A stretch of DNA of 64,000 bases from Pseudobdellovibrionaceae bacterium. Its GTDB lineage: Bacteria > Bdellovibrionota > Bdellovibrionia > Bdellovibrionales > Bdellovibrionaceae. Position numbers and translations under genes: made by a program. Under the pieces are notes generated by a model. That model saw only the letters and a program-made list of their open reading frames with translations, did no database searches and was not told the origin of the DNA. Shown piece by piece: positions 1-64,000 of the stretch. The stretch is from positions 1-64,000 of the forward strand of contig JAHBUS010000004.1 of the NCBI GenBank assembly GCA_019637955.1, in the 5' to 3' direction. Position 1 is the stretch's first letter. Each line of letters begins with the position of its first letter.

Positions 1-2108
1 TCGGCCTGACTCGAGCTTTGCTGAGCCGCCGCCGCGTTTTGCTGCGTGATCACATCCAGCTGCATGATCGCTTTGTTAATCTCCTGGATACCTTGTGCCT
101 GCTCTTGCGACGCGTGGGTGATCTCGCCCATCATGACCGCGGCCGTGCGCGCGTTTTCGGTGATCTTATTCAAAGCTTCTTGGCATTGTAGGGCCGTGGC
201 CTGACCCGAGGCGAGCCGCTCGCGGCCCGTTTCGACCAACCGGTCGACACGAATCTTGGTCTGTTCGACGATGCCATTTACTTTGGCGATGGAACCCGAG
301 AGCATGTCGGTGATCTCTTTGGCCGCGTTGCCGCTCATTTGAGCGAGGTTTCCGACCTCCTCGGCGACCACCGCGAAACCTTTGCCGTGCTCGCCCGCGC
401 GGGCGGCTTCAACGGACGCATTGAACGAAAGCAACTTGGTCTGAAAGACGATTTCGTTGATGACATTGGTTTTCTGCCCGATCTCCGAAATGATTTTGAC
501 GATCTCGGTAAACTCGCGGTTGCTCTCTTCCATCTGACGAAGAATCTCTTCGTTGTTCTCTTTGATATCCTGGATGGAACTGATCATTTGATCCATGCTG
601 CGCGAGCCCTCTTCAGACACGGCCTGGCTCAAATCGACCGCGGACTTGGTGCGTCCCGCGGATTCGGCATTTTGCTTCACCATGGCCGAAATCTCTTCGA
701 TCGCCGAGACGGTCTCTTGCAGGCCTGCGGCCTGCTGCGAAGATGAATCGCTCAGCTTCGTCGCCGTCTCGGCGCTCTGCAAGGAAGCTCCCGAGACTTC
801 TTGGCTTGAGTGCGCGAGAGACTGCACGATGTGGTTCAGGTTTTTGGCGATCGACTTTCCGAAAATCACGGCCACCGCCGCGATCAAAAGGGTGCCGGCA
901 ACCATAATCAAGAAGCTCATCATCGCGAGCTGACGGGCACCCGCATAGAGTTCATCGGCTCCCAGCTCCACAATGACGTGCCACTTGAGGTTGCGCACCT
1001 GAAACTCTCGATAGACCGAAACGACGGCAAGACCGTCGTAGGCCTGACCTTCAAGGTGCCCCTCCCCGCCCTTGAGAGCGGCGGCAATCGAGTCGCTTCG
1101 AAATTGAACCGCGGAGTTTTTCGCGAACATGGCGGCCACGGTGTGAGTGGATTTGTTGCGGAACGTGTCGGCCCGCAGTTTACCCTCTTGTCCGATGAGC
1201 AGCGTCTCGCCTTTTTCGCCAAGACCTTTTCGATCGCTCGCGATCACCGAAATTTTATCCAGAGGCAACTGCACGATCAAAGACCCCACGTACTTTCCTT
1301 GCGAAAAGATGGGGCTTGCGGCAAACGACGCCGGAGCTTCGTAAGAAGGCGTGTACGGCGCGAAGTCGTCCAAATAAATCTGTCCCTCGTTTAAAGAGCG
1401 CGAAGCTTCAAATGCCCGCGCGAGCCCCGATTGAGCCCAAGGACCTGTCCGCAGCGATGTCGCAAAATCAAGCTCTTTGAAAACGGTATAGACGATGCGT
1501 CCCTCAGGATTGACCAAGAAAATGTCGTACAGCCCGTGACGCTGAAGATGCGCACGAAAGTACGGATGCCACTTATGATGGGTGCGCGCATACTCAGAGT
1601 CGCGCTTGGCATTGATCATCTTGTCTTTCTCTCCCAAGACGTTCTCGTTAGCGGCAATGAAGTCATATTGAGCCATCGTCGCGGGCGCGTCGATCTTCGC
1701 AAAAATCTTTTCGATGTCCGCGGGCTCGCCCGCTTTTGAAATGTAGGTCTTTCCGAACTGATCTTTGTAGTACTTCATCAACTCTTCGCGACTCTTCATC
1801 ACGGTCGGGCTCGAAAGCGAGAGCGAATCGGGAAAGTTCTCAAAGGGGCGGGCAAATTCAAGCAATGCCTGCAAAGCGACCGGCGAAGAGGCCATGTCGA
1901 TCACGGCGCCCGCCTCGCCTTCAAAGTAATTGGCGATCTTCGAAGCTTTATCCTCGGCGACTTCCGAGGCGTTCTCCACACCCGCGGCCCGGAGCTCAGT
2001 TTGAGACATTCGGTAGGCGATCAGGTTGCTCAAAAGAAGGGGCGCCGCCCCGACCACGACGAAAGTGAGGACCAACTTTTTTTGTAAACTTATTTTATTT
2101 ATTCTCAT
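1..2108 (-). CDS. methyl-accepting chemotaxis protein (3' end cut off)
   Basis: Chemoreceptor that senses a ligand outside the inner membrane and controls the CheA kinase. Reading from the ATG at 2108, residues about 9-30 form a first membrane segment. A large extracytoplasmic sensor region follows, with a dCache-like look (GLYDIFLVNPEGRIVYTV). A second membrane segment lies near residue 400 (LAMMSFLIMVAGTLLIAAVA). No convincing HAMP domain follows. A long coiled-coil signalling domain carries the conserved hairpin tip near residue 560 (FQTKLLSFNASVEAARAGEH, then GFAVVAEEVGNLA). The reading frame is still open after about 702 codons at the window edge, so the C-terminus is missing. A sigma-28-type promoter lies just upstream. 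The ligand cannot be inferred. Confidence 0.95.
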   Translation of the reverse strand, partial: MRINKISLQKKLVLTFVVVGAAPLLLSNLIAYRMSQTELRAAGVENASEVAEDKASKIANYFEGEAGAVIDMASSPVALQALLEFARPFENFPDSLSLSSPTVMKSREELMKYYKDQFGKTYISKAGEPADIEKIFAKIDAPATMAQYDFIAANENVLGEKDKMINAKRDSEYARTHHKWHPYFRAHLQRHGLYDIFLVNPEGRIVYTVFKELDFATSLRTGPWAQSGLARAFEASRSLNEGQIYLDDFAPYTPSYEAPASFAASPIFSQGKYVGSLIVQLPLDKISVIASDRKGLGEKGETLLIGQEGKLRADTFRNKSTHTVAAMFAKNSAVQFRSDSIAAALKGGEGHLEGQAYDGLAVVSVYREFQVRNLKWHVIVELGADELYAGARQLAMMSFLIMVAGTLLIAAVAVIFGKSIAKNLNHIVQSLAHSSQEVSGASLQSAETATKLSDSSSQQAAGLQETVSAIEEISAMVKQNAESAGRTKSAVDLSQAVSEEGSRSMDQMISSIQDIKENNEEILRQMEESNREFTEIVKIISEIGQKTNVINEIVFQTKLLSFNASVEAARAGEHGKGFAVVAEEVGNLAQMSGNAAKEITDMLSGSIAKVNGIVEQTKIRVDRLVETGRERLASGQATALQCQEALNKITENARTAAVMMGEITHASQEQAQGIQEINKAIMQLDVITQQNAAAAQQSSSQA

Positions 2109-2133
2109 GATACCGCCTAGATAACTGTGTTAC

Positions 2134-2160
2134 TTATCGGCGATCTTTACAAAACCTTAA
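2134..2160 (-). promoter_or_regulatory. candidate sigma-28 (FliA) promoter of the chemoreceptor gene
   Basis: On the minus strand TTAA (2160-2157) is followed after 15 nt by GCCGATAA (2141-2134). The sigma-28 consensus is TAAA-N15-GCCGATAA, so the -10 element is perfect and the -35 core matches 3 of 4. It lies 26 nt upstream of the chemoreceptor ATG. Chemoreceptors are typical sigma-28 targets, and the anti-sigma-28 gene flgM is in this window. Confidence 0.65.
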
Positions 2161-2211
2161 CCTGGGCTTGCGTGGAGAAAAATCCATCTCAAGTTGAAGC
2201 AGGACCTGGAT

Positions 2212-2844
2212 TTAGATCAGACGTCCGTTCTGAATTTTTTGAATACGCTGGGCGAGCACTTCGAGATCGCGTTCATCATGAGTGATGAGGATGGCGGGAA
2301 TATTTTCTTCTTCAAGGACATCGCGCACCAACTCACGGGCACCGGCGCGCAGGTTCTCGTCGAGCGCCGAAAAAGGCTCGTCCAAAAGGAGCAAACGCGG
2401 ACGGCTCATCAACGCGCGGGCCAGCGCCACGCGCTGACGTTCACCGCCCGAAAGCAGCTGAGCTTTGGTGTCGAAACAAGACTGGAGGCCCAGCTTCTCG
2501 CCGAGCCTTGAGAGTGTCGAGCGCGCTTCGGCTTTCTCGATTTTTTTGGCTTCGGCGGCGAACAGAATATTCTGACGCGCGTTCATGTGCGGAAAAAGCT
2601 CGTAACTCTGAAAGACAACGCCAAGCCCGCGCTTCTCGAGGGCAAGACGGGCCAGATCGACGCCCTTAAAATCCCAGGTCAGGCCCGGACACGGCTCCAA
2701 TCCCAAGAGCACGCGAAAGACCGAGGTCTTCCCGGAACCGCTCGGTCCCCACAGAGCCGTGATCCCCTGATCGGCGATCTCCCAGTGCGGGATCTCCAGT
2801 TTGAAATTGCCGTAGTCGCGAATCAAATTTTTAACGACCGACAT
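2212..2844 (-). CDS. thiQ: ABC transporter ATP-binding protein, thiamine type (ThiQ-like)
   Basis: ATPase subunit that powers the permease encoded just upstream. Visible motifs are Walker A GPSGSGKT near residue 34, Q-loop FQSYELFPHMNARQN, signature LSGGERQRVALARAL and Walker B LLLLDEPFSALDEN with the D-loop, then H-loop ILITHDERD. At 210 residues it lacks the C-terminal regulatory domain of larger ATPases and resembles ThiQ. Its start overlaps the permease 3' end by 14 nt, implying translational coupling. Substrate assignment rests on the ThiB-like binding protein, so iron or another small solute remains possible. Confidence 0.8.
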   Translation of the reverse strand: MSVVKNLIRDYGNFKLEIPHWEIADQGITALWGPSGSGKTSVFRVLLGLEPCPGLTWDFKGVDLARLALEKRGLGVVFQSYELFPHMNARQNILFAAEAKKIEKAEARSTLSRLGEKLGLQSCFDTKAQLLSGGERQRVALARALMSRPRLLLLDEPFSALDENLRAGARELVRDVLEEENIPAILITHDERDLEVLAQRIQKIQNGRLI

Positions 2845-4255
2845 GGCCGAGCCTCCAGAAAAATGTAAACAGAAGACTTCCTGAGATCAGAATCAAGAAG
2901 CCAACCCCGAGCCCCGCCTCGATCCGGTAGCTCGACATCAGCGACTCAGAAAGCAGCGCCCAATTGAGATTTTGCGACAGCATCACCCGTCCCAAAGCAA
3001 ATTCGCCAAAGGCCCAGAGACTGACCACTCCCGCCAACACGCAGGCGATTCCCCAAATTTGAGGACGCACCACCCGGTGCCAGATCAAAAAATCGTTCGC
3101 GCCGAGCGTGCGCGCGATTTGAATCTGCGGCTCGAGAGACTCGAGCCGGCGGTCCAAACCCAAACGGAAAACCGGCAAAAAGAAAAGAAGCGCCAGCACC
3201 GAGGCATAGGTGATCAGGGGCGAAGCATCACCCCAGCCGATGAAGGCAAAACCCAAGAGCGCCGTGCTCGGCGCGAGCCAACCGCGCACCAGGCGCACGA
3301 TCGGATTTTGCGGGTAACCGATCGAGAACACCAACAAGAACAGCAAACACAAAAGACCCGCGCCCAGAGCGAGCGCCACGCTCGGGAGAGCCAACTCGCC
3401 GATCTGGCTCCACAGCCCCTCGATTTGACCGATGGCCCGAAAAGACTCCGGCAGCGTCTTGAGAAGCGGAAGCCAAAAGATCATCACGTAAACGGCCGCC
3501 GCGCCCAAGCCCCACCGGCTCGCCACCAGATGCAGCCTCTCCGCTCTCGCGGCTTCGAGCCGAGCCGGGCGCGAAGGGATCAAGAGAACCAGCGCCATGA
3601 TCGCGAGCTGCACGAGGCCGATACCGAGCGCTTCGCCCATTTGCGTGGAAATGCGAACCTTCTCGTAAATCAGCACCTCGAGATTGGTCGCGCGCCCGCC
3701 GCCGATGACCAGAGGAATCGAAAAACTCGCGAAGCAAAACGCGAAGATCGCAATCCCGACGGCCGCCAGATCCCAAACGATCAATCGAAATGAGCGGCGT
3801 AGAAACAAAAATCGCGGCGCGCCCATCACCGCCGCCATCTCGCTGAGGCCTTGCAACTTGTCTTCGATCGAGCGCGACAACAACACGGCCGCAAGACCCG
3901 CGTTCATGAAGCCTTGAACGAACACGACGCCGATGAGCCCGACCGGAAACGGATCGACCCACGCCAGAAACGATAGCAGCACGAACAGCGGCGGCAGGAG
4001 CGAGGGCAGCAGCAGTGCCCAAGACAGAACGCCTTTCAGACGCGGACCGGCCCACCAAAGGCCCGGCATCAACGTGAAGGCCGCGATCAGGGCGATCAGC
4101 GACGAAAGCACGCCTTGATAAAGCGAGTTTTTCAAGGCCCAGAGAAGCTCGTCGGTTTCGGGTAGACCGATCCCGCCGATCTGGCGGGCCAATAAAAGAT
4201 AAGGCAGGGCGAGGGTCAAGACCGCGAGGAGAAAAATCCCCCGACTGATCGTCAT
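2831..4255 (-). CDS. thiP: ABC transporter permease with two fused permease halves (ThiP-like)
   Basis: Inner-membrane channel of a binding-protein-dependent importer. About 474 residues with roughly 11-12 hydrophobic segments, arranged as two permease halves as in ThiP and FbpB families. The first half carries the coupling stretch PRFLFLRRSFRLIVWDLAAV followed by a segment like the ThiP signature (SFSIPLVIGGGRATNLEVLI). The second half has a matching coupling loop (ARTLGANDFLIWHRVVRPQI). The ATG at 4255 was chosen because it sits 2 nt after the stop of the binding-protein gene; an in-frame start 30 nt earlier would overlap that gene. Confidence 0.82.
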   Translation of the reverse strand: MTISRGIFLLAVLTLALPYLLLARQIGGIGLPETDELLWALKNSLYQGVLSSLIALIAAFTLMPGLWWAGPRLKGVLSWALLLPSLLPPLFVLLSFLAWVDPFPVGLIGVVFVQGFMNAGLAAVLLSRSIEDKLQGLSEMAAVMGAPRFLFLRRSFRLIVWDLAAVGIAIFAFCFASFSIPLVIGGGRATNLEVLIYEKVRISTQMGEALGIGLVQLAIMALVLLIPSRPARLEAARAERLHLVASRWGLGAAAVYVMIFWLPLLKTLPESFRAIGQIEGLWSQIGELALPSVALALGAGLLCLLFLLVFSIGYPQNPIVRLVRGWLAPSTALLGFAFIGWGDASPLITYASVLALLFFLPVFRLGLDRRLESLEPQIQIARTLGANDFLIWHRVVRPQIWGIACVLAGVVSLWAFGEFALGRVMLSQNLNWALLSESLMSSYRIEAGLGVGFLILISGSLLFTFFWRLGHVGR

Positions 4256-4257
4256 CC

Positions 4258-5289
4258 TCACTCCATCCGGCGCAGCGCCGACCATTTTCTCAAGAGACGC
4301 TCACGCTCGGCTTGCGAGGGGACGCTCTCGTAGGGGCGCAGCTTATAAGGGGGGATCTCGGCGAAGATGGTTCCGTCCTTCACGCCCTTGATGACCGGAA
4401 ACATGTAGTTTTTTTCCATGATGACCTTTTGCCCGTCTTTCGACAAAACAAGGTCGGCGAATTTCTGCGCGAGTTCGCAATTCTGGCAGTTGGCGGGGAT
4501 GCCCATGAATTCGAATTGCAGCGGGTGGCCTTCGTTCAACTCCACCGCCACGACGTCGAGATTTTTTTCTTCGACTTTGTGGTACACGGGCGACGTCGTG
4601 TAGCTGAACACCGTGGCCGCTTGGCCTTTGGTGAACAGACCGTAAGCCATCGACCAGCTGGTCGAGTACGCTTTGACTTGCGGATTGAATTTTTTGAGAT
4701 ACTCCCAAGCGCCGTCTTCGCCGCGAACTTGAATCAACCAAAGCAAAAACTGCAAGCCCGGCGACGAGGTGCGCGGATCTTGCATCGCGATCTGCCCCTT
4801 CCACTCGGGCTTCAGGAAATCGTCCAGAGTTTTGGGAAACTGCGGGAGTTCGGATTTACGGAACACAAAGCTCATCACGCCGAAATCGAAGGGCACGAAC
4901 TCCGCGCTGCTCATCGCGGGCTTGGCGTCGTCTTCGAACTCAAGATTTTGGACGGAGATGGTTTTCCAGTTGATCCCGGCCTTGGCCATTTCGAGGTCGT
5001 ACTGATCAAAGCCCAAAACGATGTCGGCACCGACTCGGGCCTCAGACTTCAAACGCTGCATCAGAATGGTCGAATCGGCGCCGTCAAAAAACTCCACGCG
5101 GCAGTCGCAGGTCTGTTCAAACTGCGTGCGCAGCCAGGGGCCAGGCCCCCACTGAGCGATGAACGACGAGGACGCGAACACGCGAAGAACGGGCTTGGTT
5201 TCTTTCGAAGGGTCGCGGCTGCTCTTGATGAAGAGCGCCAAGAACAGACCCGCGAACACGACGACGAGAAAAGACAGGAAGTGTTTCAT
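4258..5289 (-). CDS. thiB: periplasmic substrate-binding protein, thiamine type (ThiB/TbpA-like)
   Basis: Periplasmic receptor that delivers substrate to the ThiP/ThiQ-like transporter. An N-terminal hydrophobic segment (FLSFLVVVFAGLFLALFI) can serve as signal or anchor. The mature part matches the ThiB pattern: VFASSSFIAQWGPGPWL, a paired-Cys stretch (FEQTCDCRVEF), then GADIVLGFDQYDLEMA, and YSTSWSMAYG further on. Length 343 is close to E. coli ThiB. No thiamine pyrophosphate riboswitch is visible upstream: the preceding gene ends only 1 nt away, so regulation would have to act further up the operon. Confidence 0.8.
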   Translation of the reverse strand: MKHFLSFLVVVFAGLFLALFIKSSRDPSKETKPVLRVFASSSFIAQWGPGPWLRTQFEQTCDCRVEFFDGADSTILMQRLKSEARVGADIVLGFDQYDLEMAKAGINWKTISVQNLEFEDDAKPAMSSAEFVPFDFGVMSFVFRKSELPQFPKTLDDFLKPEWKGQIAMQDPRTSSPGLQFLLWLIQVRGEDGAWEYLKKFNPQVKAYSTSWSMAYGLFTKGQAATVFSYTTSPVYHKVEEKNLDVVAVELNEGHPLQFEFMGIPANCQNCELAQKFADLVLSKDGQKVIMEKNYMFPVIKGVKDGTIFAEIPPYKLRPYESVPSQAERERLLRKWSALRRME

Positions 5290-5290
5290 G

Positions 5291-5773
5291 TCACCACCAG
5301 ATGCCGCGACGGCGCTTGAAGAAGTAGTAGTCGAAACCGAGGCAGCGGCCCGCGCCGATCCATGCCAGCAAAAGATGCGTGGCCATCAAAAGGCGCGGCA
5401 GATCGTCATGACCGGGACCGGCGAGCACCAATTGATTGAGGGCCATCAAGGCCGCCAAGATCGCGATCGGGCGCACGACGTAACCGAGCAGGTACGAGAT
5501 CGCGATGGCGAATTCAAGAGCCACGACGATGAACGCGAACGTCTGCCAATGCGGAATAAAAATCGTTTCGATGACGTTCTTGTACCAAAGAGGGGCTTGC
5601 AGCGTGGGCAGGATCTCGGCGATTTCGCCGGCGAGGCGTGGACGGGTCAGGTAATCGGCATTGAACTTGAGCAACGCAGCTTGCAGGTACGTGTACCCAA
5701 GAAACACGCGCAAGAACGACAAAGGAACCAAATGGCCGACGTATTTTACACTCTCAAAAAACGCTGCAAACAC
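5291..5773 (-). CDS. DoxX-like integral membrane protein
   Basis: Small membrane protein of 160 residues with about four hydrophobic segments and a DoxX-like opening (FLRVFLGYTYLQAALLKF). DoxX proteins are poorly characterised; some relate to thiosulfate:quinone oxidoreductases. It begins with GTG at 5773, 38 nt after nth ends, and stops 1 nt before the thiB-like gene, so it is probably cotranscribed with both. A role linked to the transporter is not shown by the sequence. Confidence 0.6.
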   Translation of the reverse strand: MFAAFFESVKYVGHLVPLSFLRVFLGYTYLQAALLKFNADYLTRPRLAGEIAEILPTLQAPLWYKNVIETIFIPHWQTFAFIVVALEFAIAISYLLGYVVRPIAILAALMALNQLVLAGPGHDDLPRLLMATHLLLAWIGAGRCLGFDYYFFKRRRGIWW

Positions 5774-5810
5774 GATTACCCCGTGGCGCCTGACGGCGCC
5801 TCTCTACCAG

Positions 5811-6455
5811 TCATTTGACCCCACGCTGGGGACAGAGGTCAAACAAGAAGCAGGCGTCGCACTGCGGGCGGCGGGCCTTGCAGATTTGGCGGCCATGGTA
5901 GATCAAAAGATGCGGCAGCAAGATCCAATCTCGTTTGTCGATCATCTCGCTCAGTTCGCGCTCGATGATCACGGCGTTGTCCGACTTGGTCCAACCGAAA
6001 TGAAACGACAGACGCGCGACGTGCGTGTCGACGACAACCCCGCTCGCGATCCCGAACGCATTGCCGAGCACGACGTTCGCGGTTTTGCGCCCCACTCCCG
6101 CCAGCTCCACGAGCTCCTCGAGCGTGCGCGGCACTTCGCCGCCATGGCGCTCGACCAAAGCCTGGGCGCAGGCTTTGATGTTCTTGGCTTTGTTTTGGTA
6201 AAAGCCGGCCGAACGGATCAACTCTTCGAGATGCTTTTGATCGGCCTGGGCCATGGCCGAGGGCGTGGGGTACGCCTTGAAAAGTCCTTTGGTCACGATG
6301 TTCACGCGCTCGTCCGTGCACTGCGCGGAGAGGATCGTCGCGATCAAAAGCTGAAACGGACTCTCATGGTCCAGGGCGCAGTGGGCGTCGGGATAATGCG
6401 ATTTGAGCAAGTCGAGGGTCGGGTTGACCGGGGCCTTTTTAGGCTTTGTCGCCAA
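5811..6455 (-). CDS. nth: endonuclease III (DNA glycosylase/AP lyase)
   Basis: Removes oxidised pyrimidines and cleaves AP sites in base-excision repair. The helix-hairpin-helix with catalytic Lys is visible (ELAGVGRKTANVVLG) and the catalytic Asp lies in VVDTHVARL. The iron-sulfur cluster ligands follow the exact C-X6-C-X2-C-X5-C spacing near the C-terminus (ICKARRPQCDACFLFDLC). I chose the TTG at 6455 (214 residues), which overlaps the ferredoxin gene by 17 nt and gives the family length. An ATG at 6542 would add 29 residues of Lys/Pro-rich sequence, overlapping ferredoxin by 104 nt. Confidence 0.9.
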   Translation of the reverse strand: MATKPKKAPVNPTLDLLKSHYPDAHCALDHESPFQLLIATILSAQCTDERVNIVTKGLFKAYPTPSAMAQADQKHLEELIRSAGFYQNKAKNIKACAQALVERHGGEVPRTLEELVELAGVGRKTANVVLGNAFGIASGVVVDTHVARLSFHFGWTKSDNAVIIERELSEMIDKRDWILLPHLLIYHGRQICKARRPQCDACFLFDLCPQRGVK

Positions 6456-6678
6456 AGTCGCCGATGGCTTCGACGGGACATCCTTCCATGGCTTCTTTGC
6501 AGGCGCTTTCTTCGTCAGGATTTTCGGGCTGTTTCGAGACATAGGCGTGACCTTCGTCCTCGTCCATCTTGAAGTTATTCGGTGCCGCCAAAACACAGGC
6601 GTCGCAAGCGATACAAGACTGGTCGACAAACATTTTGCCGTCCTGGTTTTGTTTCCACTTTTGCGAGAGCTCCGCCAT
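6439..6678 (-). CDS. small [4Fe-4S] ferredoxin
   Basis: Electron carrier of 79 residues with a single cluster motif: Cys at about 22, 25 and 28 (DQSCIACDACVLAAP) and the fourth Cys in GCPVEAI near residue 65. The middle is acidic, typical of bacterial single-cluster ferredoxins. It is the first gene of the leftward run that continues with nth, itself a [4Fe-4S] enzyme, and the DoxX/thi genes. A redox partner cannot be named from this sequence. Confidence 0.85.
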   Translation of the reverse strand: MAELSQKWKQNQDGKMFVDQSCIACDACVLAAPNNFKMDEDEGHAYVSKQPENPDEESACKEAMEGCPVEAIGDFGDKA

Positions 6679-6733
6679 GGTTCCTCCGGGGCTCCTTGAG
6701 GGGTGCCCATTAGTCGTGATTTTTTATGATGCT

Positions 6734-6761
6734 TTGGGACTCGTGTCAAATAGGATAAAAT
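6734..6761 (+). promoter_or_regulatory. candidate sigma-70-type promoter
   Basis: TTGGGA (6734-6739) and TAAAAT (6756-6761) are separated by 16 nt. They lie about 30 nt upstream of the acetyltransferase start, in the gap between divergent genes. Confidence 0.4.
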
Positions 6762-6791
6762 GAGGGGACAGCCCAGTGACAGGAGGTGACC

Positions 6792-7877
6792 ATGGAAGGT
6801 CCCAGAGCGCCCCGAGAGGCGGAACTCCCCGATTTGCTGAAATTTTTGGACAAGGCCCTGCGCCCCGACCAGCAATGGTCGATCCAGAACGAGTACCCCA
6901 CGGCCCTCGGCAAACAGAACATCAATAACATCCGCATCATCACCGAAAACGACCGCTTTTTGTCGCACGCCGTGATGAAGCCGCTCATCATCAAAACGCC
7001 CTTGATGATCTACAAGGCCGCCGCGATCGGCAGCGTTGTCACGGATCAAGACCACCGCGGCCAAGGCCTTTCGAGCCAAATTTTGGACTCGTGCCTGGTC
7101 GAAGCCCAGGCCCAGGATTGCGACTTCGCGATCCTTTGGACCAACCTCTACGACTTCTACCGTAAAATCGGCTTCGAACTCGCGGGTTTCGAGGAGAGCG
7201 TGGTCTTTGAAAAAGAGTTCGCGGTTCCCGCGCACGATCTTATTTTTAAGACCGGCTCGCAAGTGTCTTCCGAGGCGATTCTGCGACTTTACACGAAGCA
7301 CGCCGTGGGCACGGCCCGCAATGCCGAAGAGGTTCGCAAATTCTTGCAAATCCCGAAGAGCCAAGTGCACACCGCTTGGGACAAATCCGGCCAGCTGGTC
7401 GCTTACGCCGTCGAAGGCAAGGGCGCCGATCTCACCGACTACGTCCACGAATGGGGCGGATCGGTGTCGGCGCTGCTCGCGTTGATGTCGCATTTGCGCA
7501 AAACGAAAGCGCGTCCGTTCACGATGATTCTGCCGAACCATTCGGTGAATCTGCTCGTGCAGCTGCAAAAACTGCCGGTCACCATCAATCAAGGTTACCT
7601 CGGCATGATCAAAATTTTAAAGCCCGAGGCTTTTTTCGCCAAAATTCAGAAGGCCGCGCGCACGCTCGGGATCAGCGATTTGACCTTGGAAACCGTCGGC
7701 GACGGCAGCTTCCGCGTGGGGTTCGCGGGCGATCTGCGCACGCTTCCGAGCGAACGCGACCTGGTCCGCTTTATCTTTGGGCCTGGCGATGACTTGGGCT
7801 TTTTACCGAGTTCGGCGCAAAAATCGGAACGCATCTTTCCTCTTCCACTTTGGTTCTGGGGTTGGGACTCGATATGA
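6792..7877 (+). CDS. GNAT-family N-acetyltransferase
   Basis: Probably transfers an acetyl group from acetyl-CoA to an unknown acceptor. The acetyl-CoA-binding motif A is visible near residue 80 (GSVVTDQDHRGQGLSSQIL), followed by LWTNLYDFYRKIGFELAG, a typical GNAT strand-helix region. The remaining 200 residues carry a second domain without obvious motifs, as in two-domain GNAT proteins. The ATG at 6792 follows a strong AGGAGG at 6781-6786; a GTG 6 nt earlier is less likely. It overlaps the next gene by ATGA. Confidence 0.8.
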   Translation: MEGPRAPREAELPDLLKFLDKALRPDQQWSIQNEYPTALGKQNINNIRIITENDRFLSHAVMKPLIIKTPLMIYKAAAIGSVVTDQDHRGQGLSSQILDSCLVEAQAQDCDFAILWTNLYDFYRKIGFELAGFEESVVFEKEFAVPAHDLIFKTGSQVSSEAILRLYTKHAVGTARNAEEVRKFLQIPKSQVHTAWDKSGQLVAYAVEGKGADLTDYVHEWGGSVSALLALMSHLRKTKARPFTMILPNHSVNLLVQLQKLPVTINQGYLGMIKILKPEAFFAKIQKAARTLGISDLTLETVGDGSFRVGFAGDLRTLPSERDLVRFIFGPGDDLGFLPSSAQKSERIFPLPLWFWGWDSI

Positions 7878-8710
7878 ATAAAAATCGCAATTGGGTCTTC
7901 ATGGTCGGCGTGACCATCGAAGCCTTGGTGTTCGTGTTGATTTTCGCGGGCTGTATGAAGGAGCCGGACTTCAAGCAGGAGTTCGGTGACGAGGTGGCCG
8001 CCGCCGATATCGATTCGGCGCTCAAGGGGATCTACGATCAAACCGCGAGCCCCTACGACATTAAAAAAGGCGAGTTCTCTTACATGGAGCGCACGCAGAC
8101 GATCGAAACCATGCCGCCGGTGCTGCTGCTTCAACGCGGCGACACGGTCACCAATCGCGTGGACACGGCCCACGAAATCACGTTCACGATCGTGAGCGAA
8201 ATCCGCGAACTGATCGACGGCGTGATGAAGCCCTCGCGCGAAGAAAAAGAAGTTCCGCTGCGCAAAGAGTCCAGCGTCTTGTCGGTGCCCGCCGATGAAG
8301 TCGTGGGCGTGAAAGACAATAAAAACATTTCTTGGTCGGCCGTGCGCGATCACGACGTGACGACCAAAGCCCGCATCACGTACCACCGTCTTTCAAAAGT
8401 CGATGGTTTTATTCAAGTGCCGCCTTTGGTGCAAACGCACCCCAACTGCGGCGGCCTCGGAACGCATGCCTGCCACGACCCACTTCCCGTGTCGGTGCTC
8501 CGCTTTGACCGCGTCGACTGGGATGACACCGACGCCGGGACGAAGACCTCGTACCTGTTCGTTTTCAGCCCCAAGGTTCCCTATTTCGCCTCGCAACTTT
8601 TGGGTTGCGCCGAAACCACGGTCCCCTATCAGGGCCAGCGCGTAAAGCTGCGCCAGTGCGACGAAGTTAAAGATTTCACCTTCGGGCAAGACCCGGCGCC
8701 CACTCCTTGA
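7874..8710 (+). CDS. predicted lipoprotein of unknown function
   Basis: The ATG overlaps the upstream stop (ATGA), giving 278 residues. A hydrophobic N-terminal segment ends in a lipobox-like IFAGC with Cys27, so the mature protein is probably lipid-anchored. Three further Cys-containing spots (HPNCGGLGTHACHD, LLGCAETT, LRQCDEV) could form disulfides in the periplasm. I recognise no family. Its coupling to the acetyltransferase gene suggests cotranscription only. Confidence 0.75.
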   Translation: MNKNRNWVFMVGVTIEALVFVLIFAGCMKEPDFKQEFGDEVAAADIDSALKGIYDQTASPYDIKKGEFSYMERTQTIETMPPVLLLQRGDTVTNRVDTAHEITFTIVSEIRELIDGVMKPSREEKEVPLRKESSVLSVPADEVVGVKDNKNISWSAVRDHDVTTKARITYHRLSKVDGFIQVPPLVQTHPNCGGLGTHACHDPLPVSVLRFDRVDWDDTDAGTKTSYLFVFSPKVPYFASQLLGCAETTVPYQGQRVKLRQCDEVKDFTFGQDPAPTP

Positions 8711-8742
8711 CGGAGGCGCCGGCCGCGCTCTAGAAGTGCGGT

Positions 8743-9399
8743 ATGGCTAAAAAAATCGCGGTCGTACTCTCAGGTTGTGGCAATAAAGACGGGGCTGAAA
8801 TCACCGAGGCGGTGAGCCTCATGATCGCGCTAAGCGAACAGGGCGCCGAGGTCGAATTCTTCGCGCCGAACGAAGAGTTCGTGGCCAAGAATTTTCTGAC
8901 CGGCGAACCGATGCCCGAGAAACGCAACATCATGGCCGAGGCCGCACGCATCAGCCGCAGCAAAATCAAGGATCTCAAATCTTTGGACGTCGAGGCCTTT
9001 GATGGTCTCGCGCTTCCCGGCGGGTTCGGGGCCGCTCTCAATTTGTCGACCTGGGCAACCAAAGGCGCGGCCTGCTCCGTCAACGCCGATCTTGAAAAGG
9101 CCCTGCGCGCATTTTATAAATCCAGCAAACCCATTGGCGCGATCTGCATCGCCCCCACGCTCGTCGCCCGCGTTCTGGGACGCGAGAACGTCACCGTCAC
9201 CATCGGAAACGATCCTGAGACCGCGGCCGAAATTAAGAAAACGGGCGCGATTCACGAGACCTGCCCGGTGGACGATTACATCACGGACCGTCTGCACAAA
9301 ATTATCACCACGCCCGCTTACATGTACGATGGCGCGACGCCCGTACAGATCTTTAAAGGCGTTTCGGGTTTGGCCAAAGAACTCGTCGAGATGGCTTGA
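8743..9399 (+). CDS. elbB: ElbB-type glyoxalase, DJ-1/PfpI superfamily
   Basis: Matches E. coli ElbB closely: it opens with KKIAVVLSGCGNKDGAEITE and contains LTGEPMPEKRNIMAEAARI, LPGGFGAALNLS, the nucleophile elbow region GAICIAPTLVARVL, and HETCPVDDYITD followed by KIITTPAYM. ElbB has been linked to isoprenoid metabolism and shows glyoxalase activity with glyoxal, forming glycolate without cofactor. Length 218 matches the family. It sits 32 nt after the lipoprotein gene and 7 nt before a YecM-like gene. Confidence 0.92.
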   Translation: MAKKIAVVLSGCGNKDGAEITEAVSLMIALSEQGAEVEFFAPNEEFVAKNFLTGEPMPEKRNIMAEAARISRSKIKDLKSLDVEAFDGLALPGGFGAALNLSTWATKGAACSVNADLEKALRAFYKSSKPIGAICIAPTLVARVLGRENVTVTIGNDPETAAEIKKTGAIHETCPVDDYITDRLHKIITTPAYMYDGATPVQIFKGVSGLAKELVEMA

Positions 9400-9406
9400 G
9401 ACCCGC

Positions 9407-9931
9407 GTGAATCTCGAGTCGATTCTCGGTGACCCCCGCCCCATGCTGAGTGAAATCAAACGCGTCTGCGCCCTTTTGCAAATGGCGCCGCTCGCTTGCG
9501 ATCACATCTGCTACCGGGTCGCAACGGTGGAGCGGTATGAGTTTCTCAAAATTGAACTGGCCCGAATCGCGATGCTCGCCGCCGAGACGCCGGTCAACGG
9601 CCGTCCAATTTGTATTTTCACGCTGCACGAACCCTTGGTTTTCGAAGATCAGCTCATCCCTTGCGTCGAACTTCCCGCTCCCAAAGCGGCGTCGGGCTAC
9701 GCCGAGGGGTGGGAACACGCGGAGTATGTCACCGGGATGCCCCTTGACGAGTTTCGTTCACGACATCCGGATGTTTCGTTCGATCTGAGGGCCGCGAACA
9801 AAGAGATCAATCCCGAAATCGCGCTCAAAGTCGGAGATCGCTATCAAGCCAAATTTCACACCGCCTCGATTCTCGAGGTCATCGAACTCGAGACGCGGCT
9901 CGGGCTCGTCAAAGATGTTCGAGAATGTTGA
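9407..9931 (+). CDS. YecM-like VOC-superfamily protein
   Basis: Resembles E. coli YecM, a metal-site-containing vicinal-oxygen-chelate fold protein of unknown reaction. Shared stretches are ACDHICYRVATVERY, NGRPICIFTLHEPL, YAEGWEHAEYV and AKFHTASILEVIELE; the His and Glu residues in these are candidate metal ligands. The GTG at 9407 gives 174 residues; an ATG at 9443 would give 162. The 3' end overlaps the convergent gene on the other strand by 23 nt. Confidence 0.8.
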   Translation: MNLESILGDPRPMLSEIKRVCALLQMAPLACDHICYRVATVERYEFLKIELARIAMLAAETPVNGRPICIFTLHEPLVFEDQLIPCVELPAPKAASGYAEGWEHAEYVTGMPLDEFRSRHPDVSFDLRAANKEINPEIALKVGDRYQAKFHTASILEVIELETRLGLVKDVREC

Positions 9932-10259
9932 CGGTTTGACCGAAAGGGTCGCGGACGAAAAAACGACGCACGCCCCAAGGTTCCTCCGTCAGGGGGTAGA
10001 GGATTTTAAAGCGCGCCTTCTTCATGCGCCGAAAAGCCTCCTCGACGTCGTCGACTTCGATGGAAAGAGCGGGAACCTCGGTCCCCGACCCTCCCTCGGT
10101 CATGATACTCAACTGCACCGTCATTTTGCTCGAGGAGCCATAAGTGTGAATCCAGTCCATGTCCATCAACAGATCCAAGCCCAGGATGTCCTGGTAAAAC
10201 CGTTTGGCGGAAGCGACTTTTTTCGCGGCGATGTTGGCGACGACTCTTTTGACTTTCAT
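9909..10259 (-). CDS. glyoxalase/VOC-family protein
   Basis: A 116-residue protein with the split beta-alpha-beta-beta-beta layout of glyoxalase/bleomycin-resistance proteins. It starts VKRVVANIAAKKVASAKRFY, has a central ALSIEVDDVEEAFRRMK, and ends with the family-typical WGVRRFFVRDPFGQTVNILEH, whose Glu is the usual metal-ligand position. The His usually found in the first strand is replaced (NIAAKK), so metal binding may be altered. Substrate unknown. Confidence 0.8.
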   Translation of the reverse strand: MKVKRVVANIAAKKVASAKRFYQDILGLDLLMDMDWIHTYGSSSKMTVQLSIMTEGGSGTEVPALSIEVDDVEEAFRRMKKARFKILYPLTEEPWGVRRFFVRDPFGQTVNILEHL

Positions 10260-10366
10260 GTCTCGAGACTATCATGCCGCGAAGATCCCTGGGCGAGAAC
10301 TCGCCTTTGGCCTGTGAATGACTCTTGCAATCTTCTGACGTTGAGCCATCAACATCAGGAGAGTTC

Positions 10367-10573
10367 ATGCAACTGGGGAAAATTCATTACTTCGAAAAAG
10401 TCGAAACCAACCAACACCGCGAGTTCATCAACGCGCAGAACCACTGCATCTTGTGCAGCAACGTTCTCGAACTCCGACATGTACGGGTGGACGAAGAAAA
10501 AGAAATCAAAGAAGAGGCCCACTGCCCCCAGTGCGACTTGCGCACACGTGCCAAAACTTACTCGGTCCAGTGA
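10367..10573 (+). CDS. small zinc-ribbon-like protein
   Basis: A 68-residue protein with two Cys pairs, CILC and CPQC, about 30 residues apart, suggesting a single zinc ribbon. The ATG at 10367 follows CAGGAGAG; an in-frame TTG 42 nt earlier has no ribosome site. No family is recognised; such proteins often bind nucleic acid or other proteins. Confidence 0.6.
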   Translation: MQLGKIHYFEKVETNQHREFINAQNHCILCSNVLELRHVRVDEEKEIKEEAHCPQCDLRTRAKTYSVQ

Positions 10574-10623
10574 CCGTTCTTTGACGAGGACCCGTCAAAT
10601 TTTTCGCACTGTTGAACCGCACG

Positions 10624-11829
10624 TCAAAAATTCGTGCGGTCCGAATAGAAACTGCCGTCCCAACGCGGATCCGGCGTTCCCGCAAAACCCGATTTGATCC
10701 CTTGATTCCAGACTTCGAGCGCGCCGACCCAGGTGCGCCGGAAGACCTGCGACGTCTCGAGTTTCGGCAAAAGCTTATCGATCTTTTCGTCCGATCCCCA
10801 CATCTGAAGACAAAGCGCGTTCGGCAAATTGTTGACCCACTTGGCCGCATCGAACGCGTACTTGATCGGGATCAAAAAGAGGAGGGGACTCTGCAGTTCA
10901 AGTTGATGGTACTCCGAGCAGTTCGACACGTTTTCGAGCACCGTCAGCGGCGATCCTTCGTGCAGCTCGCGCGCCTGTTCGGAGGTGAGCGATTGTAAGA
11001 TGGCGTTCTTTTTTTTCTGAGAAGAATCCGTCAGTTGGGACGAGATGGAGGCGAGCTTGTTCTTGAGAACGGCCTTAAACTCGGCTTCGATGGAATCGAC
11101 CACGATCACGCGCGAAACGTTCCAAGACAGCGTGCCTTGGCCCTCGAGTGCCGCGCGGATAATCCCGTCGGCCGCCATGTCGAGATCCGCATCGGCCAGG
11201 ACAATGGCCGAGGTTTTTCCCGAGCGGAAGATCTGCCATTTCTTCTCCATCCAAGGCACCTGCGCGAGCGCCTTCTCGGAGGCGTCGTCGGTCCCGAGAA
11301 CCGAAACCAGGCGCACGCCGGGATGACCCAAAAACAAAGGCAGCGTTTCATTCTCACCGTCGGCGACAAACTGAAGGGAGCCCGGTGAAAAACCCGTGCC
11401 CACCAAAAGACTCTGCAGCTTTTCAAGCAGTGCGGCCTGCGCCGGCCATGCCCGCACCAGAATCGAATTGCCCGCCGCCAGCGACGCGCTCAGCGTCTCG
11501 AAGAGCGAAGGCAGCGGCGTGTGCACGCTGAGCACAACCGCATGCAGCCCCGAAGCTCGACGCGGACTCGCTTCGCTCGGCGCCGTCATCGCCTTCACGG
11601 TGCGTTCGATGGTGGCGATGGCCTGTACCGCCCAAGCGGTCTCATAATAATCGCGAGAAAAGAAACAGGCCGCCGGGTCCAAACGGTAAAGATCCGGGAT
11701 GGACTCACGGAGGGCATCCGTCCAAGCCAGCAACCGCTCCGAACGCTGCGCCTCGCTGGGCCGTTCATTTTGGAGGAGTTCTTTTTTGCCAGATTGCAAT
11801 TTTTGAAGGAAATCGGGAACCAACGACAT
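10624..11829 (-). CDS. aldehyde-dehydrogenase-fold protein lacking catalytic residues
   Basis: 401 residues with the aldehyde dehydrogenase layout: the cofactor-domain stretch LSASLAAGNSILVRAWPAQA and GTGFSPGSLQFV, the LADADLDMAADGI segment, and a C-terminus resembling the oligomerisation region. The catalytic Cys of the family motif falls on Ser235 (GQGTLSWNVSRVIV), and the Glu of the ELGGK motif falls on Phe201 (FRSGK). Both chemistry-defining residues therefore look lost, and the protein may be a binding or regulatory paralogue. A structured RNA with its own terminator lies immediately upstream. Confidence 0.7.
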   Translation of the reverse strand: MSLVPDFLQKLQSGKKELLQNERPSEAQRSERLLAWTDALRESIPDLYRLDPAACFFSRDYYETAWAVQAIATIERTVKAMTAPSEASPRRASGLHAVVLSVHTPLPSLFETLSASLAAGNSILVRAWPAQAALLEKLQSLLVGTGFSPGSLQFVADGENETLPLFLGHPGVRLVSVLGTDDASEKALAQVPWMEKKWQIFRSGKTSAIVLADADLDMAADGIIRAALEGQGTLSWNVSRVIVVDSIEAEFKAVLKNKLASISSQLTDSSQKKKNAILQSLTSEQARELHEGSPLTVLENVSNCSEYHQLELQSPLLFLIPIKYAFDAAKWVNNLPNALCLQMWGSDEKIDKLLPKLETSQVFRRTWVGALEVWNQGIKSGFAGTPDPRWDGSFYSDRTNF

Positions 11830-11853
11830 GGGCGGACCTTATCACAGCCCCTT

Positions 11854-11885
11854 AAAAAGTGAAAGGCGATGACAAAGTCATCGCC
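11854..11885 (-). terminator. intrinsic terminator of the structured RNA
   Basis: A perfect 9-bp stem (11885-11877 with 11873-11865, loop TTT) is followed on the minus strand by TTTCACTTTTT. It ends 25 nt before the ATG of the aldehyde-dehydrogenase-like gene, so it could attenuate that gene. Confidence 0.65.
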
Positions 11886-12000
11886 CCTCGGTTTTTTTGT
11901 GACGGCGGTCAGCGGCCTGAGGCCACTGGACGACGGCTCTTTGGAGCCACCGCCAGGTAACGGTCTAGGAGACCGCCACCTCCGCCTTGGTCATGTCACT
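11854..12000 (-). ncRNA. candidate structured RNA (riboswitch-like leader or small RNA)
   Basis: On the minus strand the sequence can fold into a closed multi-branch structure. A closing helix pairs 11999-11995 with 11903-11899 and 11986-11982 with 11908-11904. Inside are three hairpins: 11981-11970 with 11966-11955 (12 bp), 11954-11944 with 11939-11929 (11 bp) and 11928-11921 with 11917-11910 (8 bp). Six of these pairs are G-U on the minus strand and would be A-C mismatches on the plus strand, which points to minus-strand RNA. A terminator hairpin follows. No known RNA family is recognised. Confidence 0.5.
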
Positions 12001-12260
12001 TGTATTTATCACCAAGCACCACCCCCTTTCGCGCTACATGAGTAGCTGAGATCAGAATACCGCGCTTTAAATGGCGCCGATAGCGAATTTCACCGAGAGC
12101 CCGATCGGAGTTTTGCATGCGTCTCAATACGTTTTGTTATGGATCAGCCAAAGTCCCGAAATGATTCCGTGATTCGCCTCGAGACGAAAGATGACTTTTT
12201 GCATCAGCTGTCGACTCACCTCGAAGTGGGTCTGAAAAAAATTTGCGCGATGACAGGAAC
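12001..12260. other. intergenic stretch without recognised gene
   Basis: Together with the RNA this gap covers 11830-12260. Apart from a 5-bp hairpin at about 12033-12046 I see no ribosome-site-supported gene. The promoter of the structured RNA should lie here on the minus strand but no clear -35/-10 pair stands out. Confidence 0.5.
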
Positions 12261-12911
12261 TCAGGATTTTTTTTCGATTCGAATCAGGCTTGTTCCGCGA
12301 ATATCGGCGGCGATCTCGACCGCCGCCGAGTAGCGAAACCGGCGCTCGAGATTTTTGAGCACCGAGGTTCCGTGCGCGTCTTCGGTGCGAACAAGAACAA
12401 AAGCTTCACCGCCCGGCGCGAGCACCCGTTCGATCGCATTCCAGAGTTCGTCCGAACTCGCATCGATAAAAAAACGGCAGCGTGATTTGAAATCACCGGC
12501 GGAAACTTTTCCGTGCTCGACTTCGAAATAGGGCGGATTGCACAGGATCAGGTCGTACGCGTGTCCGGGGGTCTCCACGCGAAGGTCCGCGTAGTTCATC
12601 TCGAGCCAACGAAAACGTCCACCGACCCCGGCCGAGAAGTTGGAGGCTTCGAACCGCCGCTGGTTTTCGTCAAAATGAGTCCGGTACGCGCTTTGGATTT
12701 CGAGAAAATCGATGGGGTACTCGCCGCTCAAAAAGCACGCCAGCTCAAACCCCATCACCCCGCTCCCCGCGCAAAGGTCCAAGACCCGGCGTGGACGCTT
12801 TTTTTCGCCGCGAAAATGAGCCGCGATCCACCACGGCGTTTCGACCGAATCTTGCGAGAAGCGGTACTCTTCGGGCTGCGAATAGTTCAGCGTGAACGGT
12901 TTGGAGCTCAA
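12261..12911 (-). CDS. SAM-dependent methyltransferase with NPPY motif
   Basis: Class I methyltransferase: SAM motif VLDLCAGSGVMGFELA, acidic motif II region FLEIQ, and catalytic motif LILCNPPYFEV, typical of N-methylation of adenine, guanine or glutamine in RNA, DNA or protein (TrmN6/RsmC-like group). Length is 216 residues. No ATG is available near the domain start; the TTG at 12911 overlaps the HIT-gene stop as TTGA, so translation is probably coupled. The true substrate is unknown. Confidence 0.75.
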   Translation of the reverse strand: MSSKPFTLNYSQPEEYRFSQDSVETPWWIAAHFRGEKKRPRRVLDLCAGSGVMGFELACFLSGEYPIDFLEIQSAYRTHFDENQRRFEASNFSAGVGGRFRWLEMNYADLRVETPGHAYDLILCNPPYFEVEHGKVSAGDFKSRCRFFIDASSDELWNAIERVLAPGGEAFVLVRTEDAHGTSVLKNLERRFRYSAAVEIAADIRGTSLIRIEKKS

Positions 12912-13297
12912 AGGGCGGCGCGGATTTTCTCTTGAATCTCTTTCATCTCGGTCTCGGAACGCTTGGACGCTTTCGAGAAATTGAGATCCGCCATCGACCA
13001 GGCCGGAATGAGATGCAAGTGGTAGTGCTGCACTTCGAAGCCGATCGCCGCGGTCAAAACGCGTGAACAGCCAGTCACGGCCTTGATCGCCTTGGCGACC
13101 TTCTGGGCGTTCTTTTGCACTTGCAGGTAGGCCGCCTCGGGAACGTCGTACCAATGATTGACCTCCTGCTTGGGAATCACCAGGCAGTGGCCCAAGTGGA
13201 TCGGTTCAATGGTCAAGATCGTGATCGTGAGATCGTCCTCGTGAATTTTGTAAGAAGGAATCTCGCCGCTGATAATTTTGGTAAAAACCGAAGCCAT
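12908..13297 (-). CDS. HIT-family nucleotide hydrolase/transferase
   Basis: Small (129 residues) histidine-triad protein. The opening VFTKIISGEIPSYKIHEDD is characteristic, and the triad occurs as VQHYHLHLIPAW near residue 93. HIT proteins of this type hydrolyse phosphoramidates or dinucleotides. It starts 1 nt after the PilZ gene stop and overlaps the methyltransferase gene downstream. Confidence 0.9.
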   Translation of the reverse strand: MASVFTKIISGEIPSYKIHEDDLTITILTIEPIHLGHCLVIPKQEVNHWYDVPEAAYLQVQKNAQKVAKAIKAVTGCSRVLTAAIGFEVQHYHLHLIPAWSMADLNFSKASKRSETEMKEIQEKIRAAL

Positions 13298-13298
13298 C

Positions 13299-14000
13299 TC
13301 AAAAACCTTTCATCAAACTCTGATAGACGCCGTCCAAATCCGAGAATGTGCAGCCGTAACCGGTCATGCCGTCGGGCCCATCTTTCATCCACACGATGCG
13401 GGCGTCAAATTCATATTTCAGCGCCTCGTGCCCCGGAATGTTGATTTCGATTTTAATCTCGTCGGTGGGCTTGAGCCCCAAGGTTTGATCGGCGCTCTCA
13501 AAAAAAGCGCCGCCGACCGAAAGGTTCCGAAGGACACCCGGCACCTTGGCCCCCGAGCCCTTGAGGCCGATGAGCACCGACTGATCGGTGGTGTAACGAG
13601 GATGGACCTGCTGCTTTCCGGGCTCCCAGACGGCCGTGATGTCCAGAATCGCGCGGTAAAGGGTGAACCCATTCAGCGGCAGCTTGAGCATGCGCACCTT
13701 GGTGAAGACCGAACTGAGCTGCAAAAGCGACTGCGAGATGGCTGGTGAGAGCACCAAAATCGGAAGGTGGCGGGGGACATCCTTTCGCAGACGCGAAAAA
13801 AAAGCCGCCTGCAGGAGGTCGTCCTCCGGCAGGCGCAAAACTAAAAGGTCAATTTTGGTTTGCTCCCAGAATTCGGGAGATTGTCCAAAAGAAGCGGTGC
13901 TCTCGAACTGAAAGGCGGAGCCTTGTTCGTGGTTGCGGGCGACCTCTTCGACCATCTCTTGTTCATCATAAGAGGGAGTGACGAAGAGGACCCGCTTCAA
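13299..14000 (-). CDS. PilZ-domain protein with receiver-like N-terminal half
   Basis: Residues 1-120 look like a divergent response-regulator fold (KRVLFVTPSYDEQE, IDLLVLRLPEDDL, HLPILVLSP) without a clear phospho-acceptor set. Residues 130-233 resemble a PilZ domain, with NLSVGGAFFES matching the second c-di-GMP motif. The first motif (RxxxR) is incomplete: the stretch QVHPR keeps only the second Arg, so ligand binding may be weak. It stands 1 nt after gltA and 1 nt before the HIT gene, an operon without obvious functional logic. Confidence 0.7.
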   Translation of the reverse strand: MKRVLFVTPSYDEQEMVEEVARNHEQGSAFQFESTASFGQSPEFWEQTKIDLLVLRLPEDDLLQAAFFSRLRKDVPRHLPILVLSPAISQSLLQLSSVFTKVRMLKLPLNGFTLYRAILDITAVWEPGKQQVHPRYTTDQSVLIGLKGSGAKVPGVLRNLSVGGAFFESADQTLGLKPTDEIKIEINIPGHEALKYEFDARIVWMKDGPDGMTGYGCTFSDLDGVYQSLMKGF

Positions 14001-14001
14001 A

Positions 14002-15150
14002 CTAGCCTCGTTGAGCGACGGGCTTCCAAGTTTGGTTCATCTTTCCCGTCCATTTTCCGCGCGGGCGGTAGATGCGGTTCTTCTCGTACTGCTCCATCGC
14101 GTGGGCGCACCAGCCGGCAATGCGCGAAACCGCGAAGATGGGGGTGTAGAGATCGATCGGGATTCCCATGCTGTAGTAAACCGTCGCCGAGTAAAAATCG
14201 ACGTTGGGCATGAGGCCCTTTTCTTTGTACATGGTGTCGTCGATGAGGATCGACATTTCGTACAAGTGGTGTTCGCCGCTTTCTTTGGTGAGCTTGTCGC
14301 TGATTTTGCGCAAAATCGCCGCGCGCGGATCGCCATCTTTGTAAACGCGGTGGCCGATGCCCATGACTTTTTCTTTCGCGTTCAAAGCGTCCTTCACGAA
14401 CTGCTGCGCTTTTTCGATGGTGCCGATGCGTTTAAGCATGAGCATCACCTGCTCGTTGGCGCCGCCGTGGAGCGGGCCTTTCAACGCGCCGATCGCCGAC
14501 ACGATCGCCGAGTGCAGATCCGACAGCGACGAGGTGGTCACGCGGGTGGCGAAGGCCGAGCAGTTAAGCTCGTGATCCGCGTGCAAGATCAGGCAGGTAT
14601 CGAAAATTTTGACGTGGTCGGCTTTGGGTTCAGCGCCGCCTTTGAGCATGGACATGAAGTTCCACGCGAGCGATTTGTCTTTTTTGGGCTGAACAGGCTC
14701 TTTGCCGTTGCGGATCGCTTCGAAGGCGCACACGATCGCGCCCATTTTTGCGGTCAAACGGACCGCTTTGCGCTGATTGGCCTCGGGCGAGTTGTCTTGA
14801 GCATCTTGATCCCAGTGAGCCATCATCGAAACCGCCGTGCGCAGCCAAGCCATGGGATGCACGCCTTTGCTGGGCATCGCTTTCAAAGCCGAGATGAACT
14901 CGGGAGAGAGCGTCGCTTCGGTGGCCAGATCGGTCTTGATTTTTTCGAGTTCCGCCGCCGTGGGAAGGCGGTCGTTCCACAGCAGAAAGGCCGTTTCTTC
15001 GAAGGTGGAGTTCTGCGCCAGATCTTCGATCGTGAAACCGCGATAAGAGAGAGTGTTGCCTTGGATCGAGGAAATAGCCGTCGTACAGGCGACGATTCCT
15101 TCGAGGCCTTTATCGATCGCGCCTTCGTAAATTTGCGGTGCTTCTGCCAT
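14002..15150 (-). CDS. gltA: citrate synthase
   Basis: Condenses acetyl-CoA with oxaloacetate, the entry step of the TCA cycle. All catalytic regions are visible: His in CLILHADHELNCSAFATR, His in GALKGPLHGGAN with following GIGHRVYK, and Asp in MPNVDFYSATVYY. It is the short (382-residue) type, starting directly with the GLEGIVACTTAIS segment rather than the longer E. coli-type N-terminus, so a 2-methylcitrate synthase side activity cannot be excluded. It heads the operon with the PilZ, HIT and methyltransferase genes. Confidence 0.95.
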   Translation of the reverse strand: MAEAPQIYEGAIDKGLEGIVACTTAISSIQGNTLSYRGFTIEDLAQNSTFEETAFLLWNDRLPTAAELEKIKTDLATEATLSPEFISALKAMPSKGVHPMAWLRTAVSMMAHWDQDAQDNSPEANQRKAVRLTAKMGAIVCAFEAIRNGKEPVQPKKDKSLAWNFMSMLKGGAEPKADHVKIFDTCLILHADHELNCSAFATRVTTSSLSDLHSAIVSAIGALKGPLHGGANEQVMLMLKRIGTIEKAQQFVKDALNAKEKVMGIGHRVYKDGDPRAAILRKISDKLTKESGEHHLYEMSILIDDTMYKEKGLMPNVDFYSATVYYSMGIPIDLYTPIFAVSRIAGWCAHAMEQYEKNRIYRPRGKWTGKMNQTWKPVAQRG

Positions 15151-15191
15151 GGTGGATGTCCTTTCGTATGGTCCTAGTCATCGTTTAAAAA

Positions 15192-16079
15192 TTAACGTTT
15201 CGCAAGTTTTATCACCCGGTCTTTGACTTCCATCACGACGACCGTTTGATCGCGAAAAGGCTCGGCGAGACCCGAAAACTTTTCGACTTGATAGAGAACT
15301 TCGTTGCGCACATCGTGCACGCCCGCCTTGGGTGCCAGCTTCAGGCACTTCAGCAAACGTTCGGCGCCGAACTCTTCGCCTTCGGCATTTTTCGCCGACA
15401 TGACACCTTGTGTGCAGAGCACGAGCCGGTCGCGCGGCCCCATGATGAGCGATTGCTTCAGAGGCATCGCGGTGAAACTTTTTGAAAGTGCCGGCGATGC
15501 CGGTTCCAAACGGGCCCAGGTGTCGGCCTCTTCGTTGTGATGAAACGCCGCGATCGGCCCGCAGGCCGAAAAAGAGAGTTCAAAATTGCGGCGGTCCATC
15601 ACGGCGTAGAAAATGTGCGCTTGGTCCTTATCGTGCACGTTGGGGACGATCTCTTGCGCCATCTGCTGCAAAACGACGTCGGGCGAGAGGCCTTTGCGCG
15701 CTTCGATTCGTGACGACATCTGGATCAAGACCGAAAGAAACAGCGCGCTCATCGCGTAGCCGCTCGAACTGGCCACGACGATGCCGAATTTCAGTTTGTC
15801 TTCGTGCTCGAAAACGTCGAAGTAATCCCCGCCCGATTCCGTGCCCGCCAGGAACTTCGTGCTGAACTCGACGCCGTTGATGTTCGGCAGCTCGGTCGGC
15901 GAAAGCACGCGTTGAATGAGCGCGGCGATTCTTAAGTCCTGCGCCATCTCGGCGATCATCGTCTCGAGAATTTGATTGGTCTTCGAAAGCTCGCCGCGAA
16001 ATCGCGTGAGCTCCTCGTCGCGACGGCGGACTTGCTCTTGAAGTTCTAGAATTTGCGCTTTGAGTTCTTTTTCAGACAC
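15192..16079 (-). CDS. SpoIIE/RsbU-type phosphatase domain protein, apparently degenerate
   Basis: Residues 1-48 form a coiled coil; the rest is a PP2C-like SpoIIE domain as found in partner-switching regulators. Asp85 in SGGDYFDVF and Asp277 near the C-terminus (RDQTVVVME) are kept. The second metal Asp (normally in a DVSGHG-like motif) is Ser104 in VVASSSGYAMSAL, and the Asp of the usual TDG motif is Gln224 in CTQGVMSA. With two metal ligands gone, phosphatase activity is doubtful. No anti-sigma or anti-anti-sigma partner lies nearby. Confidence 0.75.
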   Translation of the reverse strand: MSEKELKAQILELQEQVRRRDEELTRFRGELSKTNQILETMIAEMAQDLRIAALIQRVLSPTELPNINGVEFSTKFLAGTESGGDYFDVFEHEDKLKFGIVVASSSGYAMSALFLSVLIQMSSRIEARKGLSPDVVLQQMAQEIVPNVHDKDQAHIFYAVMDRRNFELSFSACGPIAAFHHNEEADTWARLEPASPALSKSFTAMPLKQSLIMGPRDRLVLCTQGVMSAKNAEGEEFGAERLLKCLKLAPKAGVHDVRNEVLYQVEKFSGLAEPFRDQTVVVMEVKDRVIKLAKR

Positions 16080-16088
16080 CGAAACAGG

Positions 16089-17102
16089 TTAGCTTTTCGA
16101 CCCGCGCTTGTCTTCGGTTTCATGACCTTCGGACCTAGGTCCAAAGCGCGCCAGCTCGGCAAGGAGACGCTGATGCTCCTTCAAAACCGCGGGCGGAATT
16201 TGAGCCCGCGTCTCGGGGTCGAGCTGGGCGTCCTGCTCCTGCAACTGTTGCAGACGTAAGTGCGCCGTTTTTTTAAGCTCGCGGAGCAGATGCCGGTCGC
16301 TGACGCTGGTCCAGCGGCGCAGGCGAAGGCTCCAGATCTCGGAGGTCTTTTCGTCCCGAACCCAATTGAAATAGAAATGCAAAAGGGCCAAGGCGAGCAC
16401 CGTCTCCAGCGCGGTGTAAAGAGCAAGTCCCAGAGCAAATTGAATGAAGCGCAAGTTCGGGTCGAAGGCATTCGCGCCCGCGGTGAAGCTGACTAAAAGA
16501 TCCCGGACCATCGGACCCGTCAGGGCCAAGATCGCGATCGCCAACACGGCGATGACCGCACGGCTCCGCAAGTCTTGGCGGGCGTATTTGTCCCGCGTGA
16601 TCAACGGAAAGCGCAGCCAAAGAGCCAGACGCTCGGCGAAAATCATCACCCAGGCTCCGGGCAGCGACAAAATTCCCGGAAACAACGCCGCCGGCGCCAG
16701 GATCCACATCCAGCCGCCGTAGCCGGTGATCAAGGCCGGAATCAGACCGATCAATCCGCACAGCACCAACCCCGGAAGCCGCGCCTCGCCCAAGTAAAAC
16801 ACCCACATGGGAGGCTCGGGCGCACGCGCGGGAGCCCACATCCAAGTCCACACATTCAAGTACGACAAGAAATGCGCGGCCACGGCAAAAAGTACCAGAG
16901 GAATCAGGGCCGCGAGCCACGAAATCCCGAGCGAGAGCAGCCACGTGCGGCGGCTTTCATGCTGAATGCGCGAGCGCAGCAGACGGGTCAGAATAAAATT
17001 TTCGAAGTGAACGTAAAGCGGGCTCGTCAGAATCGCTTTGGGAATCAAGGTGTGAAAATGGGGACTTTCCCAAACGCGGTTGAGTCCTTTGTGATGCCTC
17101 AT
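16089..17102 (-). CDS. multi-pass membrane protein of unknown function
   Basis: About 337 residues with six or so hydrophobic segments between residues 50 and 260, then a charged, helix-forming C-terminal tail rich in Leu, Gln, Glu and Arg. The ATG at 17102 was preferred because a longer frame would run through the terminator hairpin at 17127-17147. No family is recognised. It ends 9 nt before the SpoIIE-domain gene. Confidence 0.7.
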   Translation of the reverse strand: MRHHKGLNRVWESPHFHTLIPKAILTSPLYVHFENFILTRLLRSRIQHESRRTWLLSLGISWLAALIPLVLFAVAAHFLSYLNVWTWMWAPARAPEPPMWVFYLGEARLPGLVLCGLIGLIPALITGYGGWMWILAPAALFPGILSLPGAWVMIFAERLALWLRFPLITRDKYARQDLRSRAVIAVLAIAILALTGPMVRDLLVSFTAGANAFDPNLRFIQFALGLALYTALETVLALALLHFYFNWVRDEKTSEIWSLRLRRWTSVSDRHLLRELKKTAHLRLQQLQEQDAQLDPETRAQIPPAVLKEHQRLLAELARFGPRSEGHETEDKRGSKS

Positions 17103-17126
17103 CCCCTCTACATAGCCCGCGCCCCC

Positions 17127-17148
17127 AAAAGGTGCCAGGCACCTTTTT
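17127..17148. terminator. bidirectional intrinsic terminator
   Basis: A 9-bp stem (17127-17135 with 17139-17147, loop CAG) has A-runs on the left and T-runs on the right, so it works on either strand. It follows the rsmJ stop at 17168 and ends the leftward prenyl operon. Confidence 0.8.
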
Positions 17149-17167
17149 GAAACGCGAGGCGGCAACT

Positions 17168-17812
17168 TTAGAGTTTGGGGTTGTAGAGGTCGTAGCGGAT
17201 CGTGGTGCCTTCGAAGCGGTGTTGCAAGCCTTCGAGGAGCGGCGGTTCTTTGAGAGGACGCTTCACGACCACGCGGTCTTTCGCGACCCGCAACGCCTCA
17301 CGCAGCAAGTCGCTGGCGTCCGCATCGGCGCCCACCACCGAGCGGAAAATCTGCATCTCTTTGCGCGGAAGCGCGGTTTTTTTCTTCTCGAAGGAAAACA
17401 TCGGGTCCAGGTAGATCACCTCGGGGCCCGAACCCTTTTGCAGAGCGCGCAGAATTTCGATCGCATCCCCCGCCCGCAGCGAGAACCGCGCGGCGAGCTC
17501 GGCCGTTTCGGGAGCCCGGGCCGCGCGCTGGCGCGCGTCCTCCACGAGTTCGGCGATCAGCGGCTGGCGCTCGAAGGCGGTGACCTCGGCGCCCAAGCGC
17601 ACCAAAAACCACGCGTCTTCGGCGAGGCCCGCGGTCAAATCCCACACTTGATGAAAACCTTTTGAGAGACCGATGGCTTTGGCGATGAGTTCGCTTTTGC
17701 CGCGATGAGGGCGCTGGTACTTCAACCGGTCGTTCACGAAATCCAGATGCAAACGCAAACCGTCGTCGGTGACCAGTTCCGCGCCGCGCTCGGTGTGTTC
17801 GATTTTCGCCAT
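17168..17812 (-). CDS. rsmJ: 16S rRNA (guanine1516-N2)-methyltransferase
   Basis: Methylates the exocyclic amine of G1516 in 16S rRNA with SAM. Recognised by LHLDFVNDRLKYQRPHRGKSELIAKA-type opening, SAM region WDLTAGLAEDAWFL, the hallmark VIYLDPMFSFEKKKTAL followed by RKEMQIFRSVVG, and KDRVVVKRPLKEPPL. Length 214 is somewhat short for the family because the N-terminal extension is missing. Last gene of the prenyl operon, starting 1 nt after the prenyltransferase gene. Confidence 0.9.
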   Translation of the reverse strand: MAKIEHTERGAELVTDDGLRLHLDFVNDRLKYQRPHRGKSELIAKAIGLSKGFHQVWDLTAGLAEDAWFLVRLGAEVTAFERQPLIAELVEDARQRAARAPETAELAARFSLRAGDAIEILRALQKGSGPEVIYLDPMFSFEKKKTALPRKEMQIFRSVVGADADASDLLREALRVAKDRVVVKRPLKEPPLLEGLQHRFEGTTIRYDLYNPKL

Positions 17813-17813
17813 G

Positions 17814-18896
17814 TTAAGCCAAGGTCTCGATCACGAGCCAATAAAAGAGCGTCTGCAAGGTCCAAAGAATGAGCGTGAGCAAGGCGCCCACTCGGCCCAT
17901 GCGCATCACTTCACGGATGCGCGAACCAACGGGAGACTTGAGGCGCCTCAGGCTGATCAGGAACCCGAGCGAAAAGATCACCGGCAGAATCACGAAGCCC
18001 AAGAACCAGTCTTTCGAGTGGTACACCCATTGGTAACCCGCCATCAACGCGATGAAGGCGAACCAAATCACCTCCAGCGCGCGCCGGCCGCGCTCGAATC
18101 CCAGGTAGCTCATGGTGTTTTCGAACCCGGCCTGACTGTTCACCATCACCGACTCGAAATTTTTGAGCTGCACCAAAAAAACAAAATGCCATCCCGTCAA
18201 AATGCCGATCCAGAGGGCTTCGATGTCGAAGCCCGCGCCGATCGCGGTCTGATAACCCACGGTGAGCAGCGGACCAAAGAGCAAGAACACGACAATCTCG
18301 GCAAAGCGTTTGTACTTCAGCCCCAGACGCGGCGAGATCCAAGCCAAGAACGCGACGAAGGCGGGCACGGACACCATCGGCAAGAGCTCCGGAAACACCC
18401 AAATCGACGGCAATCCGAGCAGGAGGCCAAATCCCAGGTACACGACCGCCCACGACTTGGTGGCGCCCGCGGTGACCCAGCCTTTTTGAATTGCTTGGCT
18501 GCCGCTTTCGGGGTGAATGCGGTCCACGCCCTTCATGTGATCGTAGTAGTCATTGAGCAAGAACGCCCCGAGAGTGACAAACAGGGCGCCGAATCCCGAA
18601 AGGATCGCAAGAATGGGATCGAACTCAACCTCGTCGAAGATGTTCTTGGTCAAAATCAAGTAGAGCGGAAAGAGAACGTAGATAAAATTGCGAAGACGAA
18701 ACACTTGCGCCCAAAGTTTGAGCGCGCCGGGCCTTTGGATGTCTTTGACCGGCACGATTTCGAACGTCACGGTTTCGCCGGGCGTGCTCACGTTGAGCGA
18801 TTTCACCGGCAGCGCGCGCAAACTCGACGAGAACGTTCCGCGCAAGTAGGCGAGAAACTCGGGGTCGGTCTTAGACAGCGTCTTGAACTCGCGCAC
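17814..18896 (-). CDS. UbiA-family membrane prenyltransferase
   Basis: Integral membrane enzyme, 360 residues, with about eight hydrophobic segments after a soluble N-terminal stretch of about 65 residues. The first Asp-rich motif is clear (LLNDYYDHMKGVDRIHP). The second one, normally NDxxD/DxxxD-like, is replaced by KNFESVMVNSQAG. The family moves polyprenyl groups onto aromatic rings, haem or sugar phosphates; the HP after the first motif also recalls phosphoribosyl-transferring members. It starts next to the polyprenyl synthase stop, so that enzyme likely supplies its donor. The true MenA is elsewhere in the window. Confidence 0.75.
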   Translation of the reverse strand: MREFKTLSKTDPEFLAYLRGTFSSSLRALPVKSLNVSTPGETVTFEIVPVKDIQRPGALKLWAQVFRLRNFIYVLFPLYLILTKNIFDEVEFDPILAILSGFGALFVTLGAFLLNDYYDHMKGVDRIHPESGSQAIQKGWVTAGATKSWAVVYLGFGLLLGLPSIWVFPELLPMVSVPAFVAFLAWISPRLGLKYKRFAEIVVFLLFGPLLTVGYQTAIGAGFDIEALWIGILTGWHFVFLVQLKNFESVMVNSQAGFENTMSYLGFERGRRALEVIWFAFIALMAGYQWVYHSKDWFLGFVILPVIFSLGFLISLRRLKSPVGSRIREVMRMGRVGALLTLILWTLQTLFYWLVIETLA

Positions 18897-19832
18897 TTAA
18901 ACCCGTCTCCAGTACAGCAGCTCCGTGAGCGGGAGCAGCTTATCGATGAGCTTCATCTCTTCCGGTTTGAGGTACGACTTCAAGTTCTTGAGATGGTGCT
19001 GGTAAAGCTGAATGAGAAACTCGTTCTTTTGATCGAACTCGGCAAGCTTCGCGGCGAACTTGTCGGGGCCGCCGATGGCGAGGGCGAAGTCCGCCACGGT
19101 CTTGCATTCTTTTAAGACCGCGCGCTTTTCGGCCGGCATCTCGCTCGTCGCGAAAGCGGCGAACGAATTCATGTAGCCCGATTTCAAATCACCGAGAACG
19201 GCCTTGCCTTCGTTGTTACGGACATCGAAGTCCAAGAGGTCATCGCCGCGTTGAAAAAGCTGGCCGAGCAACGTGCCCGCCTCTTCGAGACCGGTGTGCA
19301 GCCCGGGTTCGTAGCGTTCCTGCGCGATGAACGGGGCGCGCAGGCACCATTTGAAGAGCGAGGCGGTCTTCAAGTTGTGGACGCGGTCGAGCTGACTGAG
19401 ATCCAGGCCGAAATCGCCCACCAGCGAATCTTGCAACCACTCCCCTTCGAGCAAATCCGAGATGATCTCGGCGGTGTACTGAACGAGGCGGATATTGCCG
19501 TGTCCCGAAAGGTTCACCATCACGCGCGCCAGCAGGTAGTCGCCCGCGAGCACGGCGTACTCGGGCGTGAAGCGCAGCCACGCGGCGGTTTTTCCCCGGC
19601 GCAAATTCGAGCGGTCGACGAGATCGTCATGCAAAAGCGAAGCATTGTGGATGAACTCGATGGTCTGCGCGAGCAAGTGCTCGGACTTGGGATCGAGCGC
19701 GATTTGATCGCCCACCATTTTGATCAATTTGGCGCGAAAACCCTTTCCGCCCGAGAAAAGATCGTCGTAGAGCGTGTTGAGTTTCGGCAGGTAGGCCGGA
19801 AAGTCTTTGGGATCGTAAATCTTCAAGTTCAT
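18897..19832 (-). CDS. polyprenyl (octaprenyl-type) diphosphate synthase
   Basis: Trans-prenyl chain synthase that elongates farnesyl diphosphate with IPP, supplying quinone tails. Both Asp-rich motifs are intact: HDDLVD inside FIHNASLLHDDLVDRSNLRR and GDDLLDFD; the upstream GGKGFRAKLIK also fits. Chain length cannot be read reliably. The ATG at 19832 was chosen over one at 19853 because a strong promoter lies so close that transcription should begin only a few nt before 19832; the message would be nearly leaderless. Confidence 0.88.
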   Translation of the reverse strand: MNLKIYDPKDFPAYLPKLNTLYDDLFSGGKGFRAKLIKMVGDQIALDPKSEHLLAQTIEFIHNASLLHDDLVDRSNLRRGKTAAWLRFTPEYAVLAGDYLLARVMVNLSGHGNIRLVQYTAEIISDLLEGEWLQDSLVGDFGLDLSQLDRVHNLKTASLFKWCLRAPFIAQERYEPGLHTGLEEAGTLLGQLFQRGDDLLDFDVRNNEGKAVLGDLKSGYMNSFAAFATSEMPAEKRAVLKECKTVADFALAIGGPDKFAAKLAEFDQKNEFLIQLYQHHLKNLKSYLKPEEMKLIDKLLPLTELLYWRRV

Positions 19833-19842
19833 GACTGAGGGT

Positions 19843-19872
19843 GTTATACCCATCTCATTCTGAGACTGTCAA
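19843..19872 (-). promoter_or_regulatory. strong sigma-70-type promoter of the prenyl operon
   Basis: Minus strand: perfect TTGACA (19872-19867), 18-nt spacer, TATAAC (19848-19843). The expected transcription start is about 2-5 nt before the ATG at 19832. The spacer contains the TCTCA-N3-TGAGA palindrome, so a bound protein could block it. Confidence 0.8.
19853..19865. promoter_or_regulatory. palindrome TCTCA-N3-TGAGA (copy 1)
   Basis: TCTCA TTC TGAGA, perfect inverted repeat in the gap between the divergent prenyl operon and the exported-protein operon starting at 20025. It lies inside the prenyl promoter spacer and 160 nt upstream of the 20025 start. Confidence 0.6.
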
Positions 19873-20024
19873 ACGACGCACAGGCTGTCGAACTTTTCGC
19901 GCCCCCGGTCGACAGAAGGGACGTCACCGAGCCGCCGCAACCCCCTTTATTCGAGCTGGCGCGGCCAGATCTTCGCATTTGCACCTCTCGTCACCAAATT
20001 GATCGCCTTTGTGCGGGAGGTTTC

Positions 20025-21674
20025 ATGAAACGTGTCGTTCTGTCTGGTCTGTCTCTTATTATGAGCGTGTCTGCGCTCAGCGCCTATGCCCAAGCCCCTT
20101 CGGCCACCGTCGGTGTGAGCCTAGTCGGCGTGAGCGGAAGCGGCGGCACCGGCTTTTTGTCGGCCGGTAACTATAATATCAACCAGGTCACCCAAGACAC
20201 GACCAAGTTGATGACCGATGCCATGGCTCACTTGGCAAATGTGCAGAAGATTGACCGCGACTATCTGCTTGAAATCAACACCCGCCTTTTGACGGCGACC
20301 AAAAACCTGATCCAGCTGGGCCAAAACTTCAAAGTTCTCGGTCAGCAGTCGGCTCTGAGCCTGGTCAAAATCGAAGACTATTTGAAAGTTCTCAATGACA
20401 TCCGTTTGGCCGAACAAAACTTCACCGCCGAACTTAACGCCCTCACCATCGTGACCCGCGAGACGCTGCCGTCGGTGACCGAAACGTCGGTTGGCGGCGT
20501 CACCGCCACGATGGCCGCCACTGGCAATCTGAATATGGAACCCTTGGTGAAGAAGTACAGCGACATGCGCGCGGCGCTCTTGACCGAGCTCAACCAAGTC
20601 AAATTCCAAAACCTGATCACCGCCCGCAATCAACAACGCTCGATCCTCGAGAACGCGTTGAGCCCCGACCTGTCGGGCTTCCAGATCTTGTCGCCCGAAG
20701 AAGTTCAGGCCAAAACCGAGCAAATGAACGACCTGCTCGCCCTCAATGGACAGACGTCGCGCCTGCAGCGTCAGTTCATCGAGCGTCTGCGCAATGACGT
20801 TCGCGGTTTCGTGCAAAACTACGGAACCGACGAGGCCTTCCGCTTCCGCGACGAAAACGATAAAGAAGCGAAGACCATCGCGTTTAGCGCCATCCAAGAC
20901 TCGTTCTTTCGCCGCTCTTACCTGCGCAAAAAATACGGCATCCCCATGGGCGCCCTGCGCACGGTCGAGTACAAGAAATCGATCGCCAATCTCGAGAAGT
21001 TCACCGAGTCGTTCCGCAGCCTCAATGAGTACCTGCTCATGATCGAGCCCCAAGCCGCCGTCGGCCGCGAAGAGGTTCTCAAAGCTTTTGAGAACGCGCG
21101 CAACTTCGTGCAAATGTACGACGAAAAAGTAACTCCCGTCTTTGCCCGCTCGACCGAAATCATGAGCCACGGCGACAAGAAACTGGAATTCTCCTCGAAA
21201 GACACCGGCTTCTTGGTTCGCGCCAACTCGGCGATCACGTTCATGACGGGCCGTCAGCCCACGGCTGAGGTTTTGCTCGCGGTGATGCGCATGGTTTTGG
21301 CCGACGCTCGCGAAGAGATGATGCTCTTGCAGAACGACCAAGCCGCGATGAACTCGTACCACAATCAACGTTTCAACTCGACCGCCGAGACGAAAGAGGC
21401 CGCTTTGGTTAAAATCTGCCAAATCGACTTCTCGCTCTCGAACGAAACGCACGCAAAAAATTGCGTTTCTCGCGGCGTGAAGAACAAACCCCAAGCTCCC
21501 CGCGGTCTGCCCGGCAACGACATCTCGGGTCTGTTCCAAGGCATCTTGAACCAACTCGAATTGGTCGAGAAGAAAAAAGCCCTCGACGCCGAGAACATCC
21601 GCCAGTTGTTGATCGCGGCGAACGCGGCCGGCAACACGCAAAGCCAGTCGCAAGAAGACGACTTGTTCCAGTAA
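20025..21674 (+). CDS. exported protein of unknown function (first of a three-gene set)
   Basis: 549 residues with a classic signal peptide (VVLSGLSLIMSVSALSAYAQA, cleavage near residue 23). The mature part is mostly helical, Leu/Gln/Asn/Arg-rich with long heptad-like stretches, and has a single Cys pair near the end (KICQIDF, KNCVSR). GGAGGT stands 7 nt before the ATG. No family recognised. It opens a probable operon with two further exported or membrane proteins. Confidence 0.8.
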   Translation: MKRVVLSGLSLIMSVSALSAYAQAPSATVGVSLVGVSGSGGTGFLSAGNYNINQVTQDTTKLMTDAMAHLANVQKIDRDYLLEINTRLLTATKNLIQLGQNFKVLGQQSALSLVKIEDYLKVLNDIRLAEQNFTAELNALTIVTRETLPSVTETSVGGVTATMAATGNLNMEPLVKKYSDMRAALLTELNQVKFQNLITARNQQRSILENALSPDLSGFQILSPEEVQAKTEQMNDLLALNGQTSRLQRQFIERLRNDVRGFVQNYGTDEAFRFRDENDKEAKTIAFSAIQDSFFRRSYLRKKYGIPMGALRTVEYKKSIANLEKFTESFRSLNEYLLMIEPQAAVGREEVLKAFENARNFVQMYDEKVTPVFARSTEIMSHGDKKLEFSSKDTGFLVRANSAITFMTGRQPTAEVLLAVMRMVLADAREEMMLLQNDQAAMNSYHNQRFNSTAETKEAALVKICQIDFSLSNETHAKNCVSRGVKNKPQAPRGLPGNDISGLFQGILNQLELVEKKKALDAENIRQLLIAANAAGNTQSQSQEDDLFQ

Positions 21675-21691
21675 TCTCGCCCCGTCCCAAA

Positions 21692-21720
21692 AGCCCCCGG
21701 AATTGGCCGGGGGCTCGTTT
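21692..21720 (+). terminator. stem-loop between operon genes, possible partial terminator
   Basis: A 9-bp GC-rich stem (21692-21700 with 21707-21715, loop AATTGG) followed by CGTTT. The short T run suggests attenuation or mRNA stabilisation rather than full termination. Confidence 0.5.
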
Positions 21721-21745
21721 CGAATGAAACCGCAGAGGTTGCTCG

Positions 21746-23611
21746 ATGAAAAACTTCGGATTCAGTTTCTTGCTCGTCTTCACGGCCTCTTGGGCTCAGG
21801 CCCAATCTTTTGTCGACACGGGGCTCGAGGCCCGTAGCTGTGGCGGACGCATCTCTTGCGGACCGATTCAAGTGACCGAACAGGACCGCCGCGTGCGGCC
21901 CGCGATCGAACAACCGCGCGCCAACGCGCCGACGATGGGTCTTTGCGGCTCGATGCTCCCCTCGGGTCTCGACTACCAAGCCCGCACCGGTGAAACCGTT
22001 TGTGGCGGCGCCCAAGTGAGCCGCACCCGACTTCCGATTCCTGTCGACCAAGACAAGAAAGACCGCGCCGATCAGATCTTGGCCAGTGCCAATGACGATC
22101 TCTCCAAGCGCACCCGCGCGCAGGAACTTCTGCGCACTCCCCTTGAATGGAAACAAAACTTCGACATCGCCATGAACGAGACCTGGTCCTACACGGCGAT
22201 CGAAGGTGATTTCGGCGGACCCGCCGAGACTTACGTGACGACGTGCGCCCGCTCGCGCACCGAAGAGTATTTTGTCACCGAAGACATCATGAAAGACGAG
22301 TGCGCAGAGTGGCGCACCGAAGAAGCGCCCGCGCCCCGCCCGACTTACAGCGCTCCCACCTCGGGCGGCACGTCGTCCGGCGGCTCTTCTTCGGGAGCTC
22401 CCCGCCGCGACGATTCGGACCGCATGCGAGGCACCTCGCGTCCCGAAATTCAGCAGCGTTCGCGCGACAACTACGACCGCATCAAACAACGCCGCAACTC
22501 GAGCTCGTACGTGCTCGTTCCCGAACGCACGATCGCCCAGTCGCGCACGTGCGTGCGTTACCGCCGAGTGAAAGTGGGCGAGCGCCAGGTTTCGCGCACC
22601 CGTTCACTCGCTCCGCTCGTGGGCGCCTGCACCGCCCTGCGCGGGACGTGGCGCACCTACCCCGTTGTCAAAACGGGATCGCGCGCCTGCGCCCCGCAAA
22701 AAGTGAGCGTCAACGTGAGCTTCGCGAAAGACCCGTCGTGGACGCCTTCGAATCCCCAATATCTCGACATCTTGCCGAACAAGTTCGACCTGCTTCCCGG
22801 CGAGAGCGAAACGATGAATCTTCGCGTGAACGACGGCCCGTCGCGCACCTTGACCGCCTCGCTGAATCTGCAAAATGCTTGGAACCGCTACGAGGTCCAA
22901 GTGAGTCCCCAGCACCAGGCTTGTTCGATGGAGCCCAAGCAGATCAACGTCAGCGTGCACACCCTCGAGCGCATCAAACGCCGCGCGCCGAATCCGTTCG
23001 CACTCCCTGAAGGCCGTGAGCCCCTCGTCGGTCTCGATGACAAAGGCCGCCCCCGCGCCTTGACCCTGATCGATCAGGCCCGCTCGCTGCGCCTGGACGC
23101 TTCACAGAACAGCCGACGCTTTTCGATCATCGAGTCTCTCGGCACGTCGGAAGCCGGCGGCAGCCAGGCGTACTGGGTCGGCACGCAATTCCGCATGACC
23201 CTTTACCGCGTCGACGACTGGGGCCGCAAATTCGCGGTGACCCTGCCGAACTCGTTCACCACCAACGCGACCGACGTGTTCGACAACGAAATGCAGATGT
23301 CGCTCGGTGGCCAGGGCGGCATGGACCGCTTGTACCGTCCCGCCGGTCCCTTGCAGTTCTTGTTCGGCAGCCTGTACTCGCACTTCGGGGTGGAGCTCTC
23401 GCCCAACACGAACTACGTGCTCGAAGTCAAAGCCGCCCAGCGCGAGTTCCCGTTCTACGAGTCGACTTGCCGGAGCGGTGACGTGACTTGCGGCAGTGAA
23501 GGCGCGCGCGATGAAATGTTCAGCGAGTCGATCGAGATTCCGTTCAAAACCAAAGAAACCAACCGCAGCTGGCTCAAATGGCTCAAAGACCTGCAGATTG
23601 TGATTTTCTGA
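21746..23611 (+). CDS. exported Cys-containing protein of unknown function
   Basis: 621 residues with signal peptide FGFSFLLVFTASWAQA and likely cleavage before QSF. The mature protein has about a dozen Cys (EARSCGGRISCG, TTCARSRTEE, CTALRG, STCRSGDVTCGS), consistent with disulfides in an oxidising compartment. Residues about 180-250 are Ser/Gly/Pro/Arg-rich and probably disordered; the region around 325-390 (VNVSFAKDP through YEVQVSP) has an alternating pattern like a beta-sandwich. Family unknown. It ends 11 nt before the next gene. Confidence 0.8.
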   Translation: MKNFGFSFLLVFTASWAQAQSFVDTGLEARSCGGRISCGPIQVTEQDRRVRPAIEQPRANAPTMGLCGSMLPSGLDYQARTGETVCGGAQVSRTRLPIPVDQDKKDRADQILASANDDLSKRTRAQELLRTPLEWKQNFDIAMNETWSYTAIEGDFGGPAETYVTTCARSRTEEYFVTEDIMKDECAEWRTEEAPAPRPTYSAPTSGGTSSGGSSSGAPRRDDSDRMRGTSRPEIQQRSRDNYDRIKQRRNSSSYVLVPERTIAQSRTCVRYRRVKVGERQVSRTRSLAPLVGACTALRGTWRTYPVVKTGSRACAPQKVSVNVSFAKDPSWTPSNPQYLDILPNKFDLLPGESETMNLRVNDGPSRTLTASLNLQNAWNRYEVQVSPQHQACSMEPKQINVSVHTLERIKRRAPNPFALPEGREPLVGLDDKGRPRALTLIDQARSLRLDASQNSRRFSIIESLGTSEAGGSQAYWVGTQFRMTLYRVDDWGRKFAVTLPNSFTTNATDVFDNEMQMSLGGQGGMDRLYRPAGPLQFLFGSLYSHFGVELSPNTNYVLEVKAAQREFPFYESTCRSGDVTCGSEGARDEMFSESIEIPFKTKETNRSWLKWLKDLQIVIF

Positions 23612-23622
23612 TGGAGACCCGT

Positions 23623-24774
23623 ATGAAAAACTGGATTCGAAATTTGATGGGCGCGGTTCTTCTGGCCACGTCGCTGCAGCCCCTGCAACTCAAGGCGCAA
23701 ACGGCGCCGGCGGCCAATCAAAGCGTGAACGCTTCGCTCGGCGAAGACAGTCAAAATTTTCGCCGCTCGTTCGCGGATCTGCAAGACGCCTCGAAGTCCG
23801 TCGAGTACTCCTTGCGCAATATGGACGGCATGATAGCGGACCTGGATCACATGGACCGCCTCGCCCGTGCCAGCATCAGTGAGCGCGCCGCGATCGAGCT
23901 CGTGAACCGTCTCGGCACCGCGATCGACCTGTACGTTTTGGTTCTTCAAGATCAGCGCATTCCGGGCGAACGCAAAATCGACCTGACGTCGTCACTCGAA
24001 GGCGGCATGTACCAAGCGTTCGTTTCGCTCCTTCGCCAGCTCGGTGCCGATCCGTTGGACCCCAAGACCCGCACGATTCCGAACCGTTCGCTTCTGCGCA
24101 AGCTTCTGCACGAAATCGGCGTGGACATGCGCGCGTTCGTGAGCGCGCCGCGCGACGCGTTTGGAAAATCGGTCTACAGCCCCTTCGAAAAGCTCTACCG
24201 TGACCAGGCCACCCAGCAGGTCCTCGTCAAGTTGCAAGATCTCGCCAAACAGACGCACACGATCCAAGATGGCGACCGCGGCGCGATCACCGAAAACTCG
24301 CGCGACATGCTCCAGGAGATCGTTGTGGACAACTCGGTGAAAACCGTGAATGACCGCCGCGTGGCTCAATGGGCCGCGGCGGGCGCCTACGGCTTCTTGG
24401 CCGTGGCCTCGTTCTTCGTGATCGTGGACTACGTCGGCATCGTCGACGGCATGCTCGGCGGCGTCGGCCGCACCGAGATGTCGCAACTCATCACCGGCGT
24501 GATCAATTTCTCGGTGATGTTTTCGGTGGCGACGCTCAAAGCCGCCTCGATCCGTGGCCACGTTCGCCAGATGGTTTTGGATCTGCAGACGTCCTTAAAA
24601 AATCCCGCCGACGGCAAAATCTCGCCCCTGCGCCGTTCGCTGGCGACGTTCTTGTTCCGCAAACAGATCGATTTCGACGCCCAACTCGCGAGACAAGGCT
24701 CCCAAAGTCTGTTTAACGCTGGAGGCGGCGCCCGCTTGCGCTGTTCGCAGCTGCATTTATCCGCTTCCCATTGA
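23623..24774 (+). CDS. exported protein with C-terminal membrane segments, unknown function
   Basis: The ATG at 23623 follows TGGAGAC and gives 383 residues. The signal peptide is MGAVLLATSLQPLQLKA. A long helical stretch (residues 35-235) precedes two hydrophobic segments near 255 (GFLAVASFFVIVDYVGIV) and 285 (ITGVINFSVMFSVATL). The tail is charged and the last residues hold a lone Cys (RLRCSQ). Third gene of the exported set; a membrane anchor for the two proteins upstream is a reasonable guess, not shown. Confidence 0.78.
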   Translation: MKNWIRNLMGAVLLATSLQPLQLKAQTAPAANQSVNASLGEDSQNFRRSFADLQDASKSVEYSLRNMDGMIADLDHMDRLARASISERAAIELVNRLGTAIDLYVLVLQDQRIPGERKIDLTSSLEGGMYQAFVSLLRQLGADPLDPKTRTIPNRSLLRKLLHEIGVDMRAFVSAPRDAFGKSVYSPFEKLYRDQATQQVLVKLQDLAKQTHTIQDGDRGAITENSRDMLQEIVVDNSVKTVNDRRVAQWAAAGAYGFLAVASFFVIVDYVGIVDGMLGGVGRTEMSQLITGVINFSVMFSVATLKAASIRGHVRQMVLDLQTSLKNPADGKISPLRRSLATFLFRKQIDFDAQLARQGSQSLFNAGGGARLRCSQLHLSASH

Positions 24775-24802
24775 GCCAGGGGCCGATTAAACTTCGGCCT
24801 GC

Positions 24803-25219
24803 ATGGCAAAAACCTATCAAAAGCAAATCCAGATCCGATTCCGCGAGGGCGACCCCGCGCGGATCCTGTATTTCGGCAACGTGCTGAACCTTGCCCATGA
24901 CTGCTTCGAGGACTTTATCCAGTCCGCGGGTTTAAGCTGGAACGATTGGTTCACGAAAAATCCGTTCTTGGTTCCCATCCGCCATGTCGAATCGGACTAC
25001 CGCGCGCCCTTTATGCCCGGTGAGACTTACACCATCACCGCGAGCGTCGCGCAGATCCGCGACACCAGCTTTCAGATGAAGTACGTCTTCAGCAAGGGCC
25101 CGCAAGAGCACGCCACCGTCAAAATGGTCCACGCGTATCTCGATCCCAAGACCAAACAGAAGACCGGCGTTCCCGAGAACATCCGCGCGCTTCTCACTCC
25201 TTATCTGGAGACCCCATGA
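24803..25219 (+). CDS. hotdog-fold acyl-CoA thioesterase (4HBT type)
   Basis: 138 residues with the 4-hydroxybenzoyl-CoA thioesterase pattern: IRFREGDPARILYFGNVLNLAHDCFEDF-type N-terminal segment, where the conserved Asp sits in EGDPARI, followed by VPIRHVESDYRAPF and a beta-rich second half. The men genes start 1 kb away, and 1,4-dihydroxy-2-naphthoyl-CoA needs such a thioesterase; this gene is the best candidate here, but that is context only. It overlaps the YkgJ gene by ATGA. Confidence 0.78.
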   Translation: MAKTYQKQIQIRFREGDPARILYFGNVLNLAHDCFEDFIQSAGLSWNDWFTKNPFLVPIRHVESDYRAPFMPGETYTITASVAQIRDTSFQMKYVFSKGPQEHATVKMVHAYLDPKTKQKTGVPENIRALLTPYLETP

Positions 25220-25662
25220 GCACAAAACCCTGGTGGAACGACGGCATTCAATTTCAGTGTCAAGGCAGCGGCAAGTGCTGCACCTCGCACGGCGAGTTCG
25301 GCTTTGTCTTTTTGACTCGAGAAGACCGTCAGCGCATGGCTCAACATCTGGGGCTTTCGACCTCAGCGTTCACCAAAAAATACTGCGATAAAATGGGCCC
25401 GGCGTTTCACTTGAAAGAAGACCCGAAAAATCCCGACTGCATGTTCTTGAAGAACAAAGGCTGCTCGATTTACGAGGCCCGTCCCGTGCAGTGCCGCACC
25501 TGGCCCTTTTGGCCCGAGGTGATGAACGCCAAGGCGTGGAAAAAAGAAGTCGTCGATTTCTGTCCGGGCGTGAACAAGGGCAAAGTCTGGAGCCGCGACG
25601 AGATCGAGAAAAATCTGGCCGAGCAAACCCGCTCTGAAGACGCGATCCTCACCGGAAAGTAA
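25216..25662 (+). CDS. YkgJ-family Cys-cluster protein
   Basis: 148 residues with the family pattern of Cys: FQCQGSGKCCTSHGEFG near residue 20, KNPDCMFLKNKGCSIYEARPVQCRTWPFWPEV in the middle and VDFCPGV later. The Cys set probably binds zinc or an iron-sulfur cluster. Function in the family is unclear. Translation is coupled to the thioesterase gene. Confidence 0.85.
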   Translation: MSTKPWWNDGIQFQCQGSGKCCTSHGEFGFVFLTREDRQRMAQHLGLSTSAFTKKYCDKMGPAFHLKEDPKNPDCMFLKNKGCSIYEARPVQCRTWPFWPEVMNAKAWKKEVVDFCPGVNKGKVWSRDEIEKNLAEQTRSEDAILTGK

Positions 25663-25676
25663 TTTTCTTCGATCCT

Positions 25677-26123
25677 TTAGAACATGAAATTGTAAGTCAG
25701 GAATTTCTCGTCGCGCGTCCAGTTGCTGGCTTCGTAAAGCTTCTGAGCGTTGACGTTGTCAACGGCGGTTTTGAGCGAAACGCCGCGGGCGCCATCGGTA
25801 CGGGCGAAATCGACCGCCGCCTGCAAAAGCGCTTTGCCCGCCCCGAGCTGGCGCGCGTCCGGGGCGACAAAGAGATCGTTCAAGATCCAGAGGCGTTTCA
25901 TACCCACCGAAGAGAACGATGGAAACAGCTGCGTGAAACCCACGAGCTTCGGGCTGGCGTCCGGCTGCGCGACGAAGACCACCGACTCTTGATGGAGGAG
26001 ACGCTCTTTTAAAAACGCGCGGGCGCCCTCGAGATCCGAAGCCTGCTTGTAGAACTGACGGTATTGATCAAAAAGAGAGGCGAGCTGCGCAAGATCATTG
26101 AGGTCCGCTCGGCGAAGTCTCAC
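25677..26123 (-). CDS. GNAT-family N-acetyltransferase
   Basis: 148 residues, single GNAT domain: FVAQPDASPKLVGFTQLFP, LNDLFVAPDARQLGAGKALL as acetyl-CoA motif A, and SLKTAVDNVNAQKLYEASNW. The GTG at 26123 overlaps the menE stop (GTGA) and is preceded by AAGGA at good spacing. It is the last gene of the men operon; a role in quinone synthesis is unlikely on family grounds. Confidence 0.82.
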   Translation of the reverse strand: MRLRRADLNDLAQLASLFDQYRQFYKQASDLEGARAFLKERLLHQESVVFVAQPDASPKLVGFTQLFPSFSSVGMKRLWILNDLFVAPDARQLGAGKALLQAAVDFARTDGARGVSLKTAVDNVNAQKLYEASNWTRDEKFLTYNFMF

Positions 26124-27310
26124 GCCGGATCCTTCAACTGCTCCCGGAGCTTTTCGCCCAAGATTTTCCCGACGGGCGACCGCGGCAGTTTCCCCACGCG
26201 GCGAAGCTCCAGGCGCTCGATCGGAAAGCAGACCGCGTTCCAGCGTTTGAGCGCCTCGGTCCAATTGACCGAAGACCCCTCTTGCGCGGCCAGCACCAGC
26301 CGGGAGCCCTCTCGGGCATCGGGCAGGTCGATCACCGCGTATTCGTCCAACGTGAGCGAGATCTGTTCGGTCAGCGCCCAATCGAAAAAGCGCGAGCGCA
26401 AGGCGGCCAGGTCCACGCCCTCGCCTTTGACTTTCACGAAGTCCTGCACGCGACCGCGGACGGTGAGAAAGATTTCGATCTCGGCGGTTTTTAGATTGGT
26501 GCGGGCTTTGACCTGCGCTTGGTCTTTGGTTTTCCAATAGCCCGAAGTCAGCTCGATCGGGGTCCATTTGGGACCCGTCGCCGTGACTTGCGCATGGCCG
26601 GTCATCAGCGCATCGGATTTGATTTGCAAAAGACCATCGCTCTCGGTCTTCACGTCGACATGACCCAGGACGCGCAGATCATCCGAGAATGTCGAGCCCA
26701 GCGTCGCGGTCGCGATCTGCGAGCAACACTCGGTCATGCCGAAACTGGCCAGAACCGGCCAACCCAAGACCCAAGCCTGCTGCGCGAGCTTGGCCTCCAG
26801 CTTGGCGCCGCCAATCACGACCGCGCGCAAGGACTTGGGCGCGCGGTGGCCGCCCTGAACCAAGTCAAAGAGCTGCGTCGGCACCAACGACAGAAGCGTG
26901 ATTTGATGCTCGCCGAGCCAGGCGCTAAAGCGCTCGGCATTCCAGGCCTCGGTGAATTCGGCCAGGCCCGCGCCGCTCAAAAAAGCGCGCGCGTAAATCG
27001 AAAGACCGCCGACGTGAAACAGCGGCAGCGCCACGCCCCACTTGTCTTGGCGCGAACTTTCGAGATGCTCGTTCACGGCCTGCGCCGAAACGAGAAACGC
27101 CTGCTTGGAGAGCGCGATCCACTTGCTCGATTCGTTGATGAACTGCGTGGAGCCCGAGGACTGCATCCAGAGGTGCCCCGGCAGCACCGGCGCATGCCGA
27201 AACAGCGGGGTCAGAAACTGGCGCTCGCGCGCGTCCATGCGGGGGTTCAAGAAAATGTGCGTGTCTTTCGAGTCCCAGTCCACTTTGAAGCTCATCAAGC
27301 CATCTCTCAT
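26120..27310 (-). CDS. menE: O-succinylbenzoate-CoA ligase (MenE-like)
   Basis: Activates O-succinylbenzoate with ATP and CoA in menaquinone synthesis. ANL-superfamily features: a degenerate ATP loop (LWMQSSGSTQF), LPLFHVGGLSIYARAFLSGA, LVPTQLFDL, VIGGAKLEAKL and the adenylate motif ASFGMTECCSQIA; hinge DFVKVKGEGVDL and a C-terminal GKLPRSPVGKIL loop with the catalytic Lys. At 396 residues it is shorter than E. coli MenE because the N-terminal domain is trimmed. Start ATG at 27310 overlaps the menC stop; an ATG at 27295 is also possible. Confidence 0.85.
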   Translation of the reverse strand: MRDGLMSFKVDWDSKDTHIFLNPRMDARERQFLTPLFRHAPVLPGHLWMQSSGSTQFINESSKWIALSKQAFLVSAQAVNEHLESSRQDKWGVALPLFHVGGLSIYARAFLSGAGLAEFTEAWNAERFSAWLGEHQITLLSLVPTQLFDLVQGGHRAPKSLRAVVIGGAKLEAKLAQQAWVLGWPVLASFGMTECCSQIATATLGSTFSDDLRVLGHVDVKTESDGLLQIKSDALMTGHAQVTATGPKWTPIELTSGYWKTKDQAQVKARTNLKTAEIEIFLTVRGRVQDFVKVKGEGVDLAALRSRFFDWALTEQISLTLDEYAVIDLPDAREGSRLVLAAQEGSSVNWTEALKRWNAVCFPIERLELRRVGKLPRSPVGKILGEKLREQLKDPA

Positions 27311-28296
27311 AAAGCCGTCCAAGTCGTTTTGTCGAAGAGGTGATCGAAGCCGATCCCCGTCCCGGGAATTTCGACCAAGTAGGAGCCTTGCACGATCATC
27401 GAGGTCGAAAAATCATTGGCTTTGTAGGACCGCTGCGAGAGGCAGCCGCAATCCAAAAGCTGATTCGGATAAAACTTTTTAAGCTCGCCCGCGCACAAGA
27501 GCGCGTGCGCGATGCCCACGGGATGATCCAGGGCGCTCGTGATCACCATCTTCAGGCCAAACTTGTTGGCGTGATCCACGGCTTTTTTCATGTCCTGGCG
27601 GGCGGGCTTGATGACCACGACCTTAAACGGAAGCGGCGCCTTGAGCTTGTCCCACTGGACGCGGTCGTACTCTTGATCCAAAGCCAGCGGCAAAAGCTGA
27701 TTGGCCGCCGCCCAAGTTTCGGGGTCGTACGCGAACGGATCTTCGGCGTACTCGATGCGCGGACGCAGCGCCGGGTTGATGCTGTTCACGAAACGCTCAA
27801 AAGAGTCGGGTGTTGCTTTCGAATTAAAATCCAAACGCACGCCCAGCTGGTGCATGCGCAGAAATTTCTCGACCCACTTGGCCTCGTCTTCAAGTCGGCG
27901 GCCGACTTTCACTTTGACCGTCGTGAACCCCTGCTTTTTGATCTCTTCGATGGTCAGATCTTCCACACGGGTGAAGTCGGTGATTAAGAAATGGTTTTTG
28001 ACCTTGGCCAAACCTTGAAACGCGTTTTTACCGCCCGAGCGGATCATCGCGTCTTTGCGCGCGAGCCAGATGGATTGTTCAACGAGATGGCTCAAGTGAC
28101 CCTTCGAGATCGCGGCCAACTGCGCATCGAGTTCGGCATCGCCCAGCTCGGGCCAGGGATGCAGATCCGCGTAACCGATTTTTTGATCCGGCCATTGAAT
28201 TTTGAGCAAGGCCCCGCTGCGGACCTTGCCTTCGGCCAAAGCCCCCAGGCTTGTTAGGGGCTGAAGGGTGTACTTATGGGACCAAAATTTGAGCAT
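27307..28296 (-). CDS. menC: O-succinylbenzoate synthase
   Basis: Enolase-superfamily dehydratase converting SHCHC to O-succinylbenzoate. The KxK motif (TTVKVKVGRR), the first metal ligand Asp in VRLDFNSKA, Glu in IEYAEDPF, Asp in LALDQEYD and the second catalytic Lys in VVIKPAR are all in the expected order. 329 residues. The gene begins 43 nt inside the 3' end of menA, a larger overlap than elsewhere in this window. Confidence 0.88.
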   Translation of the reverse strand: MLKFWSHKYTLQPLTSLGALAEGKVRSGALLKIQWPDQKIGYADLHPWPELGDAELDAQLAAISKGHLSHLVEQSIWLARKDAMIRSGGKNAFQGLAKVKNHFLITDFTRVEDLTIEEIKKQGFTTVKVKVGRRLEDEAKWVEKFLRMHQLGVRLDFNSKATPDSFERFVNSINPALRPRIEYAEDPFAYDPETWAAANQLLPLALDQEYDRVQWDKLKAPLPFKVVVIKPARQDMKKAVDHANKFGLKMVITSALDHPVGIAHALLCAGELKKFYPNQLLDCGCLSQRSYKANDFSTSMIVQGSYLVEIPGTGIGFDHLFDKTTWTAL

Positions 28297-29198
28297 AGCA
28301 CCAGTCCTAAAGAGAGCAGGCAGCCAAACAAAAGATGCAGGCCAGCGCTCATCGCCAAGAACCGGTTGTAAGCCGGACTCGGCTCGTTCTTAGAGACTAG
28401 TGTCACGATTTTAAGGGCTAAAGGCAAAGTGATTAATGGAAGAAGCGCGGCCCAAGGACCCGCCTGCCCCCACCAATAAAGATTGATCAAGAACGGCGCC
28501 AAAATCAGCACCGTGATCTCGGTCTTGGCGAATTTTTGACCGAAACGGACCGGCAACGTCTTTTTGTGGACCTTCACGTCCTGGTGGATGTCGCGCAGGT
28601 TGTTAATGGCGATCATCACGGTCGCATGCAAACCAATTTGCAGCCCGAGCACGAAGGCGGGGACTTGCCACTCGCCCGTCAGGATAAACGTCAGTCCGCC
28701 GACCGCGATCAAGCCGAAGAACAGGATCACAAACACATCGCCCAACCCCAGATACGCCAGAGGGTAGGGCCCGGCCGTGTAGGCGTAGCCGAACAAAACC
28801 GACATGAGCCCGATCATGACGATCGGCCACCCGCCTTGGAGCACGAGCGGAATGCCGCAAAGAACCGCGAGCCCAAAGAACAGGCTCCCCGCCAGCCAAA
28901 CCTGGCGCGCGGTGAACAAGCCCTTTTGCGTAACGCGCATCGGACCGATGCGCTCGTCGGTGTCGGCGCCGCGGCCGAAATCAACGGCGTCGTTGATCAA
29001 GTTGGTTCCGATTTGAATGAAGAACGACGCCAAGAGCGCCAGCACCGGCAAAGACCAATCGAAGGCGCGGCCTTCGAACTGCACGAGCGCGGTCGCGGCC
29101 ACGATGGGCACCAGCGCCGCCGTCAGTGTTTTGGGACGAAACGCGAGCACCCAGGCTTTCCAGGGTGCGATCGAAGGGAGGCCAGCCGCGGTGCTCAT
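28254..29198 (-). CDS. menA: 1,4-dihydroxy-2-naphthoate polyprenyltransferase
   Basis: Attaches the isoprenoid tail to 1,4-dihydroxy-2-naphthoate in the inner membrane. Both prenyl-diphosphate binding motifs are intact: LINDAVDFGRGADTDER and INNLRDIHQDVKVHKKTL, which identifies MenA rather than other UbiA members. About eight to nine hydrophobic segments, 314 residues. Starts 12 nt after menB stops. Confidence 0.92.
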   Translation of the reverse strand: MSTAAGLPSIAPWKAWVLAFRPKTLTAALVPIVAATALVQFEGRAFDWSLPVLALLASFFIQIGTNLINDAVDFGRGADTDERIGPMRVTQKGLFTARQVWLAGSLFFGLAVLCGIPLVLQGGWPIVMIGLMSVLFGYAYTAGPYPLAYLGLGDVFVILFFGLIAVGGLTFILTGEWQVPAFVLGLQIGLHATVMIAINNLRDIHQDVKVHKKTLPVRFGQKFAKTEITVLILAPFLINLYWWGQAGPWAALLPLITLPLALKIVTLVSKNEPSPAYNRFLAMSAGLHLLFGCLLSLGLVLCSNFGPISTPFSP

Positions 29199-29210
29199 GA
29201 TCTCAAGACC

Positions 29211-30071
29211 TCAAGGCAAACGCGGGAATTTGGCGAAATCGGGAGCGCGCTTCTCGACGTAAGCATTGCGGCCCTCTTGGGCCTCTTCGCTCATGTAGTA
29301 CAAGAGAGTCGCATTGCCAGCGAGGTCGAGCAGACCCATTTGGCCGTCGCAGTCCGCGTTCAAGCACGACTTCAAGCAGCGCAGAGCCAAGGGCGAGTGC
29401 TGAAGCATTTCGCGGCACCACTTGACGGTTTCAATTTCAAGATCGACGAGCGGAACCACGGTGTTCACGAGGCCCATCTCGAGAGCTTGCTTGGCGTCGT
29501 ATTGACGGCAGAGGTACCAGATCTCCCGCGCTTTTTTCTGACCGACGATACGGGCCAGGTAGCTCGAGCCGAGACCACCGTCGAACGAGCCGACTTTGGG
29601 ACCGGTTTGACCGAAGCGCGCGTTGTCCGCCGCGATCGAAAGATCACACACCACGTGCAGCACGTGGCCGCCGCCGATGGCGTAGCCCGCGATCATCGCG
29701 ACAACGGGTTTGGGCATCTGACGGATTTGTTTTTGCACGTCGAGGATGTTGAGGCGGGGCACGCCGTCTTTGCCGACATAGCCAGCATCACCGCGCACTT
29801 TTTGATCTCCGCCCGAGCAGAAGGCCTGATGGCCCTCGCCGCAGAGGATGATCACGCCGATGCTTTGGTCTTCGCGCGACCAGTTCAGGGCTTCTTGCAG
29901 TTCGAACACGGTTTGCGGGCGGAACGCATTGCGCTTCTCGGGACGGTTGATCGTGATCTTGGCGATCCCGTCATCGGTTTTTTCAAATTTGATGTCTTCG
30001 AATTTGCGGATCGGTTTCCATTCAGCACCGGGAACGATGGGATTCACTGTCGACACAAAGGCTCCATTCAT
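29211..30071 (-). CDS. menB: 1,4-dihydroxy-2-naphthoyl-CoA synthase
   Basis: Crotonase-fold enzyme that closes the naphthoate ring. Recognisable motifs: [64 protein letters not shown]-type oxyanion-hole region, [18 protein letters not shown], and C-terminal [21 protein letters not shown]. The ATG at 30071 gives 286 residues, equal to E. coli MenB; a longer reading from a TTG would run over the likely promoter. Confidence 0.95.
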
Positions 30072-30105
30072 GATCACGACTTGACGCCGTGCGCGTTTGG
30101 CTTGC

Positions 30106-30134
30106 GTTAAAGGGTTGAAAACAAGAGTGTCCAA
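30106..30134 (-). promoter_or_regulatory. candidate promoter of the men operon
   Basis: Minus strand TTGGAC (30134-30129) and TTTAAC (30111-30106), 17 nt apart, 35 nt upstream of the menB ATG. Confidence 0.4.
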
Positions 30135-30222
30135 TACCAAAGAAAAAGACGGTTAAGAAGTTGAATGACGAAAAAAAAGCGGCGTGGCAAATTCACGCTT
30201 CTTCGTAAAGGGTGGGGGTCCT

Positions 30223-31380
30223 ATGGCCATCGAAATCTTAATCCTGGCAGCCGTTGTTTTGATCGCTTTGGCCGGGGGTTTCCTTTGGGTCAGTCGCCGC
30301 CTCGAAGCCAGTCTTGCGGCCCGCCTCGACGAGGCCGACCACGCCGACCAGGCCCAAAAAGCCGAAGACGAAAAGCGCATCGGGCAGCAGTTCGAGCTTC
30401 TGGGCCGCCGGGTCTTTGAGGACAGCAGTAAAAAGCTGAACGATCAATCCTTGCAGAACCTGCAACTGCTTTTGGAACCCTTCAAAGACCGCCTCAAAGA
30501 ATTCGAAAAAAAGGTCGACGACGTCTACGCCAACGAGCGCTCGGAACGCGGCACCCTTCGCGGTGAGCTGAACAAGCTGATGGATCTGAATCAGCGCATG
30601 TCGGCCGAGACCCAAAGTCTGACCCGCGCCCTGAAAGGCGATGTCAAAACGCAAGGCACCTGGGGCGAGCTGCTTCTCGAAAACATCCTCGAGCGGAGCG
30701 GTCTTCGCAAAGGCGAGGAGTACCTGGTGCAAGACACGCATCGCGATGCCGCCGGCAACGTGGTCCGTCCCGATATCATCGTGAAGCTTCCCGACGGGAA
30801 ACACATCATCGTCGACTCGAAGATGTCGCTGCTCTCTTACGAAGAGGCCTCGCGCGCCGAGACCCCCGAGACCAAAGAGAAATGGTCGCGCGATTTTGTG
30901 ATCTCGCTCAAACGCCACGTCGACGGCTTGTCGGCTAAGAAATACCACACGCTCGAATCCTTGGGTTCGCCGGACTTCGTGATCCTGTTCATTCCGCTCG
31001 AACCCGCCTTCGCGATGGCTTTTCAGCTCAAGCCCGAAATTTTCACCGAGAGCTGGGACAAGAACATCGCGCTCGTCAGCCCGACGACGCTGCTCACCAC
31101 CTTGCGCACGGTCGCGGTTCTTTGGCGGCAAGACCGGCAAGAGAAGAACGCGCTCGAGATCGCCGATCGCGGCGGCAAACTGTATGATAAATTCGTGGCG
31201 TTCGTGAAAGACGTCGAGGATCTCGGCAAGCAGATTCAGCGCACGCAAGAGGCGCACGAATCTTTGGTTAAAAAACTGCACGAAGGAAACGGCAACCTGA
31301 TCTCGCAGGTCGAGAAGTTGCGGGAACTGGGCGCCAAAACCGAAAAAAAACTCGGGCTGCAAAAGCCGCCCGAGCTCTAG
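30223..31380 (+). CDS. rmuC: RmuC-family DNA recombination protein
   Basis: Membrane-anchored coiled-coil protein with a nuclease-like core, thought to limit recombination at inverted repeats. Residues 4-25 are a membrane anchor, followed by a long coiled coil to about residue 130. The RmuC signature follows: TQGTWGELLLENILERSGL, then VRPDIIVKLPDGKHIIVDSK, where Asp and Lys recall PD-(D/E)xK nucleases. 385 residues. GGTGGGGG precedes the ATG. Confidence 0.92.
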   Translation: MAIEILILAAVVLIALAGGFLWVSRRLEASLAARLDEADHADQAQKAEDEKRIGQQFELLGRRVFEDSSKKLNDQSLQNLQLLLEPFKDRLKEFEKKVDDVYANERSERGTLRGELNKLMDLNQRMSAETQSLTRALKGDVKTQGTWGELLLENILERSGLRKGEEYLVQDTHRDAAGNVVRPDIIVKLPDGKHIIVDSKMSLLSYEEASRAETPETKEKWSRDFVISLKRHVDGLSAKKYHTLESLGSPDFVILFIPLEPAFAMAFQLKPEIFTESWDKNIALVSPTTLLTTLRTVAVLWRQDRQEKNALEIADRGGKLYDKFVAFVKDVEDLGKQIQRTQEAHESLVKKLHEGNGNLISQVEKLRELGAKTEKKLGLQKPPEL

Positions 31381-31404
31381 TTTCACGCCTTCTCTCGGCG
31401 GTCG

Positions 31405-31896
31405 TTATTCGCCGTAGTTCGTGTTGCGCTCGCGTTCGCGGCGCTCTTTGTACTCTTGATAGTCGGCTTTATCGTAAATCGCGCAGAATCCTTTGTCGCC
31501 ATTGATGGTGATCTTATCGGAACGCAGCCGGGCGTGGCCCGCGATGTTCTGCTCGTGAATGCTGGCTCGAGGGATCAGGATTTCGATGTCGCTCCCGACA
31601 CGGCAAAAAATGCTGGCCGCACGGTCCGAGCAGATCGCCAGTTCCTGACTCGTTTCAAAATTCGAAAAATCCAAAGGCGTGCCGCCAATGCGAAACCCTT
31701 CACTCACCGCCACCTCGGCGTCGCGTTTGCCGTCGCCCTGAGCGGGCGCGATGTCGACCACGAACAGGTGCTTAAAGTAGCTGTTCAGCTCTTTTGAACA
31801 GTAAAAAAAGTGGTCTTCGGCGCGAATGTCCGACGACTGGGCCAGCGCTCCGAGGGGCGCGAACAGGGCGAGCAAAAGGACAATTTTCAATTTCAT
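31405..31896 (-). CDS. small exported protein of unknown function
   Basis: 163 residues with signal peptide IVLLLALFAPLGALAQS. Mature part has four Cys (FFYCSKEL, LAICSDR, IFCRVG, GFCAIY), fit for two disulfides, and a charged Arg/Glu-rich tail. No family recognised. Follows the glutaminase-like gene by 15 nt and is probably cotranscribed. Confidence 0.75.
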   Translation of the reverse strand: MKLKIVLLLALFAPLGALAQSSDIRAEDHFFYCSKELNSYFKHLFVVDIAPAQGDGKRDAEVAVSEGFRIGGTPLDFSNFETSQELAICSDRAASIFCRVGSDIEILIPRASIHEQNIAGHARLRSDKITINGDKGFCAIYDKADYQEYKERRERERNTNYGE

Positions 31897-31911
31897 GCAA
31901 AGCTCCTCTTC

Positions 31912-33009
31912 TTAAAATTGGTAACAAGAAATTCGATTCTCTTCCATGGGGACGAAGGCGTCGTTCACGCGGTTCAAATCCAGGCGGCAGAACTGCTGAT
32001 CGCTCACGCGCACGTAAACGCCGCAGCGTTCGCTTCGAGGCGCGTAGGGTTCACAACGAAGATCCGAGCGCGTGCGCGCTTCCAGAGATCGCAGCGTTTC
32101 GACCGAGAAGACGTCACGCAGAGGACGCGACTTGGGATCGGAGTTGCCGTCGAAATGCGGATCGAAAGGCATCACCGTTTTAAATGAGAGCTTCGAGATT
32201 TCGCGCAAAAAGTCGTCGGCGATCTCGGTTCGAAGCGGCGATCCCCGGTGCAGAATCGTTTCGCGCGGCTGTTGCAGACGCTGTTCTTGAAGACTCGCGG
32301 GCATGCCCTCCCACGAGCGCGCTAGCGTCTCGCCGGGCTCGGCCGGTTGAGTTTGGTAACCGGCCAGCACCGACATCGCGACTAAAAACGGCGAGCGCTC
32401 GGTCGTGAGTTTCAGCCACTCGAGCAGGGGCCTCGGCTCCCCCAGAAGAGTCAGGTCCAAGGAGTAGAATTGCATTTGACCGTCGTCTTCGCGCACGAGC
32501 ACGAACGGCGCGACGTGAAAGCCCCAGGCGATCTTGGCGTTTTCGAGGGGAATGTGCCGCGAGATCAGCGACAGGCTCCCACCCAAATGCAAATTCATGG
32601 CGGTGATGCGCTCACGCGAATGCAAGTAATAAGAGATCAGTTCGGCGCGCTGGGCACACCCGTTCATGTCGTAATGAAAAGAGACCGGCAGCTGCTGAAG
32701 TTTTGCCGCGATCTCGGCCAGACGGGCTTTGGGAACAACGGTCATTCGCTTTTGCAGCTCGCGGTTCTGATGCAGGCGGGTCATCAGCTGCTCGGGCTCC
32801 AAGAACGGAGCACGCTGGTACTGACGGCGGATCTGGGCCTCGCATTTGTCGAGTCCCAGATCGCTGAAGCGCACGCAGTCGGTCATGCGCTTTTCGAGGT
32901 ACTCGTCAAAATCGGGCTTGGGTTTGGCGTCGGCAAACAGCGGCAGCAGCGCAGCCCCCAGCAGGACCGCGAACCCGATTCGCAAGAATGACAACAGCGC
33001 AGCTCTCAC
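31912..33009 (-). CDS. exported protein with protein-glutaminase-like Cys-His-Asp triad
   Basis: 365 residues from the GTG at 33009, which follows GGTGAGG and gives a clean signal peptide (LRIGFAVLLGAALLPLFADA). The core resembles protein-glutaminase/deamidase papain-like domains: Cys118 in MNGCAQRAELISYYL, His165 in AWGFHVAPFVLV, Asp185 in FYSLDLTLL. Such enzymes deamidate protein glutamines; several bacterial effectors share the triad. Four other Cys flank the domain. Proposed function is inference from motif order and spacing; specificity is unknown. Confidence 0.6.
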   Translation of the reverse strand: MRAALLSFLRIGFAVLLGAALLPLFADAKPKPDFDEYLEKRMTDCVRFSDLGLDKCEAQIRRQYQRAPFLEPEQLMTRLHQNRELQKRMTVVPKARLAEIAAKLQQLPVSFHYDMNGCAQRAELISYYLHSRERITAMNLHLGGSLSLISRHIPLENAKIAWGFHVAPFVLVREDDGQMQFYSLDLTLLGEPRPLLEWLKLTTERSPFLVAMSVLAGYQTQPAEPGETLARSWEGMPASLQEQRLQQPRETILHRGSPLRTEIADDFLREISKLSFKTVMPFDPHFDGNSDPKSRPLRDVFSVETLRSLEARTRSDLRCEPYAPRSERCGVYVRVSDQQFCRLDLNRVNDAFVPMEENRISCYQF

Positions 33010-33075
33010 ACGCACCTCACCGAACTCATGTGGGAGCAGATTCCAAGCCAAGCGAGAGCCAATAGGTGGGGTCCT

Positions 33076-33098
33076 GAGCGTCTCAAAATGAGACGCTC
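33076..33098. promoter_or_regulatory. palindrome TCTCA-N3-TGAGA (copy 2), extended
   Basis: The core TCTCA AAA TGAGA lies at 33081-33093 and extends to a 10-bp inverted repeat (33076-33085 with 33089-33098). A second inverted repeat follows at 33104-33119 (6 bp). It stands between divergent exported-protein genes: 72 nt from the glutaminase-like start and 128 nt from the 33221 start. Confidence 0.6.
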
Positions 33099-33220
33099 CC
33101 AAAATCGGCAAACGCCGATCAGAACGCTGACACTCATGCCGAAGACGCATGCGTGGGATTGAAACTTGGCATTTTTCTTTTTCCTTCGCGTTCGCTATCG
33201 AGTTCGAAAGAGGAGGATTT

Positions 33221-33751
33221 ATGCTTCAATCAGTCTTGGTTTTAATTTTGTCCGTCGTGGTGTCAACTCAGACAATGGCTTCGGGCTGCGATGACAGCTG
33301 CTGGGGGGCGAGCACGCCGCAGGTGCTGGCGCAGAGCCGCTGGGGACTGCGGGATTTCTTTTCGATCGAGCCCAGCGGTGATCCAAGTTCCATCCAGCTC
33401 ACGCCCAAATCGGCGTTCGTCACCGGCGCGTTCCCATCACCCGTGATTTTTACCGACTACGAACGCTCCCGCCCCCTGCACCCGAAATTGGTGGCCCGGC
33501 TTTTGGACCCGAACACCCGCTTCAACGGCACCGTGACCAAAGCCGACGTCCGCATCGAGATCACGCCGAACTACGGCGCGCCCTATTCCGTGGTGACGGG
33601 CCAATACCAAATCGAATTTTATTTTGAAACGGGCGAAACGGTGACCCTGTACCACCCGTCCGTCGCGACGCTGATCCGCTCGGAAGACGGCACCGTGATC
33701 GAGGATCAAATCCTGCCGCGATTTTTTCCGGACCGGGGGCCTCGGCCCTAG
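33221..33751 (+). CDS. exported protein of unknown function
   Basis: 176 residues; AGGAGG sits 6 nt before the ATG. Signal peptide LVLILSVVVSTQTMAS, then a Cys pair (SGCDDSCWG). The remainder is beta-rich by alternation (DVRIEITPNYGAPYSVV, YQIEFYFETGETVTLYH). No family recognised. Its 3' end overlaps the convergent gene by 4 nt. Confidence 0.75.
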   Translation: MLQSVLVLILSVVVSTQTMASGCDDSCWGASTPQVLAQSRWGLRDFFSIEPSGDPSSIQLTPKSAFVTGAFPSPVIFTDYERSRPLHPKLVARLLDPNTRFNGTVTKADVRIEITPNYGAPYSVVTGQYQIEFYFETGETVTLYHPSVATLIRSEDGTVIEDQILPRFFPDRGPRP

Positions 33752-34431
33752 AGGCAGGGATTCAGGCCGCACGAGCGGCTGAGCTGGTACGACAGGCCCG
33801 ACTTTTCGGCGCGGTCCAGATCGGTGAGAAAATAGAGATAGATCGAAAAGTGGACCTGCTTGGCTTTGCCGAGCGGTCCGCTTTTCCAAAAGGTGAAGTC
33901 TTTGGCCGGCATCTGCTGCGAGAGCAGAGCTAAGAAATCGGCCGGCTTCGCGGTGCTTGCCGCTTTCAAATCATTCTTGAAACGCAGAACCTCGTCGAAG
34001 CTCTTGGCGATTCGAGGCTTTTCAAAACTCGCCGCGACCGCGTTTTGAGCGTCGAGGGCGGACCCGTAAAGATTCCAAAAAATCGTGCTGACGTACTGAA
34101 CCTCAAAGTTTTCACCGCGCCACGCGCTTGTTTCGATCACGCGCACGTGATCCTCCAAGGCTTGGCGCTCGGCTTCGATATTGGGCTCGAACAGCACTTC
34201 GATTTGCAAGGGACGCTCATCGCCCGTCACGCAGCGGACAAACGCGTAAGGCGCCAACAAACGGAACTCATCGCTGGCGCCGAACAGGATGCGGCTGACT
34301 TGATCCAAATCCTGCGAGCAGGTCGCACCCGCGGGAACCAAAAAACTCTGGCGGATAAAATAAGTCGAGCCTTCTAAACAGAAGGCTCGAAGCGAAAACA
34401 GAGTGATGAAAAGAATCAGCGCGCGGTTCAC
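33748..34431 (-). CDS. exported protein of unknown function downstream of fliW
   Basis: 227 residues; the GTG at 34431 overlaps the fliW stop (GTGA). Signal peptide LILFITLFSLRAFCLEG. Five or six Cys in the mature part (GATCSQDL, FVRCVTGD, SCGLNPCL). Coupling to fliW places it at the end of the csrA-fliW region, but no flagellar family is recognised. Confidence 0.72.
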   Translation of the reverse strand: MNRALILFITLFSLRAFCLEGSTYFIRQSFLVPAGATCSQDLDQVSRILFGASDEFRLLAPYAFVRCVTGDERPLQIEVLFEPNIEAERQALEDHVRVIETSAWRGENFEVQYVSTIFWNLYGSALDAQNAVAASFEKPRIAKSFDEVLRFKNDLKAASTAKPADFLALLSQQMPAKDFTFWKSGPLGKAKQVHFSIYLYFLTDLDRAEKSGLSYQLSRSCGLNPCL

Positions 34432-34964
34432 AGACCGGCTTCGGTTCCGGGAGTCGCGGGCAGACGAACGGCCACGTCGCCCAAACCGGTCGATTGTTCT
34501 TTGATCGACTTGTCGGGATTTTGCACCACGCGGCTTTGCAGCTTGGCGAAAATCGGCTCGCGGATCGCCAGGCTGTTCTCTTGCAGAACGCACTGACGGG
34601 CCACGCGCAGGCGCGGATTGATCACGATGGGCGCCTTCATGTTGGCGGTCATCAGGGTCGGATCATCGGGAATGGTCACGATGCAGAACAGGCGCTTGGA
34701 ATCGGTCGGAGCCAACTGAAGCGTTTCGGCTTCGGATTTGGCCAGATTCACGCGGTAAGTTTCCGAGAACAACTCGGGCTCCAGAACCGGGAACGCGATC
34801 GCGGGCTCTTCACAGCTTTGCAGCCAAGCGAAAATTTCGTCGTTCGGATCGTCGAGCAGTACAAAACGGCGGAAGTCGTTAAATCCCAGAATTCCTTCGG
34901 GAAACGTCAAAAGCTCGTCGTCTTGAACCTGCACCTGACCGAACCTGGTCGTTTGAATGATCAC
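34428..34964 (-). CDS. fliW: flagellar assembly factor, CsrA antagonist
   Basis: FliW binds CsrA and flagellin and so couples flagellin export to its translation. Family stretches are visible: VQVQDDELLTFPEGILGFNDFRRFVLLDD, LQSCEEPAIAFPVLEPELF, CIVTIPDDPTLMTANMKAPIVINPR. At 178 residues it is longer than most FliW proteins, with an extra C-terminal tail of about 30 residues. The csrA gene is adjacent upstream, the usual pairing. Confidence 0.93.
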   Translation of the reverse strand: MIIQTTRFGQVQVQDDELLTFPEGILGFNDFRRFVLLDDPNDEIFAWLQSCEEPAIAFPVLEPELFSETYRVNLAKSEAETLQLAPTDSKRLFCIVTIPDDPTLMTANMKAPIVINPRLRVARQCVLQENSLAIREPIFAKLQSRVVQNPDKSIKEQSTGLGDVAVRLPATPGTEAGL

Positions 34965-35130
34965 GTGAAGTCCCCCTCTTCAGCCACGCCTTGAGATGCG
35001 TGACAACAAAAGTCTGCCCCTAAGGTCCAGACACAGCAAGACAAAAAATGGGTCAAAAGGCCGCAAAAATCAGGACCCATGCGGGTTCCCGGGGAATATA
35101 ACGCACTCTGGCGCCATGCGAAGGTGGGGT

Positions 35131-35167
35131 CTCAAAAAACAAAAGGCCCACCGGCAAGGGGTGAGCC
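35131..35167 (-). terminator. intrinsic terminator downstream of csrA
   Basis: An 8-bp stem (35167-35160 with 35152-35145, one G-T) followed on the minus strand by TTTTGTTTTTT. It separates csrA from fliW, so fliW needs read-through or its own promoter in 34965-35130. Confidence 0.75.
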
Positions 35168-35192
35168 ATGAAAACCGACATTTGGTTTCTGT

Positions 35193-35420
35193 TTAGGGCT
35201 TGAGCATTTTGGAGATCGAACGGGTCGTCTCGCTCGAAGTCGTCGCGGATTCTTTGTTGGTGTCTTGAATGGCCAAGTACACCTCTTCACGGTGGATCTT
35301 GGTTTCTTTGGGAGCTTCAATGCCCAGGCGGACTTGCTTCCCTTTGATTTGGACCACGCGGATTTTGATGTGATCGTCGATGGCGATGCTTTCGCCCAAC
35401 TTCCGTGTCAATACTAGCAT
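35193..35420 (-). CDS. csrA: carbon storage/flagellar regulator CsrA
   Basis: RNA-binding post-transcriptional regulator that recognises GGA in hairpin loops. The core is textbook: LVLTRKLGESIAIDDHIKIR, VVQIKGKQVRLGIEAPKETKIHREEVY with the RNA-contacting Leu4, Arg6 and Arg44-region residues. A 20-residue Thr/Ser-rich tail extends the domain. A sigma-28-type promoter precedes it. Likely targets in the window include the flgJ leader. Confidence 0.96.
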   Translation of the reverse strand: MLVLTRKLGESIAIDDHIKIRVVQIKGKQVRLGIEAPKETKIHREEVYLAIQDTNKESATTSSETTRSISKMLKP

Positions 35421-35494
35421 GTGAACTCCCTAAGCTTCCTTGCCTTGCATCCCGAGGGTGCGCCGATGGCGCCATCCTCTGATGCTCCCCAAAT

Positions 35495-35521
35495 TTATCG
35501 GTCTATTTGAGAGGAACTGTA
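35495..35521 (-). promoter_or_regulatory. candidate sigma-28 promoter of csrA
   Basis: Minus strand TACAGTTC (35521-35514), 11-nt spacer, ACCGATAA (35502-35495). Against TAAAGTTT-N11-GCCGATAA this is 6/8 and 7/8 with exact spacing, in the gap between flgL and csrA. Confidence 0.6.
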
Positions 35522-35531
35522 GGTATATTTT

Positions 35532-36623
35532 CTATTTCAGGAAGTCAAGAAGGCTAGGTTGTACGACACGGCCCGAAGTTTCGAGCGTGGCTTTGAGCGT
35601 GCTGTCGGTCCGCGTGATGTCACTGACGACTTGGAGCAGGTCGGCATCTTCGAGAGCCGAGGCGTTGCCCTTATTGTCGACAATCGCTTTCTGCAAAGAG
35701 TCGGTGGTGTGATTCAGGACCTGAATCCGGGCCCCGACTTGAGCACGGGCGTGAATCACCTGCGAAAGTGCCTGGTCGATGGTGTCGATGGAGCTTTGGA
35801 TCTGCTCCTTGTCGTTGACCCTCAAAGCGATCTCGAAATCCTTGATTGCCTGAAGGATATTAACCCCTTGCGAGTCGGTCTCGGGGGATTTGCTCTCAAC
35901 AAACTTGTGTTCAATCGAGGAGCTGGCCGATGCCGGGCCGCGCATGGGCAGCTCGTCCTTTTGGCGCATCAGGTTTTGCTCTTCGCGAAGACGCTCCTCG
36001 TGTTGGTACTCGATCAGCTCGTCGGTGGTCTTGGGCGTTTCGGCTTTGGGGCGGATAATCCCATCCTCGCCGACGCCCCTTCCTAAGAAAATTTTGTCGC
36101 CCGGAAGGTTCATGGCCACAAACGCATCTTTGTTGATGTGGATCTTCAGATCCCCATCGTCACCTTTATAATCGCCGGCGGTCGTAAAGGGAGCGGTCGT
36201 GGTTTTATGACCACCAAAAATGTAGCGCTCGCCAAGCTTGCGATTGCCGATCTGAACCGTTTGATTGAAGGTCTGCTGAACCTCTTCGGCCACCACGCGG
36301 CGGGTCTCGGGACTGGCGCTGGCATCATTGGCCTGCTGAATCGCGAGTTCTTTGAGGCGCATCATGGTCTCGGACAATTCACCCAGGGACTGGTCCGAGA
36401 ACTCCAAGAACGAGCGCGCGATGTCGATGTTTTTCACGAACTGTTTGCTGCCGCGCTCTTCGGTGCGGTTCGCCAGGACGCGGGCGGCGGCAATGGGATC
36501 ATCCGAGGGTTTGTTCACCCTCTTCTGAGTCGCGGCTTGGTTCTGCAAATCCACCATCTCGCTGCGGTTTTTTTGCAGGTTCCGCGTGACTTGGTCATAG
36601 CCCATTCGGTCCGTTACGCGCAT
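35532..36623 (-). CDS. flgL: hook-filament junction protein FlgL
   Basis: Second junction protein (HAP3) between hook and filament. Opening RVTDRMGYDQVTRNLQKNRS and RVNKPSDDPIAAARVLANR are the flagellin-family N-terminal D0/D1 region; the C-terminal coiled-coil region is ARAQVGARIQVLNHTTDSLQ to the end. 363 residues. It lies 4 nt after flgK and is the last gene before csrA. Confidence 0.94.
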   Translation of the reverse strand: MRVTDRMGYDQVTRNLQKNRSEMVDLQNQAATQKRVNKPSDDPIAAARVLANRTEERGSKQFVKNIDIARSFLEFSDQSLGELSETMMRLKELAIQQANDASASPETRRVVAEEVQQTFNQTVQIGNRKLGERYIFGGHKTTTAPFTTAGDYKGDDGDLKIHINKDAFVAMNLPGDKIFLGRGVGEDGIIRPKAETPKTTDELIEYQHEERLREEQNLMRQKDELPMRGPASASSSIEHKFVESKSPETDSQGVNILQAIKDFEIALRVNDKEQIQSSIDTIDQALSQVIHARAQVGARIQVLNHTTDSLQKAIVDNKGNASALEDADLLQVVSDITRTDSTLKATLETSGRVVQPSLLDFLK

Positions 36624-36627
36624 CTAG

Positions 36628-38040
36628 TTACAACCTCTTCAAATTCAAAACGGTGTCGAACATTTCGTCGGCCGTGCGGATGAGCCGCGCCGACGCATCA
36701 AACGTCTTTTGGAACTCGAGCATTTTGGTGGCCTCTTCATCGAGACTCACGCCGCTCACCGATTCGCGCAGCGTATTCACCTGCTGCAGAATATTGGCCT
36801 GCGCTTCGCGGGATTTGGTCGCGGTCTGCGTGATGACGCCGACGCGGCCCACTTGCGCATTGTAGTAGTCATCCATCGTGGCGGTGCCGCCATCCATGAC
36901 CTGCTTGTACTGGATCATCGAGATGACGTTCGCGATCGAGCCGTCACCGGGGGCGTTGATTTTCGCCGCCGTGGCAATGCGGCTCACGTCGTTGGTGATG
37001 TCGCGGTTCACGGTCATGTTCTTGGCCGCGCCCTCGACACCCTCGGTGGGGTTGAAGAAAAATCCGGCTTGCTTCCCGGTGCGGTCAAACCCCTCGCGGT
37101 GGGCGTCGTTCACTTCATTGGTCAAATTGTAGGCGAGCTGGTCCACCGTTTGGCGGATGTTGTCGATCACCTCATCGCGCACTTTGATCACGCCGCCGAT
37201 CTGGCCGCCCTTGATGCGGTCGGTGATGTCGAACGGGGGATGGCTGGGCGTGGGGCGCGCGTAGATCCGCACGCGGTTGTCGCTGCCGCCCTCGTAGGTT
37301 TCGAGGGTCGCGTTGTCGAGTCCCGAGACGAGCAAGGCATTTCCCGCGGTCGAAACGGTGATCGCGCCGCGGTCGCCCTCGGCGACTTTGACGTCAATCT
37401 TCTCGTGCAGCTGCTTCACGAGCAGATCACGGCGGTCGCGCTGATCGTTGGCGGGCGTTCCTTGCATCTCAACCTGGATGATGTCGCGGTTGAGCGCGGC
37501 GATCTCGCCCGTGATTTTATTGATCTCTTGAACGCCCGATTTGAGCTGAAGATTGATGTCTTTCTGGATCTCGGTGAGCTGCTTGTCGACGCGGCCAAAA
37601 TCCTGCGTCATCGCCTCGGCGGCTTCTTTCACGGCCGTGCGGGTCGTGGTGCTCTCGGGGTTGTTGCCGAGTTCGCGGTAGGCGTTGAAAAAATCCGAGA
37701 CGTACTGATTCAGGCCTTTGTTGGCCTGTTCGTTGAAAACCTGCTCCACGCGCGAGAGCGACTCGGCCTGGGCATCGTGAAAGCCTTTGTTGCCCGTTTC
37801 TTTTTGCAGCTGCTTTTCGATGAACGGATTGTTCACGCGCGAGACTTGAGCCGCGCGGGCGCCCATGCCCAATTGCAGACGGCCTTCCTGAATCGGCGGC
37901 GCCGTCACCGTGTCCACGCGCTGACGCGAATAACCCTCGGTGGTTTTGTTCGCGATGTTGTGCGAGACGGTTTGGAGCGACGTCTGGCTGTTCGCCATCG
38001 ACCTCTTTCCAATGTCCATCATCGCGTGGATCTTCGGCAT
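36628..38040 (-). CDS. flgK: hook-filament junction protein FlgK
   Basis: HAP1, first junction protein. N-terminal signature LQTVSHNIANKTTEGYSRQRVD, then NPFIEKQLQKETGNKGFHDA, RRDLLVKQLHEKIDVKV, and C-terminal SREAQANILQQVNTLRESVSGVSLDEEATKMLEFQK-type D0 region, all in the family order. At 470 residues it is near the lower end of FlgK sizes. Follows flgN by 16 nt. Confidence 0.95.
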   Translation of the reverse strand: MPKIHAMMDIGKRSMANSQTSLQTVSHNIANKTTEGYSRQRVDTVTAPPIQEGRLQLGMGARAAQVSRVNNPFIEKQLQKETGNKGFHDAQAESLSRVEQVFNEQANKGLNQYVSDFFNAYRELGNNPESTTTRTAVKEAAEAMTQDFGRVDKQLTEIQKDINLQLKSGVQEINKITGEIAALNRDIIQVEMQGTPANDQRDRRDLLVKQLHEKIDVKVAEGDRGAITVSTAGNALLVSGLDNATLETYEGGSDNRVRIYARPTPSHPPFDITDRIKGGQIGGVIKVRDEVIDNIRQTVDQLAYNLTNEVNDAHREGFDRTGKQAGFFFNPTEGVEGAAKNMTVNRDITNDVSRIATAAKINAPGDGSIANVISMIQYKQVMDGGTATMDDYYNAQVGRVGVITQTATKSREAQANILQQVNTLRESVSGVSLDEEATKMLEFQKTFDASARLIRTADEMFDTVLNLKRL

Positions 38041-38056
38041 TCGAGTCCCCTAAACG

Positions 38057-38584
38057 TCAGGCTTCTTTGCTGACGAAGTTACCGGCCTTTTCCGGGCCGT
38101 GAGCCATTTTACCTTGGTTGCCGTAAGTTTTTTTCGGAGCGAGCGTGTCTTTGACTTCGCCCATCGCACCGCTCAAGACGCTCAGCGCGCTCTGCGTGTA
38201 CGTCTCGTTCTCTTTGTTGATCTCACCCACCCGGCGGATCAAGATCTCGAGCGTCGCGTGAATGGCGCGCAGGCGGTCGCCGGCGGGGCCGGCCAAGCGC
38301 TGCGCGAGCTCAAGAAGTCGGGGCGCTTTGACGTCGGCACCGACAAGGTTCGCCAGTTCGCGAGCGTAGCGCTCGCGGGCGGTGTCTTGGGCGCGCAGCT
38401 TGTAGATCAAAGCTTCTTTGGTTTTATTGCTTTCATCGAGAGCTTCGAGGTTCGAAGCGATCAAGTTCTCTTTTTCTTTGCGCAAGAGATCCAGGAGCGT
38501 GCGGTAGAGTTTCGTGAAGTCTTCGAGGTTGGAAACCAACTTCGCGTAGGAGACTTCGATTTTTTGTTCTTTGGTCTCTTCCAT
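38057..38584 (-). CDS. flgN: FlgN-like export chaperone for FlgK/FlgL
   Basis: 175 residues, almost entirely helical and charged, matching the FlgN chaperone family: ETKEQKIEVSYAKLVSNLE, LLRKEKENLIASNLEALDES, and paired long helices after. Start ATG 38584 has AAGGAG 6 nt upstream. Position directly before flgK and flgL supports the assignment. A short tail (GNQGKMAHGPEKAGNFVSKEA region) is extra. Confidence 0.85.
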   Translation of the reverse strand: MEETKEQKIEVSYAKLVSNLEDFTKLYRTLLDLLRKEKENLIASNLEALDESNKTKEALIYKLRAQDTARERYARELANLVGADVKAPRLLELAQRLAGPAGDRLRAIHATLEILIRRVGEINKENETYTQSALSVLSGAMGEVKDTLAPKKTYGNQGKMAHGPEKAGNFVSKEA

Positions 38585-38659
38585 GAGACGCTCCTTTAAG
38601 CATTTTGTTTTCGCGAATCGCATCCATGCTGTTCGCGCGAAACGTCAGACGTGGAAACG

Positions 38660-38995
38660 TTATTCCCAAGACGCCTGTTCGTCGATCATCTTGCCCGCGA
38701 TCTTCTCGGCGTCGACTTTGTAGTTGCCCTCGTCGATCAGTTTCTGCAGGCGGGCGACTTTTTCTTCGTTGATATCGGGAGTGGACTTCGCGATGTCTTG
38801 CGCGCGTTTGATGTCTTGCGCGCGGGTCGAGAGGTTGACTTTCGCGGCGTCGGCACTGCCGAGATTTTGAAGAGCGTCCGCTTTCACGTCGTTCTTCACG
38901 CCCGCTTTCGCGCCATCAACCTTGTCGGTTTTGTCGGCCTTGCCGGTGTCACGCAGATTCAAATTTTGACCGACTTTATTGTGAGTAATCTTCAT
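38660..38995 (-). CDS. flgM: anti-sigma-28 factor FlgM
   Basis: Binds sigma-28 until the hook is finished, then is exported. The C-terminal sigma-binding part fits the family (VARLQKLIDEGNYKVDAEKIAGKMID), and the N-terminal half is Lys/Asp-rich and probably disordered. 111 residues. Its presence means a sigma-28 regulon exists in this organism, supporting the promoter calls in this window. Confidence 0.9.
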   Translation of the reverse strand: MKITHNKVGQNLNLRDTGKADKTDKVDGAKAGVKNDVKADALQNLGSADAAKVNLSTRAQDIKRAQDIAKSTPDINEEKVARLQKLIDEGNYKVDAEKIAGKMIDEQASWE

Positions 38996-39064
38996 GACTT
39001 CACTCCTCGAACTGACAGTAGGGATCTTCTAAAAATAGTATCATATTGGCACAGGGGGACCAAA

Positions 39065-39793
39065 TCATTCTGAGACGGACTTCGGTCCGTTTTCCACGCT
39101 CCAAAAAAAGCTCTTCGCCTCGGGGCTCAAAACCCCAATCGTTTGGCCTGCTTGCACGCTGGTCCCCTGCAGACCCGGACTCGGAAGACCCCTAAAAACC
39201 ATTTGGCTTTTAAGGCCGTTGGTATGGGAAACCTCCACCAAATGCTCCTCGGATCCGAGCTTGCGGGATCCCGTCAAAACCCCGTCCCACGGGGCTTTCA
39301 GGGAATTGGCCGACAAATTTGAGCCCAAACCCGGTTCTTGAAGTTGAGCTTCGTCCAAGGCGCCACGGTCGAAACGGTAAGTCAATTTTGAGGTCGATTC
39401 CGCGCCCGCCGGCCTCACCTGCATACCCGTAAAGTTTGAGTTCTCGCCGAGCGCGATCGGCCCACGCGGTTTGGCGACGGGAGTCTTGATCCCGAGCTGC
39501 GGGCCGTAACGATCAATGAGTTGATTGTAAATCATATCTTGAAGACCGAGGCCGCCCTTGTCGGCCCACTTGTCGAGATACTCGCCATCGAGCTGTTCGC
39601 GAAAAATCTTTTCGCCTTGCGAGACTTTCACAAGACCGCTCTCTTGAACGGTCCCGCGCATCGCTTTCATCATTTCGCCCAAGAATTGCCGCTCGTACAT
39701 CTTCGAGACTTCTTTGAGCTTGGCGTCCTGCTGTTCAGGCGTCGGGGCTTGACGGAGAGCCCGGGGCCCACCCTTCAATCCTTCAATCGACAT
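39065..39793 (-). CDS. flgJ: FlgJ-like rod-binding protein fused to a degenerate LytM/M23-like domain
   Basis: Residues 20-100 are the rod-binding domain of FlgJ (KEVSKMYERQFLGEMMKAMR, KIFREQLDGEYLDKWADKGG, LGLQDMIYNQL). The C-terminal 75 residues resemble the beta core of M23 endopeptidases (APWDGVLTGSRKLGSEEHLV, VSHTNGLKSQMV, VQAGQTIGVLSPEAK), but the zinc ligands including the final HxH are absent (FFWSVE instead). Usual FlgJ hydrolase domains are glucosaminidases, so this fusion is unusual and probably non-catalytic. Confidence 0.8.
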   Translation of the reverse strand: MSIEGLKGGPRALRQAPTPEQQDAKLKEVSKMYERQFLGEMMKAMRGTVQESGLVKVSQGEKIFREQLDGEYLDKWADKGGLGLQDMIYNQLIDRYGPQLGIKTPVAKPRGPIALGENSNFTGMQVRPAGAESTSKLTYRFDRGALDEAQLQEPGLGSNLSANSLKAPWDGVLTGSRKLGSEEHLVEVSHTNGLKSQMVFRGLPSPGLQGTSVQAGQTIGVLSPEAKSFFWSVENGPKSVSE

Positions 39794-40036
39794 ATCGGCC
39801 TTGGCTCAAAGCCGTCTCGCCACGGCTTTGAAAAAAGAAAGAAGGGGAAGTTGAGTCAGAGTTCGTCGTGCATCCTGCACTTAACTCTCTCTGCTTCGGC
39901 CTCGTGCCGCGAATCCTTCGCGACCGCTGACCTATTGCTTCTGTTTCCTGCGAGAAACTTTTTCGTGAGTGATCAGACCGTCCTTGGTTCGTGATCTCCG
40001 ACCCACCTTCCCCGAGCAACATCAACATCCTTGTCG
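39794..40036 (-). promoter_or_regulatory. long leader with CsrA-type GGA hairpins upstream of flgJ
   Basis: On the minus strand ACAAGGATGT (40034-40025) equals the core of the CsrA consensus. Further GGA sites sit in small hairpin loops: AAGGAC in the loop at 39988-39977, GGA in a 6-bp hairpin at 39922-39908 and GGA in a 5-bp hairpin at 39880-39868; others lie at about 39948 and 40000. A 9-bp stem near 39810-39833 precedes the flgJ start. It may be a CsrA-regulated 5' leader or a CsrA-titrating small RNA. Confidence 0.5.
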
Positions 40037-40041
40037 AAGCT

Positions 40042-40072
40042 GCTATATTTATTGTCATATATCTTGCGTCAA
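40042..40072 (-). promoter_or_regulatory. candidate promoter for the flgJ-flgL operon
   Basis: Minus strand TTGACG (40072-40067) and TATAGC (40047-40042), separated by 19 nt of AT-rich sequence, just after the flgI stop. Spacing is slightly long. Transcription would begin at about 40036, next to the CsrA-like site. Confidence 0.45.
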
Positions 40073-40087
40073 AACCAAAATCTATTT

Positions 40088-41083
40088 TCATAAAATTTCG
40101 AGTTCCCCGTGCAAAGCTCCAGCTGCCTTGATGGACTGAAGTAGGGTGATCAGGTCTTTGGGAGAGACGCCGAGTTTGTTCAGCGCTTGCACCAGATCAC
40201 CGACGGAGACGCCCGAATCCAAGACCGCGACCTTTTGTTCGATCGGCGTTTTTGAATCCTTGGTCATGACTTTTACCGAGAGATTTCCGTGAGCGATGGC
40301 GATGCGCGAGACTTTCACCCGCTCTCCGATAATCACGGTGCCCGTTTTTTCATTGATCACGACCTTGGCCTTTTGGTCGGGATTGATTTCGATCGCTTCG
40401 ATCGTGGCGAGGAGCTCGACGCCGCGGCCTTCATAGGCGAAGGGGGTGACGATGTCGATGGTGCCGCCGTCTTTGGCCGAGGCATACTGCCCGCCAAGTT
40501 CGCGGTTGATCGTGAGGACCGATCGCGAGGCGGTGATGAAATCGGGATTGTGCAGCGTTAGGCGGAACATTTTTCTCGAGGAGAAATCGCTCGAAACGTC
40601 GCGCTCAATAATGCCGCCATTGGGAACACGGCCGACGGTGGTGAACGCGTTTTTGCCGTCACCGCCGATCGAGATCGTGCCTTGCGCGACCGCGTAGACC
40701 TGTTCGTTGGCCGCGCGCAAAGGCGTTTGCAAAAGCGTTCCGCCTTCGAGCGAAGAGGAGTCACCGATCGCGCTCACGGTCACGTCGAGCGGATTTCCGG
40801 CTTTTCCGAAAGCGGGCATGGTGGCGGTCACGATGACGGCCGCCGCATTCTTGGATTCGACACTTTGATTTTCAAGCTTCACGCCCAGCTTGTCGAGCAT
40901 GCGCGCCAGTGACTTCGAGGTGAATTCGGATTTGCCGTCGCCCGTGCCTTTTAAACCCACCACGATGCCGTAACCGATCAGCTGATTCTCGCGCACGCCG
41001 CGGATGCTGGCGATGTCCTTCAAACGGGCCGCTTCGGCCGCAAGTCCCGCGAACAAGAGCGCGAACAACAGGAGGTGTTTCAT
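40088..41083 (-). CDS. flgI: flagellar P-ring protein FlgI
   Basis: Forms the periplasmic P ring. 331 residues with signal peptide LLLFALLFAGLAAEA and the strongly conserved LKDIASIRGVRENQLIGYGIVVGLKGTGDG-type start, NAAAVIVTATMPAFGKAGNPLDVTVSAIGD, VPNGGIIERDV, and C-terminal GVSVGDLVQALNKLGVSPKDLITLLQ. Overlaps the flgH stop by 4 nt. Confidence 0.97.
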   Translation of the reverse strand: MKHLLLFALLFAGLAAEAARLKDIASIRGVRENQLIGYGIVVGLKGTGDGKSEFTSKSLARMLDKLGVKLENQSVESKNAAAVIVTATMPAFGKAGNPLDVTVSAIGDSSSLEGGTLLQTPLRAANEQVYAVAQGTISIGGDGKNAFTTVGRVPNGGIIERDVSSDFSSRKMFRLTLHNPDFITASRSVLTINRELGGQYASAKDGGTIDIVTPFAYEGRGVELLATIEAIEINPDQKAKVVINEKTGTVIIGERVKVSRIAIAHGNLSVKVMTKDSKTPIEQKVAVLDSGVSVGDLVQALNKLGVSPKDLITLLQSIKAAGALHGELEIL

Positions 41084-41823
41084 AGGCTCGCCTTCTCTTT
41101 CTTGCGGATGCTCACGACATCGTACTGGGGATCGAGCAATTTGCCGGAACCCACGCCCTCGTCATTAAAGTCTTCGGGGCGGATCAATCCGGTGACGATC
41201 ACCTTGTATTCACGTTTGCCGATCATGAAAGGCTGTTGGCCTTTCACCCGGTAATTGCCGTCGGCCATGCGCTCGACGATGCGAGTGGGAACGGCTTCGA
41301 GCTGCAAGGGTTCGTCTTTTTCCTCGGACTTCGGCGCCGCGGGTGCCGAGGCCGGCGCGCGCTTGGCATCCCCTCCGCCGTCGGCGAGGTTCTGCTGAGG
41401 CTTCTGACTCTTGAGTTCTTCGTCTTCGAGCTGTTTCAGGAGCTTTTTGATGACCGCCACTTTGGTTTCGATCTGCTTTTGCGCGGCGCCCTCGATTTTC
41501 ACGTTGAGCAAGTCGCCCTCGCGGCGCGATTTGTTTTGCGCAAACAAGTACGCACCCTGACCGTCGTTGACCCACATCGAACCGGCCTGCGAGTGGATCT
41601 CGGCCTCTTCTTCCATGCGCTGACGGGTCATCCGCTTGTAATTGCGGTTCGCCACGTTGAGCATGTTCGGATTGTCCGAGAATTTTTCGATGGTCTCGCC
41701 TTCGGGCGTCGTGGGCACCAGCCCAACGCTCTCCTTGGCCGATTCCCACGTCGCGCAGCCCGCCGACAAGACGGCCGCCACGATGAAACATCCGAACAAA
41801 AGGGCGCGAAGCGAACTCATCAT
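41080..41823 (-). CDS. flgH: flagellar L-ring lipoprotein FlgH
   Basis: Outer-membrane L-ring component. Lipobox LSAGC near residue 22, then the FlgH core: GSMWVNDGQGAYLFAQNKSRREGDLLNVKIEG, and the C-terminal RMADGNYRVKGQQPFMIGKREYKVIVTGLIRPEDF followed by KLLDPQYDVV. An Ala/Pro/Glu-rich insert lies in the middle. Two adjacent ATG codons could start it; the first overlaps the flgA stop by 1 nt. Confidence 0.95.
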   Translation of the reverse strand: MMSSLRALLFGCFIVAAVLSAGCATWESAKESVGLVPTTPEGETIEKFSDNPNMLNVANRNYKRMTRQRMEEEAEIHSQAGSMWVNDGQGAYLFAQNKSRREGDLLNVKIEGAAQKQIETKVAVIKKLLKQLEDEELKSQKPQQNLADGGGDAKRAPASAPAAPKSEEKDEPLQLEAVPTRIVERMADGNYRVKGQQPFMIGKREYKVIVTGLIRPEDFNDEGVGSGKLLDPQYDVVSIRKKEKASL

Positions 41824-42791
41824 CACTGGATCCTCACCAAACCGCGTTCAACAATCTGACCCGAAACCATTTTTTGCGTCTCGAGATTTTTCATTTTGAC
41901 GTAATCGCCAATCGCACCCGACTCCTCGGCTTGCATCTGGCTTGAAACTTCGAACATGTCGTTTCCCGAGAGAACGCGGATCATCTGACCGCGGGACACG
42001 ACGACTTCTTTCTTGAGATCCGAACGGAACAACGGGCGTCCCAGACCGATCCCTTTGTTCAAAACACGGCCTTCAAGGTCGCTGGCCGTCGCGAACGCAT
42101 CGGCAGCGTAGTTCACGTCAAGCTCTTCCGTGCGCAGCGATCCCGTTTCGGGTTTCTCGCCCATGCTCATCACCTTGGTCGTCACGAGGGCTTTCGCCCT
42201 GGTTTGCAATGTGCCGGTCACGTACAATGTCTTTTCTTGACTCTCGAAATGCGCGCGCAGGGGAAGCAAGAAGCTCCCCGACACCTTGAGAGACGACAAA
42301 TCAAGTTCGTAGGCGTACATATCGCCGCGGCTCTCGAGCGCCGGGAGCTTGATGTCTTTAATCTTAAATGAACAGGTGTCGCACTTCTGCATGAGGGATT
42401 CGAGGATGAGCGCCGTCACCCGGGTCTGCGAAATGAGATTTTTCACCGCGCGGACCTTGATTTTTTCGGGAACAAAGTAGGTGAAGTTGTAACCTGAAAG
42501 CTCGGGTTGAACCGCGATCTTCTCTTTCAAGAGACGCACAAATTCGGGCCCGTTGAAGGTTTGCTCTTCGCCCGCGAACATGGCCTCGACCAGAACGGTC
42601 TGCCCGGCCTGCGTGATCGCCGCCGGAGACACGAAGTCGGCGCCGCCCAAGTCGCGAAGCTGCACGGGCTGACCCGCGCTCACTTCGTGAACCGCGGTGC
42701 TCATGATCGCGATCTCGGGACGTCGTCCCTGCGCCAAGACGGGCATCGCGATGAGAAGCTGTAAAAAGAGGATTCCTGCCGTTTTCAACAC
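41823..42791 (-). CDS. flgA: P-ring assembly chaperone FlgA
   Basis: Periplasmic chaperone for FlgI. GTG start at 42791 with GAGGT 6 nt upstream, signal peptide LFLQLLIAMPVLA, a divergent N-terminal half, and a SAF-domain C-terminus: VLNKGIGLGRPLFRSDLKKEVVVSRGQMIRV, then GAIGDYVKMKNLETQKMVSGQIVERGLV, which is typical FlgA. 322 residues, longer than E. coli FlgA. Confidence 0.9.
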   Translation of the reverse strand: MLKTAGILFLQLLIAMPVLAQGRRPEIAIMSTAVHEVSAGQPVQLRDLGGADFVSPAAITQAGQTVLVEAMFAGEEQTFNGPEFVRLLKEKIAVQPELSGYNFTYFVPEKIKVRAVKNLISQTRVTALILESLMQKCDTCSFKIKDIKLPALESRGDMYAYELDLSSLKVSGSFLLPLRAHFESQEKTLYVTGTLQTRAKALVTTKVMSMGEKPETGSLRTEELDVNYAADAFATASDLEGRVLNKGIGLGRPLFRSDLKKEVVVSRGQMIRVLSGNDMFEVSSQMQAEESGAIGDYVKMKNLETQKMVSGQIVERGLVRIQ

Positions 42792-42794
42792 TCG

Positions 42795-43580
42795 TTACCT
42801 CAGACTGTTCACGGTTTGCAGCATTTGGTCGGCCGCTTGAATCGCTTTACTATTGGTCTCGTATGCGCGCTGAGCGGTGATCATGTTCACCATCTCGTCG
42901 ACGATATTCACATTCGAAGACTCGATCTGCCCTTGCGCCAAGTAGCCGGTGCCCTGCAGGCCGGGGCGCACGGTGATCGGCTGGCCGCTCGCCGGCGTGC
43001 TCGTGTAGATATTTTTTCCCATCGACTTCAGACCCGTGGGGTTCACGAAATTGACGATATCGATCTGACCGATCTGACGGACTTCGTTGGTGTTGCCGAT
43101 CGTCACGCGCACTTCGCCCGATGACGAAATTTCGATGCCCGAAGCATCCGGAGGAATGGTGATCTCGGGCTGAAGAACGTTGGCATTCTTATCGACGATG
43201 CGGCCCTGGGCGTCTTTCTTGAATTGCCCGTCACGCGTAAACCCCACTTGTCCGTCGGGAGTCAGGACCTGAAAAAATCCCGCGCCTTCGATCTGCATAT
43301 CCAAGGGATTTTTGGTGATGCTCGAGTTCCCAAAAGACATGTCGCGCTGAATGGCGGCCGTGCGCACGCCCAAGCCGGTCTGCACGCCCGTGGGCGACAC
43401 CGAGTTGAGGCCCGTCGCGGCGCCCGGGTCCTTGGCATTTTGGTACATGAGATCTTCGAACTCGGCGCGCGATTTTTTGAAACCGGCGGTCGACACGTTC
43501 GCCAAGTTGTTGGAGATGACGTCCATGTTCGTCTGCTGCGCTTGCATGCCGGTCGCGGCGGTATTCAAAGCTTTTATCAT
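42795..43580 (-). CDS. flgG: distal rod protein FlgG
   Basis: 261 residues. N-terminal IKALNTAATGMQAQQTNMDVISNNLANVSTAGFKKSRAEF region and C-terminal SNVNIVDEMVNMITAQRAYETNSKAIQAADQML are the rod/hook signatures, and the central GVRTAAIQRDMSFGN fits FlgG specifically. Starts 11 nt after flgF ends. Confidence 0.97.
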   Translation of the reverse strand: MIKALNTAATGMQAQQTNMDVISNNLANVSTAGFKKSRAEFEDLMYQNAKDPGAATGLNSVSPTGVQTGLGVRTAAIQRDMSFGNSSITKNPLDMQIEGAGFFQVLTPDGQVGFTRDGQFKKDAQGRIVDKNANVLQPEITIPPDASGIEISSSGEVRVTIGNTNEVRQIGQIDIVNFVNPTGLKSMGKNIYTSTPASGQPITVRPGLQGTGYLAQGQIESSNVNIVDEMVNMITAQRAYETNSKAIQAADQMLQTVNSLR

Positions 43581-43591
43581 CGTTGATCCCC

Positions 43592-44410
43592 TTAAGACGT
43601 TTTAGGAACTTGGTTGACGAGTTTGTCGGCCATCGAGTCGTACGCGCTGATCGCTTTTTGCGTGCTCTCGAACGTGCGCGTCGTTTGGATCATGTCCGTC
43701 ATCTCGCGCACGATATTGACGTTGCTCGACTCCAAGAATCCCTGTTTCAGCGACGGGTTCTGCACCACGCTCACTTCGGGCTGAAAGTTCTTTTTAAAGT
43801 CATAAAGACTGTTGCCGACTTTTTGGAGCGCGTCCTTATCCGCGACTTCGACCATGCTGAGGCGGCCAATCAAGTTCTCGCCTTCCATGACGTCGCCGTT
43901 GTCGCTGATCGTGATTTGCGATCCCATCCCGACGCGGATCACGCGGCTGGCGGGGTCCACGCCGCCCTCACCCGAACCCGACAAAACGGGAAACCCGTCT
44001 TTCGTGACGAGCTGGCCATTGCCATCAATCGTGAACGAGCCGTGGCGGCTCAAACGAACGCCGCTCGGCGTGGCGATCTCGAAAAAGCCTTTGCCATCGA
44101 TGGCCACATCCAAAGGATTGCCGGTGGGCTTGAGCCCGCCTTGAGAAAAGTCCGTGAAGGTTCCGGCCGTATCGACGTAACTCTTATCGCCGCCTTGCAT
44201 GTCGTAAAAACTTTCGATCGAGGCCGGCACTTTGGGGACCTGGATCACCGACGGGGGCTTTTCGTTGGCCGTGAGGTACTCTTGAAACACTTGCTGGTCG
44301 CGTTTGAACGACGGCGTGTTCACGTTGGCGATATTATTCGAAATGGTGTCGAGCTTTTGCGACTGGGCCATCGCTCCGCTCAAGGCCGTAAAGACGCCTT
44401 TCATACTCAT
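43592..44410 (-). CDS. flgF: proximal rod protein FlgF
   Basis: 272 residues with rod-family ends (LDTISNNIANVNTPSFKRDQQVF; SSNVNIVREMTDMIQTTRTFESTQKAISAYDSM). It differs from the neighbouring FlgG in the middle and its position before flgG fits FlgF. First gene of the flgFGAHI run; a sigma-54-type site lies 26-41 nt upstream of the ATG. Confidence 0.9.
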   Translation of the reverse strand: MSMKGVFTALSGAMAQSQKLDTISNNIANVNTPSFKRDQQVFQEYLTANEKPPSVIQVPKVPASIESFYDMQGGDKSYVDTAGTFTDFSQGGLKPTGNPLDVAIDGKGFFEIATPSGVRLSRHGSFTIDGNGQLVTKDGFPVLSGSGEGGVDPASRVIRVGMGSQITISDNGDVMEGENLIGRLSMVEVADKDALQKVGNSLYDFKKNFQPEVSVVQNPSLKQGFLESSNVNIVREMTDMIQTTRTFESTQKAISAYDSMADKLVNQVPKTS

Positions 44411-44435
44411 GAGTCCCCCTCAGCTCTTAAGCAAA

Positions 44436-44451
44436 AGCAATCGCAGTGCCG
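44436..44451 (-). promoter_or_regulatory. candidate sigma-54 promoter of flgFGAHI
   Basis: Minus strand CGGCACTGCGATTGCT: GG (44450-44449) and GC (44438-44437) with the required 10 nt between, matching TGGCAC-N5-TTGCW except for the first base. Confidence 0.55.
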
Positions 44452-44668
44452 TTCGTGCCAACAAGCCGATGGTCGAGACCAGATTTGCCGGGAGGCTATT
44501 AAGTCCACAACCAGATCAACCGATAGGAAAATTTCGCCTTTCGCGCCGTCAAGATCCTGACGGCACAGTCAAAGAATCCGCGCGCCGCCCTCCACGGCCT
44601 TGGGCCGGGTTTCCCGGTGCGCTCCGGCCCGTGATGACAGGCGGTTTTTCCTCTCGGATGATGAACGG

Positions 44669-45673
44669 ATGAGACACAGGATGTGCCTTCTTTCGACCGT
44701 CAGCATGATGCTTGCCTTGGCCGCCAACACCGCCGCTTCCGCGCCGATGCCGCCCACCTTGAATCTTCCGGAGGCCTCCACCGAGATCGCGGTCGCACCC
44801 GTCACACCGCCGTCTTTGCGCGAGCGCCTGCTCAATAAAAAAATCAATGCGCCCCTGAATTCGGCGTCGCTCGTCTTCGATCTTCCGGTGACCTACAACG
44901 CCAAGGTCAGCCACTGGGTGAGCTACTTTCAGAACAAAGGCAAAAATTGGTTCCGCGGCTGGATCGAGAGATCGACCCGGTACATGCCTTTCATTCAGCG
45001 CGAGCTTCGCAACGAGGGCTTGCCGCAAGATCTCGCTTTCATGGTGATGATTGAGAGCGGATTCGATCCCTATGCGCAGAGCCACGCGTCGGCGGTCGGC
45101 CCATGGCAATTCATCCAGCCCACGGCGGAACGCTACGGCCTTCGCGTCGGTTGGTGGATCGATGAACGCAAAGACCTGCGAAAGGCCACGCGTGCGGCCA
45201 TTCGCTACATCCGTGATCTTTACACCGAATTCGGCTCTTGGTACCTGGTCGCGGCCAGCTACAACATGGGCGAAAACGGCCTGCGCCGTCAGATCAAAAA
45301 GCATGGCACCAAAGACTATTGGGCCTTGGTGCGCGCGGGCGCGCTCCCTTTGGAAACTCAAGATTACGTGCCCAAGATCTTGGCCGCGATGCTGATTTCG
45401 AAGGCGCCGACCCTCTATGGCTTTCGCGATATGGTCAAAATGGAACCCTTGGACTATGAACTCGTCATGGTTCGCGGCGGCACCGATCTCAATCAGCTGG
45501 CCGACCACCTTGGTGTCACGCGAAAATCGCTGAAAGACCTTAACGCCGAGATCGTCCTTGGCTATATTCCGATGCAAATCGAAAAGCACCCGGTTCGCGT
45601 GCCTCGCGGTTCAGTGGGACTCGTCGCCGACTTTGTCGGCGCTCGCCGTTCGACCACCGCGTCCACGCCCTGA
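44669..45673 (+). CDS. exported lytic transglycosylase (MltD-like)
   Basis: Cleaves peptidoglycan glycan strands. Signal peptide TVSMMLALAANTAASA; SLT core near residues 125-230 with catalytic Glu in MVMIESGFDPYAQSHASAVGPWQFIQPTAERYGL-type motif (ESGFDP, AVGPWQF), then AASYNMGENGLRR. A C-terminal LysM-like segment follows (MVRGGTDLNQLADHLGVTRK, LKDLNAEI). It lies opposite flgF, and FlgJ here lacks an active hydrolase, so it could open the wall for the rod; that is a guess. Confidence 0.88.
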   Translation: MRHRMCLLSTVSMMLALAANTAASAPMPPTLNLPEASTEIAVAPVTPPSLRERLLNKKINAPLNSASLVFDLPVTYNAKVSHWVSYFQNKGKNWFRGWIERSTRYMPFIQRELRNEGLPQDLAFMVMIESGFDPYAQSHASAVGPWQFIQPTAERYGLRVGWWIDERKDLRKATRAAIRYIRDLYTEFGSWYLVAASYNMGENGLRRQIKKHGTKDYWALVRAGALPLETQDYVPKILAAMLISKAPTLYGFRDMVKMEPLDYELVMVRGGTDLNQLADHLGVTRKSLKDLNAEIVLGYIPMQIEKHPVRVPRGSVGLVADFVGARRSTTASTP

Positions 45674-45706
45674 GAATAGCCGCGCCCGGGGGCGCAAGGT
45701 GACTCT

Positions 45707-46894
45707 ATGTTGATCGTGCAAAAATTTGGCGGCGCCACGCTCTCGACGGCGGAGAAAATCCGCCAGGTCGCTTCGCGCATCGGCGCGCAGGTGAACGCGG
45801 GCAACCAGATCGTCGCCGTCGTCTCGGCGATGGGGTCCACGACCAATGAACTCATCTCTCTCGCCCAGCAAGTCAGCCCCAATCCCACGCTCCGTGAAAT
45901 GGATATGCTCCTCAGCGTGGGCGAGCGCATCAGCATGTCGCTCATGTCGATGGCGCTCAACGACCTCGGCATCAAGGCCACGAGCCTCACGGGCAGCCAG
46001 GCCGGCATTTTGACCGATGACTCCCACTCGAATGCGTTCATCCAAGACATCAAAGGCACGCGCGTGCAAGAAGCCCTGGCAAAAAATGCGGTCGTGGTGA
46101 TCGCGGGTTTTCAGGGCGTCTCGCCCGTGACCAAAGAGATCACCACGCTCGGGCGCGGCGGCACCGACACGACCGCCATCGCCATGACCGCTTTTTTGGG
46201 AGCGCACCACTGCGAAATTTTAAAGGACGTCTCGGCCGTGTTTTCGGCCGACCCCCGTTTGGTTCCCGAAGCCAAGCCCCTGCGCGAACTCAGCTATGAG
46301 CAAATGGCCGAGATGACGTTCTGGGGCGCCAAAGTTTTGCATTACCGTTCGGTGGAACTCGCGCTGCGCGAAAACGTCGACGTCTATGTCGGCCCCGCCA
46401 GCGAAATCGCGGACGGCACTTGGATTCGCGCGAAAGGATCGACCATGTACGAAAAATTGGGCCTGCTCTCTCTCAACTCTTTCGAAAAAGTGCTGCGGCT
46501 CTCGTCATCAAAGGCCGAGCTGACATCGTCCTTCAAAGATCTCGAAAAGAGCTGGGCGGCGGCGCAAATTCCTTCGCCCCAATTCTTGTCGATCGAGCAC
46601 GGGGGCGGAAAATGCGAAGCGTGGATCACCGGTCCCGGCGAGATTTTGGCCGCCATTGAGAAATGGGTCCCTTCACAAAAAGAATGGGGACTCGAAAGCG
46701 GTTCATGGTCGTCGGTCACGGCCACTTGCGCGGGCACGACGTCGGGCCCGCTTACCGAGTCGATCATGAAGACGCTGGCCACTGAGGGCATCAAGCCCCT
46801 CGCCTGCCGCTGGACGTCGCTGGGGCTCACGCTGTTGGTCCCCGCGGACGTGCGCGTGCGCACGATTCAATGCCTTCACGGTTTGGTTCGTTAG
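45707..46894 (+). CDS. lysC: aspartate kinase
   Basis: Phosphorylates aspartate, first step to Lys, Thr, Met and diaminopimelate. Catalytic domain motifs: VQKFGGATLSTAEKI, VVSAMGSTTNELISLA, TLGRGGTDTTAIAMTAFLGA, KDVSAVFSADPRLVPEAKPL, MTFWGAKVLHYRSVELA. The C-terminal ACT regulatory part (residues 250-395) is divergent. 395 residues. The paralogue cluster begins convergently 15 nt downstream. Confidence 0.93.
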   Translation: MLIVQKFGGATLSTAEKIRQVASRIGAQVNAGNQIVAVVSAMGSTTNELISLAQQVSPNPTLREMDMLLSVGERISMSLMSMALNDLGIKATSLTGSQAGILTDDSHSNAFIQDIKGTRVQEALAKNAVVVIAGFQGVSPVTKEITTLGRGGTDTTAIAMTAFLGAHHCEILKDVSAVFSADPRLVPEAKPLRELSYEQMAEMTFWGAKVLHYRSVELALRENVDVYVGPASEIADGTWIRAKGSTMYEKLGLLSLNSFEKVLRLSSSKAELTSSFKDLEKSWAAAQIPSPQFLSIEHGGGKCEAWITGPGEILAAIEKWVPSQKEWGLESGSWSSVTATCAGTTSGPLTESIMKTLATEGIKPLACRWTSLGLTLLVPADVRVRTIQCLHGLVR

Positions 46895-46908
46895 CCGCTC
46901 AATCGATT

Positions 46909-48417
46909 TTAAGGATCCAGTGATTTCAGCAACTCGACGTAGCGCAGATTCATCTGCTTCCACATATTGACGTGCGATGCGTAGATCTCTTTGTGCACGT
47001 TCATCGGCGCGGCCGCGGTGGGCCGGCGAACTTGATTGGGGTCCATGTTCGGGCGGAACTGATCCATATTCGGAGTGCCGGGCTCTTTCTCCACCTTCGG
47101 CGGAATCCAAGAACCCGAGGCCGTGTAGGTGCCCTTTCCTTCGATCGGAGAATCGGCACTGCGGCCAAAACCGGTGGCGCGATTTCCCAGGGAACCGTTG
47201 AGAACATCGGTGTTGATCTTCGAAGGGCCGCCCATGCGGCGCAGTCCGGGTTTATTGGCGCCGGTCGAACTCGCCCCGCTCAATCCAGTGGTTCCGCCTC
47301 CGCCGCCGCCTTGGAGGTTCGAATCGGTTCTTGAGCTTTGATAGCCCGAGGCATTTCCGTCTTGACCCAAGGACCCCGGACCTCCGGGTGTGGGGCTCTC
47401 TCCAGAGGAGTCCGCCCATTTTTCGGCGCCGTCATCGGGATTGCTCACCGAGCGCGTGCGCGGCGAACAATTTCCCGAAGCGCAGCGGCACACTTCATTC
47501 GTCGCCGCGAATTCGGGGTTGGTGCAATCTTGCTTGGCCTGAATGCAACCGGGTGCGTTCGGCGTTTTATTGCAATCGAGGGTGGGCGTCTGATCCGCTG
47601 AAGTGCCCATGCCGCCCATGCCTTGATCGGCCAGGCACTGCTGCGCGCGCGCGGACGCCTGCTGAACTTGATTCTGTTGATTTTGCAAGTTGGCCATTGC
47701 CGAGCTTCCCGAAGAGCATTGATTCCGGGCATTGGCGAGTTCGGATTTCTGCGACGACGAGAGTTGGTCTTCGTTGACGCTCGAGCAGGCACTCGAACAG
47801 GCCGACATCGCATTCTGACACTGGCTCATGATCGTGGTGATGGCGTTGTTCGCCTCTTGCGCATTTTGCCCGGCTTGGCGGCAAGAATCGGAAACTTGAG
47901 CTTGCTGCTGCGAATTCATGGCCTGACCATTTTGCGAGGCGCCGGACGTGAAGTTGCCGGCATTTGAGTTGATGTTCGAGGCCGAACAGCTGCTCGACAC
48001 CGAAGAGCCCGCGATCTTGCAACTGCTGAGCATCTCGGCGGCGTTGTTTTGCGGAGTTCGCTGAGAGCCTTGCTGCCGGCTCGGCGTGGGTGTCGCGGCG
48101 GCCGCTGAGATGTTGGTGGGTCGACGGGGCGGCAGCGGAACATTGGCAGCGGCCGGGGCCGACGCATTCGTCGGTCTCTGGACGGAGGCGGCCATCTCCC
48201 ATCTTCGATTCAGACTGCAGGTGGCCGTGTTGCCGAACACCTGCTTGGTCTCGCCCGGCGTGCAAGTGTCATCTGGCGGGGGCGCCGGAATCGCGTTCTC
48301 ACCGCCATTGTTCGTACAGATCACGTTCGCGCGCACTTCTTTACCCGCTTCACACTGCTCGGCGTGAGCCGTCATCGAGATCGAAGTTAGAATGAGAATC
48401 ATGAACGCGACGCGCAC
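46909..48417 (-). CDS. exported Cys-rich paralogue 1 (novel family)
   Basis: 502 residues. Signal peptide ends near residue 19 (ISMTAHAEQ). Four Cys in an N-terminal module (22, 34, 52, 67), a Pro/Ala linker, a Gln/Ser/Asn-rich helical module with Cys at 133, 144, 179, 200, 207, 211, 234 and 261 (MSACSSACSSVNE; ARAQQC), a short Cys block at 282-317 (PEFAATNEVCRCASGNC), a Gly/Ser-rich linker, and a conserved end: GSWIPPK near 435, FRPN, and HVNMWKQMNLRY at 482. Unknown family. A palindrome copy lies 67 nt upstream. Confidence 0.8.
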   Translation of the reverse strand: MRVAFMILILTSISMTAHAEQCEAGKEVRANVICTNNGGENAIPAPPPDDTCTPGETKQVFGNTATCSLNRRWEMAASVQRPTNASAPAAANVPLPPRRPTNISAAAATPTPSRQQGSQRTPQNNAAEMLSSCKIAGSSVSSSCSASNINSNAGNFTSGASQNGQAMNSQQQAQVSDSCRQAGQNAQEANNAITTIMSQCQNAMSACSSACSSVNEDQLSSSQKSELANARNQCSSGSSAMANLQNQQNQVQQASARAQQCLADQGMGGMGTSADQTPTLDCNKTPNAPGCIQAKQDCTNPEFAATNEVCRCASGNCSPRTRSVSNPDDGAEKWADSSGESPTPGGPGSLGQDGNASGYQSSRTDSNLQGGGGGGTTGLSGASSTGANKPGLRRMGGPSKINTDVLNGSLGNRATGFGRSADSPIEGKGTYTASGSWIPPKVEKEPGTPNMDQFRPNMDPNQVRRPTAAAPMNVHKEIYASHVNMWKQMNLRYVELLKSLDP

Positions 48418-48483
48418 GGGCTCCCCCTCACCACTTCTTTATCGGCCACCTCGACCTTTTGCTAGAGGTGGAACGGGCGAATT

Positions 48484-48496
48484 TCTCAAATTGAGA
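48484..48496. promoter_or_regulatory. palindrome TCTCA-N3-TGAGA (copy 3)
   Basis: TCTCA AAT TGAGA, perfect, in the 85-nt gap upstream of paralogue 1 (start 48417), followed by ACGC as in copy 2. It suggests paralogue 1 has its own regulated promoter. Confidence 0.6.
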
Positions 48497-48502
48497 CGCA
48501 GA

Positions 48503-49969
48503 CTAGGGAATGAACGTTCCCTGAAGCAATTGGTAGCGAAGGTTCATCTGCCGCCACATGTTCACGTGCGACGCATAAATTTCGCTGCGGACATTCATCG
48601 ACGACGGTTTTCGAAATTGATCGCGCTCGAGATTGGGACGGAACTTGTTCACGTCGATGGCGTCATCGCTCATCTTCGGAGGGATCCACGAGCCGGAATT
48701 GCTGTAAGACCCACGGTCTTCCCCGCCCTCTTGGCTTCCGGAACCGAACTTACCGGCCCCCTTCGCCGCCACCAAACCGGCCAGCGTATTGGCGTTGATT
48801 TTCGAATGATCGCGGGACGCTTTCACGCCGGGCGTGTTGGCGCCCGAGTTGGAGCCTCCGCCCGAGCCGCCGCCGCCGGCGCCTCCGCCTTGGAGATTCG
48901 CATCGGCATAAGAACTTTCATAGCCCGCTCCTGGCGAGCCGTCGAGAGATGCGTTCATGTCCGGCGTGGGACTTGCGTCCTCTGACACCGCGGATGTGTC
49001 GGCACCTTCGTCGGTGGCCGACGCCGCGTGCTTCTGCTCGCCGCAATTTCCCGAGGCGCATCGACAGACCTCATTCGTCGCCGCGAATTCGGGATTGCTG
49101 CAATCTTGCTTCGCTTGGAGACACCCGGGCGCATTGGGCGTGGCGGTGCAGTTGACCTCTTTATTGGTCGGTTCATTCAATGAACCGCCTTGACCGACAT
49201 CGTTTAAACATTGCTGAGCGCGCTGCTGATTTTGCTGAACCTGACTTTTTTGCGATTGAAGCGTCTGCAACGCCGAGTTCCCGGACGAGCACTGGCTTCG
49301 AGCCTGCGCAAGTTCATTTTTTTGCTGCTGACTTAATCCCGACTCGGTCACTTCCGAGCATGCGCTTGAACAGGCGGACATCGCTCCCTGGCACTGACTG
49401 ATAATCGTATCGATCGTGCCCCCCGCTTCTTGGGCATTCTGACCAGCCTGCCGGCACATATCGGCCGTTTGATTCTGCTGCTGCGCCGAAATTTGCTGCC
49501 CCGTTTGGGACGACCCGTTGGTAAAACTTCCCGCGTTTGAATTCACCGCGCTTGTGGAGCAGCTCGTGGCAACGGCACTTCCGGAGGCCTTGCAGCGCTC
49601 GAACTTTTCGTTGCCGCCACGGGCATTGCTCGTGCGTCCCGACGGGTTCGTGCGGGTCGGCTGTTGTGAACGGGTGGATGCGGGCGCCGAGAGGTTCGTG
49701 GGACGGGGCTGCGGAACTGGAACGTTTTTCGCCTCGAACTCCCAAGAGCCGCGCTCATTGCAGACCATGCGTCCACCTTGAACATCGTAGGGGTCGTTTT
49801 TCTCCGAGTTGCAGACAGGATTCGGGTTGATGTTCATCGTTCCACCCCGCAATCCGGGGGGACGCGTGTCGATGCCTTCGGTCGGATTTCTTGGCAGGTT
49901 GGCCGTGGCCGTCGAGACGACCACCGTCAGACCGACCATTAGAATGTCGCGAACAAAACGCACGTGCAT
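48503..49969 (-). CDS. exported Cys-rich paralogue 2 (novel family)
   Basis: 488 residues from the ATG at 49969, which has AAGGA 8 nt upstream and gives a signal peptide (ILMVGLTVVVSTATA). Same order of parts as paralogue 1: N-terminal Cys pair, helical Gln-rich Cys module (MSACSSACSEVTE; QRAQQCLNDVG), the Cys block NPEFAATNEVCRCASGNC, Gly-rich linker (NLQGGGAGGGGSGGG), and end GSWIPPK, FRPN, HVNMWRQMNLRYQLL. It is the closest relative of paralogue 1 by eye. Confidence 0.8.
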   Translation of the reverse strand: MHVRFVRDILMVGLTVVVSTATANLPRNPTEGIDTRPPGLRGGTMNINPNPVCNSEKNDPYDVQGGRMVCNERGSWEFEAKNVPVPQPRPTNLSAPASTRSQQPTRTNPSGRTSNARGGNEKFERCKASGSAVATSCSTSAVNSNAGSFTNGSSQTGQQISAQQQNQTADMCRQAGQNAQEAGGTIDTIISQCQGAMSACSSACSEVTESGLSQQQKNELAQARSQCSSGNSALQTLQSQKSQVQQNQQRAQQCLNDVGQGGSLNEPTNKEVNCTATPNAPGCLQAKQDCSNPEFAATNEVCRCASGNCGEQKHAASATDEGADTSAVSEDASPTPDMNASLDGSPGAGYESSYADANLQGGGAGGGGSGGGSNSGANTPGVKASRDHSKINANTLAGLVAAKGAGKFGSGSQEGGEDRGSYSNSGSWIPPKMSDDAIDVNKFRPNLERDQFRKPSSMNVRSEIYASHVNMWRQMNLRYQLLQGTFIP

Positions 49970-49983
49970 GTTCCGCATCCTTC

Positions 49984-51195
49984 TCAAGGTTTCAACGTCG
50001 CCTTCAGCGAGATGTAACGAAGACTGATTTGGTGCCACATATTGACGTGAGGCCCATGGATCTGCCGAGGAGCATCGCTCGCGAGGCCGCGTCCGTTCGC
50101 GGCCGGTCGGAATTTGTCGACATCGATATTGGACTCATTCATTTTGGGAGGAATCCACGAACCCGAATTCGAGTAACTTCCACCCGACACGGTGCCCGCG
50201 CCTTGCGGAACCACGAGTCCCGAACCGCCCGCGCCCGCCAGGACGCTGGGTTTGGGCTCATCCACGGTGAACTCCTCGCCCGAGCCGGCATCGCTGCTGC
50301 CACCCGAACGGGCTCCGCCCGTGGCGCCGCCACCGCCGGTGATATTGGGATTTCCGTAGGCGCTTTCGAAGCCGGGGTTTCCACCACCGCCCGCCGAATC
50401 GAATCCGCCACCACCGGCGCTGCTCAAGCCTCCGGTCGAGTAATCGTCGCCCTGGTCAGGATTGGTTCCCGCTTGGCGCTGCGGCCCGCAGCCGCCATTG
50501 AGACATTTACAGACTTCATTGCTCGCCGAAAATTCGGGGTTCGAGCAATCTTGCGCCAGCTTAAAGCACTCGGGCGTGTTGGGATTCTCTTGGCAGGTCT
50601 TGGCCTTCTCTTGTGGGGATTGCGGCATCTGCGGCATTTGCGGCATCTGCCCTTGCCCGGCGTCGCTCTTACACTGTTGAGCGCGCTGCTGGGCCTGCGT
50701 CGCGTTTCCGCGCTCCGAGGTGATCCCCGCAATCAAGCTCTCGGCGGAGTCGCACTTCTCTTTGGCCTCGCGCACTTTCTTTTGTTTGTCCGCGCTCAGA
50801 CTTGAAAGGCGGCTTTGCGCCGTCTGGCACGAACTTTTGCATTCATCATAAGTGGTCTTGCACTGCTCGCCGATGCGATCAAGCGTGGAGCCCGCGGCCT
50901 GCGCGTTTTGCCCGGACTGGTTGCACATATCCGAGACGTTGGTATTCGAAGACTGCTGGATTTCGCGGCCCGTTTCGGTCGACGAATTCGATTGATCCGC
51001 GGCCTGCTGATTGTCGTTCTTGGTCGAGCAAGCCTGAGGAATCGCGTTTCCTTTTTGGATACAAGCCTCAACCGGATCGGCCGGAGCCCGGCGATTGTTA
51101 TTCGCCTTAGGCGCCGTCTGGCGCGCAAGACCTTCCGTCGGCACCAGGCCGACAACGGCGAAGAATAAAATCGGCGTCAAAGCTGATCGCAACAT
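49984..51195 (-). CDS. exported Cys-rich paralogue 3 (novel family)
   Basis: 403 residues; ATG at 51195 follows AAGGAAG. Signal peptide LTPILFFAVVGLVPTEGLA. It lacks the N-terminal Cys module of paralogues 1 and 2. It keeps the helical Cys module (DECKSSCQTAQSRL; QRAQQCKSD), a short MPQ repeat (MPQMPQMPQ), Cys block NPEFSASNEVCKCLNGGC, Gly-rich linker, and end GSWIPPK, FRPA, HVNMWHQISLRY. Confidence 0.8.
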   Translation of the reverse strand: MLRSALTPILFFAVVGLVPTEGLARQTAPKANNNRRAPADPVEACIQKGNAIPQACSTKNDNQQAADQSNSSTETGREIQQSSNTNVSDMCNQSGQNAQAAGSTLDRIGEQCKTTYDECKSSCQTAQSRLSSLSADKQKKVREAKEKCDSAESLIAGITSERGNATQAQQRAQQCKSDAGQGQMPQMPQMPQSPQEKAKTCQENPNTPECFKLAQDCSNPEFSASNEVCKCLNGGCGPQRQAGTNPDQGDDYSTGGLSSAGGGGFDSAGGGGNPGFESAYGNPNITGGGGATGGARSGGSSDAGSGEEFTVDEPKPSVLAGAGGSGLVVPQGAGTVSGGSYSNSGSWIPPKMNESNIDVDKFRPAANGRGLASDAPRQIHGPHVNMWHQISLRYISLKATLKP

Positions 51196-51206
51196 CGTTC
51201 TTCCTT

Positions 51207-52604
51207 TTAAGGCGTCAACGTGGACATGATTTTCTGGTAGCGTGAGTTCACTTGCTTCCAAATATTCACGTGCGGCGCGAGCAAGCCGTTCGGCAGCACA
51301 TCGTTCGAAGCCAAACCGCGATTCTTGAAGGCGGCGTCGCTCGGACGGAAACGGTCAAAGTTGATTTCATTGGGATTCGGCGCCACTTTCGGAGGGATCC
51401 ATCCTCCATCAGGACTGACCGTCCCGCCGTTCAAAGCCTGACCATTTTTGAAGGCTCCGGGGGCTCCGCTGCCACCGACAAAGCCTTTATTCACCTCGGC
51501 GTTGATGCGCGAGGGGTAGTAAGCAGCCTGTCGGGGTTTGGGTTCATTGGCGCCGCGGCCCGAGCCACCACCCATCCCGCCGCCGCCGGGGCTTCCGGGA
51601 AGCTGCGAGTTGATTTTTTCGGTGGGCGTGATCGAAGGCATCTCGTAATTGCTTTTAGTCCCGAAGGCATCCAGCGTTTGCGCGCCGAGCGTTCCGTCAT
51701 TGATCGAGCCTTTGTCGGTCCCACCGGCGGGTCCCTGATAAGGAGAGGTGCTTCCCAAGTTGGCCTGACCGCAGCGCGAGTCACGGCCGTTCGAGGCTTG
51801 GCAGATACAGGCGATGTTGGTCGAAGCCACCTGAGGATTGGTGCAGTCTTGCGGAAGCACCAAGTTGCAATTCGGCAGCGCCGGGTTCGCACGGCACTGC
51901 TCAAGTGTGGGCAACTGATTGCCCGTGGTGTCTTGCACGCACGTTTGCGAACGCTGATAGGCCTGCAGGGCGCCCGCGATGTTTTGGTCCAAAGACTTCA
52001 AACGGGTTTGCGCACTATTGCACTTGGTCTTGTGGCCGCTGAGCTGCGAGGTGTACGTCGAACGGTCTCCCGCAGGAAGTTGCTTAATCGCGTCTTCGGC
52101 TTCTTTACAAGAACTTGAGCAGGAGTTGAAAGACATCAAGCAGTTCGCTTTGATCGCGCCCATCGCGGTGTTGGCCGCGCCGGCGGTTTGCGCCATCGTT
52201 TGGCACGTCTCCGCGCTCGTGGTTCCGGTGCCCGCGTTCATTTGCGCAAGGCCTCGCGCCAAGGCGTCGGCGCCATCCAGGATTCCACCCATGCTGCCAT
52301 TGCGATCGGTCGCGCAAGACCCCACCGTGCTTTCGGCCGCGGTTTCGCACGCGGCGATCGCGCGGGTCACGGCATCGACCTGCTCGGACGTGGCGGTGGA
52401 GGCGGGGGTCTGGTTGGCCGAAGCGGGCGTTTGGGTGCCACTCGGGGTGGTCGTCCCTGCCGCCTGGAAAACCAAACGGCCATTTCGACAAACATAAGTT
52501 CCAGCGTCGACGTGGTCGTCGGCGGTGCACGGATCTCCTTCAGAGTCGGCATGACCGATCGTGCAGAACAACATCAATGTGGTGAGAAGCAATAGGCTTT
52601 TCAT
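51207..52604 (-). CDS. exported Cys-rich paralogue 4 (novel family, most divergent)
   Basis: 465 residues. Signal peptide LLLLTTLMLFCTIGHA. N-terminal Cys pair (GDPCTADD; TYVCRNGRLVF), helical module with FNSCSSSCKEAEDAI and QRSQTCVQD, Cys block NPQVASTNIACICQ, Gly-rich linker, end GGWIPPK, FRPS, HVNIWKQVNSRYQKI. First gene of the leftward cluster; upstream lie palindrome copy 4 and a sigma-28-like -10 element. Confidence 0.8.
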   Translation of the reverse strand: MKSLLLLTTLMLFCTIGHADSEGDPCTADDHVDAGTYVCRNGRLVFQAAGTTTPSGTQTPASANQTPASTATSEQVDAVTRAIAACETAAESTVGSCATDRNGSMGGILDGADALARGLAQMNAGTGTTSAETCQTMAQTAGAANTAMGAIKANCLMSFNSCSSSCKEAEDAIKQLPAGDRSTYTSQLSGHKTKCNSAQTRLKSLDQNIAGALQAYQRSQTCVQDTTGNQLPTLEQCRANPALPNCNLVLPQDCTNPQVASTNIACICQASNGRDSRCGQANLGSTSPYQGPAGGTDKGSINDGTLGAQTLDAFGTKSNYEMPSITPTEKINSQLPGSPGGGGMGGGSGRGANEPKPRQAAYYPSRINAEVNKGFVGGSGAPGAFKNGQALNGGTVSPDGGWIPPKVAPNPNEINFDRFRPSDAAFKNRGLASNDVLPNGLLAPHVNIWKQVNSRYQKIMSTLTP

Positions 52605-52648
52605 GCGTCACCATCCCCCTGGAAACTGAGTCTAGAATACCATTCACC

Positions 52649-52675
52649 TTATCGGCGAACCCACGAACTTGATGA
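52649..52675 (-). promoter_or_regulatory. sigma-28-like element upstream of the paralogue cluster
   Basis: Minus strand has a perfect GCCGATAA (52656-52649). The -35 core at the proper 15-nt distance is TCAT (2 of 4 to TAAA), so the promoter is uncertain. It lies 45 nt before the paralogue 4 ATG. Confidence 0.35.
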
Positions 52676-52680
52676 GCTTT

Positions 52681-52693
52681 TCTCAAAATGAAA
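52681..52693. promoter_or_regulatory. palindrome TCTCA-N3-TGAGA (copy 4, one mismatch)
   Basis: TCTCA AAA TGAAA followed by CGC, 77 nt upstream of the paralogue 4 start; same orientation and similar distance as copies 2 and 3. Confidence 0.5.
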
Positions 52694-52871
52694 CGCTGAT
52701 TTTTCGCGAGGCCCTGTCTAGAAAAACGACGCTTCCCCGTCTGAGCGGCCGGGGGCGTCTACGAGTTCGCCATCTCGGCACTTGACGGCGCTTCGTTGTC
52801 GAAAGATTCTTCATCTAGTTTTGTTGAGTGACCGCAATTTTCAGAGAGAGAAATCTCCAGGAGAGCCTCAA

Positions 52872-53357
52872 ATGGAAAAAAACTTTTTCGATTTCACCGT
52901 TCAAGACGCGAGCGGCAACCCGTTCCCGCTCAAGCAACTCGCCGGAAAACCCGTGCTCGTCGTCAACGTCGCGAGCAAATGCGGCTTCACTCCGCAGTAT
53001 GCGGGCCTCGAAGAGCTGCATAAAAAATACGGAGCCAAAGGCCTTCAAGTGATTGGCTTTCCCTGCAATCAATTCGGCGGACAGGAGCCCGGAACGGATT
53101 CCGAAATTCAGCAATTCTGCCAAATCAACTACGGGGTCTCTTTTCCGGTTTTGGCGAAAGTCGACGTGAACGGCTCCGACACCGCACCGGTTTACGAATT
53201 CATGAAATCGGCGGCACCGGGCGTGCTCGGCACCGAAGCCATCAAGTGGAACTTCACCAAGTTTTTGATTGGCCGCGATGGCAAGGTCCTCGACCGCTTC
53301 GCGCCCCAAACAAAACCCGAAGAGCTGTCGAAGGACATCGAAAAGGCCTTGGGCTGA
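52872..53357 (+). CDS. glutathione peroxidase-family thiol peroxidase
   Basis: 161 residues. Peroxidatic Cys in VVNVASKCGFTPQYAGLE, the family block IGFPCNQFGGQEPGTDSEI, and the Trp-Asn catalytic motif IKWNFTKFLIG. Cys rather than selenocysteine; enzymes of this type usually use thioredoxin. The ATG at 52872 has CAGGAGA upstream. No signal peptide, so cytoplasmic. Confidence 0.93.
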   Translation: MEKNFFDFTVQDASGNPFPLKQLAGKPVLVVNVASKCGFTPQYAGLEELHKKYGAKGLQVIGFPCNQFGGQEPGTDSEIQQFCQINYGVSFPVLAKVDVNGSDTAPVYEFMKSAAPGVLGTEAIKWNFTKFLIGRDGKVLDRFAPQTKPEELSKDIEKALG

Positions 53358-53567
53358 GCTTCGGAACCGTGAACAAAGGGGATGTCTAAAGTTCTGACGA
53401 TATCCCCCAAATTCGCTGCCTTTGAATTTGTCGATTTCTCTCTCATTTTAAGGCCTTCACGGTGACCGCTTTGGTCACCGCATTTGTCGGAATTACCTGT
53501 CGAAATCCCTAACATTGTGGCGCCGTCTGCCGAAGAGTACATTCGTGAACCTGCGTAGGAGGACCGA

Positions 53568-54002
53568 ATGAAAAAAGCAGCCGTGATTCTGTCTCTGTTC
53601 GGTGTGATGGCCATTTTCGGTTTTGGTTTCTCGATGCAGACGACCCCGAGCTCGGGCGGCGTTGAGCAAATTCATCTCACCTGCTGGGATGAACAAGGCT
53701 CCTCCTCTTTCGAACGCATCCGTCTGGTTTTGAACAGCAGCCTGAACGGCCTGGTGTGGTTCTCTTCGTTTGGCGGCGACGCCTTGGACGAAGGCACGAT
53801 CTCTCCCCAAACGGCCGAAGCGGGCTCCACCTTCGCGCTGCACATCTTGTCGAAGTCGCAAGACTTCATCGCGCAAATCCCGAACTTCGTGTTTCAGCCC
53901 CACATCCGCTCGGTCCGCGTGATGGTCGAAAAAGACCAAGTCACGACTTCGCTCGAGTGCAAAAAAATCAACCTGCAAAAACGTCAGTCTGCAGCTCTCT
54001 AA
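53568..54002 (+). CDS. small exported protein of unknown function
   Basis: 144 residues with N-terminal hydrophobic segment VILSLFGVMAIFGFGFSM and GGAGGA 6-7 nt before the ATG. Two Cys (HLTCWDE, LECKKIN) could pair. The core is beta-rich and ends in a Lys-rich tail. No family recognised. Upstream gap 53358-53567 contains an 8-bp hairpin (53460-53480) and a weak palindrome-like TCTCATTTTAAGG at about 53440. Confidence 0.7.
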   Translation: MKKAAVILSLFGVMAIFGFGFSMQTTPSSGGVEQIHLTCWDEQGSSSFERIRLVLNSSLNGLVWFSSFGGDALDEGTISPQTAEAGSTFALHILSKSQDFIAQIPNFVFQPHIRSVRVMVEKDQVTTSLECKKINLQKRQSAAL

Positions 54003-54054
54003 ATAGATGAGCGCGCGTCAGCGCGCCAGGGAAATAGTTTTTTTGCGTACCCGC

Positions 54055-54086
54055 AAAAAAAAGGCCTGTGCAGAGCACAGGCCTTT
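54055..54086 (-). terminator. recA terminator
   Basis: A 12-bp stem (54086-54075 with 54071-54060, loop of 3) followed on the minus strand by eight T (54062-54055). It stands 60 nt after the recA stop. Confidence 0.88.
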
Positions 54087-54145
54087 CGAAGAACCTCCCG
54101 CCATGGAAACAGGAGATCGATTCAGAAGAAGAGCAAACACATCGC

Positions 54146-55345
54146 TTAGTGTTTGCGTTTTGCGTCTTTCGCGTCCTCTTTCGCCGCTGCTTTGGGAGGA
54201 ACCGGAGCCGCTTTTGCCGTTTTATCGGTCGCCTTGTCTCCGGCTTTCGCGGGAGCCGCCGCTGTCAAAGGCATCTTTTCCGGATCAACGCCTTCGGCAT
54301 CTTTCTCAGGAGCATCCATCAAGAGCTTGCCGATGCCGTTGAGCGAGAGCAGCTTTTTGCGAAGCTCGGCCGCGGCGGCGGGATTCTCACGAAGGAAGGT
54401 TTTCGCCTGATCGCGGCCTTGACCCATGCGTTCGCCGTTGTAGCTGAACCAAGCTCCCGCCTTTTCGACGAGAGACGCCGCCACCGCGAGATCCAAGATG
54501 TCACCTTCGGCCGAGATTCCCTCATTGTACATGAGGTCAAACTCCACTTTTGTGAAAGGAGGCGCCATTTTGTTTTTCACAACCTTCACGGCCGTGCGGT
54601 TTCCTTTGACGTCCTCGCCATCTTTGATCGCGCCCACGCGGCGGACATCGAGACGAACCGACGAGTAGAATTTCAGCGCGTTCCCACCGGTGGTGGTCTC
54701 GGGGTTGCCGAACATCACGCCGATTTTCATGCGGATCTGATTGATGAAGATGACCAACGTGTTCGAGCGGTTGATCGCCGCGGTCAATTTGCGAAGAGCC
54801 TGCGACATCAAACGGGCTTGCAGACCCATGTGGCTGTCACCCATCTCGCCTTCGATCTCCGCGCGGGGCACCAGCGCCGCCACCGAGTCGACCACGAGCA
54901 CGTCGATGGCGCCCGAGCGGACGAGGGTCTCGGTGATTTCGAGCGCCTGCTCACCGGTATCGGGCTGCGAGATCAACATATCTTCGATTTTCACGCCGAG
55001 TTTTTTCGCGTAGTTGACGTCGAGAGCGTGCTCGGCGTCGACATAAGCCACCACGCCGCCTTTTTTCTGAGCCTGCGCGCAGACCGACAGAGCAATGGTG
55101 GTTTTCCCCGAAGACTCGGGACCGAAAACTTCAACGATACGTCCTTTGGGAAGGCCGCCGATACCGAGAGCGATATCCAAAGCGAGCGAGCCGGTGCTGA
55201 TGGCCTCGACGTCTTTAATCAGACTGTCATTGGACCCCAGCTTCATGATCGAACCTTTACCGAATTGCTTTTCGATGGTGCTCAAGGCGAGGTCGAGCGC
55301 TTTGAGTTTTTCTGCTTGAGCTTTGTTATCTACTTTTGCTTCCAT
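54146..55345 (-). CDS. recA: recombinase RecA
   Basis: Strand-exchange ATPase and SOS co-protease. Walker [26 protein letters not shown], Walker [22 protein letters not shown], loop region [20 protein letters not shown] and [28 protein letters not shown] are all canonical. At 399 residues it carries a 45-residue Lys/Ala/Pro-rich tail in place of the acidic C-terminus of E. coli RecA. A direct-repeat region upstream may be its operator. Confidence 0.98.
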
Positions 55346-55468
55346 GATGCGTCCTTTTCTTTCTGAGAGGTTTCCCGTGTTAGCCCTCTCGGTCTCAGGT
55401 CCGTCAGCCCTCTGATCCTTGTTCTCTGAAAGACTGCCGGAATCAATCAGGAACGGGGGGCAACGAAC

Positions 55469-55501
55469 TTACATAGAATTTACTTACACATGATTTACAT
55501 A
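55469..55501 (-). repeat. TTAC direct repeats upstream of recA
   Basis: Plus strand TTAC occurs at 55469, 55480, 55484 and 55495, largely 11 nt apart, twice as TTACATA. They lie 120-155 nt before the recA ATG and could be an SOS operator of direct-repeat type. The inverted TTAC-N3-GTAA form is absent. Confidence 0.4.
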
Positions 55502-55613
55502 CGAAGACAACAAAATGAGGAATGACTCGACGCAGGTCTAGCCGCGAACCACAGTTTCCGGTCCACGAATGCCTGGCTTTTGAGCAAACACAAATTTTGG
55601 ACGTCTTTCGAAT

Positions 55614-56108
55614 TTACGAGTCGGTCTTGGTCAGTTCACGAAGCAAGAGGTTCACCGCGAATTCGACCGATTGAACCTGAATCGCTTCGCGGTCACCCGC
55701 GAACAACTTCTTCTCGGCCACTTCAAAGCGCGGTCCACGCACGGCGAACCACACGGTGCCCACGGGCTTCTCGGGAGTTCCACCGCTCGGACCGGCGATG
55801 CCAGTGATCGCGGCGGAGCAGTTCACTTTCAAACGTTCGCACACGCCGCGTGCCATCTGGCGGGCGACGTCTTCGCTGACCGCGCCTTGATTGTTGAGCG
55901 TGTCCCACGAAACGCCGAGCAGATCGACCTTCGCGTTGTACGAATAACTCACGACCGAACCCATGAAGATGTCCGACACGCCCGGGATCGCCGCCACGGT
56001 GCCACTCAAAAGACCACCGGTGCACGACTCCCCGAAACCCAAAGACAGACGACGGCGGCGCAGTTCGGCCACCAGCTTTTCGATTTGCGAGCGCAGTTCG
56101 CTTCTCAA
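55614..56108 (-). CDS. pncC: nicotinamide-nucleotide amidase (CinA C-terminal domain type)
   Basis: Deamidates NMN to nicotinate mononucleotide in the pyridine nucleotide salvage cycle. Motifs: LGFGESCTGGLLSGTVAAIPG, GSVVSYSYNAKVDLLGV, GAVSEDVARQMARGV, AAITGIAGPSGGTPEKPVGTVWFAV. 164 residues, the stand-alone form without the CinA N-terminal domain. The TTG at 56108 follows GGGAGG at 6 nt and overlaps the pgpA stop (TTGA). It sits directly upstream of recA, as cinA does in many genomes. Confidence 0.9.
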   Translation of the reverse strand: MRSELRSQIEKLVAELRRRRLSLGFGESCTGGLLSGTVAAIPGVSDIFMGSVVSYSYNAKVDLLGVSWDTLNNQGAVSEDVARQMARGVCERLKVNCSAAITGIAGPSGGTPEKPVGTVWFAVRGPRFEVAEKKLFAGDREAIQVQSVEFAVNLLLRELTKTDS

Positions 56109-56587
56109 GAGACGCCTCCCAGCGATTGAATCCCGAGCCAGGCGGTTTTCGTGAAGATGATTTGCAAAACCAAATTGGCGATGATGCCCGCGAGCACGTC
56201 GTCGACGATCACGCCCACGCCCCCCGGAACTTTTCGGTCCAGATAGCCGATCGGAAAGGGTTTGGTCACATCCAAGAGGCGGAACAAAACAAAACCCAGC
56301 AGCAAACTCTGCCACGTGAGCGGCAGCCAAACCATGGTGATCAAAAAGCCGATGACCTCATCGACGACGATCGCCGAAGCGTCGTGCGTGTCGTGAAAGC
56401 GTTCGTAAGCCTCGGCCGCCCAGACGGTCACGGGCAAAAGAAAAACGCAGACCCCCATGTGGTAAAAGGGACCGGCCCACATCAGCAGCGCGGCCAACGG
56501 AAGCGTGGCCAGCGTGCCCCAGGTGCCCGGCGCCCAGGGCAGCCTCCCCACACCGAATAAAGTCGCGAAAGAAACAAGAAACTTCAT
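56105..56587 (-). CDS. pgpA: phosphatidylglycerophosphatase A
   Basis: Dephosphorylates phosphatidylglycerophosphate to phosphatidylglycerol in the inner membrane. Motifs: FGVGRLPWAPGTWGTLATLP, DASAIVVDEVIGFLI, FRLLDVTKPFPIGYLDRKVPGGVGVIVDDVLAG. About four hydrophobic segments, 160 residues. Translationally coupled to pncC. Confidence 0.95.
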   Translation of the reverse strand: MKFLVSFATLFGVGRLPWAPGTWGTLATLPLAALLMWAGPFYHMGVCVFLLPVTVWAAEAYERFHDTHDASAIVVDEVIGFLITMVWLPLTWQSLLLGFVLFRLLDVTKPFPIGYLDRKVPGGVGVIVDDVLAGIIANLVLQIIFTKTAWLGIQSLGGVS

Positions 56588-56750
56588 GGGCGGTAGTTTA
56601 GGCCCGACGTTCGCGGCGAGGCAAGCCTCTTGCTCAATTCAAAGTCACGGACGGCGGTCCGCGATCGAAACGCAATAGAAGCGGCTTCACTGGCCAAGTT
56701 TTAGACAGGTGAAGAGCGCTTTTAGCCGCCCTCCCGTGGAGGAGTTTTTT

Positions 56751-58460
56751 ATGACATGGGCACGCCCGCTTTCAGCTTCGGTCTTGGTTTTGAGCTTTCT
56801 TGTCGCAAGCCTGGCGCCGGCGCAGAATGCCGCGCCCAATGCCGCCGCCCCCCGCCCCGCCGGCTACAACGAACTCTACGATGAACGCGGACAGGTCCGC
56901 CCCCAGTACCGCGAATTCCATGACCTGTGGTCGCGCCTCACGCAAGATCAGCGCGAACAGTATCTCGTCACCAGCCGCCAAGCCTTTCATGGCGACAATG
57001 CGTTGGATGCCCTCCCCCGCGTGCTGACCGGCGCCGAGTACGATCAAGTGCTCAAACCCGGCGTTGAGCAGCGAGCCAAAGCGCTGAGAGCCTTTCTTCA
57101 AGATCACTATTCGGGCCGACGCAGCTATCTTGCCGCCGGCCTCATTCCGCAAGACGCCTTGAACCGCATTATCGGCCGCAGCTACGAACAGGGCTACGAC
57201 CGTTTGGTCAAAGCCGACCAAATTTGGTTCATGTACGGCCCCGACATCATCCGCGACGCGCGCGGCACCTTCCGCGTGATCGAGGACAACCCCGGCTTCA
57301 TCGGCGGTGTCGGCGACTTGCGCCTGGCTTACAACGAGACCCTCAAGCTCTACGCGAAAAATCCCGTCAGCGCCCCCTTCCGCAGTCCCGAGGATTTTTA
57401 CAAACAGCTCGCCGAGAAATACAAAGCCGAAGCCGCCAAACGCGGCGGCAAGGCGGTCGTGTACATGACGCCTCCGTACGCCGACAAAGAGGACTTCCGC
57501 ATTCAAAAAATCTTCCGCGACTACGGCATCGAGACCGTCACCAACCGCACCAACCGCCGTCTGAAAATTGAAGCCGACGGCGTCTACGTTCAGAACACGC
57601 GCGACGCGAGCCAGCCGCTTGAGAAGGTCGGCTTTGTCGCGATGATCGGCGAACATTGGTGGCTCGACCCCTCTCACCCCCAATCGAAAATCAAACAGGC
57701 CGTCATGGAGATCGAGTCGCACCTGGAAGAGGGCGGACTTGATCCCAAAATCGAAAAACAAATGCGCGCCATGCTCGAGCGCTTGCAGCTCCACCCCGAA
57801 ACCGTGCGCATGGTGGACATCCATAATTTGATCGACCGCTCGAACTTCTTGGGCAGCCTCCGTCAAGAGGTGGCCAAATCTCCCGAAGGGCACGGGCTGG
57901 TCAAAGCCATCTTGAACCGCCAAGTCGGGTCGAACTACGCCCCCGGCGTCGACTTCATCGGCGACAAGGAATTTTATACTTTTGTCGAAGACATGATCCG
58001 CCACTATCTGCGTGAGGAGCCCATCTTGAAAAACATCACCACCGAGCGCTTCGCCGACCCGCGCAGCGGCGGGCTCAATGAGGTGCTGGCCCAACGCATT
58101 TTTTCGAACCTCTCCAAGTACGTGATCAAAAAAGTTGATGGCCGCGGCGGCGACGCCGTGTGGGTTGGACCCAAGATCAAGCCCGAGGAGATTCCGGCCC
58201 TGCGTGAACGCGTGGCCCGCGATCCCGGTATGTACATCGTGCAGGAGTTCATGCCGCTGTCGTACATGAACGACGTGATTGTCGATATGCGCGTGATTAG
58301 CGACGTTTCTCCCGACAAGATTTTGGTGACCGAGACGCCGTGGGGCCGGGGTTTACCGATGTCCGGTAACGGCAAGGTGAACTTGAGTGACGCCGGCCGC
58401 GAAATCACCATCCTGGTAGGTTCTCAGCGCGCCCCCTTGTGCAAATGGATGTTCAAATAA
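56751..58460 (+). CDS. exported circularly permuted ATP-grasp family protein
   Basis: 569 residues; ATG at 56751 follows GGAGGAG. A signal peptide is clear (LSASVLVLSFLVASLAPAQ). The body resembles the circularly permuted ATP-grasp proteins (DUF404/DUF407 type): YNELYDERGQVRPQYREF, IGRSYEQGYDRLVKADQIWF, FRVIEDNPGFIGGVGDLRLA, VIKKVDGRGGDAVWVGPKI, YIVQEFMPLSYMNDVIVDMR. These ligase-like proteins normally work in the cytoplasm with ATP, so an export signal is odd. Substrate unknown. Confidence 0.78.
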   Translation: MTWARPLSASVLVLSFLVASLAPAQNAAPNAAAPRPAGYNELYDERGQVRPQYREFHDLWSRLTQDQREQYLVTSRQAFHGDNALDALPRVLTGAEYDQVLKPGVEQRAKALRAFLQDHYSGRRSYLAAGLIPQDALNRIIGRSYEQGYDRLVKADQIWFMYGPDIIRDARGTFRVIEDNPGFIGGVGDLRLAYNETLKLYAKNPVSAPFRSPEDFYKQLAEKYKAEAAKRGGKAVVYMTPPYADKEDFRIQKIFRDYGIETVTNRTNRRLKIEADGVYVQNTRDASQPLEKVGFVAMIGEHWWLDPSHPQSKIKQAVMEIESHLEEGGLDPKIEKQMRAMLERLQLHPETVRMVDIHNLIDRSNFLGSLRQEVAKSPEGHGLVKAILNRQVGSNYAPGVDFIGDKEFYTFVEDMIRHYLREEPILKNITTERFADPRSGGLNEVLAQRIFSNLSKYVIKKVDGRGGDAVWVGPKIKPEEIPALRERVARDPGMYIVQEFMPLSYMNDVIVDMRVISDVSPDKILVTETPWGRGLPMSGNGKVNLSDAGREITILVGSQRAPLCKWMFK

Positions 58461-58477
58461 TTAGACATTTTCTCGAG

Positions 58478-58507
58478 GACCCCTTCGTGACAAGACGGGG
58501 GGTCTTT
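58478..58507 (+). terminator. intrinsic terminator after the ATP-grasp gene
   Basis: GACCCC (58478-58483) pairs with GGGGTC (58499-58504), extended imperfectly through the loop, followed by TTT. Confidence 0.5.
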
Positions 58508-58521
58508 GCTCTACTGCCGCC

Positions 58522-59733
58522 ATGCGCACGCTCCTTTTCCTTTCTTTGCTTCTTTTTTCCCTCTGCACCCACGCCGATCCCCGGAAAATTCTGATTTTCA
58601 TTCCGGGCTACTACGGCTCGTTTCTCAAGAACCAAACCAATGGCGACCGCGAATTTCTGACCCTCGGCCAAGTTCTCTTGACGGCCGACCCGTTGATCTA
58701 CCCGGTCGAAGGGGTTTTCCCCGACGCCAAGCGCGTGAGCGATGACGGTTATTTCGATTCGTTCAACGTGATTCCTTCGATCTTCGCGATCGACGGCTAC
58801 CGCGACAGCGTCGAGGCCTTTCGGCTCTGGGGACGTCCGCGGCAATTCGAAATCCATCCGCTCTCCTACGATTGGCGCGCGGATCTTCACACCATCCTCG
58901 CCCGCATCGAAGCGCAGATTCAAGAGATCCAGCCGACGAAGAACGATCAGGTCATCCTGGTCGGACACTCCTTCGGCGGGTTGATCGCGGCCTACTACAT
59001 GCGCTACGGCACCCAAGATCCCGCGAGCGCCAAAGAAACGTTCGCCGCTCTTGAGTGGGTCGACGCCTGGATTCTTGCGGGCGCGCCGTTTCGAGGGACC
59101 GCGCAGATCTTCCGCAACTCATTCTACGGCGTTCCGTCCGCGGGTTTTCGAGACATTCTCGCGCCGGTGGCGGTTTCGAGTTACCCGTCAACCTTCTTGC
59201 TCACACCGCCGCCAGACCTCTTGCGCGTCATCGACGAGAACGGGCAAGAGCATCCGCTCGATGCCTTTGATGCCGAAGCCTACGAAAAAAACAAATGGGG
59301 GCTCTTTCAAGACAAGCTCAAACTTTCGCCGGGAACCCTTGAAAAACGTCGGGAGTGGACGCGCCAGCAAACCACGACCGCCAAAAGTTTTTACGAAAAA
59401 CTTCTCGCGCCGACTCAGATCAAACGGCACGTGCCCGTGTTGGTTCTGACCGGCGAGGGTCACAAGACCAATCAGGTGGGACGTCAGATCCCGGGGCGCT
59501 CGCAATTCGTTTTTTTACCCGAGCAGTACAAAGAATTCGGCCTCAAAGCCGACGCCTCCAAATCCGATGTCGATGGCGACCGCGTGGTGTCCGTGGAGTC
59601 AGCGGAACCGCCACCTTTTCTGAAGTCCCTCGGCGCACAGTGGGAGCGGACTCCGATCGATCACGCCGACCTCCTCAAATCCGTCGACACACGCCCCTTG
59701 TGGAAAAAGTTCCTGGAAGCGCAAGGGTTCTAA
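58522..59733 (+). CDS. exported LCAT-like lipase/acyltransferase
   Basis: 403 residues, signal peptide LLFLSLLLFSLCTHA. Alpha/beta-hydrolase with nucleophile Ser150 in VILVGHSFGGLIAAYY, the oxyanion stretch ILIFIPGYYGSFLKN, the LCAT-type PLSYDWRADL, and candidate Asp (351 or 353, VDGDRVVS) and His381 (IDHADLLK). LCAT-family enzymes act on phospholipid or sterol esters; a secreted phospholipase is plausible. Follows the ATP-grasp gene after a terminator-like stem. Confidence 0.8.
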   Translation: MRTLLFLSLLLFSLCTHADPRKILIFIPGYYGSFLKNQTNGDREFLTLGQVLLTADPLIYPVEGVFPDAKRVSDDGYFDSFNVIPSIFAIDGYRDSVEAFRLWGRPRQFEIHPLSYDWRADLHTILARIEAQIQEIQPTKNDQVILVGHSFGGLIAAYYMRYGTQDPASAKETFAALEWVDAWILAGAPFRGTAQIFRNSFYGVPSAGFRDILAPVAVSSYPSTFLLTPPPDLLRVIDENGQEHPLDAFDAEAYEKNKWGLFQDKLKLSPGTLEKRREWTRQQTTTAKSFYEKLLAPTQIKRHVPVLVLTGEGHKTNQVGRQIPGRSQFVFLPEQYKEFGLKADASKSDVDGDRVVSVESAEPPPFLKSLGAQWERTPIDHADLLKSVDTRPLWKKFLEAQGF

Positions 59734-59753
59734 CTGATCCGCGCGATCCACCG

Positions 59754-59766
59754 TCTCAACCTGAGA
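59754..59766. promoter_or_regulatory. palindrome TCTCA-N3-TGAGA (copy 5)
   Basis: TCTCA ACC TGAGA, perfect, in the 161-nt gap upstream of the exported protein that starts at 59895. Confidence 0.55.
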
Positions 59767-59894
59767 AACTGGACTGTCGAACGGGTCCTGGTCAGCTGAC
59801 GTTTTTCTAACAGCATGAGAGACTTATTAAAGAAGCTGGGCCTTGCCCGGCTTCTGGCCGCACTTCTGCATCGAAAGCGGTTGGGGGATCCGTC

Positions 59895-61346
59895 ATGACA
59901 TCCATGTTTCAATCGGCGACATTGGGCTTTGTCCTTGCGACCCAACTTTTGGTGTCCTCCGTGGGCTTGGCCAAGAGCACGTCCGAGGCCACGAACGTCC
60001 CGCCCACGCTGACCGGCCGGTCGGCCACCTGCGACTTGGGTTTTATGGACGAGTTTTACAACGAACTCCGGGGCGGCGTCTGCCTGAACGGCTCCCTGCT
60101 CGAGCGCGACTGCTTGAAATTCAACGCCTCCGAAGCGATCGGCATGATCCCTTGGGTGATGGGCGTTCCGGGGCGCATCGCCGCCCTCTTGGTGGGAACC
60201 AGTGGAATTCAAGCCAAAGACGGCTACATCGAAGACGAAACTCCTCAGCAAACCATCGGACGCAACCGCCTTCGTCAGTCCGGTATCCAGTGCGACTCCG
60301 CCTACAACAAATACGTGAACACCCAACTCGACCATCAGGTTCGCGAAGGCGAGCTGGAACGTCCCGCGCCGGATGATGAAGATGACGACGAAGAAGAAGA
60401 GACGCCCGCCACTCGCCGCCGCCAGACGGCCGCCCAGCGCGCCGAGGCCGAGCGCAAACGTGAGGAAGCCAAAAAAGCCCGCGAGCGCGAGCGCCGCCAA
60501 ACCGCCGAACAGCGCCAGCGCGATTTGGGTTGGTGGTGCGCTCCTTACTATGGCGCGCACAACACGGCCCTGTCTCGCAAGAACATCGAGTTCCTGCAGC
60601 TGCCCGAAGCCAAACGCCGCGAACTTCTTTGCGAGCACCCCGAACTTCGCGATTACTACCAACGGTTGATGGAGCCGTACACGGCACGCCTGCGCGCCAA
60701 GACCAAAATCGTCGGGCTTCAGTGCGATGGCGACCACGGTTTCCGCTTTGTGGCTGAGAACGAAGGCAAACGCACGAACTACGAGGTCAAACTGTCCTCG
60801 CACGGCAACTACGAAACCGTGAAGACCAGTCCGATGAAGCCCGAAGACAGCCCCGCCTACGTGACCTGGCGCCAAGCGCTTGAAAACGCCAAGCGCATGA
60901 ACCGTCCAATGGCCGATTCGTTCCAAATCCATGGGCAGGCGAGCGATTTGGTGCCCGGCCGTTTCCAGTTCAACTTTCGCGACACCAACAGCGGCGCGCA
61001 GCTAACGTCGGTCAATCTCATCAATGCCGGCTTCTCGCCCCTGTCACCGCGAGTGGTGGCGACGATCGAGGCCGCCCGCCTGGAAACCATCGCCCGCAGC
61101 ATGGCCGAAGCCCACCCGCAAGCTGAGCTGCCCCAGATGGCCCGCAACTACCAGATGTTCAACCTCCGCGCGGACGAGGCCAAATCCTGCTGCTCCGAGC
61201 GAGATGCAGGGAAAAAACAGGCCTGCATGGCCGAACTGGATCAGATGCGCCTGACCTCCCCCGCCTCTCTCCCCCGCCCCGCCTCGGGCCCGGGGGCTCC
61301 TGGCGCTGGCGAGCGCACCCCTGCCGCACGTCCGGGCCGCCGCTAA
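59895..61346 (+). CDS. exported protein with acidic and basic low-complexity stretch, unknown function
   Basis: 483 residues, signal peptide LGFVLATQLLVSSVGLA. An N-terminal Cys-containing domain (SATCDLGF, GVCLNG, DCLKFN, IQCDSAY) is followed near residue 157 by an acidic run (DDEDDDEEEE) and then a highly basic, Ala/Glu/Arg-rich coiled coil to about residue 210. A second domain follows (residues 212-430; WWCAPYYG, LLCEHPE, LQCDGDHGF), and a Cys-Cys pair (SCCSERD). The tail is Pro/Ala-rich. No family recognised. Confidence 0.75.
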   Translation: MTSMFQSATLGFVLATQLLVSSVGLAKSTSEATNVPPTLTGRSATCDLGFMDEFYNELRGGVCLNGSLLERDCLKFNASEAIGMIPWVMGVPGRIAALLVGTSGIQAKDGYIEDETPQQTIGRNRLRQSGIQCDSAYNKYVNTQLDHQVREGELERPAPDDEDDDEEEETPATRRRQTAAQRAEAERKREEAKKARERERRQTAEQRQRDLGWWCAPYYGAHNTALSRKNIEFLQLPEAKRRELLCEHPELRDYYQRLMEPYTARLRAKTKIVGLQCDGDHGFRFVAENEGKRTNYEVKLSSHGNYETVKTSPMKPEDSPAYVTWRQALENAKRMNRPMADSFQIHGQASDLVPGRFQFNFRDTNSGAQLTSVNLINAGFSPLSPRVVATIEAARLETIARSMAEAHPQAELPQMARNYQMFNLRADEAKSCCSERDAGKKQACMAELDQMRLTSPASLPRPASGPGAPGAGERTPAARPGRR

Positions 61347-61403
61347 TCGCGGCGCCGCGTGCGGTCACTTGCCCTTCACGGCGGGGCGGATTAGAACGTC
61401 TCC

Positions 61404-61871
61404 GTGGAGATTGAACTCACCGACGAGCAGAGAAAAGAGAACATGATGCGCGCCCGCCGGCGCATGATGGATCTCATTGCCAGCCGTGACCACTCCGAGA
61501 AAGAGCTGCGCCGCAAGCTGCGCGGCAAGTTCGACCCCGCCGATATCGACGCCGCGATCGAATACGGCAAAGACCATGGCTGGGTGCCTTCGGACGACGC
61601 CAGCAAATCCAAGCTCGCCGACAAGATGGCCGCCATGCTCCACCGCAAAGGCAAAGGCATCCGCTACATCAATCAGTACCTCGGCGAGCGAGGCCTTCCG
61701 CCGGTCAAGTCCGCCGGCGAGAGCGAGCTTGAAAAAGCCCTCGAACTTCTCGAAACTAGGTATCCCGGGATCGAAACCGCCGATGAGGCGACCCGCACCA
61801 AAGCCGGACGCTTTCTGGTTTCGCGCGGTTACGAGATGGACATTGTCCGCAAAATTGTTTTTAGAAAATAA
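61404..61871 (+). CDS. recX: RecX-like regulator of RecA
   Basis: 155 residues starting with GTG. Helical repeat protein fitting RecX: MRARRRMMDLIASRDHSEKELRRKLRGKFDPADIDAAIEY, DHGWVPSDDA, HRKGKGIRYINQYLGERGL. RecX caps and dissociates RecA filaments. It lies 28 nt before alaS, a frequent order; recA itself is 6 kb away and on the opposite strand. Confidence 0.82.
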   Translation: MEIELTDEQRKENMMRARRRMMDLIASRDHSEKELRRKLRGKFDPADIDAAIEYGKDHGWVPSDDASKSKLADKMAAMLHRKGKGIRYINQYLGERGLPPVKSAGESELEKALELLETRYPGIETADEATRTKAGRFLVSRGYEMDIVRKIVFRK

Positions 61872-61898
61872 GCGCCGTCAGGGCCAAGAGGATCCAAG

Positions 61899-64000
61899 AT
61901 GCAAAAGATGACTCACTTCGAAGTCCGCAACAAATTCATCGAATACTTCAAGCGCAACGGCCACGCGGCGGTCGCGAGTTCATCGCTGATTCCCGAAAAC
62001 GACCCGACGCTCTTGTTCGCCAACGCGGGCATGAACCAATTCAAAAATTTGTTCTTGGGTCTCGAGCAGCGCGACTACAAACGCGCGGTCAGCGTGCAAA
62101 AGTGCGTGCGCGCCGGCGGCAAGCACAACGATCTCGAGAACGTCGGCTTCACCGCGCGCCACCACACCTTTTTTGAAATGCTCGGCAACTTTTCGTTCGG
62201 CGATTACTTCAAAAAAGACGCCATCCATTTCGCGTGGGAACTCTTGACCAAAGATTTGGGCATCCCGAAAGACAAACTCTACGTCACCGTTTTTGAAACC
62301 GACGATGAAGCCGCCGACATCTGGCACAAGCAAGAGGGCGTTCCCAAGGACCGCATCTTCCGCTTGGGTGAGAAAGACAATTTCTGGCGCATGGGCGACA
62401 CGGGTCCTTGCGGCCCCTGCACCGAGATCTTCTATGACCATGGCCCCAAAGCCGGCCGCATCTCCGATCCTTTCGAAGGCATCAAGGCGGGCGAAGACCG
62501 CTACGTTGAGATCTGGAACCTGGTCTTCATGCAATTCTTCGAAAAAGCGCCGGGCGTGCTGGAGCCTCTCCCCAAACCTTCGGTCGACACCGGCTCGGGT
62601 CTTGAGCGCGTGACCGCGGCCCTGCAAGGCAAGATGAACAACTACGACACCGATCTGTTCATGCCCATGATCGAAAAGGCCTGCGAACTCGGCGGCTGGA
62701 AAATCGAAAAACTTTTGGATCTCGAAGACAAAGCGCGCGCGAACCGCGAGCTGGCCACCATCGACGGTCACAGCGTGGCGCAGGTGCGCGACGACCTCGC
62801 GGCGTTGCGGGTCTTGGCCGACCACACCCGCTCAGGGTCGTTCTTGATCGCCGACGGCGCTCTGCCCTCGAACGAAGGCCGCGGCTACGTTCTTCGCCGC
62901 ATCTTGCGCCGGGCGATCCGCTACGGCCGCAAAATTTCCGAGAAGCACTCCTTCCTGCCCGTGCTCGCGCAAGTTTTGATCGACAACATGGGACAGGTGT
63001 ACCCCGAGCTCAAGGCGCGCAAAGAGGCGATTCTCACCACGCTTAAAGACGAAGAGTCGCGCTTCTTGCAGACGTTGGATCAAGGCACGCAAATTCTCGA
63101 AGACGAAATCAAACGTCTCGGCTCACAAAACAAAAAACAGATCTCGGGCGAATTCCTCTTCAAACTTTACGACACCTTTGGCTTCCCCTCGGACTTGACT
63201 CAGTTGATGGCGGCCGAAAAAGGCTTCACGGTCGACGAAGCTGGGTTCGAAACGCACATGAACTCGGCCCGCGAAAAGGCCAAGGCGTCTTGGAAGGGTA
63301 AAGCCGCCAATAGCGACGAGGGTCACTTGATCGCGCTCGCGCAAAAAGTTTTAGATCAACACAAAGCCACCGTGTTCTCGGGCTATGACGGCACCATCGC
63401 CGATGGCGAGATCGTCGCGCTCTCGAACGGTTCGGCGGACGCCGCGACTCTTGGCGCGGGCCAAACCGGCGTGGTCATCACCAAGTCGACGCCTTTCTAC
63501 GGCGAAGGCGGCGGCCAGGTTGGCGACCAGGGCGAGCTTAAAACGGTTAGCGGCACCGCACGCATTTTAAACACCACCAAGGTGAACGGCATTCACATGC
63601 ACCACATCGAAGTCTTGACCGGTTCGATCAAGGCCCATGAAAAAGCCCACCTGTCGGTGAGCAGCTCCGACCGCCGCCGCACGGCCAGCAACCACTCGGC
63701 GACGCACCTCTTGCACGCGGCTTTGCGCCTGGTGCTGGGAACGCACGTCACCCAGGCCGGCTCGCTGGTGGATGCCGAGAAGCTGCGCTTTGACTTCACC
63801 CACAGCAAGTCGCTCACGGCGGACGAGATTGCCAAGATCGAACAGCTCGTGAATGACGAGATTTCGAAAGCCACCGTCGTTCAGGCCACGACGATGAAAC
63901 ACAAAGAGGCCATCGCCGCGGGCGCGCTTGCGCTCTTCGGCGAAAAGTACGGCGATGACGTTCGCGTCTTGAAAATGGGCGATTTTTCGACCGAGCTTTG
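61899..64000 (+). CDS. alaS: alanyl-tRNA synthetase (3' end cut off)
   Basis: Charges tRNA-Ala. ATG 61899 has GAGGA upstream. Aminoacylation domain: EVRNKFIEYFKRNGHAAVASSSLIP, LFANAGMNQFKNLFLG, QKCVRAGGKHNDLENVG, FFEMLGNFSFGDYFKKDAI, DTGPCGPCTEIFYD, SVDTGSGLERVTAALQG. The editing domain with ASNHSATHLLHAALR follows near residue 600. The frame is open for about 700 codons to the window edge; the C-Ala part is missing. Confidence 0.97.
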   Translation, partial: MQKMTHFEVRNKFIEYFKRNGHAAVASSSLIPENDPTLLFANAGMNQFKNLFLGLEQRDYKRAVSVQKCVRAGGKHNDLENVGFTARHHTFFEMLGNFSFGDYFKKDAIHFAWELLTKDLGIPKDKLYVTVFETDDEAADIWHKQEGVPKDRIFRLGEKDNFWRMGDTGPCGPCTEIFYDHGPKAGRISDPFEGIKAGEDRYVEIWNLVFMQFFEKAPGVLEPLPKPSVDTGSGLERVTAALQGKMNNYDTDLFMPMIEKACELGGWKIEKLLDLEDKARANRELATIDGHSVAQVRDDLAALRVLADHTRSGSFLIADGALPSNEGRGYVLRRILRRAIRYGRKISEKHSFLPVLAQVLIDNMGQVYPELKARKEAILTTLKDEESRFLQTLDQGTQILEDEIKRLGSQNKKQISGEFLFKLYDTFGFPSDLTQLMAAEKGFTVDEAGFETHMNSAREKAKASWKGKAANSDEGHLIALAQKVLDQHKATVFSGYDGTIADGEIVALSNGSADAATLGAGQTGVVITKSTPFYGEGGGQVGDQGELKTVSGTARILNTTKVNGIHMHHIEVLTGSIKAHEKAHLSVSSSDRRRTASNHSATHLLHAALRLVLGTHVTQAGSLVDAEKLRFDFTHSKSLTADEIAKIEQLVNDEISKATVVQATTMKHKEAIAAGALALFGEKYGDDVRVLKMGDFSTEL

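Follow-up and report, generated by a model that had tools for sequence, protein, structure and literature searches.

Four consecutive genes on the minus strand of the window (the whole stretch of 64,000 nucleotides analyzed here) encode exported, cysteine-rich proteins and lie close to a block of flagellar genes. This arrangement raises the question of whether the four proteins belong to any described family and what role several such proteins could have in the cell envelope.

Layout of the Gene Cluster

The cluster begins with gene D (51207–52604, 465 aa, ATG at 52604), the first gene of the presumed transcript, followed on the same (minus) strand by gene C (49984–51195, 403 aa), gene B (48503–49969, 488 aa) and gene A (46909–48417, 502 aa, GTG start). 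The intergenic gaps are 11, 14, and 85 bp in that order, and a Shine-Dalgarno-like stretch was found ahead of each start (aaggaag before the ATG of gene C); on account of both features the genes look like one transcript, read D-C-B-A. A sigma-70 scan upstream of gene D found no promoter. Each of the four proteins has a Sec-type signal peptide, recognized by eye, by which the products would be expected to leave the cytoplasm.

Gene D diverges from a glutathione-peroxidase-like (GPx) gene upstream (52872–53357, plus strand). At the other end, gene A converges with lysC (aspartokinase; 45707–46894, plus strand; named by eye), which is also the neighbor in most of the relatives that have copies at this locus. 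Beyond it are an MltD-like lytic transglycosylase gene (44600–45673, plus strand; SLT-LysM by eye) and flagellar rod and ring genes of FlgG-type, FlgA-like, FlgH, and FlgI (40088–43601, minus strand), identified by eye with the exception of FlgH (41155–41592), which was identified by PF02107. The transglycosylase and flagellar genes are likewise syntenic neighbors.

Paralogy and Conservation of the Four Proteins

With gene C as query, genes B, A, and D were matched at E-values of 1.1e-65, 5.5e-52, and 1.3e-28, respectively, far beyond chance. Their alignment has invariant Cys columns, an NPxxxxxNxxCxC block, a Gly-rich stretch, W-I-P-P-K, FRP, HVNxWxQxxxRY and a last residue of Pro. The original prediction had described four tandem exported Cys-rich paralogues with the same order of parts, and the ORFs, the signal peptides (by eye), the paralogue scores and the alignment all confirm this. 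WIPPK was found in the window four and in one further member of the same genome (on contig G000:C1); the other relatives examined lack it.

In the family as a whole, the order of parts is a signal peptide, a variable N-terminus, a Cys-rich helical bundle, an NP..NxxCxC block, a Gly-rich linker and a conserved tail. The bundle has about eight conserved cysteines, the block after it is small, and about 12 cysteines are conserved overall. In gene A, the helical Cys bundle and the NPEFAATNEVCRCASGNC block occupy residues 129–318 (47464–48033, minus strand) and contain the conserved Cys columns of the alignments. The tail motif of the family, [FW]xxxxxRY, lies in a short amphipathic-looking helix; the tails end RYxxxxxxLxP with no hydrophobic stretch, and Pro is usually the last residue (exactly C-terminal in 41 of 59 members). 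Using tail profile A3, which includes two of the four window tails (those of C and D), the tails were located on the minus strand at 46912–47070 in gene A (E 2.2e-5), 48506–48655 in gene B (4.7e-8), 49987–50124 in gene C (5.1e-15) and 51210–51362 in gene D (5.1e-19).

Mean pairwise identity within the window set is 55% for the Cys block, 45% for the tail, 33% for the helical bundle, 27% for the Gly/Ser linker and 21% for the N-terminal region, the last being also the most gapped part (58% gaps). In copies from outside the window the tail is the best conserved part, with 83% identity among Bdellovibrio-like copies and 50% among the other members compared. A retained C-terminal end, as had been predicted, is therefore found. 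The variable middle that was predicted along with it holds in part: the linker and the N-terminus do vary and could constitute a diversified portion, but the Cys-bearing core is well kept and its Cys block is the best conserved part of the window set. A signal for membrane or wall anchoring was not seen, as the proteins have no C-terminal transmembrane stretch and no match to a CTERM or sorting family of NCBIfam.

Searches of Known Families and Structures

No match above the curated cut-off (or at E ≤ 0.001 where no cut-off exists) was obtained from Pfam, NCBIfam, PHROGs or PADLOC, in agreement with the suggestion that the family is new. The best family-library match was the coiled-coil-like V-SNARE to gene C (0.00069), which is under its cut-off. 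The Tad/prepilin-type N-terminal helix (PF13400/PF07811) is absent from the window proteins by Pfam. A sequence search of PDB structures gave no credible relative and no TcpF- or CofJ-like match; one weak match to a solved structure in the Gly-rich part was taken as an artefact of composition.

The AlphaFold2 model of gene C has a helical bundle at residues 15–155 (pLDDT mostly 85–97), corresponding to the helical stretch of gene A. The Cys block was modeled with less certainty, residues 212–312 form a disordered linker (pLDDT below 40), and close to the C-terminus there is a short helix with a pLDDT of about 60. Fold searches with this model returned generic coiled coils and helical bundles only, and for this reason no fold relation is claimed.

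Distribution of the Family

The four window proteins on their own were too narrow a query set and gave no match in named genomes, and a wider alignment (A2) had no stretch conserved enough for searching. A profile of the four sequences found matches in 17 of 40 relatives, all of the same family. With 23 sequences, matches were found in 53 of the 66 genomes in the family and 97 of the 141 in the order, and with 27 sequences in 126 of 369 genomes of the phylum, namely 118 of the 141 in the order and eight of the 228 outside it. Two of these eight, matched at E-values of about 1e-42 to 1e-44, belong to the same class; the other six, found elsewhere, are weaker. Many of the 118 matches in the order were not read individually; because Gly-rich sequence can inflate profile scores, those distant matches whose sequences were retrieved were inspected by eye for both the Cys pattern and the tail. 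A restriction of the family to the window's own taxonomic family had been considered and was dropped after the order-wide and phylum-wide searches. The C-terminal motif thus occurs well beyond the four genes and no well-described domain was matched, the two points on which the original prediction could have failed. Judged by these searches, this is an order-wide family of predicted exported proteins that has no name in any library searched and that a model predator also carries.

The window genome has seven members: the window four, one at ~124–125 kb of contig C1 (G000:C1, with WIPPK), one at ~171 kb of C10 (G000:C10) and one at ~558 kb of C1 (G000:C1). Two Cys-containing, exported tandem paralogues with no Pfam match lie directly upstream of the C10 member (L104, 3328–6531). 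A DNA pattern for GPDGITGP was matched in 14 stretches, including Bdellovibrio bacteriovorus strain kdesi, other Bdellovibrio MAGs and a Pseudobdellovibrionaceae MAG. Two irregular records were encountered. A family member is present in CALQIT020000111.1 (L063, 7161 bp), a MAG record titled Streptomyces griseus, a title that is probably wrong, and another member (G106:C55:9368-10834) is broken by an in-frame TAG, possibly as a decayed copy or through an assembly error.

The highest copy number seen was in a Bdellovibrio-like genome, G046, with up to 10 matches. Such numbers, together with the presence of the family in B. bacteriovorus, could indicate predation effectors which are released into the prey and for which the tail is a secretion signal only. 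This is very unlikely, as the proteins have no enzymatic domain, the family occurs in most of an order of which many members are possibly non-predators, and no expression data were found in the literature searched.

Copies at the Flagellar Locus

Only in f1, which we infer to be the Bdellovibrio family, was the gene order recA-GPx-[Cys-rich]-lysC-MltD-flg found, and there it extends across many genera. One relative has two divergent copies at this locus. In B. bacteriovorus HD100, RecA is Bd0512 and FlgF is Bd0530 (PMC12546842), and from these tags and the synteny the HD100 copies should lie between the two. Literature on locus tags Bd0512–Bd0529 yielded RecA (Bd0512) and the unrelated Bd0519, with no family member mentioned.

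A Cys-rich gene lies within 15 kb of FlgH on the same contig in 37 of the 52 f1 genomes with FlgH, usually about 6 kb away (counted on a subset of the tables for which coordinates were entered by hand). This proximity and the synteny would suit envelope proteins associated with the flagellum or its sheath, acting beside the rod and ring genes of a sheathed flagellum. However, lysC and MltD intervene on the opposite strand, the copies of several families that adjoin a TadG-like gene sit elsewhere, as do others at unrelated sites, and members occur in genomes that are 93–99% complete and have no FlgH match (e.g., G085, G100, G126, and G064), although in divergent genomes the search may have overlooked FlgH. 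On the last of these grounds an exclusively flagellar role lost weight, and it is considered improbable. Judged from its sequence and setting, the window cluster is a lineage-specific tandem expansion at the flagellar locus.

Copies at the TadG-like Locus and Phylogeny

In a second setting, found in f1 and in other families, the Cys-rich copy immediately follows, on the downstream side, a large gene for a TadG-like minor pilin, which in one relative has a PF13400 Tad domain (1.2e-8). A family member was present within 6 kb of the TadG-like gene in 53 of 72 genomes, this being a subset of the tables with coordinates entered by hand; in 51 of these it shares the strand of the TadG-like gene, and in each of the 51 it lies downstream. 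The TadG-like gene, identified by a 47-residue N-terminal domain alone, was detected in 131 of 140 order genomes, and RcpC, a marker of the Tad machinery, in 136 of 141. Several genomes holding both have no family member. Since all three are nearly universal in the order, their co-occurrence is a poor test of partnership. In the model of the TadG-like protein (mean pLDDT 62) a long helix at the N-terminus is accompanied by another long helix and by strands, and a fold search with this model gave no useful match.

The neighbors at this locus are NagZ, DUF3108-like, AnmK, AmgK-like, MurU-like, and Opp-like genes (AmgK, MurU, and Opp assigned by eye and weak Pfam class). An operon, apparently the ancestral one, amid such genes, and the MltD-like lytic transglycosylase gene near the window cluster, could mean that the proteins belong to the periplasm or cell wall and are connected with the turnover of peptidoglycan. 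Yet no peptidoglycan-binding or catalytic domain was found in the family by Pfam or NCBIfam, and a long disordered linker with a conserved tail would be unusual for a periplasmic enzyme, so that this role too is regarded as improbable.

A third exported protein, f4, often adjoins the TadG-like/Cys-rich pair, and its tail resembles that of the family. A 50-column tail profile recovers the C-termini of the family. When it was rebuilt without its one f4 row, most f4 proteins were among the top non-family ORFs of the 2,231 searched (E 0.003 to 1.8), and hhalign gave a probability of 53%, the likeness of single sequences being weak. These scores are suggestive of similar tails in f4 and the family. 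In the window genome the TadG-like gene (G000:C10:79845-82061) adjoins f4, but neither has a Cys-rich neighbor, the window four being on another contig. This pair (L126, 7717–11065) lies amid sigma-54 regulator, AmgK-like, MurU-like, AnmK, DUF3108-like, NagZ, and TonB-like genes, surroundings which correspond to the conserved peptidoglycan-recycling neighborhood. Other ORFs were observed beside family members: a 765-residue ORF in G007 is a further tail-bearing protein (L046, 9165–11462; tail profile 3e-11), and six tandem paralogous ORFs of about 280–310 aa, which end in AMKP and look like an expansion of exported proteins, adjoin the member in G123 (L117, 8986–14052).

A quick maximum-likelihood tree of 59 members, for which the root was not inferred and in which many branches are long and some joins were flagged unsafe, has two sides. 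One holds all TadG-locus copies and some dispersed copies (support 93) and the other all flagellar-locus copies and the remaining dispersed copies. Genes A, B, and C fall together in a starred group with support of 98, which the C1 member and gene D join with support of 86 and 93. The tree fits one old copy at the TadG-like locus followed by repeated lineage-specific expansions, and the copy at this locus is probably ancestral. As the oldest copies would then lie beside a pilus-tip gene, the family proteins may be shown or released by a pilus used on prey.

The same expansions, a conserved C-terminus joined to a variable N-terminus, and tail-bearing proteins of more than one architecture are also what would be expected of surface proteins independent of any pilus, in which the C-terminus would serve as an outer-membrane anchoring or export signal while the N-terminus varied in response to prey or phage. 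The original prediction had likewise proposed a fixed anchoring or export end with a diversified surface part. NCBIfam gave no match to a C-terminal sorting family and there is no transmembrane stretch, and such a role is considered unlikely.

Proposed Docking on a Tad Pilus Tip

The preferred reading, to which a rough probability of 0.35 is given, is that the family consists of soluble exported proteins with diversified heads, docked by the C-terminal tail onto the tip of a Tad pilus. The cysteines would form disulfides that staple the head, the Gly-rich linker would be a tether, and the tail would serve for docking on a partner shared by all members. The likeliest candidates for this partner are the TadG-like protein and the Tad (Kil-like) pilus assembly whose tip that protein would form. 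In this way the stapled head could reach the cell surface or be released there. The window four and the other flagellar-locus copies would then offer different heads to one dock, each lineage having diversified its own. The working mode would resemble the hooking of TcpF and CofJ on a type IVb minor pilin, but with a C-terminal hook and a Tad pilus.

Docking is proposed because of the order-wide occurrence of the family, the adjacency of the TadG-like gene, the likeness of the f4 tail, the structure model, the conservation of the tail, the tree and the presence of RcpC. It is weakened by the TadG-like/f4 pair of the window genome, which no Cys-rich gene adjoins, by the weak single-sequence likeness of the f4 tail, by the several genomes with TadG-like and RcpC genes that have no member, and by the lack of a TcpF/CofJ-like match among solved structures. 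It is weakened further as the TadG-like protein is known by its 47-residue domain and has a model with no fold match, and as the peptidoglycan-recycling neighbors allow another reading.

A broader proposal, held to be rather doubtful, is that these proteins make up a new class, docked on a pilus or on the envelope, with the shared tail as the address and with disulfide-stapled heads that would be exchangeable, each lineage having its own set of heads, several to a locus, for one Tad-type tip. The Tad (Kil-like) pili of Bdellovibrio have been tied to prey attachment and invasion (PMC6561027, PMC8460266), and TadC (Bd0470) is required for attachment by B. bacteriovorus (PMC6561027). Docking, if true, would supply named candidate parts for prey contact by these pili. 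Even if it is wrong, an order-wide family of exported Cys-rich proteins with a common tail marks a clear gap in the envelope biology of a model predator.

Comparison with Known Systems

The PEP-CTERM, LPXTG/sortase, and MYXO-CTERM systems also have a short conserved C-terminus common to proteins with different upstream parts. The family tail differs from these in having no transmembrane helix or basic end and no NCBIfam CTERM match, and in ending LxP and containing a modeled helix. Within Bdellovibrio, the hit-locus proteins Bd0108 and Bd0109 are about 100 and 200 aa in length. Both are exported and linked with pilus function (PMC3818213), and it is by size alone, the family proteins being much larger, that they are set apart here.

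The Kil/Tad pili of Myxococcus xanthus have interchangeable, disulfide-rich TadEFG tips, and tip complexes have been predicted in B. bacteriovorus (PMC12075869). The KilL-KilM-KilN tips (TadE/F/G) are comparable in their many cysteines and several paralogous sets, and in that a TadG-like gene with a Tad N-terminus lies upstream in the presumed ancestral locus. The layout of the TadG-like model recalls that reported for KilN, two long helices and a beta-scaffold (PMC12075869), the comparison being with the published description alone. Unlike these tip proteins, the Cys-rich family lacks the PF13400 helix, has a Sec signal peptide and has a helical rather than beta-stranded globular part.

The closest parallel in working mode would be with TcpF of the Vibrio cholerae TCP and CofJ of ETEC CFA/III. 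In TcpF it is a flexible N-terminus that hooks onto the minor pilin TcpB (PMC9565799), whereas the tail of the family is C-terminal, the pilus is of Tad rather than TCP type and the docking is proposed from sequence. Both kinds of protein are soluble and Sec-exported. The disordered linker and conserved tail of the family may correspond to the flexible terminus with a conserved motif, and an adjacent minor-pilin gene is present for the TadG-locus copies, as distinct from the window four at the flagellar locus.
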